NCBI GenBank assembly: GCA_017519865.1
Contig: JAFWRQ010000019.1
Coordinates: 1 to 45,791, forward strand
DNA: 45,791 bases
Direction: 5' to 3'
Source of the DNA: Bacteroidales bacterium
Lineage (GTDB): Bacteria; Bacteroidota; Bacteroidia; Bacteroidales; UBA932
Made by a program: the position numbers and the translations under genes. Under the pieces are notes generated by a model, which searched no databases, was not told where the DNA came from, and was given only the letters and a program-made list of their open reading frames with translations. Positions 1-45,791 of this stretch are shown one piece after another. The number at the start of each line of letters is the position of its first letter. Position 1 is the stretch's first letter.

Positions 1-90
1 CCCTCTGGCCCTCTTTCCCCCTCCCTCCCTTCGTCCTGCCTTCCCGTCCCTTCCCTTCCCTTCTCCCTCTCCTGGCCCTCTTCCTGTGCG
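1..90. other. Pyrimidine-rich tract, no gene
   Basis: The first 90 bases are almost entirely C and T on the plus strand, built from short runs such as CCCTTCC and CCCTCT. No coding frame with recognisable content is present. The tract ends where the first 38-bp palindromic unit begins. A purine-rich tract lies on the far side of the transposase-like gene (about 1421-1560), so the island has pyrimidine and purine tracts at its two ends. Function unknown. It could be slippage-prone filler or an edge of the island. Confidence 0.6.
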
Positions 91-97
91 TTTTTCT

Positions 98-135
98 GCG
101 ACGCTTATAAGTCGGGCGTTTTTTATGCGTCGCGG
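98..135 (+). repeat. REP-like palindromic unit A (upstream copy)
   Basis: This 38-bp unit has terminal inverted arms GCGACGC (98-104) and GCGTCGC (127-133), with the interior motif TATAAGTCGGGCG. It matches the unit at 1383-1420 at 31 of 38 positions by my alignment, in the same orientation and with the same length. It starts exactly 72 bp before unit B at 170. As RNA or single-stranded DNA it would fold into a hairpin. Its place beside a RAYT-like gene suggests a REP element, the kind of substrate RAYT proteins bind. The REP identity is inference; the repeat itself is read directly. Confidence 0.8.
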
Positions 136-169
136 AGGGAAATAGCCTCCAATCCTTGGAAACACTACC

Positions 170-207
170 GCGACGCCAATACAGTAGCCGTTTTATCGGC
201 GTCGCGG
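170..207 (+). repeat. REP-like palindromic unit B (upstream copy)
   Basis: This 38-bp unit has perfect arms; with two flanking bases the stem is CCGCGACGCC (168-177) against GGCGTCGCGG (198-207). Arms and length match the unit at 1311-1348, and the loops differ more (28 of 38 identical overall). It is the inner of two units upstream of the transposase-like gene. An isolated half arm, GCGACG at 227-232, lies between this unit and the gene. Confidence 0.82.
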
Positions 208-320
208 ATAGAGTGCTTGCTATTCTGCGACGAAAAGATTAGATTCGCAGTACTTGAACTATCGTAGCTGCATGCTTCCGTGTATGGATGCTGGGGTTGT
301 AGAGAAATAGAGGATGCACT

Positions 321-1304
321 ATGCGAAAGACTTATCATTGTTGTGTCACCTCCCATGACGAGGTGATGTTCAGGGACGAGGAGGATTTCGTCCACGGTTT
401 CAACTGTTATGCGTCTGCCGTCCTGGAGACGGAGAGCCGTCACCTTGCTGACGGGTTTATGACTTCACATACGCATTTTGGATTGCAGACCGACCGGTAT
501 TCCGACGTAATCGGCAAGTACCGGTATTCCTATTCGCGTTATTTCAATGCAAAATACGGCAGACGTGGCAGGCTTGGCCTCAAGGATTACCTGCATCTCG
601 AACTTGACGGCTTGTACCATATCCAGTCCTGCCTAAGTTATATTATGCGGCAAGGCCTGCATCACGGCATCACCTCTACACCTTTCGGTTATCCGTATTG
701 TTCTGTCAATGTGATCTTTCAGAGGGAGTTGGGGAAGTACTCAACTACTCAGTTGCTGCCTGAATCAAGAAGATACAAGTATTTGCCGTCCCATGTGGTG
801 ATACCTCCGACATACAGGATGGACCGCTCCGGGCTATTGCTCCGGGAGGATATAGTCGATGTCAAGTACGTGGAAGAGATTTATCTTTCTCCGCGTAATT
901 TCCTCTATCAGATGAACCGTGTTTCCGATGACAGGTGGGAGTTGGAGCAGCGTGAAGAGAAGTCGTCCTCTCCCGTCATAACGCTGGAACTGATCGAGGG
1001 GGCAGGCTCTCCGGACGATATCAGGAAGATGAGATTCAATGAACAAGGCCGTGCAGACAAGCGGCGGATGACTGATATTGAACTATGTTCGCTGATAGAC
1101 AAGCACTATCTGCCAAGTATATATGAGGGTTCACGTTCACCCGTATCGATATACGGTTTGTCCCTTTCGTCCAGAAATGCTCTGGCAAACCGCATCTGGG
1201 AGGACGTGAGATCAATGCAGGCACGGCGTCAGGACAGGTACCCCTCGAAGACCGTTACTGAAGGGCAATTGATACGTTGCCTGGCATTGCGATATCCTTA
1301 TTGA
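321..1304 (+). CDS. RAYT-like HUH/Y1 transposase (REP-associated tyrosine transposase family)
   Basis: The 327-residue product resembles the Y1/TnpA_REP group of single-strand DNA nucleases. The family's HUH metal motif appears as HTH at residues 50-52 (context TSHTHF). It is followed by the typical RYFNAKYGRRGRL block (73-85) and a helix SYIMRQGLHHG whose Tyr107 is the candidate nucleophile, then PFGYPYCS at 121-128. About 190 residues after this core have no assignable domain; classical RAYTs are shorter. Family members cleave and join REP hairpins, and four hairpin units flank this gene. Its base composition looks lower in GC than the neighbouring genes, which fits horizontal origin. The frame is intact. 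The start follows an A-rich leader without a clear Shine-Dalgarno. The RAYT family call is fairly firm; activity and substrate are inferred. Confidence 0.75.
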   Translation: MRKTYHCCVTSHDEVMFRDEEDFVHGFNCYASAVLETESRHLADGFMTSHTHFGLQTDRYSDVIGKYRYSYSRYFNAKYGRRGRLGLKDYLHLELDGLYHIQSCLSYIMRQGLHHGITSTPFGYPYCSVNVIFQRELGKYSTTQLLPESRRYKYLPSHVVIPPTYRMDRSGLLLREDIVDVKYVEEIYLSPRNFLYQMNRVSDDRWELEQREEKSSSPVITLELIEGAGSPDDIRKMRFNEQGRADKRRMTDIELCSLIDKHYLPSIYEGSRSPVSIYGLSLSSRNALANRIWEDVRSMQARRQDRYPSKTVTEGQLIRCLALRYPY

Positions 1305-1310
1305 CCGGAC

Positions 1311-1348
1311 GCGACGCCGAAGAATTGCCTGTTATTTCGGCGTCGCGG
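1311..1348 (+). repeat. REP-like palindromic unit B (downstream copy)
   Basis: This 38-bp unit begins 6 bp after the transposase-like stop codon. Arms GCGACGCCGAA (1311-1321) and TTCGGCGTCGC (1336-1346) are perfectly complementary over 11 bp. It is the same length and orientation as the upstream unit B and lies exactly 72 bp before the downstream unit A. It could also act as a transcript-end hairpin, but it lacks a T run. Confidence 0.82.
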
Positions 1349-1382
1349 AGGGGAACAACTCGAAAACGCCCCATTTCCAGCC

Positions 1383-1420
1383 ACGACGCCTATAAGACGG
1401 GCGAGATATATGCGTCGCGG
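1383..1420 (+). repeat. REP-like palindromic unit A (downstream copy)
   Basis: This 38-bp unit has arms CGACGC (1384-1389) and GCGTCG (1412-1417) and the interior TATAAGACGGGCG, shared with the unit at 98-135 apart from one base. The order across the island is A-B-gene-B-A, with all units in the same orientation. The 34-bp spacers inside each pair both begin AGGGRAA or AGGGGAA. Confidence 0.8.
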
Positions 1421-1632
1421 TAAAATAGCTCCGGCACGGGGAACTGCGGGGGCGGTGGCATAGAGGGTAGTGAAAGGATGGCGGGGAAAGAGTGGTATAG
1501 AGGAGCTGTGGGAACGGGAGATGCAGGGACGACGGTTGGAGAATGGAGAAAAATGTGTAAATTTGTTGAATACAAGGGAAAGGATTTTGGATTGTGATGA
1601 AAGAATTGAGTCGGACAGTTGTATATTAAGAT
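1421..1632. other. Purine-rich non-coding stretch before clpP
   Basis: No supported gene lies between the last palindromic unit and clpP. The plus strand from about 1436 to 1560 is strongly G/A-rich with many GGGA, GAGG and GAAAG runs. The last 70 bases turn AT-rich and must hold the clpP promoter; TTTTGG near 1575 and TATATTAAG near 1622 are only weak matches to the Bacteroidota promoter, so none is assigned. In Bacteroides, trigger factor (tig) usually sits directly before clpP; here the RAYT island occupies that place. Confidence 0.5.
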
Positions 1633-2301
1633 ATGAAAGAATTCGACAAATATGCGAGGATGGAGCGTGGAATCAGCTCCATGACCCTGCACCGCTTCGA
1701 GTCGGCATACGACTCGTACATCAACCCTACGATTATCGAGGAGCGCAAGCTCAACGTCGCGTCGATGGACGTTTTCAGCCGCCTTATGATGGACCGCATC
1801 ATCTTCCTGGGCGTGCCGATCGACGACGACGTGGCCAACATAATCCAGGCGCAGCTGCTGTTCCTGGCATCCACCGACCCGACGGCCGACATCTCGCTTT
1901 ACCTGAACACTCCCGGAGGTCAGGTGAGCAGCGGCCTCGGCATCTATGATACTATGCAGCTGGTCGAGCCCGACGTGGCGACCATCTGCACCGGCCAGGC
2001 CGCGTCCATGGGCGCCGTGCTGCTGTGCGCCGGCGCGCCCGGCAAGCGCTCGGCGCTGCCGCACTCCAAGGTGCTGATCCATCAGCCCCTCGGAGGCGCC
2101 AAGGGCCAGGCCAGCGACATCCTCATCGCCGCCAAGGAGATTGAAAAGTCCCGTGCCGAACTTGTCGGCATCATCGCCGAACACACCGGTCAGCCTTATG
2201 ACAGGGTCTTCGCCGATGCCGACCGCGACTTCTGGATGACCGCCCAGGAGGCCAAGGAGTATGGCATGGTCGACGATATCCTCACCCGTAAAAAGAAATA
2301 G
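1633..2301 (+). CDS. clpP: ATP-dependent Clp protease proteolytic subunit ClpP
   Basis: This is the serine peptidase core of the cytosolic Clp protease, which degrades unfolded and tagged proteins fed to it by ClpX or ClpA/C. The 222-residue product carries the full catalytic triad: Ser125 in GQAASMGA, His150 in LIHQPLGG and Asp199 in DADRDF. The spacing matches E. coli ClpP (111/136/185) with a constant offset of 14. The N-terminal 25 or so residues correspond to the propeptide region. The oligomerisation handle and LNTPGG strand are present. It lies 2 bp upstream of clpX, so the two are cotranscribed and made together. Nothing is odd except the accessory island directly upstream. Confidence 0.97.
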   Translation: MKEFDKYARMERGISSMTLHRFESAYDSYINPTIIEERKLNVASMDVFSRLMMDRIIFLGVPIDDDVANIIQAQLLFLASTDPTADISLYLNTPGGQVSSGLGIYDTMQLVEPDVATICTGQAASMGAVLLCAGAPGKRSALPHSKVLIHQPLGGAKGQASDILIAAKEIEKSRAELVGIIAEHTGQPYDRVFADADRDFWMTAQEAKEYGMVDDILTRKKK

Positions 2302-2303
2302 GC

Positions 2304-3539
2304 ATGGCCGGTTCGAAAAAGAATGGCGGCCAGGGCCGTCACTGCTGCTTCTGCGGCCGCGGCGAGGACGAAGTCGCGCTGCTGCTCAGCGGCATCGACG
2401 GCTACATCTGCGCCGACTGCGCCAAGATGGCAGCCGACTACGTCTCCGAGTTGGAGCACAAGCATGAGCAGGAGGCTCCCGCCATCCAAGTGGGCGAACT
2501 CCAGAAACCCAAGGCCATCAAGGAGTATCTCGACCAGTATGTCATCGGTCAGGACCGCGCAAAGAAACTCCTCTCCGTCGCCGTCTACAACCATTACAAA
2601 CGTATCAACCACAACCTCGTGGAAAAACCCGACGACGGAGTTGAACTCGAGAAGTCCAACATCCTGATGGTTGGCCCTACCGGCACTGGTAAAACTTTGA
2701 TGGCCAGGACTATAGCCAAGATGCTGGACGTCCCGTTCACCATAGTCGACGCCACGGTTCTTACCGAGGCCGGCTATGTGGGTGAGGATGTGGAAAGCAT
2801 ACTTACCAGGCTCCTTCAGGAGTCGGATTATGACGTAAAGAAGGCCGAGCGCGGCATCGTCTTCATCGACGAGATCGACAAGATAGCCCGCAAGAGCGAC
2901 AATCCTTCCATCACACGCGATGTTTCAGGTGAGGGTGTCCAGCAGGCCATGCTCAAGCTCCTCGAGGGCAATGTCGTCAACGTACCACCGAAGGGCGGAC
3001 GCAAGCATCCCGAGCAGGACTTCGTCCACGTCAATACCGAGAACATCCTCTTCATTTGCGGGGGTGCCTTCGAGGGCATTGAACGCCGCATAGCTCAGCG
3101 CCTCAACACTCAGGTCATCGGCTTCAGCGCCCAGGGCAAGCAACGCATCGACAAGGATAATCTTCTTCAGTACGTCTCCGCCATGGATCTGCGCGGCTAC
3201 GGTCTCATCCCCGAAATCATCGGCCGCCTGCCCGTCATCACTTACCTCGACGCCCTTGACCGCGACACTTTGAAACGGATCCTTACCGAGCCCAAGAACG
3301 CTATCCTGAGGCAGTACGAGAAGATATTCGAGATCGACGGCATCAAACTCGTCATCGACTCTGAGGTTCTGGACCTCATCGTCGACACCTCGATCAAGAA
3401 CAAACTCGGCGCCCGAGGCCTTCGCAGCATCTGCGAGCAGATCATGAATGACGCCATGTACGAAGCCCCGTCATCCGGCAAGAAGTCATTCCATCTCACC
3501 CTCGACTACGCCAAGTCCAAACTCGAGAATCAGATATAA
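2304..3539 (+). CDS. clpX: Clp protease ATP-binding unfoldase ClpX
   Basis: This AAA+ unfoldase recognises substrates, threads them into ClpP and can act alone as a remodeller. The 411-residue protein starts with the zinc-binding domain (Cys14, Cys17, Cys36, Cys39). Next come Walker A GPTGTGKT (124-131), the pore loop GYVGED (157-162), Walker B IVFIDEID (185-192) and the RKH pore loop (233-235). Length and domain order are typical. An extra Cys15 beside the zinc ligand Cys14 is a minor variation. The gene ends just before a strong bidirectional terminator. Confidence 0.97.
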
Positions 3540-3542
3540 GAA

Positions 3543-3575
3543 AGAATCCTGCGGATATCCGCAGGATTCTTTTTA
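3543..3575. terminator. Bidirectional intrinsic terminator between clpX and the M20 dipeptidase gene
   Basis: A perfect 28-bp palindrome (3543-3570, centre GGATATCC) is followed by a T run on the plus strand and preceded by an A-rich stretch that gives a U run on the minus strand. It sits between two convergent genes, and the minus-strand stop codon (3573-3575) lies in the T run. It should end both transcripts. Confidence 0.9.
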
Positions 3576-4919
3576 ATAATACTTGTAGAAGAGTGCGATG
3601 GACTCCATTCCGGCGAAGAACTGCCGCAGCAGGTAGCTCTCGTTGGGGGAGTGGATGGTGTCGCGCTCGAGGCCGAAGCCCATCAGCAGCGGGTCGATGC
3701 CGAGGATCTTCTGGACCTCGGCGAGGACCGCGATGCTGCCGCCGCCGCGCGAGGGGACAGGCTCGATGCCGTAGACCTCGGTCATGGCGCGCGCGGCGGC
3801 CTTGTAGGCCTCGGAACTGATGGGGATCAGGAAGCCGTCGCCGCCTTCGCACTCCTTGACCTCGACCTTGACGCACTTGGGAGCGATGGACTTGAAATGC
3901 CTGGCGAACAGTTTGGTGATCTCGCCGCTCTGCTGGTCGGGAACCAGGCGCATGGATATCTTGGCGTGGGCTTCGGACGGGAGGACCGTCTTGGCGCCCT
4001 CGCCGGTGTAGCCGCCCCAGATGCCGCAGACGTCCAAGCACGGGCGGATGCCGGTGCGCTCGAGGGTGGTATAGCCCTTCTCTCCGCATATGTCCTTGAT
4101 GTCCAGGAACTCCTTGTACTCCTTGAGGTCGAACGGGGCGCGGGCCAGCATCTTGCGGTCGGCCCGGGACAACTCTACGACCTTGTCGTAGAAACCGGGG
4201 ACGTTCACGCGTCCGTCGGCGTCATGGAGTGTCGCAATCATCTCGCATAGGACGTTGATGGGGTTGGCCACTGCTCCGCCGTAATGGCCGGAATGGAGGT
4301 CCTTGTTGGGTCCTACGACCTTGACCTCGAGGTACGAGAGGCCGCGCATTCCGCAGTTGATGGACGGGACCTTCTCGGAGATCATCGTCGTATCGGAGAC
4401 CAGGCAGACATCCGCTGCCAGGCGTTTTTTATTGGCCTTGATCCATTTGGGGAGGTTGGGACTGCCAATCTCCTCCTCGCCCTCGAACATGAACTTGACG
4501 TTGTGGCGGAGCTGTCCGGTGCAGACCAGGTACTCGAAAGCCTTGACGTGCATGAAGAGCTGGCCCTTGTCGTCGTTGGCGCCGCGACCCCAGATGGCCC
4601 CGTCATGTATGACGGGCTCGAAGGGGTCTGTGCGCCACTTCTCCAGCGGCTCAGGCGGCTGTACGTCATAGTGGCCATAGACCAGCACGGTCTTGAGGGC
4701 CGGGTCGACGATCTTCTCGCCGTACACGACGGGATTGCCGTCGGACGGCGAGACCTCGGCGAAGTCCGCCCCGGCCTCCATCAGGAGTACTGCAAGACGC
4801 TCGGCGCAGCGCCGCATGTCTTCCTTGTGCTCAGCCTTGGCGCTGATGGAGGGGATACGCAGGAGCGAAAAGAGTTCCTCGTAGAAACGCTCCTTGTTCT
4901 GTTCGATGTATTCTTTCAT
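3573..4919 (-). CDS. M20 family metallodipeptidase (cytosolic)
   Basis: This is a predicted two-zinc peptidase that splits dipeptides or short peptides in the cytosol; no signal peptide is present. Family landmarks in the 448-residue protein are the metal/catalytic pair His83 and Asp85 (YGHYDVQPP), the bridging Asp in GRGANDDKG (about 116-117), the catalytic and metal Glu149/Glu150 in EGEEEIGS, Asp176 in VSDTT and the C-terminal metal His in RDTIHSPNE. This pattern fits the carnosinase/PepV-like dipeptidase branch rather than DapE or ArgE, though substrate cannot be fixed by eye. It is the last gene of a four-gene peptidase operon, 6 bp after the S9 gene, and would finish dipeptides released by the exported peptidases. 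Confidence 0.9.
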   Translation of the reverse strand: MKEYIEQNKERFYEELFSLLRIPSISAKAEHKEDMRRCAERLAVLLMEAGADFAEVSPSDGNPVVYGEKIVDPALKTVLVYGHYDVQPPEPLEKWRTDPFEPVIHDGAIWGRGANDDKGQLFMHVKAFEYLVCTGQLRHNVKFMFEGEEEIGSPNLPKWIKANKKRLAADVCLVSDTTMISEKVPSINCGMRGLSYLEVKVVGPNKDLHSGHYGGAVANPINVLCEMIATLHDADGRVNVPGFYDKVVELSRADRKMLARAPFDLKEYKEFLDIKDICGEKGYTTLERTGIRPCLDVCGIWGGYTGEGAKTVLPSEAHAKISMRLVPDQQSGEITKLFARHFKSIAPKCVKVEVKECEGGDGFLIPISSEAYKAAARAMTEVYGIEPVPSRGGGSIAVLAEVQKILGIDPLLMGFGLERDTIHSPNESYLLRQFFAGMESIALFYKYY

Positions 4920-4925
4920 AATGCT

Positions 4926-7766
4926 TTAATCTTCAGTAAGTTCGAATCCGAAATACTCTCCCTTGCGGGCCGTGGGCACTCCGGTCTTCATCCAGGCGGG
5001 CATAGGATCGCCCTTCAGATAGTGGTCGAAGAACTGCTGCAGGCGGACAGAGAGGTCCTTGGCGTTGCGTCTCTCTCCGAGATTGTGGGCTTCGTTGTTG
5101 TACTCCAGCAGCCACGCGGGATGACCGAAACGGCGCAGTGCCATGAAGAACTCGATGCCCTGATACCACGGAACCGCTCCGTCATTGTCATTGTGCATGA
5201 TGAGCACCGGGGTAGTGACGTTCTGGGTATGGAAGATGGGAGAATTCTCGATGTAGAGGTCCAGGCCGCCCTCGTCCCAGAGGGACTTTCCGATGCGGCT
5301 CTGGCCGTGCTCGTACTGCATCGCGCGGACCATTCCGGACTCCCAGCGTATGCCGCCGTACGCGCTGGTCATGTTGCCGACAGGGGCTCCGGCCCCGGCC
5401 GCGGCGAACATATTGGTGCGCGTCACGAGATATGCCGTCTGATAGCCTCCCCAACTCTGTCCCTGGATGGCCATCTTGTCCTTGTCGATGAACGGGAACT
5501 GCTCGCACATCGCTTCGGCGCCCGAGCAGATGCAGTTGTAGGCGCTCTCACCGGGATGGCCATCCACATAGACGATGTCCGGGACGAACACTACGTACCC
5601 GCGGCTGGCAAAGAACGTGAGATTGACCGTAGAACGGCTCGGAGCGGGAGCGACATAGTTGTACAGGGTCTCGGAGTTCTTCTCATAGAAGTAGATGATC
5701 ATCGGATACTTCTTCGTTGGATCGAGATTCTCCGGGGTCAGGAGTATGCCGTCGAGGGGCGTGCCGTCGTAGGCTTTCCAATGGACCAGGCGCTTGTCGG
5801 CCCAGTTGTACTCGGCCTGCTGGGGATTGATGGAGGACCACTTCTTCTCCGAAGCCCAGCGGTCGGTGGTGGTATAGACATCGGGGGAGTTCTTGTAATC
5901 GCCTTTGCGATAGACGAATAAGTCTGTATCCTTGGCCTTGGCAATGCTGCTCAGGGAGTACTTGCCGGCAAAGCAACTCTTGAGTCCCGGTTTGTCTGCG
6001 GAGATGGTGGCGACGCCGTTCTCCTTGGTGGTGCGGTCGAAGACGGTGAGGAAAACCTCCTCCTTCTTCCCGATGGTCTTGGACACTCCGACACGCGAGA
6101 GCGCGGCAGGTATGTCACTGCGGACATAATTGGCGTAGGATAGCTGGAGATTGCCGCTGCGGCCCTTGCCTTCGGTCATGTTGACTGCATATTTGCCGTC
6201 GGGCTGGATCTTCCAGATGTCGTACTTGTCGGAAAGCAGGAAGGCCTCGTCGTTATCCATCCAGTGGGGACGGTCTACGGACGGTGGCGGGGCGGGATGG
6301 TCGTCCTCGTCATCATAGAAAGGCACTCCGGCCGCGGCGGTGACGTTGACGCTGACACCGTCCGCCATGCGGTAGGTGTGCCAGCCGAGGTCATCATCGC
6401 TGAACCAATAGAGATACTTGCCTGCAGGCGAGATGCTTGCAGAGCCGTTCAGCTGCTTGAACAGGCATTTGCTTTCGCCGGTATTCATGTCCACCAGATA
6501 GATGTCCTGGAAACTGTTGCTGTCCCAGGTGGAACTGATCTGGTAGGGTTTGTTGTCGCGTACGACTGCCCACTGGCCCTCGGCTCCGTCGAAATAACTG
6601 ACGCTGGCGGTGAGTTCGTGGTTGAGACGGATGATGCGGTGACGGTTTGTTCCCAGGTTGATGACGGACTCGTATGTAGCGGTCCTGAGCTGGGAAGCGC
6701 GGGCCTTCTGGATGGGCGGAGTCATGTAGATGTCGTACGCCCAGATATCGAGCTGCGCGGTCTCGAAGTCCACGATGGTGGTGTCTTTCGGAGGCAGGCA
6801 CTCAGCCACTCCGAGCAGGACGCGCGAAGAGTTCCTGGAGAATGAGGGAGAGGCGTTCTCGGTCACGCAAAGGCCTCCGTCGAGGCTGTAGTCCTGCGGG
6901 ATAAGCTCCTCGACATTTTCCACGAGGGTGGCCTTGCGGCCCTTGCCCTGGATGAGTTCCTCGTAAAGTATGACCGAGCAGTGTTTGTTGCCGGTGGCAT
7001 TGGAGTCGGCAGACGCCAGGAATACGAGTTTGTCGCCCGGATCGTTGAATGTGGGTGTAGAATAGTATTTCTTGCCCTCGGAGAGGGTCTTGCGGCTCAT
7101 GTCGGGAAGTTTGAAGAGAGCGACCTCGTCCTTCGTCAGTGAGTCCTTCTTGTCTTTTTTGAATACGACGGCAAGCCTGTCACCGAAGCGGTCGAAGGCG
7201 TATTTGTCGACATTGCGCAGGGTGTCGCTGCGCTGGGAGCCCAGGTCGAGGATGACCGTGATGTTCTCAGCCTTCGGAGCAGGTTTGACGGTGTCGGGAA
7301 CCTCTTTCTTCCATTCGGTCTGGAAGGCTACGAGATTGCGCCTCTCAAGGCTTGACCTGAAAGTGCTGACATTGGCTATCTTGCGCAGGGTCAGGGAGTT
7401 GAGGTCTACGATCCCGAGGCTGTCCTTGGGCATCTCATCGGCTTTTTTCTTGTCTATGCGGCCCTGGCGTGTGGCGGCATAAGGGGCTTTGATGGTGAAG
7501 ACGGCCCAGCGGCCGTCGCGCGAGACGGAGGCGGCTCCGCCGCGCTCCACGCGCAGCTCGCGGCCTGTGGCCGTCTCGACGATCACCAGCTCGGCATCGC
7601 CCTGCTGGGGAGTAATCTGATAGGTCATGATGCGGCCGTCATCGGTGATGGTCGGCGCGGTCGTGCTCTGCCAGCCGTCATAGACGCTGTGGTCGAGCAC
7701 TTTCTTCTGGGCGGTGGCGGCTATGCATAGGAGCATGCAGGCCGCCAGGGTTAAAGTCCGTTTCAT
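4926..7766 (-). CDS. Secreted S9 family (prolyl oligopeptidase-like) serine peptidase
   Basis: The 946-residue exported peptidase has a Sec signal peptide (about residues 1-19, cleavage near ATA-Q), then a long beta-propeller region and a C-terminal alpha/beta-hydrolase. The nucleophile is near Ser771 (GQSWGGYQ), the acid Asp is in HNDNDGAVP (about 862) and His is near 894 in NNEAHNLG. About 50 residues follow the His, ending in a short charged tail. The propeller is larger than in DPP IV, which suggests a different size or sequence preference, but the exact specificity cannot be read. Its start overlaps the stop of the upstream DPP IV-like gene by 4 bp, so the two are translationally coupled. 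Confidence 0.9.
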   Translation of the reverse strand: MKRTLTLAACMLLCIAATAQKKVLDHSVYDGWQSTTAPTITDDGRIMTYQITPQQGDAELVIVETATGRELRVERGGAASVSRDGRWAVFTIKAPYAATRQGRIDKKKADEMPKDSLGIVDLNSLTLRKIANVSTFRSSLERRNLVAFQTEWKKEVPDTVKPAPKAENITVILDLGSQRSDTLRNVDKYAFDRFGDRLAVVFKKDKKDSLTKDEVALFKLPDMSRKTLSEGKKYYSTPTFNDPGDKLVFLASADSNATGNKHCSVILYEELIQGKGRKATLVENVEELIPQDYSLDGGLCVTENASPSFSRNSSRVLLGVAECLPPKDTTIVDFETAQLDIWAYDIYMTPPIQKARASQLRTATYESVINLGTNRHRIIRLNHELTASVSYFDGAEGQWAVVRDNKPYQISSTWDSNSFQDIYLVDMNTGESKCLFKQLNGSASISPAGKYLYWFSDDDLGWHTYRMADGVSVNVTAAAGVPFYDDEDDHPAPPPSVDRPHWMDNDEAFLLSDKYDIWKIQPDGKYAVNMTEGKGRSGNLQLSYANYVRSDIPAALSRVGVSKTIGKKEEVFLTVFDRTTKENGVATISADKPGLKSCFAGKYSLSSIAKAKDTDLFVYRKGDYKNSPDVYTTTDRWASEKKWSSINPQQAEYNWADKRLVHWKAYDGTPLDGILLTPENLDPTKKYPMIIYFYEKNSETLYNYVAPAPSRSTVNLTFFASRGYVVFVPDIVYVDGHPGESAYNCICSGAEAMCEQFPFIDKDKMAIQGQSWGGYQTAYLVTRTNMFAAAGAGAPVGNMTSAYGGIRWESGMVRAMQYEHGQSRIGKSLWDEGGLDLYIENSPIFHTQNVTTPVLIMHNDNDGAVPWYQGIEFFMALRRFGHPAWLLEYNNEAHNLGERRNAKDLSVRLQQFFDHYLKGDPMPAWMKTGVPTARKGEYFGFELTED

Positions 7767-9814
7767 AGATAGTCTTCAAAATAGTTCGTTACTTTCTGCA
7801 TGAGATGCTCGCGCCATGCTCCCGCCACGTTATGCTCGGAGACGGGATAGGGGAAATAGTCCACCTGTACATTGTTCTCGATACACTCCTGGATGAAACT
7901 GAGGGAGTGCTCCCAGACCACGGTGTTGTCGATGGCGCCCTGACAGATGAGGAGCTTGCCCTTGAGGTCTTTCGCCTTGTTGATGAGCGAAGTCTTCTCG
8001 AAACCTTCGGGATTGGTGTCGGGATTGTCCATGTAGCGTTCGCCGTACATCACCTCGTACCACTTCCAGTCGATGACGGGCCCTCCGGCCACGCCGACCT
8101 TGAACACGTCAGGGTAATTGGTAATCAGCGAGATGGTCATGAATCCGCCGTAACTCCAGCCGTGGACGCCGATGCGGGAGGCATCGACGTAGGGGAGGCT
8201 GCGCAGCCAGTTTATGCCGACCATCTGGTCGGCCATCTCGGCCTGGCCGCACTGGCGGTTGATGGCCTTCTCGAAGGCCGCACCGCGGTGCTCTGTGCCG
8301 CGGTTGTCCTGCACGTACACGATGTATCCGCGCTGCGCCATAAGCATCTCCCACATCCTGACGCTGCCGAGCCACGTGTCGGTAACCATCTGGGAATGAG
8401 GACCTCCATAGACGTAGAGCACTACGGGATATTTCTTGGACGGGTCGAGTTCTGCAGGGAGGAACATCCTGTAATAGTTGTCGTACAGCCCGTCGGCGCT
8501 CTTGACCGTGCCGAGGCGCACCTCTCCCGTGCGGAAGCCCTCGAGAGGGTCCCCGGCGGTGAAGAGATTGCGCACGAGTTTTCCGTCGGTGGAGCGCAGG
8601 TCGACTACGCGGGGAACATTGAAACTGCTGTAACTGTCGATGAAATGCTTGCGGTCGGGCGAGAGCGAGACGCTGTGCCAGCCGCGCGCATCGGTCAGGC
8701 GCTGGGGCGCACCGATGCGCGCCTTGGCAAGCTCCTGCTTGTGGTTCTGGCGGATCTCCACCTTGAAGAGATGGCTCTCGACGGGCGAAACCTCCGCGGA
8801 GTTGTAGTAAACGAAACGGCCGTCGTTGGTCACGTATGAGATCTCGGCATCGGTATTCACCAGGCGGCGTACGGTTCCGAGGGTATCGCAGACGTAGAGG
8901 TTCTTGTAGCCGTCGCGATTGTCGGTGCTGTAGATGAACTGGTATGTGCCTTCGATGAAGTGGAGGTGGGCGTACGGCTCCACCCAGGCGTCGTTCTCCT
9001 CATTCAGGATGTTGCGGACGAAGGCTCCGGTGGAAGCGTCGTACATGTTCAGGTGCATGTGATGCTGGGGCCTGTCCAGGACCTGGATGAAGACGTAGCG
9101 GTCGTCGGGACTCCAACTGATATTGGTGAGATACCTCTCGTCATCGAAATCCGTGACTTTCATATAGACGGTCGTGCCTTTCTCGATGTCATAGACTCCA
9201 AGCGTGACGTGCTCTGAGGCCATGCCGTTCATAGGGTACTTGAAAGTGACGAGTTCGCCGGTGCGGGTCTTGATGTCGAGTATCGGGAAGTCGGTCACGC
9301 GCGACTCGTCCTTGCGGTAGAAGGCTATCCTGCGCCCCGAAGGGGACCAGTAGATGCCCTCGCCGATGCCGAACTCGTTGCGGCTGACGCTCTGGCCGAA
9401 GGTGATCTGGTCGCTGGGGCTCTCCGCCACGGTGAGCCTGACGCCCTGCGGGGTGATGCAGTAGAGGCTGTGCCCCTGGGTGAAGGCGTATGCTCCCTTG
9501 CCGCTGGGGGTGACGTTCGCTGCGCCGCGGGGAACGGCCCTGCGGGTCTCGTCCGTCTCGGGTTCGTAGTCACCGATCTCTCCGGCTATGGTCGAGACTT
9601 TGACTCCCTCGGAGTCGCGGAACAGGTATTTGTCCGCATCCACCCACTGGGCGGAGAAGGAAGCCGGCGAACCCGTCCTTGAGACGGTTACATCCTTCAT
9701 CGTGAAATCCTTGCCGGCATCCTGTGCCGGGTGGGTGTCAATGACGGTTTGCGCCCCGAGGCTCAGCGACAGGGCGCAAAGGGCCGCGAAAGCGGTGATC
9801 AGTCTCGTTTTCAT
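7763..9814 (-). CDS. Secreted dipeptidyl peptidase IV-like S9B peptidase
   Basis: This is a predicted exported peptidase that removes N-terminal dipeptides, usually after Pro or Ala. The 683-residue protein has a signal peptide (about 1-21, ending SLGAQ), an eight-bladed-propeller-type region, and a catalytic domain with Ser554 in HGWSYGGF, Asp629 in QGAIDNTV and His661 in VSEHNVAG. The GWSYGG nucleophile elbow is typical of the DPP IV branch. It overlaps both neighbours by 4 bp, placing it firmly in the peptidase operon. Periplasmic or surface location is inferred from the signal peptide; no sorting tail is visible. Confidence 0.9.
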   Translation of the reverse strand: MKTRLITAFAALCALSLSLGAQTVIDTHPAQDAGKDFTMKDVTVSRTGSPASFSAQWVDADKYLFRDSEGVKVSTIAGEIGDYEPETDETRRAVPRGAANVTPSGKGAYAFTQGHSLYCITPQGVRLTVAESPSDQITFGQSVSRNEFGIGEGIYWSPSGRRIAFYRKDESRVTDFPILDIKTRTGELVTFKYPMNGMASEHVTLGVYDIEKGTTVYMKVTDFDDERYLTNISWSPDDRYVFIQVLDRPQHHMHLNMYDASTGAFVRNILNEENDAWVEPYAHLHFIEGTYQFIYSTDNRDGYKNLYVCDTLGTVRRLVNTDAEISYVTNDGRFVYYNSAEVSPVESHLFKVEIRQNHKQELAKARIGAPQRLTDARGWHSVSLSPDRKHFIDSYSSFNVPRVVDLRSTDGKLVRNLFTAGDPLEGFRTGEVRLGTVKSADGLYDNYYRMFLPAELDPSKKYPVVLYVYGGPHSQMVTDTWLGSVRMWEMLMAQRGYIVYVQDNRGTEHRGAAFEKAINRQCGQAEMADQMVGINWLRSLPYVDASRIGVHGWSYGGFMTISLITNYPDVFKVGVAGGPVIDWKWYEVMYGERYMDNPDTNPEGFEKTSLINKAKDLKGKLLICQGAIDNTVVWEHSLSFIQECIENNVQVDYFPYPVSEHNVAGAWREHLMQKVTNYFEDYL

Positions 9815-10248
9815 TGCAATACTTCCGCTGTCTCCGTGGCTATCGGAATGACGGTAGTACCATTGTCACCCTCGCGTACGGAAATGATCTGATCCACTAT
9901 ATACTTCTCCATACCCCTCCAGGGCAGGGCTCCGAGATACTCCCTGTAGTGCAGTTCGACGGTCTTGCCGCTGCAACGCATGAGCGAGTCGGCCACCGCC
10001 TTGTCCACTACCGAGAAGTTGAACTCGTTGGACTGGATGCTGTTGGTGCCTTTCTGGCCCTTGAAACCCGACTGGATGAGCCTTCCTTCGTAAGTCTTGA
10101 AGATGTAGCCCTTGTACATGACCTGGTTGAGCTGCCCGGCCTTCACTCCTTCGCCGAATACGAAATAGAAGCGGAAGAAGACGAATGCTGCGAGCGCCAG
10201 GACCAGCACGACGCTGCTGATGGTGATAATCTTGGTTTTGGTTTTCAT
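9811..10248 (-). CDS. Small single-pass membrane protein of unknown function (first gene of peptidase operon)
   Basis: The 145-residue product has a short basic N-terminus and one hydrophobic segment (about 8-30, followed by FRFYFVFG), then a soluble domain of roughly 115 residues with aromatic and Gly-rich motifs such as GYIFKTYEGRLIQSG and ALPWRGM. The soluble part is predicted to face the periplasm. I recall similar Bacteroides proteins carrying the label 6-phosphogluconate dehydrogenase; no Rossmann motif or other feature supports that name here. Its stop overlaps the DPP IV-like start by 4 bp, and a good promoter lies about 40 bp upstream, so it leads the operon. Function unknown. Confidence 0.85.
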   Translation of the reverse strand: MKTKTKIITISSVVLVLALAAFVFFRFYFVFGEGVKAGQLNQVMYKGYIFKTYEGRLIQSGFKGQKGTNSIQSNEFNFSVVDKAVADSLMRCSGKTVELHYREYLGALPWRGMEKYIVDQIISVREGDNGTTVIPIATETAEVLQ

Positions 10249-10288
10249 CGTTATGTTGACTTGTTATTTATTTCACGACACAGTCTTA

Positions 10289-10296
10289 CAAATATA
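10289..10296 (-). promoter_or_regulatory. Predicted -7 box for the peptidase operon
   Basis: On the minus strand these bases read TATATTTG, an exact match to the Bacteroidota TAnnTTTG box, about 40 bp before the start at 10248. The -33 region falls in the T-rich flank of the rpmE terminator and has no clean TTTG. Confidence 0.6.
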
Positions 10297-10300
10297 CTCA

Positions 10301-10337
10301 ATAAAAAAATAAAGTCACGGCCTTGCCGTGACTTTAT
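10301..10337 (-). terminator. Intrinsic terminator of rpmE
   Basis: Twelve-bp arms 10309-10320 and 10326-10337 enclose a 5-nt loop. On the minus strand the hairpin is followed by a run of T (complement of 10301-10310). It lies just after the L31 stop codon. Confidence 0.88.
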
Positions 10338-10363
10338 TGTGCCTATCTTGTAGAAAGAAACGC

Positions 10364-10615
10364 TTATTTCTTCCTGCTCTTGTATCTCTGGTAGAACTGG
10401 TCAACGCGACCGGCGGTGTCAACGATCTTGACCTTGCCGGTGTAGAAGGGATGAGAGGTGTTGGAAATCTCAACCTTCACAAGAGGATACTCAACACCCT
10501 CGATGACGATGGTCTCCTTGGTATTGACGCAGGAGCGGGTGATGAATACATCTTCGTTGGACATATCCTTGAAAGCTACAAGTCGGTAGGTTTCGGGATG
10601 GATTCCTTTTTTCAT
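10364..10615 (-). CDS. rpmE2: 50S ribosomal protein L31, type B
   Basis: The 83-residue ribosomal protein of the large subunit begins MKKGIHPETYRLVAFKDMS and contains SCVNTKETI and SNTSHPFYTGK. It lacks the CxxC zinc pair of type A L31, so it is the zinc-independent type B form usual in Bacteroidota. It has its own promoter immediately upstream and its own terminator, so it is a single-gene unit. Confidence 0.97.
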   Translation of the reverse strand: MKKGIHPETYRLVAFKDMSNEDVFITRSCVNTKETIVIEGVEYPLVKVEISNTSHPFYTGKVKIVDTAGRVDQFYQRYKSRKK

Positions 10616-10651
10616 TACTAGTAAAATTGAATATTTCGTTTAAACGGACGG

Positions 10652-10682
10652 CAAAGGTAGTGATTTTCTGTTAAAAAACAAA
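10652..10682 (-). promoter_or_regulatory. Promoter of rpmE (type B L31)
   Basis: On the minus strand TTTG (complement of 10679-10682) is followed after exactly 19 nt by TACCTTTG (complement of 10652-10659). Both boxes match the Bacteroidota housekeeping promoter. The -33 box abuts the stop codon of the upstream gene. Confidence 0.85.
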
Positions 10683-11771
10683 TTATTTTATGCGATACGG
10701 CTGTTCACCGTAGAGCATGTAGCGCTTTGCCTTGCGTATCCACTTCTGCTCCTCGAGCTTGACGTGCTCCTGGACAATGTCGAAAGTGATGGTGCCTTTG
10801 AGATACTCCTCTATGACCGGATCGCCCAGGCGGGCGAAGAAATCGTCCCGGAAGGAGAACTGGGAGTAGCGGTCCTTGAACCAGCGGATCAGTTGGACGG
10901 TATGCAGGAGCGAGTGGTATTCGGCACCCGGCTCAAGGATGATCTGGTAGCCGTTGCAGTTCTCGCCGCGGTACATTCCCGCGGCGGGCTTGAAGGTACA
11001 CGGGCGTATGATGACGCCTTCCGGGGCAGGAAGGATGTCCATGGCTCCGTGGTCGATGAACGGGGCGCCGAAGTATTCGTAGGGGCGGGCGGTCCCGATG
11101 CCGGGCGTGATGTTGGTGCCGTTCCAGAGACCCCCTCCGCTGTACATCAGGCAGGTGAACATCCCGGGGATGTCCGAAGCCGGAGCGATGGTCCATGGCA
11201 TCAGGAGACGGTTGATGTCCGTGGCGCGCGCTGAGATTATGTGGAGCGCGAAACGTGCTCCCAACTCGTTGTAGTAGAGGTGGCAGAGTTCTCCGAGGGT
11301 GAGCCCGTGCCGGTGTGCCACCTTGGGCATCCAGGGTTCGTAGTCGACTACGGGCATGGTGCCTTCGACGACCCTTCCGGCGGGATTGTCGTGGTCGACG
11401 ATGTACAGGGAAGGCACTGAAGGATAGTCCTCGTCGGAGGACTTCTCCATCTCAAGGAGCACCGACATCAGCCGGAACACGTCGCGCGTGAAATTGAAAT
11501 ATCGGACGCCGACGTCCTGTATCTCCACGACTATGGCATTGAGCCCCTCGATGTCTTCGCGCCTGAAGGGAATGTGCTTGGTGTCCGGACTCAGTTCGGC
11601 GTCATCCGGAGAGAAGATGCGGGCGAGGTTGCCCCTCTCGCGGAAGATCTCGTACATATAGCGGCCGGACTCCGTATCCCAGCAGTTCTGGGTACAGAAG
11701 CAGCCGACCTTCCCGTCCAGGAGGGCCTTGTCGAGCTGGTCCTCGAGCCTTGTGGTCCTGAAGGAGAACAT
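10683..11771 (-). CDS. NamZ/DUF1343-like exo-beta-N-acetylmuramidase family protein, cytoplasmic variant
   Basis: The 362-residue protein matches the DUF1343 family, whose studied member NamZ removes terminal MurNAc from peptidoglycan fragments. Landmarks are VEIQDVGVRYFNFT, the IVDHDNPAGR block (canonical LDRPNPxxG), HRHGLTLGELC, WNGTNITPGIGTARPYEYFGAP and a C-terminal FKPAAGMYRGENCNG. The site that is usually EGTN reads NGTN here, and no signal peptide is visible, whereas studied NamZ proteins are secreted. It begins 3 bp after a glmM-type gene, linking it to amino-sugar or cell-wall recycling. Whether it keeps glycosidase activity is uncertain. Confidence 0.78.
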   Translation of the reverse strand: MFSFRTTRLEDQLDKALLDGKVGCFCTQNCWDTESGRYMYEIFRERGNLARIFSPDDAELSPDTKHIPFRREDIEGLNAIVVEIQDVGVRYFNFTRDVFRLMSVLLEMEKSSDEDYPSVPSLYIVDHDNPAGRVVEGTMPVVDYEPWMPKVAHRHGLTLGELCHLYYNELGARFALHIISARATDINRLLMPWTIAPASDIPGMFTCLMYSGGGLWNGTNITPGIGTARPYEYFGAPFIDHGAMDILPAPEGVIIRPCTFKPAAGMYRGENCNGYQIILEPGAEYHSLLHTVQLIRWFKDRYSQFSFRDDFFARLGDPVIEEYLKGTITFDIVQEHVKLEEQKWIRKAKRYMLYGEQPYRIK

Positions 11772-11774
11772 TTC

Positions 11775-13229
11775 CTAGCCCTTGATGATGCTTTCGGCGA
11801 TGGAGATGACCCGGGAGGCGAGAGCCTCGGCGGCTTCCTGCGTCGGAGCCTCGGCATAAATGCGGATGATGGGCTCGGTGTTCGAACGGCGGAGATGCAC
11901 CCACTGGCGCTCAGCCTCAAAGTCGATCTTCACGCCGTCGATGTCGTTGATGCGTTCGTCCTTGAAGACTTCCTTCATCTCCGAGAGGATGCGGTCGATG
12001 AGGGCTTTGTCGGAAAGTTCGATCCTGTTCTTGGCGATGAAATAGGGCGGATAGGTCTTCTTAAGTTCGGAGACCTTCATCTTTTTGTAGGCGAGGTTGC
12101 TGAGGAAAATGCCCACGCCGACCATTGCGTCGCGCCCGTAGTGGCTGGCGGGATAAATGACTCCGCCGTTGCCCTCTCCGCCTATCAGGGCCATCGTCTC
12201 GTGCATCTTTGTGGTGACGTTGACTTCGCCGACCGCAGCGGCTTCGTAGCGGCCGCCGTGCTGCTCGGCGACATCGCGCAGTGCGCGGGAGGAGGAGAGG
12301 TTGGAAACCGCCACCGGCTTGTAAGGCGCCGTGGCCTCTTCCAGGGTAATACCTTGTACCTCAGCGAGTTTTTTGGCCTTGGCGAAGAGATACTCAGCCA
12401 CGCTGACAAGCGTATACTCTTCGACGAAAGGCTCGCCGTTCTCGCAGATGAATGCCAGACGGTCCACGTCGGGGTCGACGGAGATGCCAAGGTCGGCGTG
12501 CTCGCGGATCACCGTCTCGCTTAGCACCGTCAGATTCTTAGGCAGGGGCTCGGGATTGTGCGCGAAATTTCCGTCAGGAGTGCCGTTGATCATTATGCAT
12601 TCGACGCCCATCCGTTCGAGCAGGCGCGGCATTATGATGGCCCCGACAGAGTTGACGGGGTCGAGGACGACCTTGAAGCCGGCGTCCCGGACGGCCTCCT
12701 CGTCTACGGCCTTGAGGTCTATGACGGCCTGGATGTGCTCGTCGGTAAAATCGTGTTCGGTAATGTGTCCCAGCTCGTCAACGGGAGCGAAATCGAATTC
12801 TCCGCTCTCCGCGCAGTCGAGGATCGCCTGGCCCTCGGCGGCGTTGAGGAACTCTCCCTTCTCGTTGAGAAGTTTGAGGGCGTTCCACTGGCGGGGATTG
12901 TGCGAGGCGGTGAGGATGATGCCACCGTCAGCCTTGGCGAACACCACCGCCATTTCGGTGGTGGGAGTCGAGGCGTAACCGGCCTTGACCACGTCGATGC
13001 CGCAGGCCGCGAGGGTGCCGCAGACGAGCTGCTCCACCATTTCGCCGCTGATGCGTGCGTCCTTGCCTACGACGACTTTGTAGCGGCTCCCGTCGGGATG
13101 GGGCCTGCGCTCGCGCAATTTGGCGCAATAGGCGTATGTGAATTTGACGATATCAATAGGTGTGAGGCCTTCGCCCACGGGTCCGCCAATGGTGCCGCGG
13201 ATGCCCGAAATGGATTTGATAAGTGACAT
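11775..13229 (-). CDS. glmM: Phosphoglucosamine mutase / phosphohexomutase (GlmM-type)
   Basis: This alpha-D-phosphohexomutase interconverts hexose 6- and 1-phosphates; in this position the likely substrate is glucosamine-6-phosphate on the way to UDP-GlcNAc. The 484-residue protein has the phosphoserine loop TASHNP (Ser109), the magnesium loop DPDVDR, the sugar loop GGEGNGG and the phosphate loop RRSNTEPIIR. The ISGIRGTIG start is typical of bacterial GlmM/PMM proteins. A phosphomannomutase role cannot be excluded by eye. The NamZ-like gene follows at 3 bp, and a TATATTTG promoter box lies just upstream. Confidence 0.87.
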   Translation of the reverse strand: MSLIKSISGIRGTIGGPVGEGLTPIDIVKFTYAYCAKLRERRPHPDGSRYKVVVGKDARISGEMVEQLVCGTLAACGIDVVKAGYASTPTTEMAVVFAKADGGIILTASHNPRQWNALKLLNEKGEFLNAAEGQAILDCAESGEFDFAPVDELGHITEHDFTDEHIQAVIDLKAVDEEAVRDAGFKVVLDPVNSVGAIIMPRLLERMGVECIMINGTPDGNFAHNPEPLPKNLTVLSETVIREHADLGISVDPDVDRLAFICENGEPFVEEYTLVSVAEYLFAKAKKLAEVQGITLEEATAPYKPVAVSNLSSSRALRDVAEQHGGRYEAAAVGEVNVTTKMHETMALIGGEGNGGVIYPASHYGRDAMVGVGIFLSNLAYKKMKVSELKKTYPPYFIAKNRIELSDKALIDRILSEMKEVFKDERINDIDGVKIDFEAERQWVHLRRSNTEPIIRIYAEAPTQEAAEALASRVISIAESIIKG

Positions 13230-13249
13230 GGACTCTAAAGTTTGGAATA

Positions 13250-13257
13250 CAAATATA
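13250..13257 (-). promoter_or_regulatory. Predicted -7 box for glmM
   Basis: The minus strand reads TATATTTG here, 20 bp before the ATG at 13229. The expected -33 position has only a T-rich TTTCC-like sequence. Confidence 0.6.
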
Positions 13258-13308
13258 CGGATTTTTCAGCCTCGGAGGAAAAATAATGACTCCGGCTTGC
13301 AGAAAAAA

Positions 13309-13339
13309 TTTGGAGGAAAGTTTTTTTTGCCTATCTTTG
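13309..13339 (+). promoter_or_regulatory. Promoter of tRNA-Glu
   Basis: TTTG at 13309-13312, a 19-nt spacer and TATCTTTG at 13332-13339 form a full Bacteroidota promoter 16 bp before the tRNA. Flanking bases (AAAATTTGGAGG and CTTTGCATTCCC) closely resemble those of the other two tRNA promoters in this window. Confidence 0.92.
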
Positions 13340-13355
13340 CATTCCCAAACGATAT

Positions 13356-13427
13356 GCTGGGTTCGTATAACGGTTAGTACTCAAGATTCTCAATCTTGCA
13401 ATAGGAGTTCGATTCTCCTACCCAGTA
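13356..13427 (+). tRNA. tRNA-Glu (anticodon CTC)
   Basis: A cloverleaf can be drawn by hand. The acceptor GCTGGGT pairs with ACCCAGT (closing pair G-U), the D-loop contains AACGGTTAG, the anticodon stem CAAGA/TCTTG encloses the loop TTCTCAA, and the T arm AGGAG-TTCGATT-CTCCT is canonical. Anticodon CTC reads GAG. The discriminator is A, and CCA is not encoded. Confidence 0.93.
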
Positions 13428-13433
13428 CACAGA

Positions 13434-13460
13434 GACCTGCTGGAGACAGCGGGTCTTTTT
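13434..13460 (+). terminator. Terminator after tRNA-Glu
   Basis: GACCTGC (13434-13440) pairs with GCGGGTC (13449-13455, one G-T pair) and is followed by five T residues. Confidence 0.82.
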
Positions 13461-13483
13461 GCTTATCAGATAATCAGACACTT

Positions 13484-14068
13484 ATGCACAAGTTTCTCGT
13501 TTTCGCAGCATCCCTGCTCCTGCTCGCCTCGTGCGGCGGGAAGACTGCCGATCCCGTCCACGAAGCCATCAAGGGCGAGATCCTCGGCAATATGGACAGG
13601 CAATTCTCCGATGTCAGTATCAATAAGGTGGAGAAAATCGACTCTACTACTTTCAGGACCGAGCTGGAACGCCGCAAGAAAGTCTTCATGACCAAAAGGG
13701 ACGCGGACAGCGAGCTCCTGATTAAATATATGACTGAGGGCAAGAGGAGGAACGCGGAGATCAAGTCCGAGAGCTATCGCAAGGACCTGCTCATACTCAA
13801 TGGCCTTGACAGCCTCGAATCGGCGATTGCCGGAATCCTGGATGACATCGCCTATTACGACTACCGTTTCAGCGCGGATGCCAAGGGACAGGACGTGAAC
13901 ATGCAGTTCCGTGATGCATACATCTCCATCACTCCCGACGGCAGGGTGATCAGCATGACCGCTGACAGACGCGACCTCCACAAGAGTGCAGGACGCGTCA
14001 TCCCCGGATACTATGAACTGGTGAAGGGAGCAGGGGAGGATGAAGAAGAATCCGAAGTGATCCTCTAA
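13484..14068 (+). CDS. Small secreted lipoprotein, unknown function
   Basis: The 194-residue product begins with a lipoprotein signal (lipobox LASC, Cys17 followed by GG), so it is predicted to be lipid-anchored in the envelope. The mature part is charged and mostly helical, with a lysine- and arginine-rich middle (about 60-95), an YYDYRFS segment and an acidic tail. No known domain is recognised. The open frame extends upstream of 13484, but the ATG at 13484 gives a complete lipoprotein signal and lies after the tRNA terminator. No clear promoter separates it from that terminator, so readthrough may drive it. It converges with the PriA-like gene and the stop codons overlap. Confidence 0.75.
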   Translation: MHKFLVFAASLLLLASCGGKTADPVHEAIKGEILGNMDRQFSDVSINKVEKIDSTTFRTELERRKKVFMTKRDADSELLIKYMTEGKRRNAEIKSESYRKDLLILNGLDSLESAIAGILDDIAYYDYRFSADAKGQDVNMQFRDAYISITPDGRVISMTADRRDLHKSAGRVIPGYYELVKGAGEDEEESEVIL

Positions 14069-15909
14069 ACCGGATCCACGTCCAGGGTGACGTGCCCGGT
14101 GTACTTGCAAGACTGTTCGAAATCGCCGATGATACCGGCGATTTTTCTTTTTGCAGCGGGCAGGTTCCTGTCCTTCGGGAGCATGATGCGGACCACGCGT
14201 ACGTCCTGCTCGGGCTCGCGGCCGCGGAACGGGGCGAACGGGCCGTCGGGGACGAAGTCCCTCAAGGCGGCCGCCAGCAGCCCCGACAGCTTCGCAAGCC
14301 GTCCGGCGTTGGAGTCCCTGACTATGACGTCCACCATCCTCGTATACGGCGGGAAATGGAATGCCTTGCGCTCTTCCAGCAGGCGGAACGCATAGTCGTC
14401 ACCCTGGAGATAAACCGGATGCTGCCCCTGGCGTGTCTGTACCAGCATGTGCCCGGGCAGCCTGCCCCTGAACTGCTCCAGGGTCTGCATCGCCTTCTCG
14501 TCCGCCCTGAAATCGTGTTTGTCCAAAAGTATGTCGGAGTTGAGGATTGCCAGCAGCGAGATGTCCGATATGTCCTTCCTGCGTGCGTCGTGGACTGTCG
14601 CATATCCTATCCCTTCCGATTTGTCAGGGAAGATGCCCTCCAACTGCTCCCTGATGTCGTCCATCGGCCCCCATGGCCTTAGGATCAGGACTTTGCCACC
14701 ATCTTCCAGGGTTTCTTTGATCCTGGCTATCAGTACCCGTGAGAGGTCTCCGACTATACCGTGTTTCCTGGCTTCGACCGAGGTGTCCACGATCTCCATC
14801 GCGCCCTCTTCCAGAGGCGTGCGTACCAGGGAATACCTCCCGGAAATGCAGTTGTACAGGGACTCCAGCGATGGAGTGGGGGAGGACAGGATCACCCTGG
14901 CTCCGTGTATGCTGCCCAGCATCACGGCCGTATCGCGCGCCCCATAACGCGGAGTCCCGTCCTGCTTGTAAGCGATATCGTGTTCTTCCTCCACTATGAC
15001 GAGCCCCAGGTCCTTGAAAGGCAGGAACAGTGCCGAGCGTGTCCCCAGGACCAGCCTCGGCCTGTCGTTGCATCGGAGGATGGTGGCGACCTCACGGCGA
15101 TTGCCGGCCGATTCGGCCGAATGGAATACCAGTACGGCATCCCCGAAGGCTTCGTACAGCGTTGCCTGCAGCTTCTTGCTCAACGCGATCTCCGGAACGA
15201 GCATCAATACGTTCCGCCCTTCTGCCAATGTCGAACGCGCTGCATCCACGAGTATGCCTATCCTTGACGCCCCTCCCTGCACCAGCACCGTTTTCCCTTT
15301 CGAGAACACTTTCTCCACCTCACCGGGCGCTTTCCCTTCATTGCCGCCCCCGGCTCCTGCCGGCATATCCATCGTCTCCAGTTTCTCACGGACTTCCTTG
15401 AGTTCCGCCAGGATCCTGTCCCTTCCGGCTTCCAGCTTCGCGGTAACCTTGGCGTTATGCCGTCCGGCAAGCGCCGCCTCCTTCTTTGCGAGGCGCTCCT
15501 CAAGTGCGAGGATACGCTTGCGGTAGAGCTCCTCCGTGCGCGCTTTCATCAGTTCCCGCCGTTCCTCGGCCCTGGCGCGGACCTCCTCGCCGGCAGTCTT
15601 GGAGGCGGGATAAGCCATCTTATAGACCTCTCCGATGGTGCAAAGGTAGTAATCCGAGATGAAGCGCCACAGCTCCAGCTCCTTCTCCCCGATCGGGTCC
15701 ATATGCCGCTCCACTGCGTTGACGGCTAGGATCCTGCTGCGGTCCACATCCGGCTCGACGCCGGTCTCGCTGACCACTCCGGTATACTTCCTGCCGGAGA
15801 ACGTTACGTTCACGCGCATCCCCTTCCGGACCTCCTCCGAGATCCGGTAGCACGGCTCCCAAGCCAGCTTCAGCGGCAGGATGACCTTTATGTATTTATC
15901 CTCGTCCAT
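14065..15909 (-). CDS. PriA-like primosomal protein N' lacking ATPase motifs and zinc domain (probable pseudo-helicase)
   Basis: The 614-residue protein is clearly homologous to replication-restart helicase PriA. The N-terminal 3'-DNA-binding region, LLVPEIALS-like block (LMLVPEIALSKKL), HSAES, LGTRSALFLPF, the DEAH-like box EEEH (307-310), KQDGTPRYGARD and the C-terminal domain (FHFPPYTRM) are conserved. The motifs for ATP hydrolysis are gone: Walker A GxTGSGKT reads QGGASRI (211-217), motif III GSATPS reads SSPTPS (342-347), the eight-Cys zinc domain is absent near 410-425, and motif VI GRAGR reads GRLPG (482-486). An Ala/Glu/Arg-rich coiled coil fills about 105-180. The frame is intact, so this looks like a maintained DNA-binding pseudo-enzyme rather than a decaying gene. 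I chose the ATG at 15909 because the further ATG (15939) sits inside the terminator of the preceding gene. Confidence 0.85.
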   Translation of the reverse strand: MDEDKYIKVILPLKLAWEPCYRISEEVRKGMRVNVTFSGRKYTGVVSETGVEPDVDRSRILAVNAVERHMDPIGEKELELWRFISDYYLCTIGEVYKMAYPASKTAGEEVRARAEERRELMKARTEELYRKRILALEERLAKKEAALAGRHNAKVTAKLEAGRDRILAELKEVREKLETMDMPAGAGGGNEGKAPGEVEKVFSKGKTVLVQGGASRIGILVDAARSTLAEGRNVLMLVPEIALSKKLQATLYEAFGDAVLVFHSAESAGNRREVATILRCNDRPRLVLGTRSALFLPFKDLGLVIVEEEHDIAYKQDGTPRYGARDTAVMLGSIHGARVILSSPTPSLESLYNCISGRYSLVRTPLEEGAMEIVDTSVEARKHGIVGDLSRVLIARIKETLEDGGKVLILRPWGPMDDIREQLEGIFPDKSEGIGYATVHDARRKDISDISLLAILNSDILLDKHDFRADEKAMQTLEQFRGRLPGHMLVQTRQGQHPVYLQGDDYAFRLLEERKAFHFPPYTRMVDVIVRDSNAGRLAKLSGLLAAALRDFVPDGPFAPFRGREPEQDVRVVRIMLPKDRNLPAAKRKIAGIIGDFEQSCKYTGHVTLDVDPV

Positions 15910-15927
15910 CCTAACGCGAATATAACG

Positions 15928-15963
15928 AAAAAAGTGCATCTCCCTGCCGGGGGATGCACTTTT
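15928..15963 (-). terminator. Intrinsic terminator of the OmpA-like lipoprotein gene
   Basis: Arms 15931-15944 and 15949-15962 form a long stem around a 4-nt TGCC loop. On the minus strand the stem is followed by a T run (complement of 15928-15933). It lies 17 bp after the stop codon at 15980 and includes the distal ATG of the PriA-like frame. Confidence 0.85.
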
Positions 15964-15979
15964 TGAAAGTCATTGACGA

Positions 15980-16669
15980 TTACTGGCCCTTGGCCTCGGC
16001 CTCGGCCTGCTTGATCATGTTCTCGTTGGCGGAGATGTAGACCTCGACGCGGCGGTTCTGGGCGCGGCCCTCGGCGGTCTCGTTGGAAGCGACCGGCATG
16101 TGGTAGGACATACCCTCGGAGGTCATTCTGCCCTCGGAGATACCACAGGACTTGAGGTAGTCGAGAACGGACTGTGCGCGCTGCTTGGAGAGGCGCTCGT
16201 TGACTGCATCGCTACCGGTGTTGTCGGTGTGGCCGTAGATGGTGATGTCGGTCTCGGGAAGGTCGGCCATCTGGGCGGCGAACTTGGCGAGATTGGTCTT
16301 GGAGGCGGCATTAAGGTCAGCCCTGTTGAGGGCGAAGAGGATACCGCTGTCGAAGGTGACCTTGATGGCCTCGAGGCCGTTGGCGTCCTCGACGGTCTCG
16401 ACGGTGGCTGCCTCGAGGGCTGCGAGCTCGGCGGCCTTCTGGTCCATCTTCTTACCGATGATGGCACCTGCGGTGGCACCGACGGCGGAACCTACGGCTG
16501 CGCCGATGGCGGCGGCCTTGCCGTCCTTACCGATCAGTGCGCCGACACCTGCGCCGACTGCTGCACCGGCTCCAGTGCCGATGAGCGCGTCCTGTGCCAT
16601 CTTGGACATGGAGGAGCATCCGGAGAGGATCATGGCTCCGCAAAGGAAGAATGCAATGTACTTTTTCAT
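15980..16669 (-). CDS. OmpA-like outer membrane lipoprotein with glycine-zipper segment
   Basis: The 229-residue envelope protein is predicted to tether the outer membrane to peptidoglycan. It has a lipoprotein signal (lipobox LSGC, Cys18), a glycine-zipper hydrophobic segment (about 29-73, repeated GAxxGAxxGA patterns), then a C-terminal OmpA domain (about 100-215). That domain has the peptidoglycan-binding motif GHTDNTGS, NERLSKQRAQSVLDYL and AQNRRVEV. Architecture resembles the YiaD group. It is monocistronic, with its own terminator and a divergent promoter region shared with tRNA-Phe. Codon use is biased toward G/C-ending codons, consistent with high expression. Confidence 0.9.
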   Translation of the reverse strand: MKKYIAFFLCGAMILSGCSSMSKMAQDALIGTGAGAAVGAGVGALIGKDGKAAAIGAAVGSAVGATAGAIIGKKMDQKAAELAALEAATVETVEDANGLEAIKVTFDSGILFALNRADLNAASKTNLAKFAAQMADLPETDITIYGHTDNTGSDAVNERLSKQRAQSVLDYLKSCGISEGRMTSEGMSYHMPVASNETAEGRAQNRRVEVYISANENMIKQAEAEAKGQ

Positions 16670-16714
16670 GTTTGTGTAGATATTAGAATGAGTTAATAAT
16701 CGTGTTAATCAATG

Positions 16715-16722
16715 CAAGTTTA
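16715..16722 (-). promoter_or_regulatory. Possible -7 box of the OmpA-like lipoprotein gene
   Basis: The minus strand reads TAAACTTG, one mismatch from TAnnTTTG, 45 bp before the start. TTGG sits at the expected -33 distance (complement of 16742-16745). Confidence 0.45.
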
Positions 16723-16771
16723 GTAAAAAATGAGATAACATCCAACGGAAACCAATAATTTGAAAGAAAAA

Positions 16772-16802
16772 TTTGCAGGGTCACATTTTTTGTCTATCTT
16801 TG
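16772..16802 (+). promoter_or_regulatory. Promoter of tRNA-Phe
   Basis: TTTG at 16772-16775, exactly 19 nt, then TATCTTTG at 16795-16802. The extended contexts AAAATTTGCAGG and CTTTGCAATCCC match the tRNA-Asp promoter almost base for base. Confidence 0.93.
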
Positions 16803-16819
16803 CAATCCCAAAACCAAAC

Positions 16820-16892
16820 GGTGCTGTAGCTCAGGTGGTAGAGCAATGGACTGAAAATCCATGTGTCGCCGGTTCAACTCCTGCCAGCACCA
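16820..16892 (+). tRNA. tRNA-Phe (anticodon GAA)
   Basis: The acceptor GGTGCTG pairs with CAGCACC, the D-loop contains CAGGTGGTAG, and the anticodon stem TGGA/TCCA holds the loop CTGAAAA (anticodon GAA). The T-loop TTCAACT is canonical. The discriminator is A, and CCA is not encoded. It has its own promoter and terminator. Confidence 0.96.
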
Positions 16893-16894
16893 CA

Positions 16895-16927
16895 AGACCC
16901 TCCGGATACTCTCCGGAGGGTCTTTCT
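16895..16927 (+). terminator. Terminator after tRNA-Phe
   Basis: Perfect 12-bp arms AGACCCTCCGGA (16895-16906) and TCCGGAGGGTCT (16912-16923) enclose a 5-nt loop and are followed by a T-rich stretch. It may also serve the convergent minus-strand gene ending at 16942. Confidence 0.9.
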
Positions 16928-16941
16928 GTTTTAAGTATCTA

Positions 16942-17508
16942 TTACTCAGAAAGGCTGGAGAAGGCGAGGAAGCCTTCGTGCCCGCTTGAAGGCATACCGC
17001 TGCCGCAGACGTGGACCAGGCTGAAGTCCAGGCTGTCCAGGTCTTCGGCCGCGACGTCGTATACAGGGACCGTCGCGACGAAGTCGTCGGTGAACGTGTC
17101 GTCGATGATACTGCCCGCGAGCCTGCCGGCAGGGGAGTCCGGGATGAGGACCACGGCGGTATTTCCGGCGGCGAGGGCGCTGACAAGCGGAAGCAATATG
17201 GACGACAGGGAGTCTCCTGATCCTGAGGCGTCGACCAGGGCACAGCCGTAAGGGATGGGGCCGCCTTTGCCCGGACGGGCGAAGAGCGAAAGGAGCAGGC
17301 GCAGCCTGCCTGTTCCGGTCCATTTGTAGAGATGCTTGCGGACGTCGGCGATGGCGTTTAGGATTACGCCTGATTCGGGGTTGTCCCCTGCCTTTTCCTT
17401 GAGCGTATTGGCAAGGATCTGGAGCATCGCCCTCCTGCTGCGTGTGTCCAGGGTGTTGCCGGACTCGTAGAAAGAGCGCTGCCTGTCGAGTAGTTCTGAG
17501 ACCGTCAT
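16942..17508 (-). CDS. Half-length aldehyde dehydrogenase-like protein (cofactor-binding part only)
   Basis: The 188-residue product resembles the N-terminal NAD(P)-binding half of aldehyde dehydrogenases: a helical start with [16 protein letters not shown], then [27 protein letters not shown] and a PDSPAG block where the family has KPSE. The catalytic domain with its Cys and Glu is absent, and the cofactor Lys of KPSE is lost. It therefore cannot be a working dehydrogenase in the usual way. Its start overlaps the trpS stop by 4 bp, so it is translated with trpS and recA. It could be a degraded remnant or a repurposed fold; the intact frame and coupling argue against fresh decay. Confidence 0.68.
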
Positions 17509-18647
17509 AGCGTGTATTTGGCTTTCTGTTCCTCAATCAGGGCATCAAGGACGCCGGGGTCGAAGTAGTTGATGCGCATGCTGCGCTTGACGTCCGCGAG
17601 GGTCTCGGCCGCTGCCGCGCGCGCGACCTCGCTGCCTTTGCGCAGCACTTCATAGACATAAGGAATGTTCTGCTCGAGCTCCTTCCTGCGCTGCCTGATA
17701 GGCTCCAGGGTGTCGTTGAGCACCTCGTTGAGGAAATTCTTGATCATCACGTCCCCGAGCCCTCCGCGGCGGTACTGGTCCTTGACCTCGTCGAGGTTGT
17801 GGAACTCGAAACTGGACTTCCTGCCCACGAAGCAGGACGCGAACTTGTCGAAATGCTCGGGCTTGCAGAAGGCGTCGAGATAGGTGAACACGGTGTTGCC
17901 CTCGACCTTGCCGGGATCGCTGACCTGGAGGTGTCCGGGATCGGTGTACATGCTGCGGACCTTGGCCTTGACCTCTTCGGCGCTGTCGGAGAGGTAGATG
18001 CAGTTGCCCAGGGACTTGCTCATCTTGGCCTTGCCGTCGGTGCCGGGCAGGCGCATGCAAGCGGCATTGTCGGGCAGGAGGATGTCGGGCATGACCAGCG
18101 TGGGACCGTACACGGTGTTGAACTTGTGGACAATCTCGCGGGTCTGCTCGAGCATCGGGGCCTGGTCCTCGCCAACGGGCACTGTCGTGGCCTTGAAGGC
18201 GGTAATGTCGGCGGCCTGGCTGATGGGGTAGCAGAAGAAGCCGACGGGGGTGCCGGCTTTATTGTCCTCGCCGTTGTCGGAGAAACCGCGCATAAGGATC
18301 TCCTGCTTGACCGTAGGGTTGCGCTGGAGGCGCTGGACGGTCACGAGGTTCATATAGAAGAATGTGAGCTCGGTGAGCTCGCTCACCTGGGACTGGATGA
18401 AGAGCGTGGACTTGGACGGGTCGAGACCGGCGGAAAGGTAGTCCAGGGCCACTTCGATGATGTTCTGCCTGACCTTCTCAGGGTTGTCGGCATTGTCGGT
18501 GAGCGCCTGAGCGTCGGCGATCATTATGAAAATCTTGTCGTATTCGCCGCTGTTCTGCAGCTCGACCCTCCTGCGGAGGGATCCTACATAGTGTCCGATA
18601 TGGAGGCGTCCGGTCGGACGGTCTCCCGTAAGAATGATCTTTCCCAT
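17505..18647 (-). CDS. trpS: Tryptophanyl-tRNA synthetase
   Basis: This class I aminoacyl-tRNA synthetase charges tRNA-Trp in the cytosol. The 380-residue protein has the HIGH motif at residues 16-19 (RLHIGHY) and the KMSKS motif ([11 protein letters not shown]), with the characteristic [10 protein letters not shown] opening and [16 protein letters not shown] tRNA/Trp-binding region. Length is slightly above the 330-residue bacterial average, as in other Bacteroidota enzymes. It lies 2 bp after recA and overlaps the ALDH-like gene by 4 bp. Confidence 0.97.
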
Positions 18648-18649
18648 CT

Positions 18650-19678
18650 TTAGTCGTTGATCTGTGCCATCTGCTCGCGGATCTTGGCTTCGATCTCGTC
18701 GCAGAGTTCTTTATTGTCCTTAAGCAGCTGCTTGACGGCGTCGCGCCCCTGGGCGAGTTTCTCTCCGTTGTAGCTGAACCACGAGCCGCTCTTGTGGATG
18801 ATGTCCAGATCGACCGCGAGGTCGCAGACCTCGGCGGTGTGCGAGATGCCCTCGCCGAAGAGGATGTCGAACTCGGCTTTCTTGAACGGGGGGGCCATCT
18901 TGTTCTTGACGACCTTGACCCGCGTGCGGTTGCCGGTGGCCTCGTCGCCGTCCTTGAGCTGGGTGGTCCTGCGGACGTCCAGGCGCACGGAGGCGTAGAA
19001 CTTGAGGGCGTTGCCGCCCGTGGTGGTCTCGGGGTTGCCGAACATAATGCCGATCTTCTCGCGCAGCTGGTTGATGAAGATGCAGCAGGTATTTGTCTTG
19101 GAAATGTTGGCGGTGAGCTTGCGGAGGGCCTGGCTCATCAAGCGGGCCTGGAGGCCGACCTTGTTGTCGCCCATCTCGCCCTCGATCTCGGCCTTGGGCG
19201 TGAGGGCTGCCACTGAGTCGATGACGACGATGTCGATGGCGCCCGAGCGGATGAGGTTGTCGGCAATCTCGAGGGCCTGCTCCCCGTTGTCCGGCTGGGA
19301 GATGAGGAGGGTCTCGAGATTGACTCCCAGGGCCTTGGCGTAGGTCCTGTCGAAGGCGTGCTCGGCGTCAATCATTGCGGCGATGCCGCCCTGCTTCTGC
19401 GCCTCTGCTATGGCGTGGATGGCGAGAGTGGTCTTGCCGCTGGACTCGGGTCCGTAGATCTCGATGATGCGTCCGCGCGGGTAGCCTCCTATGCCCAGGG
19501 CGTGGTCCAGCGCGACCGACCCGCTGGGTATGACCTGTACGTCCCACTGCGGCTGGTCACCGAGCTTCATGATCGTGCCCTTGCCGTAATCCTTCTCGAT
19601 CTTGTCGATCGTCGCCTGCAGCGCCTTCATCCTGGCGGCGTTGATGTCAGCGGCGTTCATTTCTACATCCTTTGCCAT
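18650..19678 (-). CDS. recA: Recombinase RecA
   Basis: This is the strand-exchange ATPase for homologous recombination and the SOS co-protease. The 342-residue protein has Walker A GPESSGKT (76-83), the Walker B region [11 protein letters not shown], the loop L1/L2 segment and NQLREKIG. Length and sequence are typical. It opens a recA-trpS-ALDH-like operon with a promoter box 36 bp upstream. recX is in a separate unit upstream in the same orientation, ended by its own terminator. Confidence 0.98.
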
Positions 19679-19713
19679 TGTCTTTAGGTATTAAGCATTA
19701 ATAATTGTCTTCA

Positions 19714-19745
19714 CAAATATGGGGATTCGCGGGGTATCTCCCAAA
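19714..19745 (-). promoter_or_regulatory. Promoter of the recA operon
   Basis: On the minus strand TTTG (complement of 19742-19745) is followed after 20 nt by CATATTTG (complement of 19714-19721), a near match to TAnnTTTG. No obvious SOS-box palindrome was seen by eye. Confidence 0.65.
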
Positions 19746-19750
19746 CAATT

Positions 19751-19797
19751 GCAAAGATAAATCGACCTTGGGCCAAAGCGAGGCACAAGGTCGATTT
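19751..19797 (-). terminator. Intrinsic terminator of recX operon
   Basis: Twelve-bp arms AAATCGACCTTG (19759-19770) and CAAGGTCGATTT (19786-19797) enclose a 15-nt loop. The minus-strand exit is AT-rich but has no long T run. It lies 19 bp after the recX stop and just upstream of the recA promoter. Confidence 0.75.
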
Positions 19798-19816
19798 TAA
19801 ACTGAAGATTGTGTCG

Positions 19817-20272
19817 TTATTGCCCAAGGACCCGCTCCACGACAGGGGAGACGGTGTCGTAGTCATATCCTCGTGAGAGGGCGTATTTGATGAGCTTGAA
19901 CTTGATGTAAGGGTCTCCTTCCAGACTCTTCCGCTTTGCCTCGACGAGTTTTTCCAGTTTCGCCGACGAGGCCTCGGGATCGGTCTCCTCAAGCGCTGCG
20001 GAGATATCGGCCTTTGATATCCCCTTCATCATCAGGGCATAGCGTATCTTGTTCGGACCCCAACCGGTCAAGGAGGATTTCTCGCGGGCGAAAGCCGCAG
20101 CGTAGCGGGCGTCGTCCACGAAGCGGTCGGCGACGAGCGACTCCAGCATCTGCTGCGCTGCCGCACGGTCACCCTCGAGGGCCTTCCCGGCCTTCTTGAG
20201 GATCTCGGAACTGCAGCACTCGCGTTTCACGCAGAGATTCTGCAGGTATGCCAGCGCCTTGTCCTTTTCCAT
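19817..20272 (-). CDS. recX: RecA-regulatory protein RecX
   Basis: This small helical protein modulates RecA filaments. The 151-residue product has the family signature FVDDARYAAAFAREK, followed by GWGPNKIRYALMMKGIS and repeated three-helix units. It is 3 bp downstream of the patatin gene and last in a five-gene minus-strand operon. It is near recA, as in many bacteria, but not cotranscribed with it. Confidence 0.92.
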   Translation of the reverse strand: MEKDKALAYLQNLCVKRECCSSEILKKAGKALEGDRAAAQQMLESLVADRFVDDARYAAAFAREKSSLTGWGPNKIRYALMMKGISKADISAALEETDPEASSAKLEKLVEAKRKSLEGDPYIKFKLIKYALSRGYDYDTVSPVVERVLGQ

Positions 20273-20275
20273 GAG

Positions 20276-22693
20276 CTAGAAATCGTAGCCGAAACTGAAG
20301 TACGCGCCTACCTTCCTGGTCAGGTCGGAATAATGGATGTTGAACTTCAGGGGGCCCATAATGGTATTGTAGGCATATTCCAGGGACACTCCGCTGATGG
20401 TCTGACCGGTCCAAAGGAGGTTGCTGTCGATGGCGTTTGAATGCTTGATGACGCTGCCGTTGAGGGAGAGCCAGTTGTTGTCGGTAAGGTGCAGGCGGAA
20501 CTTTAGGTCGGCCTTGAGCATCTTGTTGCTGAGCGGGATGGCGTGGTTGAGGCCGACAAACGGCACGTGCTGGTCCAGATAGCGTCCTGCGAGCGATCCT
20601 CCGGCCAGGTTCATGAAGACCAGAGGCGTATTGTCGCCAAATGCGAAACGCGCGTAGACCGAGGGGATTATGTCAAGTACCTTACCGGTACGGAATACCT
20701 TGGAAGCGTCCAACTGGACGATGTGGATGGGATCGATCTCCTTTACGAGTCCTCCGAGCACGTAGTTGTAGGAACCTCCGACATTATATCCCCGAGTGGG
20801 GAAATAGCCGTTGTCGAAGGTGTCTGCGCGGCCTTCCGTGAAGAATATCAGGTAGTCGTTCCTGGGCATCTCCAGGTCATATTCATCCGGAATGAGGCTG
20901 GCGTCGATGGAGGATGTGACGTCGACATACTCATTCTTGATGCCGAGCCTGACATCCGCCTTCTTCCAGTTCAGGTCGGAGAAGTAAAGCTTCTGGGAGA
21001 TTTTGCCGTACTTGAAATTGAGGTCGGAAGGCTGCGTCCCCCACAAGCCCCCCGTGCTGATGATGGCCGCGTTGGTGAAACTGCCGTTCAACTCCGCGTT
21101 TATGGTAGGGAATGCAGGGAAACGCAGGGAATAGCGTGCGTTCAGATAGGGGTTAGATGCGATCTTGGCGGTGAAGTCCCAGGCAGATCCCCTGATGCGG
21201 TGGACGTTCAGTCCCATGTTGACTATGGCTGAAACCACGGTTTCGGTGTCGAAGCGCATGCCGATACCGGCCTGATGGGCAGGGCCTTTCTGGCAGATGA
21301 TGTTGAGGGTGAACTCGCTGCTGTCCCCGAGCAGTTCGTAGCGCACGAAGTCGAACGATCCGGTAGCGAGGATGGTGGCTACGGCCTCCTCGATGTCTTT
21401 CTTGTAAACCTTGTCCCAGGGCTTGATACTGAGCTTGCCCATCAGGTAGTCGGCCTCAACCCTGCTTATGCCTTCGAAACTGATTGCCGACAATACGATG
21501 GGAATCTGTCCGAGGTCCACGGCTGGTGCATTCTGGAACTCGGTGACCTCGGGACCGAGCCGGCGCTTCAGATTGCGGATGTCGTCTTTCTTGCCCTCCG
21601 CAGCGGCATAGCCGCGGGAAATGATGGTGTCTATGCTCTGGGCGTCGAAACTCATCATGTTGAAATCGTGCAGGTCCGGCTTTATGGTGATGTCGGGGAT
21701 GCTGATATTGTTCTCAAAGGAATCCCGGCCAAGGATGTCCACTGCCTGCCAGATGATGTCGGCGAGGTTGTTGATGTCCTCGTATTCCATGTTCTTGTCG
21801 GAGAGTTCGACGCCGATGACGATGTCGGCTCCCATCTCCTTGGCGATGTCGGTGGGATAGTTGTTGCGTATTCCGCCGTCCACGAGTATCTTGTCGCCGG
21901 TGCGGACCGGTGCGAAGATGCCCGGAATGGACATCGTCGAGCGCAGGGCGGTATTGAGCTTGCCCTCATGCCAGAGCAGGGCCTTGCCGGAAACCATCTC
22001 CGCGGCGATGCAGAAAAACGGTATGGGCAGGGTCGTGAAATCGATGTAGTCCTGATATCCGACGGTGAGTCCGCTGAAAACGTTGCTGACATTGTGCCCG
22101 AAGATATAACCTGACGGGAGGCTTCCGAAGAGATTGTCCATCAACTTCTTTTCTCCGGTTTCGTCTCCGGCGCCGAAGTGCAGGCCGTTCTTGCGCATGC
22201 GTTCCTCCGCTTCAGGGGAGCGGTTGAAAAGGTCGGTCTCGGCATAGTAGAACGGAACTGATGCAAAGTATTTTTCCTTGTATTTCTTCTGCCGGTAGGC
22301 TATCAGGTCCTGGGGAACCTTGTCGCTGAGGATGATGCCCCAGTCGACGGAGCGTAAGAGGGAGTCGAGGAAATCGGGACTGTATCCGACGGAGTAGAGG
22401 CCACCGACGAGGCCGCCCATGCTGGTGCCGAGGACCATGTCCACGGGGATGCCCTGCTCTTCGAGGAATCGCAGGACGCCGACGTGGGCCGCGCCCTTGG
22501 CGCCGCCGCCGCTGAGCACGACCGCCACGGTCGGGCGGCGGCGCCTGATGCGGTCCATCTTCGCCCGCATCTTCGCTATGACGATGGAATCCCCGACCGG
22601 GTCGTAGCTCTGGAAATTGACCTGGGCGCCTGCCGGAACGAAGTACGACAGGCAGATGGCCAGGAGTAGGATTGTCCGTTTATACCCTTTCAT
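20276..22693 (-). CDS. Patatin-like phospholipase fused to POTRA/Omp85-type barrel (PlpD-like)
   Basis: The 805-residue protein has a signal peptide (about 1-23, ending PAGAQ) and a patatin lipase domain with oxyanion loop GGGAKG (62-67), nucleophile Ser91 in GTSMGG and Asp272 in VDGG. This is followed by a POTRA-like region and a C-terminal beta-barrel ending in Phe (FSFGYDF), the usual signal for outer-membrane barrels. Proteins of this design are type V-like esterases or phospholipases of the outer membrane. The open frame continues upstream to 22888, but ATG 22693 gives the signal peptide and the usual 4-bp overlap with rlmN. It is a plausible lipid-remodelling enzyme; substrate is unknown. 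Confidence 0.92.
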   Translation of the reverse strand: MKGYKRTILLLAICLSYFVPAGAQVNFQSYDPVGDSIVIAKMRAKMDRIRRRRPTVAVVLSGGGAKGAAHVGVLRFLEEQGIPVDMVLGTSMGGLVGGLYSVGYSPDFLDSLLRSVDWGIILSDKVPQDLIAYRQKKYKEKYFASVPFYYAETDLFNRSPEAEERMRKNGLHFGAGDETGEKKLMDNLFGSLPSGYIFGHNVSNVFSGLTVGYQDYIDFTTLPIPFFCIAAEMVSGKALLWHEGKLNTALRSTMSIPGIFAPVRTGDKILVDGGIRNNYPTDIAKEMGADIVIGVELSDKNMEYEDINNLADIIWQAVDILGRDSFENNISIPDITIKPDLHDFNMMSFDAQSIDTIISRGYAAAEGKKDDIRNLKRRLGPEVTEFQNAPAVDLGQIPIVLSAISFEGISRVEADYLMGKLSIKPWDKVYKKDIEEAVATILATGSFDFVRYELLGDSSEFTLNIICQKGPAHQAGIGMRFDTETVVSAIVNMGLNVHRIRGSAWDFTAKIASNPYLNARYSLRFPAFPTINAELNGSFTNAAIISTGGLWGTQPSDLNFKYGKISQKLYFSDLNWKKADVRLGIKNEYVDVTSSIDASLIPDEYDLEMPRNDYLIFFTEGRADTFDNGYFPTRGYNVGGSYNYVLGGLVKEIDPIHIVQLDASKVFRTGKVLDIIPSVYARFAFGDNTPLVFMNLAGGSLAGRYLDQHVPFVGLNHAIPLSNKMLKADLKFRLHLTDNNWLSLNGSVIKHSNAIDSNLLWTGQTISGVSLEYAYNTIMGPLKFNIHYSDLTRKVGAYFSFGYDF

Positions 22694-23772
22694 GATTCTT
22701 TGTTTTTTCCGTGTTGTCCCGCAAGCATGCCGCACGCCGCCAGGATGTCTTCCCCGCGCGAAGCGCGGATGGTGCAGGTGATCCCGTTGGCACCGAGCCT
22801 GTCGCGGAAGGCTTCCATGACGGGAGCCGGGCTGGACTCGTACGGGAATCCCGGTATCTTGTGGAAACGGATGAGGTTCACACGGCATTCGAGGCCGCGT
22901 AGCATCCGTATGAGAGCGTCTCCGTGCCTCTTGGAGTCGTTCAGGCCGGAGAACATGATGTATTCGAAACTCACCCGCCTCTGTCCCGAGAAGTCGTACT
23001 GCCGGATGAGCCGGACCACGTCTTCGATGTGCCAGGCTTTCTCGACAGGCATGATGGAAGCCCTCTCCTCGGAGAACGGGTCGTGAAGGCTGATGGCGAG
23101 ATGGCAGCGCGATCCGTCGAGGTAGCGCTTGAGGTTGGGGATGACGCCTATCGAGGAGAGCGTGATGCGCTTGGGACTCCAGGCGAAGCCCCAGTCGGCG
23201 GTCAGGACTTCGATCGCCCTCATTACATTGTCGTAGTTGTCCAGCGGCTCGCCCATGCCCATGAATACGGCGTTGGTAAGGTCCTGGCTCTCTTCCACGG
23301 CGATGAACTGCGAGAGGATGTCGGCGGCGGACAGGTGCCCGTGGAATCCCTGGCGGCCGGTCATGCAGAACTTGCAGCCCATCCGGCAGCCGGACTGGGA
23401 CGACACGCAGAGCGTGCGTCTGTCCTCGTCAGGGATCATTACGGCCTCGACCGCGGCCTCCTCCAGTTCGTTCCCGCGTGCCTCCTCATAAGCATCCAGG
23501 CCGGAGGCCTTGGGGCAATTGACCGGGAACAGATATTTCTTGGTCCCGTCAGATGACAGGGCCATCCCGACCGGTTCGCTGACGCCGACCTCATAGAGTT
23601 CGGCGAGCCTTGCCCGGCCGGCCTTGGAGATGTTGGTCATCTCCTCGAAGCTCCTCACACGCTTGACATAAAGCCACTGCGCGAGCTGCTTGCCGGTGAA
23701 GGCCGGCAGGCCGGCCGCCACTGCAAGCGTCTTGAGCTCCTCCGGAGTCTTGCCCAACAGTTTCTTTTTCAT
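22690..23772 (-). CDS. rlmN: Dual-specificity 23S rRNA/tRNA adenine-C2 methyltransferase RlmN
   Basis: This radical-SAM enzyme methylates A2503 of 23S rRNA and A37 of some tRNAs. The 360-residue form starting at ATG 23772 has the cluster motif CxxxCxxC (Cys129, Cys133, Cys136; GCRMGCKFC), the catalytic Cys122 and the methyl-carrying Cys347 in DILAACGM. The GMGEPLDNYDNV block is also typical. A GTG 30 bp further upstream is open, but ATG 23772 gives the standard N-terminus and a 4-bp overlap with rfbD. Confidence 0.96.
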   Translation of the reverse strand: MKKKLLGKTPEELKTLAVAAGLPAFTGKQLAQWLYVKRVRSFEEMTNISKAGRARLAELYEVGVSEPVGMALSSDGTKKYLFPVNCPKASGLDAYEEARGNELEEAAVEAVMIPDEDRRTLCVSSQSGCRMGCKFCMTGRQGFHGHLSAADILSQFIAVEESQDLTNAVFMGMGEPLDNYDNVMRAIEVLTADWGFAWSPKRITLSSIGVIPNLKRYLDGSRCHLAISLHDPFSEERASIMPVEKAWHIEDVVRLIRQYDFSGQRRVSFEYIMFSGLNDSKRHGDALIRMLRGLECRVNLIRFHKIPGFPYESSPAPVMEAFRDRLGANGITCTIRASRGEDILAACGMLAGQHGKNKES

Positions 23773-24656
23773 AACCCCTCCTTGTCCATGCGTTCCAGGC
23801 ACTCGACCAGCGAGTCATACCAGTAGGGGACAGTGATGCCGAAAGTCTCCTTGACCAGGGTTTTGTCCAGGACGGAGTACTTGGGCCTGCGGGCCTTGAC
23901 GGGGAATTCGTCCGTATGGCAGGGCGTTACCCTGCAGTTATGCCCGCAGAGACGGTTTACCGCCACCGCGAGGTCGAACCACGAAATGACTCCCTCGTCT
24001 GTATAGTGGTAGATGCCGGTGCGGTCGAGCATGCCGTCTGTGACTATCCTGACGATGAGCCTGGCAAGATCCGCGGCGTAGGTGGGCGATCCGACCTGGT
24101 CGAAGACGACCTTGGCGGTCTCGTTCGAGGCGGTAAGCCTGGCCATTGTCTTCACGAAGTTCTTGCCGTACGGGGAGTAGAGCCAGGCAGTCCTGAAAAT
24201 CATATACTTGCACCCGGAGTTCATCACCGAACGCTCTCCGGCGAACTTGGTGACGCCGTAGGCGCCGAGGGGGCTGGGGGCGTCGGACTCCCTGTAGGGG
24301 ACGTTGCCCTCTCCGTCGAAGACATAGTCCGTGGAGATGTGGATGAGGGTGGCCTTCCGCTCGCAGGCGACTGCCGCGAGGTTCGCGGCGGCGGTGTGGT
24401 TGAGAAGGTCGGCGAATGCGATGTCGCTTTCCGCCTTCTCCACATTGGTGTATGCGGCGCAGTTGACGATGACGTCGACGTCTTCCGAAGCGCAGATGAT
24501 ACGTACGGCGTCCATGTTGGTGATGTCGAGATAGACCGTCTCGACATCAGGCACCTGCGAGACGTCGGTGAATATGAAGTGATGTCCGCTCCCGGCGGAC
24601 GCATTGCGGATCTCCGTGCCGAGCTGGCCGTTCGCTCCTGTGACCAATACGTTCAT
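23769..24656 (-). CDS. rfbD: dTDP-4-dehydrorhamnose reductase
   Basis: This enzyme catalyses the final step of dTDP-L-rhamnose synthesis, NAD(P)H reduction of dTDP-4-keto-L-rhamnose. The 295-residue SDR protein begins MNVLVTGANGQLG (Rossmann loop 7-13) and has DVDVIVNCAAYTNVEKAE, STDYVFDG and the catalytic YGVTK. The ATG at 24656 is preferred over an in-frame TTG two codons upstream. It is 2 bp after the PHP phosphatase gene. The partner epimerase rfbC is in the divergent operon (27086), so part of the pathway is clustered; rfbA and rfbB are not in the window. Confidence 0.95.
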   Translation of the reverse strand: MNVLVTGANGQLGTEIRNASAGSGHHFIFTDVSQVPDVETVYLDITNMDAVRIICASEDVDVIVNCAAYTNVEKAESDIAFADLLNHTAAANLAAVACERKATLIHISTDYVFDGEGNVPYRESDAPSPLGAYGVTKFAGERSVMNSGCKYMIFRTAWLYSPYGKNFVKTMARLTASNETAKVVFDQVGSPTYAADLARLIVRIVTDGMLDRTGIYHYTDEGVISWFDLAVAVNRLCGHNCRVTPCHTDEFPVKARRPKYSVLDKTLVKETFGITVPYWYDSLVECLERMDKEGL

Positions 24657-24658
24657 AA

Positions 24659-25369
24659 TCAAACTTTTAAAACGCCCTTAAGGGACTCTGCCATATCTTT
24701 TTTCAGGACCTTCTCCTCAAGGATGTGGCGGATGGACCTGATCCTGTGGCAGTCGGACCCGGCCATGTCGTACCATCCTTTCTTGAGAATGAATTCGGCC
24801 TTAGCCTTGACGTGGCTGCCGTAATAGCCCAGGAGGGAAGGGTAGTTGAGCTGCAGCCTCACGCCCATGCCGTGAAGCTTGGAATACTCCTTTTCGCCCA
24901 TGTATTCGTAACGCTCCGGGTGAGCCAGCACCGGGCGGAAGCCCGCGCGCATCGTGCGGTCGACCATGTCCCAGAAGTTGTAGGGCCCGGACCAGGTGGA
25001 AGTCTCCATCAGCACTGAGCCCTCCTCGCGGTGGAAGAGGAAATCCTTCTCTGCGAGATGGCGCTCGAACAGTTCGTCCATCATGTATTCCGAAGCCAGG
25101 TGGAGCTCGATAGGGCCATTGTACATGGCCTTTAGTTCGGCGAAACGCTTCCTCAAACCTTCGGTGGTGTTGGGCACGTCCTCCATCGTATGGGGCGTGA
25201 GCCAGAGCGACTTGAGGCCTGCTTCTTCAAGGATGGCGAGGATGGCGAGCGACTCCTCAGCCTTGGAGACACCGTCGTCGACACCGAAGAGTATGTGCGA
25301 ATGGTGGTCCGTGGCGCCTTCCAGGAGCCTTTTGTCTGTGATAGAGTACTTATGGCTGAACAATCCCAT
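24659..25369 (-). CDS. PHP-domain protein-tyrosine phosphatase (CpsB/YwqE-like)
   Basis: The 236-residue cytosolic metallo-phosphatase belongs to the PHP superfamily. Metal motifs are DHHSHILFGVDDG (residues 21-33), LTPH, ASEYMMD, LAHPERY and GSDCHR. Such proteins dephosphorylate tyrosine kinases that control capsule or polysaccharide export. It opens the operon containing rfbD, consistent with a surface-polysaccharide role. No tyrosine kinase gene lies in the window, so the partner is unknown. Confidence 0.9.
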   Translation of the reverse strand: MGLFSHKYSITDKRLLEGATDHHSHILFGVDDGVSKAEESLAILAILEEAGLKSLWLTPHTMEDVPNTTEGLRKRFAELKAMYNGPIELHLASEYMMDELFERHLAEKDFLFHREEGSVLMETSTWSGPYNFWDMVDRTMRAGFRPVLAHPERYEYMGEKEYSKLHGMGVRLQLNYPSLLGYYGSHVKAKAEFILKKGWYDMAGSDCHRIRSIRHILEEKVLKKDMAESLKGVLKV

Positions 25370-25400
25370 AAAAAAGCCGGTTCAAATGGATTATAATATG

Positions 25401-25408
25401 CAAATTTA
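25401..25408 (-). promoter_or_regulatory. Predicted -7 box of the ywqE-like/rfbD/rlmN operon
   Basis: The minus strand reads TAAATTTG, an exact TAnnTTTG match 31 bp before the start at 25369. No clean -33 TTTG is seen. Confidence 0.55.
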
Positions 25409-25442
25409 CGCAAAAGATTTAAAGACTATGGGATAAAATGCC

Positions 25443-25450
25443 TATTTTTG
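25443..25450 (+). promoter_or_regulatory. Predicted -7 box of rnhA
   Basis: TATTTTTG matches TAnnTTTG but ends only 4 bp before the ATG at 25455. Transcription would therefore start at or just inside the start codon, suggesting a leaderless mRNA if this box is used. The -33 position is a poor match. Confidence 0.45.
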
Positions 25451-25454
25451 TATA

Positions 25455-25967
25455 ATGACCGAAGATGTCCAAAATACTTCCCGCCCGCCCATCTATCTCT
25501 ATACCGACGGCGCCGCGAGCGGCAACCCCGGGCCCGGAGGCTACGGGGTGGTGCTCAAGTGCGGCTCCCTCAGGAAGGAGATGTCGGGAGGCTTCGCCTG
25601 CACGACCAACAACCGTATGGAACTTCTGGCAGTCATCACCGGTCTCGAGGCCGTCAAGTGGGACAATGCCGTGGTGGAGGTGTACAGCGACTCCACCTAT
25701 GTGGTCAAGGCAGTTACCGAGAACTGGCTGCAGAACTGGCAGCACAGGGGGTGGAAGAAGGTCAAGAACGTCGACCTCTGGGTGCGTTTCCTTGAGGTCT
25801 ACGGCAGGCACAGGGTGACTTTCCACTGGCTGAAAGGCCACGCCGGCCATCCGGAGAACGAACGCTGCGACGCCCTGGCGGTAGACGCCGGAGCGGGAGC
25901 GACCGCCCGCGGGGAAACCCTCCCGGAGGACACAGGCTATATTAACGAGAATACATTATCCTTATAA
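25455..25967 (+). CDS. rnhA: Ribonuclease HI
   Basis: This enzyme cleaves RNA in RNA-DNA hybrids during replication and repair. The 170-residue protein has all catalytic residues: Asp18 (YTDGAASGNPGPGG), Glu56 (NRMELLA), Asp79 (YSDST), His129 (LKGHAG) and Asp139 (ERCDALA), matching E. coli D10/E48/D70/H124/D134. A short extra C-terminal tail follows the last helix. It leads an operon with pdxA (18 bp gap) and rfbC. Confidence 0.97.
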   Translation: MTEDVQNTSRPPIYLYTDGAASGNPGPGGYGVVLKCGSLRKEMSGGFACTTNNRMELLAVITGLEAVKWDNAVVEVYSDSTYVVKAVTENWLQNWQHRGWKKVKNVDLWVRFLEVYGRHRVTFHWLKGHAGHPENERCDALAVDAGAGATARGETLPEDTGYINENTLSL

Positions 25968-25985
25968 CCCATCAGGACACACGAT

Positions 25986-27083
25986 ATGCAGCACAACAAT
26001 AGAAAGATAGTAGTGGGGATCACACAGGGAGACGGCAACGGTATCGGCTACGAGGTCATCATCAAGGCCCTTGCCGACGCGCGTATCCTCGAGTCCTTCA
26101 CCCCCGTAATCTACGGTTCCTCGAAGGTTTTCGGTTTCTACCGCAAGACCATCCACAACATCGAGCAGCAGATAGACACCAACGTCATCTCCTCTGCGGC
26201 CGACGCCCACCAGCGGCGGGTCAACATAGTCAACTGCCTGCCGGACAACGTCTTCGTGGAGCCCGGTCAGCCCAATCCCGAGGCGGCGAAAGCCGCCATC
26301 ACATGCCTTGAGCGTGCCGTGGAGGACCTCAAGAAAGGCGACATAGACGTCCTCGTGACGGCTCCCTTCAACAAAAAGGTCATATCTTCCCAGAACTTCG
26401 GCTACACCGGCCATACAGAGTATCTCCAGAATGCCTTCGGTGTCAGCGACGTCACGATGTTCATGGTGAGCGAGCGCCTCAAGGTAGGCGTCGTCACCGG
26501 ACACATTCCCTTGCGCGAGGTCCCGGACAGCATCACCGAGGACAAGATCCTGAGCAAGCTCCGCCTTATGAACGCGTCGCTCAAGAGGGATTTCGGCGTG
26601 GATTCGCCCAAGATCGGTGTGCTCAGCCTCAATCCCCACAGCGGCGACGGCGGCCTGCTCGGCGACGAGGAGCAGCGCATCATCGCCCCCGCCGTGGCCA
26701 AGGCCGTCGAGGAGGGCATCGATGCTTTCGGCCCCTATTCCCCCGACGGCTATTTCGGCGCCGGGCTTTACAGCCGCTTCGACGCCACCCTGGCGATGTA
26801 CCACGACCAGGGCCTGGAGCCTTTCAAGGCCATCGCCTTCGAGGACGGCGTCAACTTCACGGCCGGCCTCCCGGTCGTGCGCACGTCGCCCGACCACGGC
26901 ACTGCCTACGAGATGGCCGGAAGGGACGAGGCCGATCCCCGTTCGATGATGTCCGCCATCTTCGCCGCAATAGACATCTTCCGTAACCGCGAGGCCTATG
27001 ATGCCCTGCAGGAGGGCAAGATGAAGGAACGCACCCTTGACGACGCCAAAGCCACCCGCCCCGGCCGTCCCCAGATAGCATAG
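25986..27083 (+). CDS. pdxA: 4-hydroxythreonine-4-phosphate dehydrogenase
   Basis: This enzyme makes the aminoketone phosphate that PdxJ condenses into pyridoxine 5'-phosphate (DXP-dependent vitamin B6 route). The 365-residue protein has the TQGDGNGIGYEV opening, TAPFNKKV, the metal and substrate motifs GHTEYL, LNPHSGDGG and YHDQGL, and TSPDHGTAYE. Length is a little above the usual 330, as in other Bacteroidota copies. rfbC starts 2 bp after its stop. Confidence 0.96.
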   Translation: MQHNNRKIVVGITQGDGNGIGYEVIIKALADARILESFTPVIYGSSKVFGFYRKTIHNIEQQIDTNVISSAADAHQRRVNIVNCLPDNVFVEPGQPNPEAAKAAITCLERAVEDLKKGDIDVLVTAPFNKKVISSQNFGYTGHTEYLQNAFGVSDVTMFMVSERLKVGVVTGHIPLREVPDSITEDKILSKLRLMNASLKRDFGVDSPKIGVLSLNPHSGDGGLLGDEEQRIIAPAVAKAVEEGIDAFGPYSPDGYFGAGLYSRFDATLAMYHDQGLEPFKAIAFEDGVNFTAGLPVVRTSPDHGTAYEMAGRDEADPRSMMSAIFAAIDIFRNREAYDALQEGKMKERTLDDAKATRPGRPQIA

Positions 27084-27085
27084 GC

Positions 27086-27658
27086 ATGGAGATCATCAGA
27101 ACCGACATACCCGACGTACTGATCCTGGAGCCCCGGGTATTCCGGGACGCCAGGGGCTACTTCTTCGAGTCTTGGTCGCAACGCGATTTCGACTCGCTCG
27201 TCCGTCCCGTCCGCTTCGTACAGGACAACGAAAGCTGCTCTTCGTACGGTGTAGTCCGCGGCCTGCATTTCCAGAAAGGGGCCTTCAGCCAGAGCAAACT
27301 GGTGCGCGTGGTCGAAGGCGCAGTCCTGGACGTCGCCGTGGACATCCGTCGCGGGAGTCCCACCTTCGGGCGCCACGTGGCCGTCGAACTCACCGCCGAC
27401 AGCCATCGCCAGCTCTTCATTCCCAGGGGGTTCGCCCACGGGTTCAGCGTTTTGTCCGAGCGGGTGGTGTTCCAGTACAAGTGCGACAACTACTATGCTC
27501 CGCAGGCAGAGTCCGCCATCGCCTGGGACGACCCCGCGCTCTGCATCGACTGGCGGGTTCCGCGCGAGGATGTCATCCTGTCCGAAAAGGACAGCAGGCA
27601 TCCTGCTCTCGCCGACTGCCCTGACCTGTTCGACTACGGCACTGACCTGTATCTCTGA
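27086..27658 (+). CDS. rfbC: dTDP-4-dehydrorhamnose 3,5-epimerase
   Basis: This epimerase inverts C3 and C5 of dTDP-4-keto-6-deoxyglucose in rhamnose synthesis. The 190-residue cupin has the catalytic His61 in RGLHFQKG, VDIRRGSPTFGRH, RGFAHGFSVL and the catalytic Tyr131 in FQYKCDNYY. The C-terminal WDDP motif is present. It is the last gene of rnhA-pdxA-rfbC and acts just before RfbD, encoded about 2.4 kb away on the other strand. Confidence 0.96.
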   Translation: MEIIRTDIPDVLILEPRVFRDARGYFFESWSQRDFDSLVRPVRFVQDNESCSSYGVVRGLHFQKGAFSQSKLVRVVEGAVLDVAVDIRRGSPTFGRHVAVELTADSHRQLFIPRGFAHGFSVLSERVVFQYKCDNYYAPQAESAIAWDDPALCIDWRVPREDVILSEKDSRHPALADCPDLFDYGTDLYL

Positions 27659-27673
27659 TGTATTCTTATACAG

Positions 27674-27711
27674 ATTTTACTGCCATTAAATGGTTTTTTA
27701 TGCAGTAAAAT
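27674..27711 (+). terminator. Hairpin after rfbC, probable terminator
   Basis: Arms ATTTTACTGC (27674-27683) and GCAGTAAAAT (27702-27711) are perfectly complementary. The 18-nt loop contains a smaller CCAT/ATGG pairing, and the sequence continues TTGTTTTT. The downstream arm overlaps the -33 box of the dapB promoter, so termination and initiation may interfere. Confidence 0.6.
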
Positions 27712-27742
27712 TTGTTTTTAAAAAAAATTATTTTTAAAATTG
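27711..27742 (+). promoter_or_regulatory. Promoter of dapB-lysC-dapA-asd
   Basis: TTTG at 27711-27714, a 20-nt A/T-rich spacer and TAAAATTG at 27735-27742 (one mismatch to TAnnTTTG), 32 bp before the dapB ATG. Confidence 0.65.
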
Positions 27743-27773
27743 TAAAAGTAGTGGTTTACAACGCAGGTTAGTT

Positions 27774-28529
27774 ATGAAATTAGCACTCATTGGCTATGGC
27801 CGTATGGGCCATATGATCGAGGAGATAGCCGTGTCGCGCGGCCATCAGATTGTGTGCACCATCGACGTGGACAATTTGGAAGATTTCGATTCGGAGGCTT
27901 TCCGCAGCGCGGACGTCGCCATCGAGTTCACGACCCCCTCATCCGCTTTTTCCAACATACAGAGAGCGTTCGCCGCAGGCGTCAAGGTCGTCAGCGGCAC
28001 CACAGGCTGGTATCAGGACCACCGCGACGAGGTCAAGGCTATGTGTGAGGATGGCAACACCCTGTTCTGGAGCAGCAACTACAGCATAGGCGTATATATA
28101 TTCTCGGCGGTCAACCGTTACCTCGCAGCCATTATGGACAAGTTTGAGGGATACGACGTCGCCATGGACGAGGTGCATCACTGCCACAAGCTCGACTCTC
28201 CCAGCGGCACGGCCGTGACTCTGGCCGAAGACATACTTTCCCTTGTCTCGCGCAAGGAGGGCTGGACCAACGACCTTGCCCCTCTCGGCGAGGTCGAGAG
28301 CCTCAAGGCCGCCGCCCCCGGCAAGGCCCTTCAGATCTTCAGCTACCGCCATGACGAGGTCCTCGGCACCCACACCGTGCGTTATGAAAGCGATGCCGAC
28401 CGCATAGTCATCACCCACGAGGCCAAGTCCCGCAAGGGCCTGGCACTGGGAGCCGTCCTGGCAGCGGAGTATACCGCCGTCCATTCCGGGCTGCTGTGCA
28501 TGGATGATTTATTCAAGGAACTGATTTAA
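27774..28529 (+). CDS. dapB: 4-hydroxy-tetrahydrodipicolinate reductase
   Basis: This enzyme reduces HTPA to tetrahydrodipicolinate in lysine and meso-DAP synthesis. The 251-residue protein has the nucleotide loop GYGRMG, VSGTTGW, SSNYSIGV and the catalytic stretch EVHHCHKLDSPSGTA, with His135 and Lys139 at the positions of E. coli His159 and Lys163. It is on the short side for DapB, as in Bacteroidetes enzymes. It is first in an operon with lysC, dapA and asd. Confidence 0.96.
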   Translation: MKLALIGYGRMGHMIEEIAVSRGHQIVCTIDVDNLEDFDSEAFRSADVAIEFTTPSSAFSNIQRAFAAGVKVVSGTTGWYQDHRDEVKAMCEDGNTLFWSSNYSIGVYIFSAVNRYLAAIMDKFEGYDVAMDEVHHCHKLDSPSGTAVTLAEDILSLVSRKEGWTNDLAPLGEVESLKAAAPGKALQIFSYRHDEVLGTHTVRYESDADRIVITHEAKSRKGLALGAVLAAEYTAVHSGLLCMDDLFKELI

Positions 28530-28539
28530 CCCCCCAGAT

Positions 28540-29859
28540 ATGAAGGTTTTGAAATTCGGAGGCTCCTCGGTGGGCTCCGCACACAGGATGAAGGGAGTCG
28601 CGGCTCTCGTGGACAACGGCGAGCAGAAACTCGTCGTACTCTCGGCGATGTCGGGAACGACCAATTCGCTGGTCGAGATTGCGAACTATTATTTCAACGG
28701 CAACTCCGAAGGCGCTGCCGACATCATCGGCCTGCTGGAGTCCAAATATGCCAAACACGTTTCCGAACTGTACGGCACGCAGGAATATGCCGACAAGGCC
28801 AGGGAGGTTTTAGCCGGCGTGTTCGCTTTCCTCCGTTCCTTCGTCGGCAAGCATTTCGGCCCCGTCGAGGAGAAGGAGGTGCTGGCACAGGGTGAGATCA
28901 TGTCCACCAACATGTTCACGTTCTACCTCCAGGAGCAGGGCAAGGATGTCCTGCTGCTTCCGGCCCTGAACTTCATGCGGCTCGATCCTGCGGGCGAGCC
29001 CGACCTTCCCTATATCGCCGAGCATCTGGGCGACATGCTGGAGCAGAAGCAGGCGTACATTTACGTCACCCAGGGCTTCATCTGCCGCAATTCCAGCGGA
29101 GACATCGACAACCTGCAGCGCGGTGGTTCCGACTATACCGCATCGCTGGTCGGCGCCGCCATCGGCGCTGAGGAGATCCAGATATGGACCGACATCGACG
29201 GCATGCACAACAACGACCCGCGTGTGGTCGACCACACAAGCGCCGTGCACCACATCCACTTCGAGGAGGCCTCCGAGCTCGCTTATTTCGGAGCCAAGGT
29301 CCTCCATCCGACGTGTATACTTCCTGCCAAGAACGCCAACATCCCCGTCCGCATCCTCAACACCATGCAGCCGGATGCCGAAGGCACGCTGATCAACAAT
29401 GTCCTGGAGGAAGGCCGGATCAAGGCCGTCGCCGCCAAGGACAACATCGCTGCCATCCGCATCAAATCCTCCAGGATGCTCATGACCTACGGTTTCCTCC
29501 GCAGGGTTTTCGAGATTTTCGAGAAATACAAGACCTCCATCGACATGATCTGCACCTCCGAGGTCGGAGTGTCCATGTCCGTCGACAACACCTCGCATCT
29601 CAACGAGATCATCCACGAGCTCAAGAAGTACGGCACGGTGTCCGTCGACCTCGACATGTGCATCATCTGCGTCGTCGGTGACATGAACTGGGAGAATGTC
29701 GGTTTCGAGTCCCGCGCCATGGAGGCGATGAAGAGCGTCCCCGTCCGCATGGTTTCCTATGGCGGAAGCAACTACAACATTTCCTTCCTCGTCCGCGGGG
29801 AGGACAAGAACCGCGCCCTGCGCGCTTTGAGTGCAAGCCTTTTCAATACACAGGAATAA
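28540..29859 (+). CDS. lysC: Aspartate kinase (monofunctional)
   Basis: This enzyme catalyses the first step of the aspartate family pathway, ATP-dependent phosphorylation of aspartate. The 439-residue protein has the KFGGSSVG nucleotide motif at its start, GRNSSGD-like substrate region (CRNSSGDIDNLQRGGSDYTAS), TDIDGMHNNDPR and two C-terminal ACT domains (about 300-439) that usually bind lysine or threonine for feedback inhibition. No homoserine dehydrogenase fusion is present. Its location between dapB and dapA suggests the lysine/DAP-dedicated isoenzyme. Confidence 0.95.
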   Translation: MKVLKFGGSSVGSAHRMKGVAALVDNGEQKLVVLSAMSGTTNSLVEIANYYFNGNSEGAADIIGLLESKYAKHVSELYGTQEYADKAREVLAGVFAFLRSFVGKHFGPVEEKEVLAQGEIMSTNMFTFYLQEQGKDVLLLPALNFMRLDPAGEPDLPYIAEHLGDMLEQKQAYIYVTQGFICRNSSGDIDNLQRGGSDYTASLVGAAIGAEEIQIWTDIDGMHNNDPRVVDHTSAVHHIHFEEASELAYFGAKVLHPTCILPAKNANIPVRILNTMQPDAEGTLINNVLEEGRIKAVAAKDNIAAIRIKSSRMLMTYGFLRRVFEIFEKYKTSIDMICTSEVGVSMSVDNTSHLNEIIHELKKYGTVSVDLDMCIICVVGDMNWENVGFESRAMEAMKSVPVRMVSYGGSNYNISFLVRGEDKNRALRALSASLFNTQE

Positions 29860-29860
29860 T

Positions 29861-30751
29861 ATGAAGACCCCCGTTTTCTGCGGTTCGTCCGTAGCCATCG
29901 TCACGCCTTTCACCCCTGACGGGGCTGTCAACTATGCCAAGTTCCACGAACTTGTGGACATGCAGATAGCCGGCGGCACCTCCGCCATCGTAGTCTGCGG
30001 CACCACCGGCGAGAGCGCCACCCTCAATGACGAGGAGCACATAGCCCTCGTCAAGGACTGCGTCGACTACGTGGCCGGCCGCGTCAAGGTCATCGCCGGC
30101 AGCGGCAGCAACGACACCATGCATGCCCTGCATCTCAGCCAGGCGTGCGAGGAGGCCGGGGCCGATGCCCTGCTGGTCGTCACCCCTTACTATAACAAAA
30201 CCACCCAGCACGGCCTCGTGAAGCATTACGAGTATCTTGCTGACCGTGTCAGCATCCCCATCATCGTGTACAGCGTTCCGAGCCGTACCGGCATGAGCGC
30301 TTCCGTGGATGCTCTCAAGGAGCTTTCCGCCCATCCGCTGATAAACGGAGTCAAGGATGCCAACTCCAATATAGGCGGAGTGGCGGCGACCCTTGCCGCC
30401 TGCGGCGACGAACTCAACGTCTGGAGCGGCAATGACGACGAGACGGTGGCGATGATGGCCCTCGGAGCCAAGGGAGTCATCTCCGTCTGGGCCAACATCG
30501 ACCCTCGCGGCGTGTCCGACCTTACGGCCGCCTGCCTGCGCGGCGACTTCGCCGAGGCTGCCGCCCTCCAGTTGAAGGCCTATGGCCTCATCAAGAGTCT
30601 TTTCATAGAGACCAATCCCATGCCGGTCAAGACCGCCATGAACATCATAGGCCTCGAAGTGGGAGGAGTGCGTCCTCCGCTGTGCGAGATGCTCCCCGAG
30701 AATATAGAGAAACTCCGTGCCCGCCTGCTCGGTTACGGACTCATTAAATAG
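29861..30751 (+). CDS. dapA: 4-hydroxy-tetrahydrodipicolinate synthase
   Basis: This TIM-barrel aldolase joins pyruvate and aspartate semialdehyde to HTPA. The 296-residue protein has GTTGESATL (Thr48-Thr49), TPYYNK (Tyr111), the catalytic Tyr137 in VYSVPSRTG and the Schiff-base Lys165 in GVKDAN, all at a constant +4 offset from E. coli. The open frame extends upstream into lysC, but ATG 29861, 1 bp after the lysC stop, gives the standard N-terminus. Confidence 0.97.
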   Translation: MKTPVFCGSSVAIVTPFTPDGAVNYAKFHELVDMQIAGGTSAIVVCGTTGESATLNDEEHIALVKDCVDYVAGRVKVIAGSGSNDTMHALHLSQACEEAGADALLVVTPYYNKTTQHGLVKHYEYLADRVSIPIIVYSVPSRTGMSASVDALKELSAHPLINGVKDANSNIGGVAATLAACGDELNVWSGNDDETVAMMALGAKGVISVWANIDPRGVSDLTAACLRGDFAEAAALQLKAYGLIKSLFIETNPMPVKTAMNIIGLEVGGVRPPLCEMLPENIEKLRARLLGYGLIK

Positions 30752-30757
30752 ACGAAT

Positions 30758-31774
30758 ATGAAGAAGTTATACAATGTGGCAGTGGTCGGTGCCAGCGGCG
30801 CCGTCGGCCAGGAATTCCTCAAAGTGCTCGAGGAACGCGATTTCCCCATCGCCGAACTTACCCTTTTCGGCTCCTCCAGGAGCGCCGGAAGCAAATATAT
30901 GTTCAAAGGAAAGGAACTCACCGTCAAACTGCTTCAGCACAATGACGATTTCAAGGACATCGACATAGCCTTCACTTCCGCCGGTGCCGGTACTTCCCGC
31001 GAATTTGCGGAGACCATCACCAAGTTCGGTACCGTAATGATCGACAATTCCAGCGCTTTCCGTATGGATGCCGACGTCCCGCTCGTCGTGCCCGAGTGCA
31101 ACGCCGAGGACGCTCTCGTCCGCCCGCGCGGCATCATCGCCAATCCCAACTGCACCACGATCATGATGGTGGTCGTGCTCAAGCCCATCGAAGCCCTCTC
31201 GCACATCACCCGCATCCACGTGGCCAGCTACCAGTCCGCCTCCGGTGCCGGTGCTCAGGCAATGCTCGAACTGGAGCAGCAGTATCGCGAGATAGTCGAG
31301 GACAAGCCCGTCACTGTCAAGAAGTTCGCATATCAGCTTGCATACAACGTCATCCCCCAGATCGACGTCTTCACCGACAACGGCTACACCAAGGAAGAGA
31401 TGAAGATGTTCAACGAGACCCGCAAGATCCTTCATTCAGACGTGAAGTGCTCGGCGATGTGCGTGCGCATCTCCGCCCTGCGTTCCCATTCCGAGGCGGT
31501 ATGGATCGAGACCGAGAAGCCCCTGTCCGTCGAAGAGGTCCAGGCTGCCATTGCCGCAGCGCCCGGAGTCACCCTCCAGGACGATCCCGCCACCCAGACC
31601 TATCCCATGCCGCTGTTCACCGGCGGCAAGGACGACGTCTATGTCGGACGCGTCCGCAAGGACCTGGCCAATGATAACGGCATCACGCTGTGGCTGTCCG
31701 GCGACCAAATCAAGAAGGGCGCCGCACTCAACGCCGTCCAGATAGGTGAATATCTTGTGAGCAAGGGACTTTAG
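30758..31774 (+). CDS. asd: Aspartate-semialdehyde dehydrogenase
   Basis: This enzyme reduces aspartyl phosphate to aspartate semialdehyde, the branch point for lysine/DAP, threonine and methionine. The 338-residue protein has the Rossmann loop GASGAVGQE, the nucleophile Cys132 in [16 protein letters not shown] and the catalytic His region [10 protein letters not shown]. It is 6 bp after dapA, the last gene of the operon. A 6-bp-arm palindrome spans its stop codon (31767-31780) but lacks a T run, so termination is unclear. Confidence 0.97.
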
Positions 31775-31789
31775 TCCCGGGAGAGTCTG

Positions 31790-33082
31790 CTACTTGCAGA
31801 CCATAATATCGAGAATGACCTCGTCCGTCTGCTCCATCCCCACGGAGCCCACACGGCCGAGGTTTTGTATTGTCTGCTCGATGTCGCGGTCGATGATGCC
31901 GTCGTGCTCGCTGACGCACTGCCCGTCGAGCGAGAGCATCGCCGACTGGATGGCGCTGGATACGCCGGATGCGACTTTCATGGCGCATCCGACCTTGGCT
32001 CCGTCGCAGACCATTCCCGTGATACTGCCGCTCATATTCTTGATGGTGGCGCAGATCTGGGGGTAGTCGCCGCCCATCAGCCAGGTGATGCCGCAGGCGG
32101 AACCTGTGGATGCCACCACGCAGCCGCAGAGTGCCGAGAGGGGGCCGAGATAACTCTTGATGTGTATGGCGACGAGATTGCTGATGATCAGTGCCCTGGC
32201 GAGGCGTTCGTCATCGATGCCGTAGCGCTCTGCATAAGCGATGACGGGCATGCTGACGGTGATGCCCTGGTTGCCGCTGCCGGAATTGCTCATGGCCGGA
32301 AGCGTGCACCCCGCCATCCTGGCGTCTGACGCGGCGGCGGTCATTGCCATCGCATACGCCATGAAATGGTCCCCGAACAGCCCGGAACGGTCATTGAGGA
32401 TGGTCCTGCCCACACAGAGCCCGTAATTACCTTGCATGCCTTCCTTTGCCAAAGGCATGTTCAGCCGCCTGTCGTCGAGGATGAACTCTATATCATCGAA
32501 TGCGGCGCTTGTCGCGAAATCAAGTATCTCCCTGACGGTGAGACCGTAATCTCCGGTTTCCTCTTCAACACCGCCGGACTCGCTGTCGCTGAGGACCTTT
32601 TCGCCCAGCATGGTCTTGACTATCTTGTCGTGGCTGTCCTCTATGACGGCAGTGGCCGTACGGCCGTCGACCGTCACCTCCGCACTAACATATAACTTGT
32701 GGTCAGTGTCTGCGATGCTGATGTCCGTCGCCTTGGCCTCGACGAGGCGTTTGGCCCTCGCGACGGCATCGTCGTCCAGTCCGCCGAGGACTTCCAGTCC
32801 CAGGTCGGACCGGCCGCAGACGGCGCCGAGCGCCGCTGCGATGTGCAGCCCCGTCATGCCCGTTCCGGGTATGCCGACACCTATTCCGTTCTTGAGGATA
32901 TTACCGCTGACCGCGACCTTGATGCGATAATCGGCCTTACGGCGATCGTATTCGCTGTCCGCTTCAAGTATTTCCGCGGCCTTGGCTACGGCCAGTGCTA
33001 CCGCGATGGGCTCCGTACATCCAAGGGCAGGCTTGACTTCGCGATGTATCAGTCCGATGATCTGTTCTTCCCTTGCGTTCAT
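31790..33082 (-). CDS. CyuA-like L-cysteine desulfidase / serine dehydratase alpha-family protein (UPF0597)
   Basis: The 430-residue cytosolic protein belongs to the UPF0597/CyuA group related to iron-sulfur serine dehydratases. Conserved features are HREVKPALGCTEP with Cys22, SGNILKNGIGVGIPGTG, MSNSGSGNQGI and a Cys-rich part SALCGCVVASTGSACGITW, candidate ligands of a [4Fe-4S] cluster together with later Cys residues. Characterised relatives break L-cysteine to pyruvate, ammonia and sulfide. It is the last gene of a six-gene minus-strand operon and overlaps the amidase-like gene by 4 bp; the metabolic link to that operon is not obvious. Confidence 0.85.
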   Translation of the reverse strand: MNAREEQIIGLIHREVKPALGCTEPIAVALAVAKAAEILEADSEYDRRKADYRIKVAVSGNILKNGIGVGIPGTGMTGLHIAAALGAVCGRSDLGLEVLGGLDDDAVARAKRLVEAKATDISIADTDHKLYVSAEVTVDGRTATAVIEDSHDKIVKTMLGEKVLSDSESGGVEEETGDYGLTVREILDFATSAAFDDIEFILDDRRLNMPLAKEGMQGNYGLCVGRTILNDRSGLFGDHFMAYAMAMTAAASDARMAGCTLPAMSNSGSGNQGITVSMPVIAYAERYGIDDERLARALIISNLVAIHIKSYLGPLSALCGCVVASTGSACGITWLMGGDYPQICATIKNMSGSITGMVCDGAKVGCAMKVASGVSSAIQSAMLSLDGQCVSEHDGIIDRDIEQTIQNLGRVGSVGMEQTDEVILDIMVCK

Positions 33083-36000
33083 TTCTTCTTGTCGGTTATG
33101 TATTCCAGTGTCTTGAGCATTATGATTTCCAGTGTGTTGCCATCCTTGAGCACTTCGAGGGGGAAGCCGAAACTGACTGCCCTGTGGCCCTTGGCGTCAT
33201 AGGCCACGGCGGCAGGTACTCCGTTGTCGGAGTAACGGAGTATGACCGAGCCTTCCTTGCCTGCCGGCTGTATGCCGTCGGGGTTTTCCACGCAGTAAAT
33301 GGCGTCGTTGAGGACCTGGTGGAACTCGAAGGGCCGCTTCAACGACTTGAGGTCCACGGACTTGGATGAGACGTGCTCGATGCGCCCGTTGTAGCATCCG
33401 TGGTCGGTCATCCATTTGTAGCCGAGAATCTCCTGTACGAATGCCTGTGTATTGCTGCGCGAGACGGGATCCTTCACGACGGGATAGATGCCGTCTCCCC
33501 AGACGTCCGTGCCGATGTATGCGCCCGACACGATTATGCCTCCGCCCTTGGAGGCATGGCTGCGGAGCGCCTGCTGCAGGCTGGCGGGGAAGACCTCATA
33601 ACGGTCGGGAACGCGGCCGTTGCCGATGACCGTGGTGACCTGCTTGCCGCAGAGGAGGTCGACGACTTCGTCATCCCCGGCTCCGCGCTCGCTGAAATCC
33701 TCCATCGAGGCCGAGTCGAAACTGTAACCGGCATCGAGAAGTGCGCGGCCGTGTATCTTGATGAAATCAAAAGTGTTGCCCGGGACAACCACTCCGGTCA
33801 TGTCGGAGGAAGTGCCTCCGAATCCCGGCTGGTTGTTGTCTATGTAAGGCGACTCGCGCTTGAAGTCGTACATGTCGCCTATGTAATTGATCTCGCGGAT
33901 ATATCCGACTCCGCTGTCAAGTTTTCTGTCGAAACCGGCGTACTGGGGCGTATCGAACCATGCGGGAGGGGAGACCCGGTAGAAGTCGTTGACCACCAGT
34001 ACCGTCTCCTTGTGCCTGCGGGTGCGTCCGACGCACATGGTTTCGGACGGGAAACTCCTTCCGCCTTCATTCTCCGCCACTATCCTGTAGCTGTACATTT
34101 GGTCTACGTCGATGCCGAGCACGACCGAATACAGGCCGTTCTCGGACTTGACGTCCTGCAGGGTTACGCCCTCGTCGAACGGGCCGTCGTCGATCCTGGT
34201 ATACAGGATGAAACGCTCGGGGTCTGCCGTGGGCTCATTGGGGTCGGGGGTGGCTTTCCAGCTGAGTGTCACTTCCTTGTCATCTGTCAGCCTCGCCGAC
34301 ATGGAACTCACGGGCAGGGGCTGGACGGCATACGGGATGCCGTACGCGTCGCTCAGGAACTTCAGCATTCCCTTGTAAACTGCCCTGGACACTTCGAAGC
34401 GGAAACTGGGGTCCAGGCCGTATTTCATGTCCGAGAAATTCTGGTGGGAGAGAAGTTCCAGCAGCATTCCGGGTACGGAAGTAGTGCGGGACTCGCTGTA
34501 ACTGCGGTTCCAAAGCTCCCTCCTGGTCCATTTGGGCTCGAAGCCGGCGCGGATGTCCGCACAGACCTGGTCCTGGACTATCCCCGCCAGGTGGCGGCCC
34601 AGCTGGCGGCTGCGGCCGTCGGCATACTTGGATTTGCCGTCGGCGAGAAGGGTATAGATGGAGAGTGTGCCGATGATGCTGTCGTTCTGCGTCACGCCCG
34701 CATCGGAATGGAATCCGAAGGACAGGTCGAAGGGAATGTGCTTGCCTTCGCCCTGGTAGTCGGGATTGACGTACGAGCCTCCGGCCATCATGCTGACCCA
34801 GGCTCCGCGGCTTGCGAAATCCTGGGTGTAGTCGTCCTCCCAGTTGCGTGTGACGGTGGTGTCCACGCCGGCCCACTGCTCCCAATACAGCGCACCTTCG
34901 ATGTAACTGGGCAGCCCTGAGGTGGTCCATTCGTCCCTGGGCGTCCCTTCGGGGCCGCGTGCGATCTTGCCCATGCCACCGCCTACCTTGACCGCATCGG
35001 CCGTGACCACCGCTCCCTTGGCTTTCCCTTCCGGAACAATGTTGTCAAGGATCACGGCGCCGTCGTTGCCGTCGTTGAAATGGAAGGTGCCGAGATAGAT
35101 CCACGTGCCTCCTCCCATTTTCTGGTTTACGGAAAACTCGGTCTTTCCGCCGGCATGCATTACGGTATAGTGGGCTGCATCAGTGCTGCCCGGAAGGGTT
35201 TTGTACGAGATGTAAACGGCATACTCGCCGGAGTCCGGCACGCGGAAAGCCCAGGTGGCCTCAGCCTTGCGCCCTTCCTCTTCGGTGGCGCAGTCGGCCT
35301 TGCGGGCTGAACCCAGGATGAAGGGGTTGTCGTCGCCGTAGTATACCTTCCTCACGTCGGCGAAGCCCTCTCCGGCCGAAGTCCAGTCGCCGCGCTCGAA
35401 ATACTCGCCCTTGCGGCGGGTTAGCCCGTCGCGTTCGCCGCGGAACGTAGGGTCGTTGTCGGAGATGATCTCATAAGGCTGGATGTCACGTTCGCGCGGA
35501 GTCATCACATAAGCCCCGGCGTTCTCGAGCATCGGAATGAGGAAAGGGAGCACGTAACTCTGCGTGTACATGTCCTCGACCGTAGTGAAGAGTGGGGCCC
35601 TCTGCCAGGTCCATCCGCCCCAACCCTCGTCGTAATACCTTCCGTGGCTCTGCCAGAGGGCGATATGCCTTCCGCTGAGCCCCAGGGGATAGTCCCTCAT
35701 GTCGAGCCTCCTTACGATGGGGACGGTGCGTCCACGGGGGTCGGCGGACCTGTGCTGGTATGTGGAGGTGCGGCCCTTGTTGCCCCTGGCGGGAGTGACG
35801 AGGTCCTCCACCGGATCCTTGCGGCAGAAGATGCCTCCGATGGTATAGTCCGAATATTGGGCGGGCATGAGGTCGTAGATCTGGTCTTTGAACCAGTCCA
35901 GCGTAGCCTGGGTCCACGGATAGTCGCTCAGTTCCTGGCTGAAGGTGAAGTCCAGGGACGAGCCGCGCTTCATCACGCTCTCGATCTTCAACTTGGTCTT

Positions 36001-36132
36001 GACCGTGGTCTGGCGCTGGAGCCTTGCCCGAAGGGAGTCGCTCGCGGGCATGAAGTCCCGGGTGGGATTCTGTGCCGCTGCCAGGAGCGCGGCGAAGGTC
36101 AGGAGAGTGGCGGTGAAGATTCGTCTAAGCAT
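33079..36132 (-). CDS. Secreted N-acetylmuramoyl-L-alanine amidase-like protein with golvesin-type insert and FN3 domain
   Basis: The 1017-residue exported protein has a signal peptide (about 1-20), and relatives are often labelled xanthan lyase in Bacteroides. The motifs fit an amidase_3 fold instead: His163 (ALWQSHG), Glu187 (TVEDMYT), the TPRERD strand and His475 (FGFHSDAG) as zinc ligands, and Glu in MLLELLSHQNF as the catalytic acid. A beta domain of golvesin/xanthan-lyase CBM type (about 285-385) is inserted between the ligands. A fibronectin III-like segment (about 605-700) and a C-terminal alpha/beta domain of glutamine-amidotransferase-like appearance follow. Peptidoglycan cleavage is the likely function. 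It overlaps both neighbours. Confidence 0.8.
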   Translation of the reverse strand: MLRRIFTATLLTFAALLAAAQNPTRDFMPASDSLRARLQRQTTVKTKLKIESVMKRGSSLDFTFSQELSDYPWTQATLDWFKDQIYDLMPAQYSDYTIGGIFCRKDPVEDLVTPARGNKGRTSTYQHRSADPRGRTVPIVRRLDMRDYPLGLSGRHIALWQSHGRYYDEGWGGWTWQRAPLFTTVEDMYTQSYVLPFLIPMLENAGAYVMTPRERDIQPYEIISDNDPTFRGERDGLTRRKGEYFERGDWTSAGEGFADVRKVYYGDDNPFILGSARKADCATEEEGRKAEATWAFRVPDSGEYAVYISYKTLPGSTDAAHYTVMHAGGKTEFSVNQKMGGGTWIYLGTFHFNDGNDGAVILDNIVPEGKAKGAVVTADAVKVGGGMGKIARGPEGTPRDEWTTSGLPSYIEGALYWEQWAGVDTTVTRNWEDDYTQDFASRGAWVSMMAGGSYVNPDYQGEGKHIPFDLSFGFHSDAGVTQNDSIIGTLSIYTLLADGKSKYADGRSRQLGRHLAGIVQDQVCADIRAGFEPKWTRRELWNRSYSESRTTSVPGMLLELLSHQNFSDMKYGLDPSFRFEVSRAVYKGMLKFLSDAYGIPYAVQPLPVSSMSARLTDDKEVTLSWKATPDPNEPTADPERFILYTRIDDGPFDEGVTLQDVKSENGLYSVVLGIDVDQMYSYRIVAENEGGRSFPSETMCVGRTRRHKETVLVVNDFYRVSPPAWFDTPQYAGFDRKLDSGVGYIREINYIGDMYDFKRESPYIDNNQPGFGGTSSDMTGVVVPGNTFDFIKIHGRALLDAGYSFDSASMEDFSERGAGDDEVVDLLCGKQVTTVIGNGRVPDRYEVFPASLQQALRSHASKGGGIIVSGAYIGTDVWGDGIYPVVKDPVSRSNTQAFVQEILGYKWMTDHGCYNGRIEHVSSKSVDLKSLKRPFEFHQVLNDAIYCVENPDGIQPAGKEGSVILRYSDNGVPAAVAYDAKGHRAVSFGFPLEVLKDGNTLEIIMLKTLEYITDKKK

Positions 36133-36526
36133 GCCGTATGGTTTTGTTCAGGTCGATCAGTAAAGTGATGATGGACGCGCCGCAGAGCGCCAGGAAATCG
36201 GCGCGGAAGTCGGCGCGGTCGGACGCCCGGTAGGGGATGACATCCTGTACCAGTTCCGTTCCGGCCGCTATCGCAGCTCCCGCTGCGAGGATGCACAGCG
36301 TGAGGACCAGGCTGTGCCAGGCCTTATGTGTGGGCCATCCGAAAGCGAGGTAGAATAGGATGGGGAAGGGGAAGAACATTAGGAAATGCGCGACCTTGTC
36401 TGCCTCGAAGCCGAGGAAGCGCTTCGTGACCTCGGACAGGCTGGAGAACTCTCCGAAGCACAGGTAGAGCACCGCTGCGATATACAGCAGGAACACGATC
36501 CGGGCTATGGTTCTGCGCCGCTTCAT
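36125..36526 (-). CDS. VanZ-like membrane protein
   Basis: The 133-residue inner-membrane protein has four predicted helices (about 8-25, 43-63, 70-92, 110-126) and the VanZ family residues: DKVAHFLMF after the first loop and ELVQDVIPYRASDRADFRAD before the last helix. The family is named from teicoplanin-resistance VanZ; most chromosomal members have no known role. It starts directly after the MsbA-like stop with no gap, and its end overlaps the amidase-like start by 8 bp. Confidence 0.88.
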   Translation of the reverse strand: MKRRRTIARIVFLLYIAAVLYLCFGEFSSLSEVTKRFLGFEADKVAHFLMFFPFPILFYLAFGWPTHKAWHSLVLTLCILAAGAAIAAGTELVQDVIPYRASDRADFRADFLALCGASIITLLIDLNKTIRHA

Positions 36527-38359
36527 CTACAATGCCTGCATGTCGTTGAGTTTCTTGTAATAGCCGTTCCTGGCAAGCAGTTCCTCGTGCTTGCCGCGCT
36601 CCGCGATGCGTCCTTCGTGGAGGACTATGATCTCGTCGGCGGCCTTGATGGTGGAGAGGCGGTGGGCGATGGCGATGGTGGTACGGCTCGTCATCAGCCG
36701 GTCCAGGGCCTCCTGTACTATGCGCTCGGATTCGGTGTCCAGCGATGCGGTAGCTTCGTCCAGGATAAGTATGGGAGGATTCTTGAGGATTGCCCGTGCA
36801 ATGCTGATGCGCTGGCGCTGGCCTCCGGAGAGTTTGCAGCCGCGGTCGCCGATGTTGGTGTCGTAGCCCTGCTCTTTCTCCATTATGAAATCGTGTGCGT
36901 TGGCTATCTTGGCCGCTTCCACCACCTGCTCCATCGTGGCTCCGTCCACGCCGAAGGCTATATTGTTGAAAATCGTGTCGTTGAAGAGGATGGGATCCTG
37001 GTTGACGTTGCCCATCAGGGCACGCAGGTCCTTTATCCTCACATCCTTGATGTCATTTCCGTCGATGGTGATACGGCCTTCGTCGATGTCGTAGAAGCGG
37101 GGTATGAGATCCACGAGCGTGGTCTTTCCGGCGCCGGATGCTCCCACTATCGCTATGGTCCTGCCCTTTGGTATCTCCAGGTCTATCCCGTCCAGTATCC
37201 TGCGTCCTCCGGCTTCATAACTGAAGCCCACCCCTTCGAAGCGTATCCTGTCCTCGAAGCCTTCGAGCGGGGCAGGATGCTCCGACTCCTTGATGGGGTT
37301 GTCGGTGTCGAGTATCCTGTTGATGCGCTCCATGGATGCCATACCCTTCGGAATGCCGTAAGCGGCCTTGGAGAGGTCCTTGATGGGCTGGATGACGCTG
37401 TAAAGGATGACCAGGAAGAATATGAAGGTCGGAGCGTCGATGGGGGCGTTGTCCTTGAGGATGAGGGTGCCTCCGAACCAGAGGACGATGGCGATCATGA
37501 TGGTGCCCAGGCACTCGCTGACAGGATGGGCGAGGGCCTGGCGCGTGGCCACGCGCGTGTTCTTGGCCTTCATCGCTCCCGTGATGCGGTCGAAGCGGCT
37601 GCCCATCCTGCGCTCTGCCAGGAAGGCTTTGATCACGCGCAGGCCGCCCAGGGTCTCCTCGACCTGGCTCATGGTGTCGCTCCACAGTGCCTGGGCCTCC
37701 AGGGACTGCTCCTTGAGCCTTCGGCCTATCTTGCCCATGATCCAGAGCATCGCAGGGGCGAAAAGCACCGTGAACAGGGTCATCTGCCAGGAAATGAACA
37801 GCAGCACTGCGAAATAACCCAGGATCAGGATAGGGTTCTTGATCAGCATGTCGAGGGTGCTTGTGATGGAATTCTCCACCTCCTGGACGTCACCGCTCAT
37901 TCGGGCTATGATGTCTCCCTTCTTCTCCTGCGAGAAATAACCGATGGGCAGGGAGAGGATCTTGTCGTATATGTCCTGGCGCATGTCCTTGACGACGCCG
38001 GTGCGTATGGGTATCATCACGGCGGCCGAGCCGAAGTAGCAGGCCGTCTTGAAGACCGTCATCACGCAGAGGAAAAGGCAGAGGAGCAGCAGGGTCTTCG
38101 AGGCTCCGTATGAGCCGGTGAACTGCGCGACGTAGAAGTACAGGTTGTTTATGAGTTCCTTCGAGGAATGAACGGACTCCCACGGTATGAAGGTGTAGAC
38201 CTCGTCATCAAGACTGAACAGCATGTTCAGGATAGGCATGATCATGCTGAAGGAGAACACGTTGAATATCACTGACAGGAGGTTCAGGAGTACCGAACCG
38301 CCCAGGTATTTGCTATATGGCGCGACGTATCGCCGCAGCATTTTCCAGAAAGCTTTCAT
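36527..38359 (-). CDS. MsbA-like ABC exporter (fused permease-ATPase)
   Basis: The 610-residue half-transporter has six transmembrane helices in the first 330 or so residues and a C-terminal ATPase with Walker A GASGAGKTT, the Q-loop, signature LSGGQRQRI, Walker B ILILDEATASLD and the H-loop IAIAHRLST. The long periplasmic loop after the first helix and the context favour the lipid A/lipid flippase MsbA group, but substrate cannot be proven. ATG 38359 is chosen over an in-frame GTG at 38407 because it gives the usual N-terminus and lies 4 bp after the WalJ-like stop. Confidence 0.88.
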   Translation of the reverse strand: MKAFWKMLRRYVAPYSKYLGGSVLLNLLSVIFNVFSFSMIMPILNMLFSLDDEVYTFIPWESVHSSKELINNLYFYVAQFTGSYGASKTLLLLCLFLCVMTVFKTACYFGSAAVMIPIRTGVVKDMRQDIYDKILSLPIGYFSQEKKGDIIARMSGDVQEVENSITSTLDMLIKNPILILGYFAVLLFISWQMTLFTVLFAPAMLWIMGKIGRRLKEQSLEAQALWSDTMSQVEETLGGLRVIKAFLAERRMGSRFDRITGAMKAKNTRVATRQALAHPVSECLGTIMIAIVLWFGGTLILKDNAPIDAPTFIFFLVILYSVIQPIKDLSKAAYGIPKGMASMERINRILDTDNPIKESEHPAPLEGFEDRIRFEGVGFSYEAGGRRILDGIDLEIPKGRTIAIVGASGAGKTTLVDLIPRFYDIDEGRITIDGNDIKDVRIKDLRALMGNVNQDPILFNDTIFNNIAFGVDGATMEQVVEAAKIANAHDFIMEKEQGYDTNIGDRGCKLSGGQRQRISIARAILKNPPILILDEATASLDTESERIVQEALDRLMTSRTTIAIAHRLSTIKAADEIIVLHEGRIAERGKHEELLARNGYYKKLNDMQAL

Positions 38360-38363
38360 AATG

Positions 38364-39242
38364 TCACAGTACGTATAGGGGCGAGGCGGTCCGGCGGGGG
38401 AGGGCACGCAGGTTCACCCTGCGTTCCGCCCCGCCGGCATCGCACGCGAAGACGGCGGAACGCTCGTATGTCCGGTGGAAACCGATGGACTCGAGCGCGT
38501 CCGAGGATGCCTTCAGGGCCAGGTCAGGGGTGTTGTTGTTCTCGCTGAGATGGCAGAGGAAGACGTTCCTGAGGCCGTCGTGCATGAAAGATTTGATGGC
38601 TCCTGCACACTGGTCGTTACGGAGATGCCCCGTTCCTCCGAGTATGCGCATCTTCAATTCGTAAGGGTATGGACCGTTCAGCAGCATGTCACGGTCGTAG
38701 TTGGATTCGATGACCACGGTATCGGCGTTGCGCGCATAGGCGATAGCCTCGTCTGTCATTTCTCCTATATCAGTCATTATCACAAACTTGTATCCTCCTA
38801 CCCAGATGGCGTAGCCGACGGTCTGGGTGGCATCGTGAGGGACGACGAAATACTTTGCGAAAATCTTGTCCGGGACGATGACGTTCCAGTCGCTGTCCGA
38901 AAGGAAACGGCTGCATCCTCCTATCCATGCGGAAGTGAAGGAGTGGTGCGCCAGGGCTCCGTGCAGCACGGGGGTGGCGTAGACCGGTTTGCAGAGATGC
39001 TTGCACCACGAGCCGAGATGGCGGATGTGGTCGAGGTGGTCGTGGGTCACGAGGATGGCGGAGAAGGAGTCCAGGCCGTAGCCCTTTGCCAGGAGTTCTT
39101 TCTTCAGCCGGCGCATGCTGACCCCGGCGTCGATGACTACGCCGGCGGTGTGGGATCCGTCCTCTTCGAGGGAGAGGAAGTAGCAGTTGCCGCAACTGCC
39201 GCTGGAGAGGCTGAAGAACTTGACCGTGCTATTGCTGCTCAT
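38364..39242 (-). CDS. WalJ/YycJ-like metallo-beta-lactamase-fold hydrolase
   Basis: The 292-residue cytosolic MBL-fold protein has the metal motif THDHLDH (residues 66-72), a FSLSSGSCGNCYFL start, TDIGEMTDEA and a late His motif (CHLSENNN) typical of the WalJ/YycJ group, which is linked to cell-wall homeostasis or DNA repair in Firmicutes. ATG 39242 was taken; a TTG 39 bp upstream would lie deeper in the TPR gene. The 14-bp overlap with that gene shows coupling. Function in Bacteroidota is not established. Confidence 0.87.
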   Translation of the reverse strand: MSSNSTVKFFSLSSGSCGNCYFLSLEEDGSHTAGVVIDAGVSMRRLKKELLAKGYGLDSFSAILVTHDHLDHIRHLGSWCKHLCKPVYATPVLHGALAHHSFTSAWIGGCSRFLSDSDWNVIVPDKIFAKYFVVPHDATQTVGYAIWVGGYKFVIMTDIGEMTDEAIAYARNADTVVIESNYDRDMLLNGPYPYELKMRILGGTGHLRNDQCAGAIKSFMHDGLRNVFLCHLSENNNTPDLALKASSDALESIGFHRTYERSAVFACDAGGAERRVNLRALPRRTASPLYVL

Positions 39243-41268
39243 CTTCGCAATACTTGGAAATGACGCTGTACGAGTCGGCAACTCCGAGCTCGCCTGCGCG
39301 TGATAGGTCGATGCAGCCCTTCTCCTTATCCTTGAGGTAGATAAGGACGAGTCCGCGGTTGTAATACGCGTCGCCCATATAGGGGTGGAGCGAGATGGCC
39401 CTGTCGTAGCTGTCTATGGCCTCCACAAGCCTCGAGGAGAGGCAGTAGAGATTGCCGAGGTCGAAATGGAAGTAGGCGAAGTCCGGGACGATGGCGGCGG
39501 CCGCCTCGATGTCGGCGATGGCTTCGGAATAGTCGTATGAGTGAGTCACCTGGTCGCTCACTCGGGCGCGTGTGGTGCCGGCATCATCCATCGTGAGGGT
39601 CTGGACGTTGCTCTGCATGGAGGCGATGAATTCAATCATGTCCGCCCTGAGTACCCCTCGGTTGAGGAGGTAGAAGGCGCTGTACAGTTCCGAGTACCGG
39701 TCCTGGGCGGTGTCTCCCGGAGATTCGTCCACTGCCTTATCGAAACTACCCAGGGCCGCGTTGTACTGCTTGTTCTGAAGGTCGTACAGGCCCCTGATGA
39801 AGTCTATGCGCGACTGGGTGATGCGTGTCGAGCCGGCTCCTGAACTGCTGTCGCCGTACAAGGCGTTCTCGAGCCGGCCATTGACGGCAGGAGCGCCATC
39901 CCCTTCGACGTTGGAGATGCGCATCGGTACGGGGGACTCGCTGATGAACCTGTCGAGAAGGGCGTTCTCGTAGCGGTTGCGAAGCGCGTAAGTTACATCG
40001 TCACGGGTAGCGGAAAGGCTGAACCTGTACAACGGTTTCAGACGAATGTCGACGTCGCGGTGCTGGAGGAGTTCGTTGTCGAAATCTTTCTTGGCGAACT
40101 CCGCGTCGAGCGCCAGCAGCGAACTGTATTTCCTGGTGGTGTCGGCGAAGGATCCTGCGTCGGTGGCGTTGGTTGCCCGGTATTCGCTGACCTTGCGCTG
40201 GGCGGTCTGGTAGTCTTCCCTGGATTTCTGGCCCATTCCCAGCATGTTCTCAACGTATGAGCGGTTCATGTACGCCTTGGCGAAGTCCGGGTACAGTTCG
40301 ATGGCCTTGTCGTAGTCCTCGAGGGCGTCCCTCCAGCGCTCCATCTCTATGAAATACGAGGCTCTGTTGAAGTACGCGAGGACGTTGTTGGGGTTGATGC
40401 TGATGACGTGGTCCATATCCGCGAGCGCCTCCTCGAAATTGCCCACCTGGGCGTGGATGAGGCTGCGGTTGTACAGCGTGAGTGCGTTACCGGGCTCGTC
40501 CTTGAGTACGCGGTTGAGGTCGCGCATCGCGGAGTTGAAATCCTTGCGTTCGTAGTGCATCAGCGCGCGGTTGAAGTACGCGAAGGTATTGGTCGAGTCG
40601 AGTTCGATGGCGTGGTCCATATCCGCGATTGCGTCCTCCCACTTGCCCTGTTCGGCGTAGAGGCGTCCCCTGCGGATGAAGCCTTCGGGCTCGAAGCGGT
40701 CGAGTTTGATGGCTCTGTTGTAGTCGTTTATGGCTTTGAGCGTGTCGCCGAGGAAGAGGTATGAGGCTCCGCGGTTGAGATATGCTGCGGGGTCCTTGGG
40801 CTCTTTCTTGATGTAGCGGTCGAAGTCCTTTACGGCCGGTTCGAACTGCTGGGCGAGGAAATAGGTTACGCCGCGGCTGAAATAGATGCCGATGTTGCCG
40901 GGGCGCAGCTTGATGGCCGTTTCGAAGTCCTCCAGGGCTTCGTCATAACGGCCGAAGCGGCTGAGCGTGATGGCGCGGTAGTGGAACCCGTTGGTGAATA
41001 CGGGATTGATGCGGACCGAGGCGTCGAAATCCTGCTGGGCGCCGCGGATGTCGCCGAGGTTGTACTTGGCTATGCCGCGGAAGAAGAATGTCCAGTAGTC
41101 GGTGGTGTCCAGCCGGGCGAGGATGTTGAAGTTTTCGATGGCCTGGGCATACTTCCCGTCTGAGAGTGCGTTGCGCCCGCGGAAATAGAAGACGTCACGG
41201 TCGTACTGCGCTTCCGCGGCCTGCAGGCAGCAGAAAAGTATGGACAATATGACGAGTAGACGCTTCAT
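39229..41268 (-). CDS. Secreted tetratricopeptide repeat protein
   Basis: The 679-residue exported protein has a signal peptide (about 1-20, ending AAEAQ) and at least nine consecutive TPR units over residues 25-350, recognisable by recurring AYFNRA, A..D.D.AI.L.P and LN.A.Y patterns. A less regular middle of about 150 residues follows, then further TPRs near the C-terminus (about 590-665). It is likely a periplasmic or outer-membrane scaffold; no partner can be read. It is the first gene of the six-gene operon, with a TATATTTG promoter box upstream. Confidence 0.9.
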   Translation of the reverse strand: MKRLLVILSILFCCLQAAEAQYDRDVFYFRGRNALSDGKYAQAIENFNILARLDTTDYWTFFFRGIAKYNLGDIRGAQQDFDASVRINPVFTNGFHYRAITLSRFGRYDEALEDFETAIKLRPGNIGIYFSRGVTYFLAQQFEPAVKDFDRYIKKEPKDPAAYLNRGASYLFLGDTLKAINDYNRAIKLDRFEPEGFIRRGRLYAEQGKWEDAIADMDHAIELDSTNTFAYFNRALMHYERKDFNSAMRDLNRVLKDEPGNALTLYNRSLIHAQVGNFEEALADMDHVISINPNNVLAYFNRASYFIEMERWRDALEDYDKAIELYPDFAKAYMNRSYVENMLGMGQKSREDYQTAQRKVSEYRATNATDAGSFADTTRKYSSLLALDAEFAKKDFDNELLQHRDVDIRLKPLYRFSLSATRDDVTYALRNRYENALLDRFISESPVPMRISNVEGDGAPAVNGRLENALYGDSSSGAGSTRITQSRIDFIRGLYDLQNKQYNAALGSFDKAVDESPGDTAQDRYSELYSAFYLLNRGVLRADMIEFIASMQSNVQTLTMDDAGTTRARVSDQVTHSYDYSEAIADIEAAAAIVPDFAYFHFDLGNLYCLSSRLVEAIDSYDRAISLHPYMGDAYYNRGLVLIYLKDKEKGCIDLSRAGELGVADSYSVISKYCEDEQQ

Positions 41269-41314
41269 AAATTTCCGTATGTGACCAAGATTTCGTAAAT
41301 TTGGCTGTATTTTA

Positions 41315-41322
41315 CAAATATA
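41315..41322 (-). promoter_or_regulatory. Predicted -7 box of the TPR/WalJ/MsbA operon
   Basis: The minus strand reads TATATTTG, 47 bp before the ATG at 41268. The -33 region shows only CTTT. The divergent M28-like gene must share this 80-bp gap. Confidence 0.55.
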
Positions 41323-41349
41323 ATCATTTTTTGTGCCTAAAGCTTGGGA

Positions 41350-42351
41350 TTGAAGCGTTTTTTGTCATTATTTTTAGGGGTTTTCCTCCTGCTCGTTCCG
41401 TTGTGCATCCGCGCCCAGCAAGCCGGTACAGGCACAGGGATCGCTGACCTTCTCCTGACCGAAGAGTCGCTGGAGATGAGCGTCGGTTTCCTGTCCGACA
41501 CCATCTGCGCCGGCAGGGCCACGGCTACCAAAGGATCCGTCGAGGCTTCTTTCTGGCTTGCCCGCAATTTCGAGCGTCTCGGACTGCTGGCACCCGGCTC
41601 CCGCCGCGGCACGCCCGCATATGTGCGCTCGTTCAATGCCGAAGGGAAGGCCGGGCACAATGTCATCGGGATATGCCCGGCCCAGGGCTCCGACCGTTAT
41701 GCCGTAATTGCCGCACACTATGACAATCTGGGCATCCTTTCGGGAAACATGTATCCCGGAGCGGACTCCAATGCCTCGGGCGTGGCCGCCATGCTCGGAC
41801 TGGCGAGGCTCTGCCGCAGCCTCTCCGTGCTCGGACTCGGCGTCCGGCAGAACATCCTTTTCGTTGCGCTGGACGCCAAGCAACTCAGTATGGCCGGGTC
41901 CGTTTCGCTTTTCGACATGCTCTCCGCAGGGACGCTCATCGACCCGCGTACGGGGAGTCCGATACGGCGAGACCAGGTGTCGATGATGGTCAACCTCGAT
42001 ATCGTAGGCAGCACTATGGAGCCTGTGACCAAGGGCAGGGACGAGTATCTGATCATGCTGTCGAATGACGATAGTCTCAAGCGCGCCCTATCCGAGGTCA
42101 ACTACAGTACGCGTATCAACCTCGACCTCTCCTTCGACTACTATCGCAGCAAGGACTTCACCGACATGTTCCTGAACCGCATCGGCGACCAGAAGGTGTT
42201 CGTCGACGGGGGTGTGCCCACCGTGCTTTTCACTTCGGGCATTACCATGAATACCAATAAAGTGGAGGACACGCTTGCGACCCTTGACCTGGCGGTCCTC
42301 CGCAAGCGTGTCCTCCTCGTATTCAACTGGATGGAGAGGGTACTGCGCTAA
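41350..42351 (+). CDS. M28-like secreted protein lacking catalytic residues (probable pseudo-peptidase)
   Basis: The 333-residue product has a signal peptide (about 1-22, ending IRAQ) and the fold of M28 zinc aminopeptidases: HYDNLG (His123, Asp125), GADSNASGVA (Asp139), MVNLDIVGS (Asp217) and a C-terminal DT motif. The catalytic pair EE expected after the hydrophobic strand reads LDAKQ (174-178), and the final metal His before DT is absent (NTNKVEDT). Two key positions of the active site are thus lost. No ATG lies near the start; an in-frame stop at 41338 limits choices, and TTG 41350 gives the best signal peptide (another TTG is at 41344). It is divergent from the TPR operon and ends 1 bp from the convergent CotH gene. 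Confidence 0.8.
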   Translation: MKRFLSLFLGVFLLLVPLCIRAQQAGTGTGIADLLLTEESLEMSVGFLSDTICAGRATATKGSVEASFWLARNFERLGLLAPGSRRGTPAYVRSFNAEGKAGHNVIGICPAQGSDRYAVIAAHYDNLGILSGNMYPGADSNASGVAAMLGLARLCRSLSVLGLGVRQNILFVALDAKQLSMAGSVSLFDMLSAGTLIDPRTGSPIRRDQVSMMVNLDIVGSTMEPVTKGRDEYLIMLSNDDSLKRALSEVNYSTRINLDLSFDYYRSKDFTDMFLNRIGDQKVFVDGGVPTVLFTSGITMNTNKVEDTLATLDLAVLRKRVLLVFNWMERVLR

Positions 42352-42352
42352 C

Positions 42353-43885
42353 TCAGCGCAGGTCTGCCAGATGGGCGTCCATCCAATTCCATTTATCCGT
42401 GAATCCCTTCTTGATGCGGTCCACAGCCTGCTGGAACGTCATCTGCTCGTCCCCGTTCTCGTTCTGCGTGTAGGGAATGGGCCAGAGGGAATGGTTGTAC
42501 TCTTCTGAAAGGCGGATTTTCTCTGCCATCACGTCGATGTAGTCCGTGAGTTTCAACAAGTCGTTCTTCTTGCTTTCCCAAAGTTCCAGCATCCTGTTCC
42601 GGAACTTCTCGTCCTTATACAGCGCAGGATAATAGACCGTCCTGGTGGCTCCTGCCCACTGGTGGGAAAGGGACGGGACGAATCCGTGGTAGTCGAAGTC
42701 CCAGACCGGACCGGAGTAGATCTTGCCGCCTCTCTGCTTGTATAGATATACGCTGTGCGGACCGTTCCATGGCCAGTTGCCGTAGAAGTCGGTATTGTTG
42801 GCGAGTTCGTTGACGAACATGAACCAGATGGCGCTGTCCACGTCGAAGTACTCCTCGTACTCGTGGTTTTTCACGCGCGCCTGATCCTTCAGCAGCGTTT
42901 CGAGGTCGCGGACGTATCCCTGGATGTACTTGAAAGCAGCTGTCGAGATAGCCTCCTCGTCCGGCTCCTTGACCTGGTAAGGGAGGTTGAAGAGGGGTGA
43001 AGTGAACCTGCTGGGCTCGTTGTAATAGTCGTGATAGGTGTCAAGTTCAAGCAGATAGCCCCCGGTGATGAGTTCCGGGTCAGTCTCGAAATCATCCATC
43101 TCCTCAACGTCCACCCTGTTCGGGTCTATTTTGATCTGCTCGCAGAGATAGTAGTTGCCGGCGGGCTTGCCGTTGAATTCGACTTCGACGAACTGTCCGC
43201 GGACGGTGTAGGGGAGTCCTGTCTGGCGCGAGAGCCAGAAAGCCGCGTCGTTGCGGAGGAGCGTGCGGTCCTTCCAGTTGGCGAGGAGTATCCAGCGCTT
43301 GTGCTTGGGCATTCCGAGCACTGAACTCTTCTTGTCTAGCTTGAGGGCGTAGGGTTTCTTGGGATAGCCCCAGGTGGAGTTGCCGCGGCCCTTGATGCTC
43401 ATCCCTCCGTCGTAATCGACCGTGCCGTCGGGGTTTTCGATGCGAAGCGATGCGCCCTCCATCCATATCTCCTTGCTTTGGACGGTGCGCCCCATGGGTG
43501 TGGTGATACGGACTACTGGAAGACCGGTATTACGTACGACGAGGGTGTATTCATTCTCCGATTTCCCGTTCTTGACCGTCAGCGTTACGGGCTTCGTGGC
43601 GTCGACAGGGGTCACTCCGCTGATCAGTTCGGTGTCTCCGGCGAAGACGGTATCTCCGAAGATGTTGAAGGAAAGGACTATGGAGGAAAAATCGGTGACG
43701 GTCGGGAGCGTGACGGTGAAAGTCAGGCTCTGCTTGTCCAGTACCGCATCGCGACCATTCACGGAGATGGACGAAATCTCCGCGGGGGCGTATGTTTCAG
43801 GCTCTTCCGGACCGCCGCAGGCGGCCGCGCACATAAGTGCCAGGGCCGCCAGGACGGTTCGGATGCAAAAATGTTTCCAGGACAT
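42353..43885 (-). CDS. CotH-kinase-domain lipoprotein
   Basis: The 510-residue protein has a lipoprotein signal (lipobox AAAC, Cys23), an Ig-like N-terminal region (about 35-120) and a CotH protein-kinase-like domain. Recognisable motifs are KGRGNSTWGYPKKPYALKL, LRNDAAFWL, GNYYLCEQIKIDPNRV and the metal-binding WDFD. CotH of Bacillus phosphorylates spore coat proteins; the targets of the many Bacteroidota envelope relatives are unknown. Its start codon shares one base with the pgi stop, so it is cotranscribed with pgi. Location on the outer face or in the periplasm is inferred from the lipobox. Confidence 0.87.
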   Translation of the reverse strand: MSWKHFCIRTVLAALALMCAAACGGPEEPETYAPAEISSISVNGRDAVLDKQSLTFTVTLPTVTDFSSIVLSFNIFGDTVFAGDTELISGVTPVDATKPVTLTVKNGKSENEYTLVVRNTGLPVVRITTPMGRTVQSKEIWMEGASLRIENPDGTVDYDGGMSIKGRGNSTWGYPKKPYALKLDKKSSVLGMPKHKRWILLANWKDRTLLRNDAAFWLSRQTGLPYTVRGQFVEVEFNGKPAGNYYLCEQIKIDPNRVDVEEMDDFETDPELITGGYLLELDTYHDYYNEPSRFTSPLFNLPYQVKEPDEEAISTAAFKYIQGYVRDLETLLKDQARVKNHEYEEYFDVDSAIWFMFVNELANNTDFYGNWPWNGPHSVYLYKQRGGKIYSGPVWDFDYHGFVPSLSHQWAGATRTVYYPALYKDEKFRNRMLELWESKKNDLLKLTDYIDVMAEKIRLSEEYNHSLWPIPYTQNENGDEQMTFQQAVDRIKKGFTDKWNWMDAHLADLR

Positions 43886-45231
43886 TATTCGCCGATGCGC
43901 TTCAGGATGGCAGCGGTCTGCTCCTCGAAACCGGGCTTGCGGAGCAGGGCGAACATGTTCTTCTTGTAGGCCTCTACACCGGGCTGGTTGAAAGGATTGA
44001 TGCCGAGGGTATAGGCGCTGACGCCGCAGGCGAACTCGAAGAAATAGAAGAGGCTGCCGAGATTGTACTCGTCAATCTTCTCCACGGAGACCTCCATCTG
44101 GGGAACTCCGCCGTCGATGTGGGCGAGCTTTGTGCCGAGCTGTGCCATTGCGTTGCAATGCTCGACATGCTGGCCAGCGAGATAGTTGAGGCAGTCGAGG
44201 TTCTGGGGGTCGGACTCGATGACGACGCTGCGGCTGCTGGTCTTAGAAGTCACTACGGTCTCGAACATTATGCGGGAACCCTCCTGGATGAACTGACCCA
44301 TGGAATGGAGGTCGGCGGTATTGGTGACGGAGGCGGGATAGATGCCCTTGAGCTCCTTGCCCTCGGACTCGCCGTAAAGCTGCTTCCACCACTCGGCGAG
44401 GTAGAAGAACTTGGGATTGTAGGTGACGAGGATCTCGGTGCTCTTGCCGTAGACGCTGTAAAGGGCGTTGCGCATCGCTGCGTACTGCACGGCGGCGTTG
44501 TCCTCTCCCTTGACCTTGAGGACCTCACGGGTTTCGGCTGCGCCGGCGAGCATTGCGCGGACGTTGAATCCTGCGATGAGGATGGGGAGCAGGCCGACGG
44601 GGGTCAGGACGGAATAGCGGCCGCCGACGTTGTCGGGGACGACATAGCTCTTATAGCCTTCCTGGGTAGCGAGGGTCTTGAGGGCGCCCTTCTTGGCGTC
44701 GGTGACGGCGACGATGCGCTCGGCGGCCTCCTTGCGGCCGTAGCGCTCCTCGATGAATTTCTTGACGATTCGGAATGCAACTGCAGGCTCCGTGGTGGTT
44801 CCGGACTTGGAGATGACGATGCAGGCGCAGTTGCGCTCGGCCATCAGGTCCATCAGCTCGGCAAGGTACTCCTCGGAGAGGTTGTTGCCGGCGAAGACTA
44901 CCTCGGGCGCATCGCCGGGCTTGCGGAGCTGCTTGGCGAAATTGTGGGAGAGGGCCTCGATGGCGCAGCGGGCGCCGAGGTACGAGCCTCCGATGCCGAT
45001 GACGACGGCCAGGTCGACGCCCTTGGCCTTCCAGTCTGCCTGGATCTCCTCGAACTCCCTGATAAGGCTTTCGGGAATGTCCACGGGAAGGGTTTTCCAT
45101 CCGAGGAAATCGTTGCCGGCGCCGGTTTCGGCCTCGAGAACGTCGAAAGCCTTGAGGGCCTTGTCAACATATTCCTTGTAATCAGCATCTTTCTCGAAGG
45201 AGGCGCATCCTCCCAAATCAATTTTAACCAT
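43885..45231 (-). CDS. pgi: Glucose-6-phosphate isomerase
   Basis: This glycolytic enzyme interconverts glucose-6-phosphate and fructose-6-phosphate. The 448-residue protein belongs to the short bacterial type (about 450 residues) with IGIGGSYLGAR, SKSGTTTEPA, the catalytic Glu region GQFIQEGSRIMFETVV, the His region and a C-terminal Lys in AYKKN. Sequence is complete. It lies downstream of a TATCTTTG promoter box and leads a two-gene operon with the CotH-kinase lipoprotein. Confidence 0.96.
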   Translation of the reverse strand: MVKIDLGGCASFEKDADYKEYVDKALKAFDVLEAETGAGNDFLGWKTLPVDIPESLIREFEEIQADWKAKGVDLAVVIGIGGSYLGARCAIEALSHNFAKQLRKPGDAPEVVFAGNNLSEEYLAELMDLMAERNCACIVISKSGTTTEPAVAFRIVKKFIEERYGRKEAAERIVAVTDAKKGALKTLATQEGYKSYVVPDNVGGRYSVLTPVGLLPILIAGFNVRAMLAGAAETREVLKVKGEDNAAVQYAAMRNALYSVYGKSTEILVTYNPKFFYLAEWWKQLYGESEGKELKGIYPASVTNTADLHSMGQFIQEGSRIMFETVVTSKTSSRSVVIESDPQNLDCLNYLAGQHVEHCNAMAQLGTKLAHIDGGVPQMEVSVEKIDEYNLGSLFYFFEFACGVSAYTLGINPFNQPGVEAYKKNMFALLRKPGFEEQTAAILKRIGE

Positions 45232-45277
45232 AATGTTATAGAATATTAAAATGTTATTCCTTTTTCGGCGAAGTTTA

Positions 45278-45285
45278 CAAAGATA
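45278..45285 (-). promoter_or_regulatory. Predicted -7 box of pgi
   Basis: The minus strand reads TATCTTTG, 46 bp before the pgi ATG. TTCA lies at the 19-nt -33 distance, a partial match to TTTG. Confidence 0.6.
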
Positions 45286-45334
45286 TGCTTTTTCCGGCCG
45301 TAAATGAAGAACAATTCAAATAATTTAAATAAAA

Positions 45335-45365
45335 TTTGCAGGTTCCAAAAAACTGCGTAACTTTG
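45335..45365 (+). promoter_or_regulatory. Promoter of tRNA-Asp
   Basis: TTTG at 45335-45338, exactly 19 nt, then TAACTTTG at 45358-45365. The flanks AAAATTTGCAGG and CTTTGCAATCGC repeat those of the tRNA-Phe promoter. Confidence 0.93.
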
Positions 45366-45398
45366 CAATCGCTTCTTACGGGAGGCAGTTGAAATACT

Positions 45399-45472
45399 GG
45401 TGCGGTAGTTCAGCTGGTTAGAATGCCGGCCTGTCACGCCGGAGGTCGCGAGTTCGAGTCTCGTCCGCACCG
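45399..45472 (+). tRNA. tRNA-Asp (anticodon GTC)
   Basis: The acceptor GGTGCGG pairs with CCGCACC. The anticodon stem GCCGGC-type arm encloses the loop CTGTCAC (anticodon GTC), and the T-loop TTCGAGT is canonical. The discriminator is G, as expected for tRNA-Asp. CCA is not encoded. It has its own promoter and terminator. Confidence 0.96.
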
Positions 45473-45475
45473 CTT

Positions 45476-45512
45476 AAAACGCCTTTGCAGATATCTGCGA
45501 GGCGTTTTTTGT
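45476..45512 (+). terminator. Terminator after tRNA-Asp
   Basis: Arms AAAACGCCT (45476-45484) and AGGCGTTTT (45500-45508), with the inner pairing TGCAGAT/ATCTGC, precede a run of T. Confidence 0.9.
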
Positions 45513-45663
45513 TTCTAGTGCCCCAAATAATGCCCCGTTTCTTGCGAATTAAAAGAAATTCGCATTCGTCTGAATTCGTGTGCAGACTTCTGCCTTTATC
45601 AATGGTTCACTGCATAGTTTTACGATGGATTAAAAGAAATAATCGAAAAATTATATCTAAATA
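45513..45663. other. AT-rich gene-free spacer with short repeats, possible old attachment region
   Basis: No coding frame is supported here. It contains two GCCCC motifs about 10 bp apart (within 45522-45538), a 7-bp inverted repeat GCGAATT/AATTCGC (45544-45550 and 45557-45563) and repeated ATTCG words. Such sequence just after a tRNA 3' end could be a remnant of an element integration site, but no integrase or direct repeat of the tRNA end is seen. Confidence 0.35.
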
Positions 45664-45694
45664 GTTGTATAGTTAAATTATTTAGCTATATTTG
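45664..45694 (+). promoter_or_regulatory. Promoter of the BlaI-like gene
   Basis: GTTG at 45664-45667, a 19-nt spacer and TATATTTG at 45687-45694, 19 bp before the ATG at 45714. The -7 box overlaps the end of the dyad at 45669-45689. Confidence 0.75.
45669..45689. promoter_or_regulatory. 21-bp dyad, probable repressor operator
   Basis: ATAGTTAAAT, a central T and ATTTAGCTAT form an inverted repeat matching at 9 of 10 arm positions. It fills the promoter spacer and enters the -7 box, the place where a BlaI/MecI-type repressor would block its own transcription. Operator role is inferred from position and symmetry. Confidence 0.6.
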
Positions 45695-45713
45695 CAGAAA
45701 AACTACTCGGCTT

Positions 45714-45791
45714 ATGAAACGACTGACCAAGAAAGAGGAAATCATCATGGAGCACTTCTGGGACAAAGGGCCCCTGTTTGTGAGGGAGTTA
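45714..45791 (+). CDS. BlaI/MecI/CopY-family transcriptional repressor (5' part, cut by window end)
   Basis: Only the first 26 codons are in the window. They read MKRLTKKEEIIMEHF followed by WDKGPLFVREL, the start of the winged-helix domain of penicillinase-repressor-type regulators. In Bacteroidota such genes are usually followed by an M56/BlaR1-like sensor peptidase, which would lie beyond the window. The upstream dyad fits autoregulation. Confidence 0.85.
   Translation, partial: MKRLTKKEEIIMEHFWDKGPLFVREL

Follow-up and report, generated by a model that had tools for sequence, protein, structure and literature searches.

PriA without a helicase motor or zinc region: apparent recurrent loss in a family of Bacteroidales

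Introduction

The protein discussed here, 614 residues long and encoded on a Bacteroidales contig of 45,791 nucleotides (JAFWRQ010000019.1 of assembly GCA_017519865.1; the whole contig was analysed and is called the window below, its genome being G000), is the cell's own PriA orthologue and, with a probability that we put at about 0.6, a helicase turned into a passive platform that recognises forks and reloads DnaB. By its sequence, the protein keeps the 3′-binding domain, a large part of helicase lobe 1 and certain C-terminal residues; the ATP site, the eight-cysteine zinc region (CRR) and one half of lobe 2 have gone, and this change took place several times in one Bacteroidales family. The loss of motor and zinc domain on several separate occasions, in a gene still under selection, suggests that the motor is not what these cells need PriA for.

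What the helicase of PriA is for is an old question: Escherichia coli is viable without PriA helicase activity, yet the motifs are well conserved among bacteria (PMC4504706). Lineages that have repeatedly lost the motor, standing beside sisters that keep it, amount to a comparative test of the helicase's purpose. Such a comparison would reveal the residues on which selection still acts once PriA need not unwind DNA, in other words a minimal restart core, and the absence of the CRR puts to the test the idea of this domain as mainly a gate and wedge.

The window protein

The gene lies on the minus strand. From its first ATG the open frame spans 14065–15939 (624 aa); the ATG at 15909, common to two relatives (L032 and L033), is the better start and yields the 614-residue protein (MDEDKYIK...; 14065..15909, stop codon 14065–14067), in agreement with the 614 open codons noted in an earlier reading of this DNA made without database searches (the sequence-only reading). 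Its genome gave no other PriA match. Judged by E-values of 7.5e-60 (TIGR00595, priA) and 2e-72 (NF004067), its homology to PriA is beyond doubt, although its scores miss the curated cut-offs (202.9 against 230.35 bits and 244.7 against 763 bits, respectively). NCBIfam PRK05580 matches at 2e-72 and the best match among PriA chains of the PDB has an E-value of 7e-37; being single-copy and nested among the PriAs of its genus, the protein is placed as an orthologue. Pfam recognises PriA_3primeBD (PF17764; 2.2e-17, residues 8–101) and, partially and below its cut-off, DEAD (1.5e-4); Zn_ribbon_PriA, Helicase_C and PriA_C have no Pfam match in it.

The 3′-binding domain (residues 1–105; 15595..15909, minus strand, as are all features below) is kept, by both the PF17764 match and column conservation, and is followed by a linker, delimited by comparison of linker lengths, of roughly residues 106–204 (15298..15594), where E. 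coli PriA carries its winged-helix domain. The sequence-only reading held that Walker A, motif III and motif VI were all changed, and this is indeed what motif reading finds: Walker A is reduced to QGGASRIG (residues 211–218; 15256..15279), with Arg216 in place of the lysine, motif III to SSPTPS (342–347; 14869..14886) and motif VI to GRLPG (482–486, in the context FRGRLPG; 14452..14466), the next two arginines of ordinary relatives being gone; motif V (GTQ..KG) has disappeared too. Motif II reads EEEH (307–310; 14980..14991) against mostly DEEH, with a few DEEN or DEEQ, in ordinary relatives, so the same reading's view of a preserved EEEH box is right for the third glutamate, invariant in 44/44 stripped proteins, and wrong for the first residue, which is itself altered from D to E. 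The protein thus lacks the intact set of SF2 helicase motifs (I, II, III, V and VI), and with Arg216 and EEEH it has the marks of a PriA pseudohelicase of the Deinococcus kind at the Walker A lysine and motif II.

The missing zinc region was likewise correctly seen: ordinary relatives have eight cysteines there and the window protein none, the deletion site of the CRR and part of lobe 2 lying at about residues 411–415 (RPWGP; 14665..14679). A refinement of that reading is that helicase lobe 2, too, is reduced to about half. Beyond the deletion come the DFRADE box (466–471; 14497..14514), with the invariant residues R468 and E471, and a C-terminal domain of about residues 501–614 (14068..14409; ending DVDPV) that column conservation reveals below the level of Pfam PriA_C detection.

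Distribution of the stripped form

In the genus, 61 genomes were searched with TIGR00595 and the proteins were then inspected for motifs. Ordinary PriA was found in 28, a CRR-less form, here called stripped, in 25, and no typeable PriA in 8 (G007, G015, G021, G022, G025, G032, G036 and G048); incomplete copies are included in these counts (G002 and G010 as ordinary, G051 as stripped). The two forms are mutually exclusive in 53/53 genomes with a typeable PriA, and the search for a canonical PriA that the sequence-only reading had proposed for the window's own genome, 75% complete as assembled, matched no second PriA. A renewed search of the eight untypeable genomes with an alignment of stripped proteins retrieved only a contig-end fragment in G022, which together with G032 makes up the two of the eight that are more than 90% complete. 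PriA may sometimes be dispensable in this genus.

Among 249 genomes drawn from the family, priA scores were low throughout four further genera, g12 (3/3), g13 (1/1), g18 (4/4) and g22 (13/13), in which stripped forms were then found. All proteins of g12, g13 and g18 (that of G114 incomplete) and 9/13 of g22 were inspected, and they lack the CRR, save G081, whose frame stops before the CRR site. PF18319 is absent from 24/24 members of one alignment (A1) and from four further stripped proteins, and present in 3/3 ordinary ones; the 3′-binding domain PF17764 occurs in 24/24 members of that alignment. In all, 47 stripped copies from 47 genome records were handled, 44 of them in a single open full-length frame; two are cut by contig ends (G051 and G114) and one is spread over two frames (G081). 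PriA is split between frames at two loci, L168 (G286, of the ordinary kind by motifs I–III) and L185 (G081, stripped), through sequencing error or a real break. One genome outside the genus, G279, holds one PriA of each form on separate contigs, in which we suspect mixed binning.

At wider scales, 238/247 genomes of an order draw and 294/296 of a phylum draw exceed the TIGR00595 cut-off; this is by score alone, and passing the cut-off does not equal having intact motifs, as three genomes of the family f79 (one well over, one just over and one under it) all lack Walker A. The phylum misses are G000 and G664; the nine order misses are G000, six genomes in which no PriA match reached 1e-15, G517 with a piece at the end of a contig, and G465. 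In G032 (91% complete), G069 (95%) and G135 (94%), no PriA of either kind was found.

How often the motor was lost

A species tree was built from seven ribosomal proteins and a UvrC-like protein, for 63 genomes, 28 of them stripped. Gaps kept out G128, G011, G034, G027, G009 and the window's own G000, and G001, G004, G040 and other genomes missing the ribosomal locus are also absent; G030, a relative that groups with the window in the gene tree, is included. The UvrC-like frame was matched in 34/69 ribosomal loci. In G016 (L136) the S10 ribosomal operon apparently breaks after rpsC, with frames resembling UvrC and a proton pyrophosphatase downstream of it.

This tree needs seven changes of state, six of them forced by well-supported branches, and a single origin of the stripped state appears in 0/200 bootstrap trees. 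In AU tests, a single clade of all stripped genomes is rejected at p 7e-103 and one of the genus's stripped genomes at p 7e-48, and the unity of five genus members is allowed (p 0.28). The PriA gene tree, built without the motif and CRR columns from 88 rows (G002, G010, G114, both rows of G286, G081, G061, G244 and both rows of G279 having been dropped), needs five changes, three of them forced. In it the stripped proteins mostly fall with their own lineages: g18 and g22 stand together, g12 beside g6/g19, and five stripped genus members inside a subgroup that also holds ordinary genus PriAs, while a further 24 stripped proteins include the window's and G072 is placed without resolution.

From the two counts – seven changes with six forced, and five with three forced – we estimate at least three loss events, and probably five to seven. 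The counts are blind to direction; the changes are read as losses, regain of the motifs together with eight cysteines being implausible. One ancestral loss is rejected on the species tree and, moderately, on the gene tree (AU test, p 0.025). The sequence-only reading took the window protein for an unusual case and asked whether the motif loss might be clade-wide; the change is neither a single case nor one that swept the whole clade at once, the loss being recurrent on both trees and found in 25/61 genus genomes and four further genera.

Order of loss and the linker

Complete enough for this comparison were 89/98 PriA rows (dropped: G002, G010, G114, two rows of G286, G081, G061, G244 and G051). 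Both CRR and the Walker A GKT/S are present in 45 and neither in 42, two (G054 and G072) lack the CRR and keep GKT/S, and a CRR without GKT/S occurs in none of the 89. Since the intermediates are of the one kind and never the reverse, the CRR probably goes before the motor in this family. The extent of the loss varies: lobe 2 is mostly kept in length in the CRR-less g18 proteins, G019 and G072, and also in g13, whereas it is much reduced in g22 and in the majority of the genus. That order is not a law, as f79, a family of the same order, went the other way. Its proteins (L192, L194 and L195, from G380, G465 and G537) have eight CRR cysteines, lack Walker A and carry an altered motif VI in 3/3 genomes drawn, a second, differently ordered lineage of motor loss in Bacteroidales.

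In ordinary PriAs the linker measures 130–201 residues in g8, g14 and g17, 42–165 in the genus and 46–66 in nine other outside genera sampled. It is 201 residues long in G067 against 46–50 in G075, G074, G064 and G078, all of which have the main motifs; the winged-helix stretch thus seems to have shrunk across much of the family independently of the motor. Going by these lengths, the winged-helix domain seems to be missing from the window protein too. Since many of the family's ordinary PriAs likewise have a short linker, this loss is probably separate from, and older than, that of the motor.

Selection and conserved residues

Estimated by the crude method of Nei and Gojobori (NG86), dN/dS is 0.08–0.30 in 19 pairs of stripped genes, with dS above 1 in 11 of them; among 12 ordinary pairs, three are saturated and the nine unsaturated ones give 0.10–0.25. 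These codon comparisons, which the sequence-only reading had called for, indicate purifying selection on the stripped genes, albeit under constraint that may be somewhat relaxed, four stripped pairs standing at 0.29–0.30. The stripped frames, of 492–675 codons, are open across deep divergence.

Retention was scored in 28 stripped genus proteins and 15 of other genera, at those columns in which 31 ordinary genus PriAs show a conservation of 90% or more. In the 28, the canonical residue is kept on average at 96% in the 3′-binding domain (21 columns) and at 74% in the C-terminal domain (24 columns), against 35% for the Walker A columns (lysine in 7%) and 0 to 4% for the CRR cysteines; the 15 keep 64%, 59% and 33% in 3′-binding domain, C-terminal domain and Walker A, respectively. 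At the Walker A lysine position, 30/44 stripped proteins have Arg and 8/44 Lys. Ten residues – E309, K315, R325, R468, E471, Q491, R514, P521, R524 and D612 – are invariant in 44/44 stripped and 44/44 ordinary proteins, E309 lying in motif II and the other nine outside the motifs read. Residue 358, a candidate position of the SSB tip-binding pocket on which no claim here rests, is Lys or Arg in 41/44 stripped and 43/44 ordinary proteins; one paper searched for the pocket's residue numbers did not give them. Low dN/dS, open frames and the recurrence of the same kept residues together support the suggestion, made from the window alone, of selection for a non-helicase role.

Stripped species have slightly smaller estimated genomes, the median over 25 of them being 2.41 Mb and that over 28 ordinary ones 2.59 Mb (p 0.018, on sizes that are mostly rounded and with kinship ignored), a difference too slight for genome reduction to be accepted as the cause.

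Proposed role and alternatives

The CRR of E. coli PriA acts as the wedge for unwinding, forms a pore wall and docks PriB (PMC10175261), and in DNA-free (apo) PriA it covers the DnaT site as a movable gate (PMC13377028); primosome assembly persists in E. coli when PriA is ATPase-dead (PMC4504706). On the simplest reading, restart in the family would need PriA only as a fork-recognition platform. Stripped PriA would bind abandoned forks through its 3′-binding domain and its lobe-1 and C-terminal surfaces and recruit DnaB, with DciA, without unwinding; deletion of the CRR would leave the loader site permanently open, and the ATPase, then without use, would decay. Fork binding and DnaB loading without ATPase or unwinding activity are the predicted properties. 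The lower conservation of the C-terminal domain (0.74) than of the 3′-binding domain (0.96) counts against such a scaffold. A replacement loader specific to stripped genomes was considered and rejected, as DciA (50/50 genomes of both PriA kinds) and DnaB (49/50, 47 over the cut-off) do not differ between the kinds; no DnaB was found in stripped G047 (95% complete), and its near relative G023 carries one. A bolder version, which we advance tentatively and would not bet on, is that the family repeated one experiment several times (at least six by the species tree), removing the CRR gate and then the motor and leaving a constantly open fork-recognition core, one that would load the replicative helicase with no remodelling; the retained invariant residues would in that case make up the minimal module of replication restart, shared by PriA with and without a motor.

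Other explanations fit parts of these data. Stripped PriA might have become an accessory or regulatory protein, bound to forks or SSB and no longer loading DnaB, and the loss of the CRR would indeed take away the PriB dock that PMC10175261 describes for E. coli; we find this doubtful, as the stripped form replaces ordinary PriA rather than accompanying it and identical core residues are kept with and without the motor. It is unlikely, too, that the stripped genes are long-lived relics of a priA slowly becoming dispensable: the long branches of many of them in the gene tree, the four pairs at 0.29–0.30, the eight genus genomes without a typeable PriA and the slightly smaller genomes all point that way, but full-length frames have survived deep divergence, dN/dS lies far under 1, and lineages that lost the motor independently share one set of invariant residues.

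A single ancestral loss, after which the stripped gene spread horizontally, would agree with the only moderate gene-tree rejection of one clade, the unsettled place of G072 and the position of G035, whose PriA groups with stripped ones in the gene tree although its neighbour in the species tree is an ordinary-PriA species. It is made very improbable by the lineages that, despite the pull of long branches, are placed close to their own relatives and outside the main stripped group (g18 with g22, g12 and the five genus members), and by the different amounts lost (lobe 2 mostly kept in g13 and g18, but not in g22 or in the majority of the genus). Hardly credible is an artefact of assembly or binning, however fragmented many of the drafts (up to hundreds of contigs) and despite the two forms in G279, given 47 stripped copies in 47 genome records, graded in divergence and, in all 19 pairs compared, held by purifying selection; nor do relatives all show canonical motifs at this gene, the outcome that the sequence-only reading had named as a sign of assembly error or decay.

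Comparison with known systems

Actinobacterial PriA is described as lacking the helicase motifs, its cysteines being kept, and would share with the stripped proteins the loss of the motor motifs. The f79 proteins are alike in having lost Walker A and changed motif VI within an open frame; unlike stripped PriA, they keep all eight cysteines, the reverse order of loss. In the literature on PriA, judged by titles and the openings of abstracts, no description of a CRR-less PriA was found. Motor-dead PriA as such is already known, from Deinococcus; the literature so searched gave no account of a motor lost repeatedly and along with the CRR. E. coli PriA K230R resembles the stripped proteins in being ATPase-dead, and itself keeps primosome assembly, but is a laboratory point mutant with its other domains unchanged (PMC4504706). 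A natural parallel in the same source is the PriA of Deinococcus radiodurans, an ATPase-dead fork binder with degenerate Walker A and B, no ATPase or unwinding activity, fork binding kept and evidence of DnaB binding (PMC4504706). Like it, the window protein has exchanged the Walker A lysine for arginine, at residue 216. The stripped PriAs have also lost the CRR along with half of lobe 2, probably a difference from the Deinococcus protein, and in their case the change was repeated within one family.
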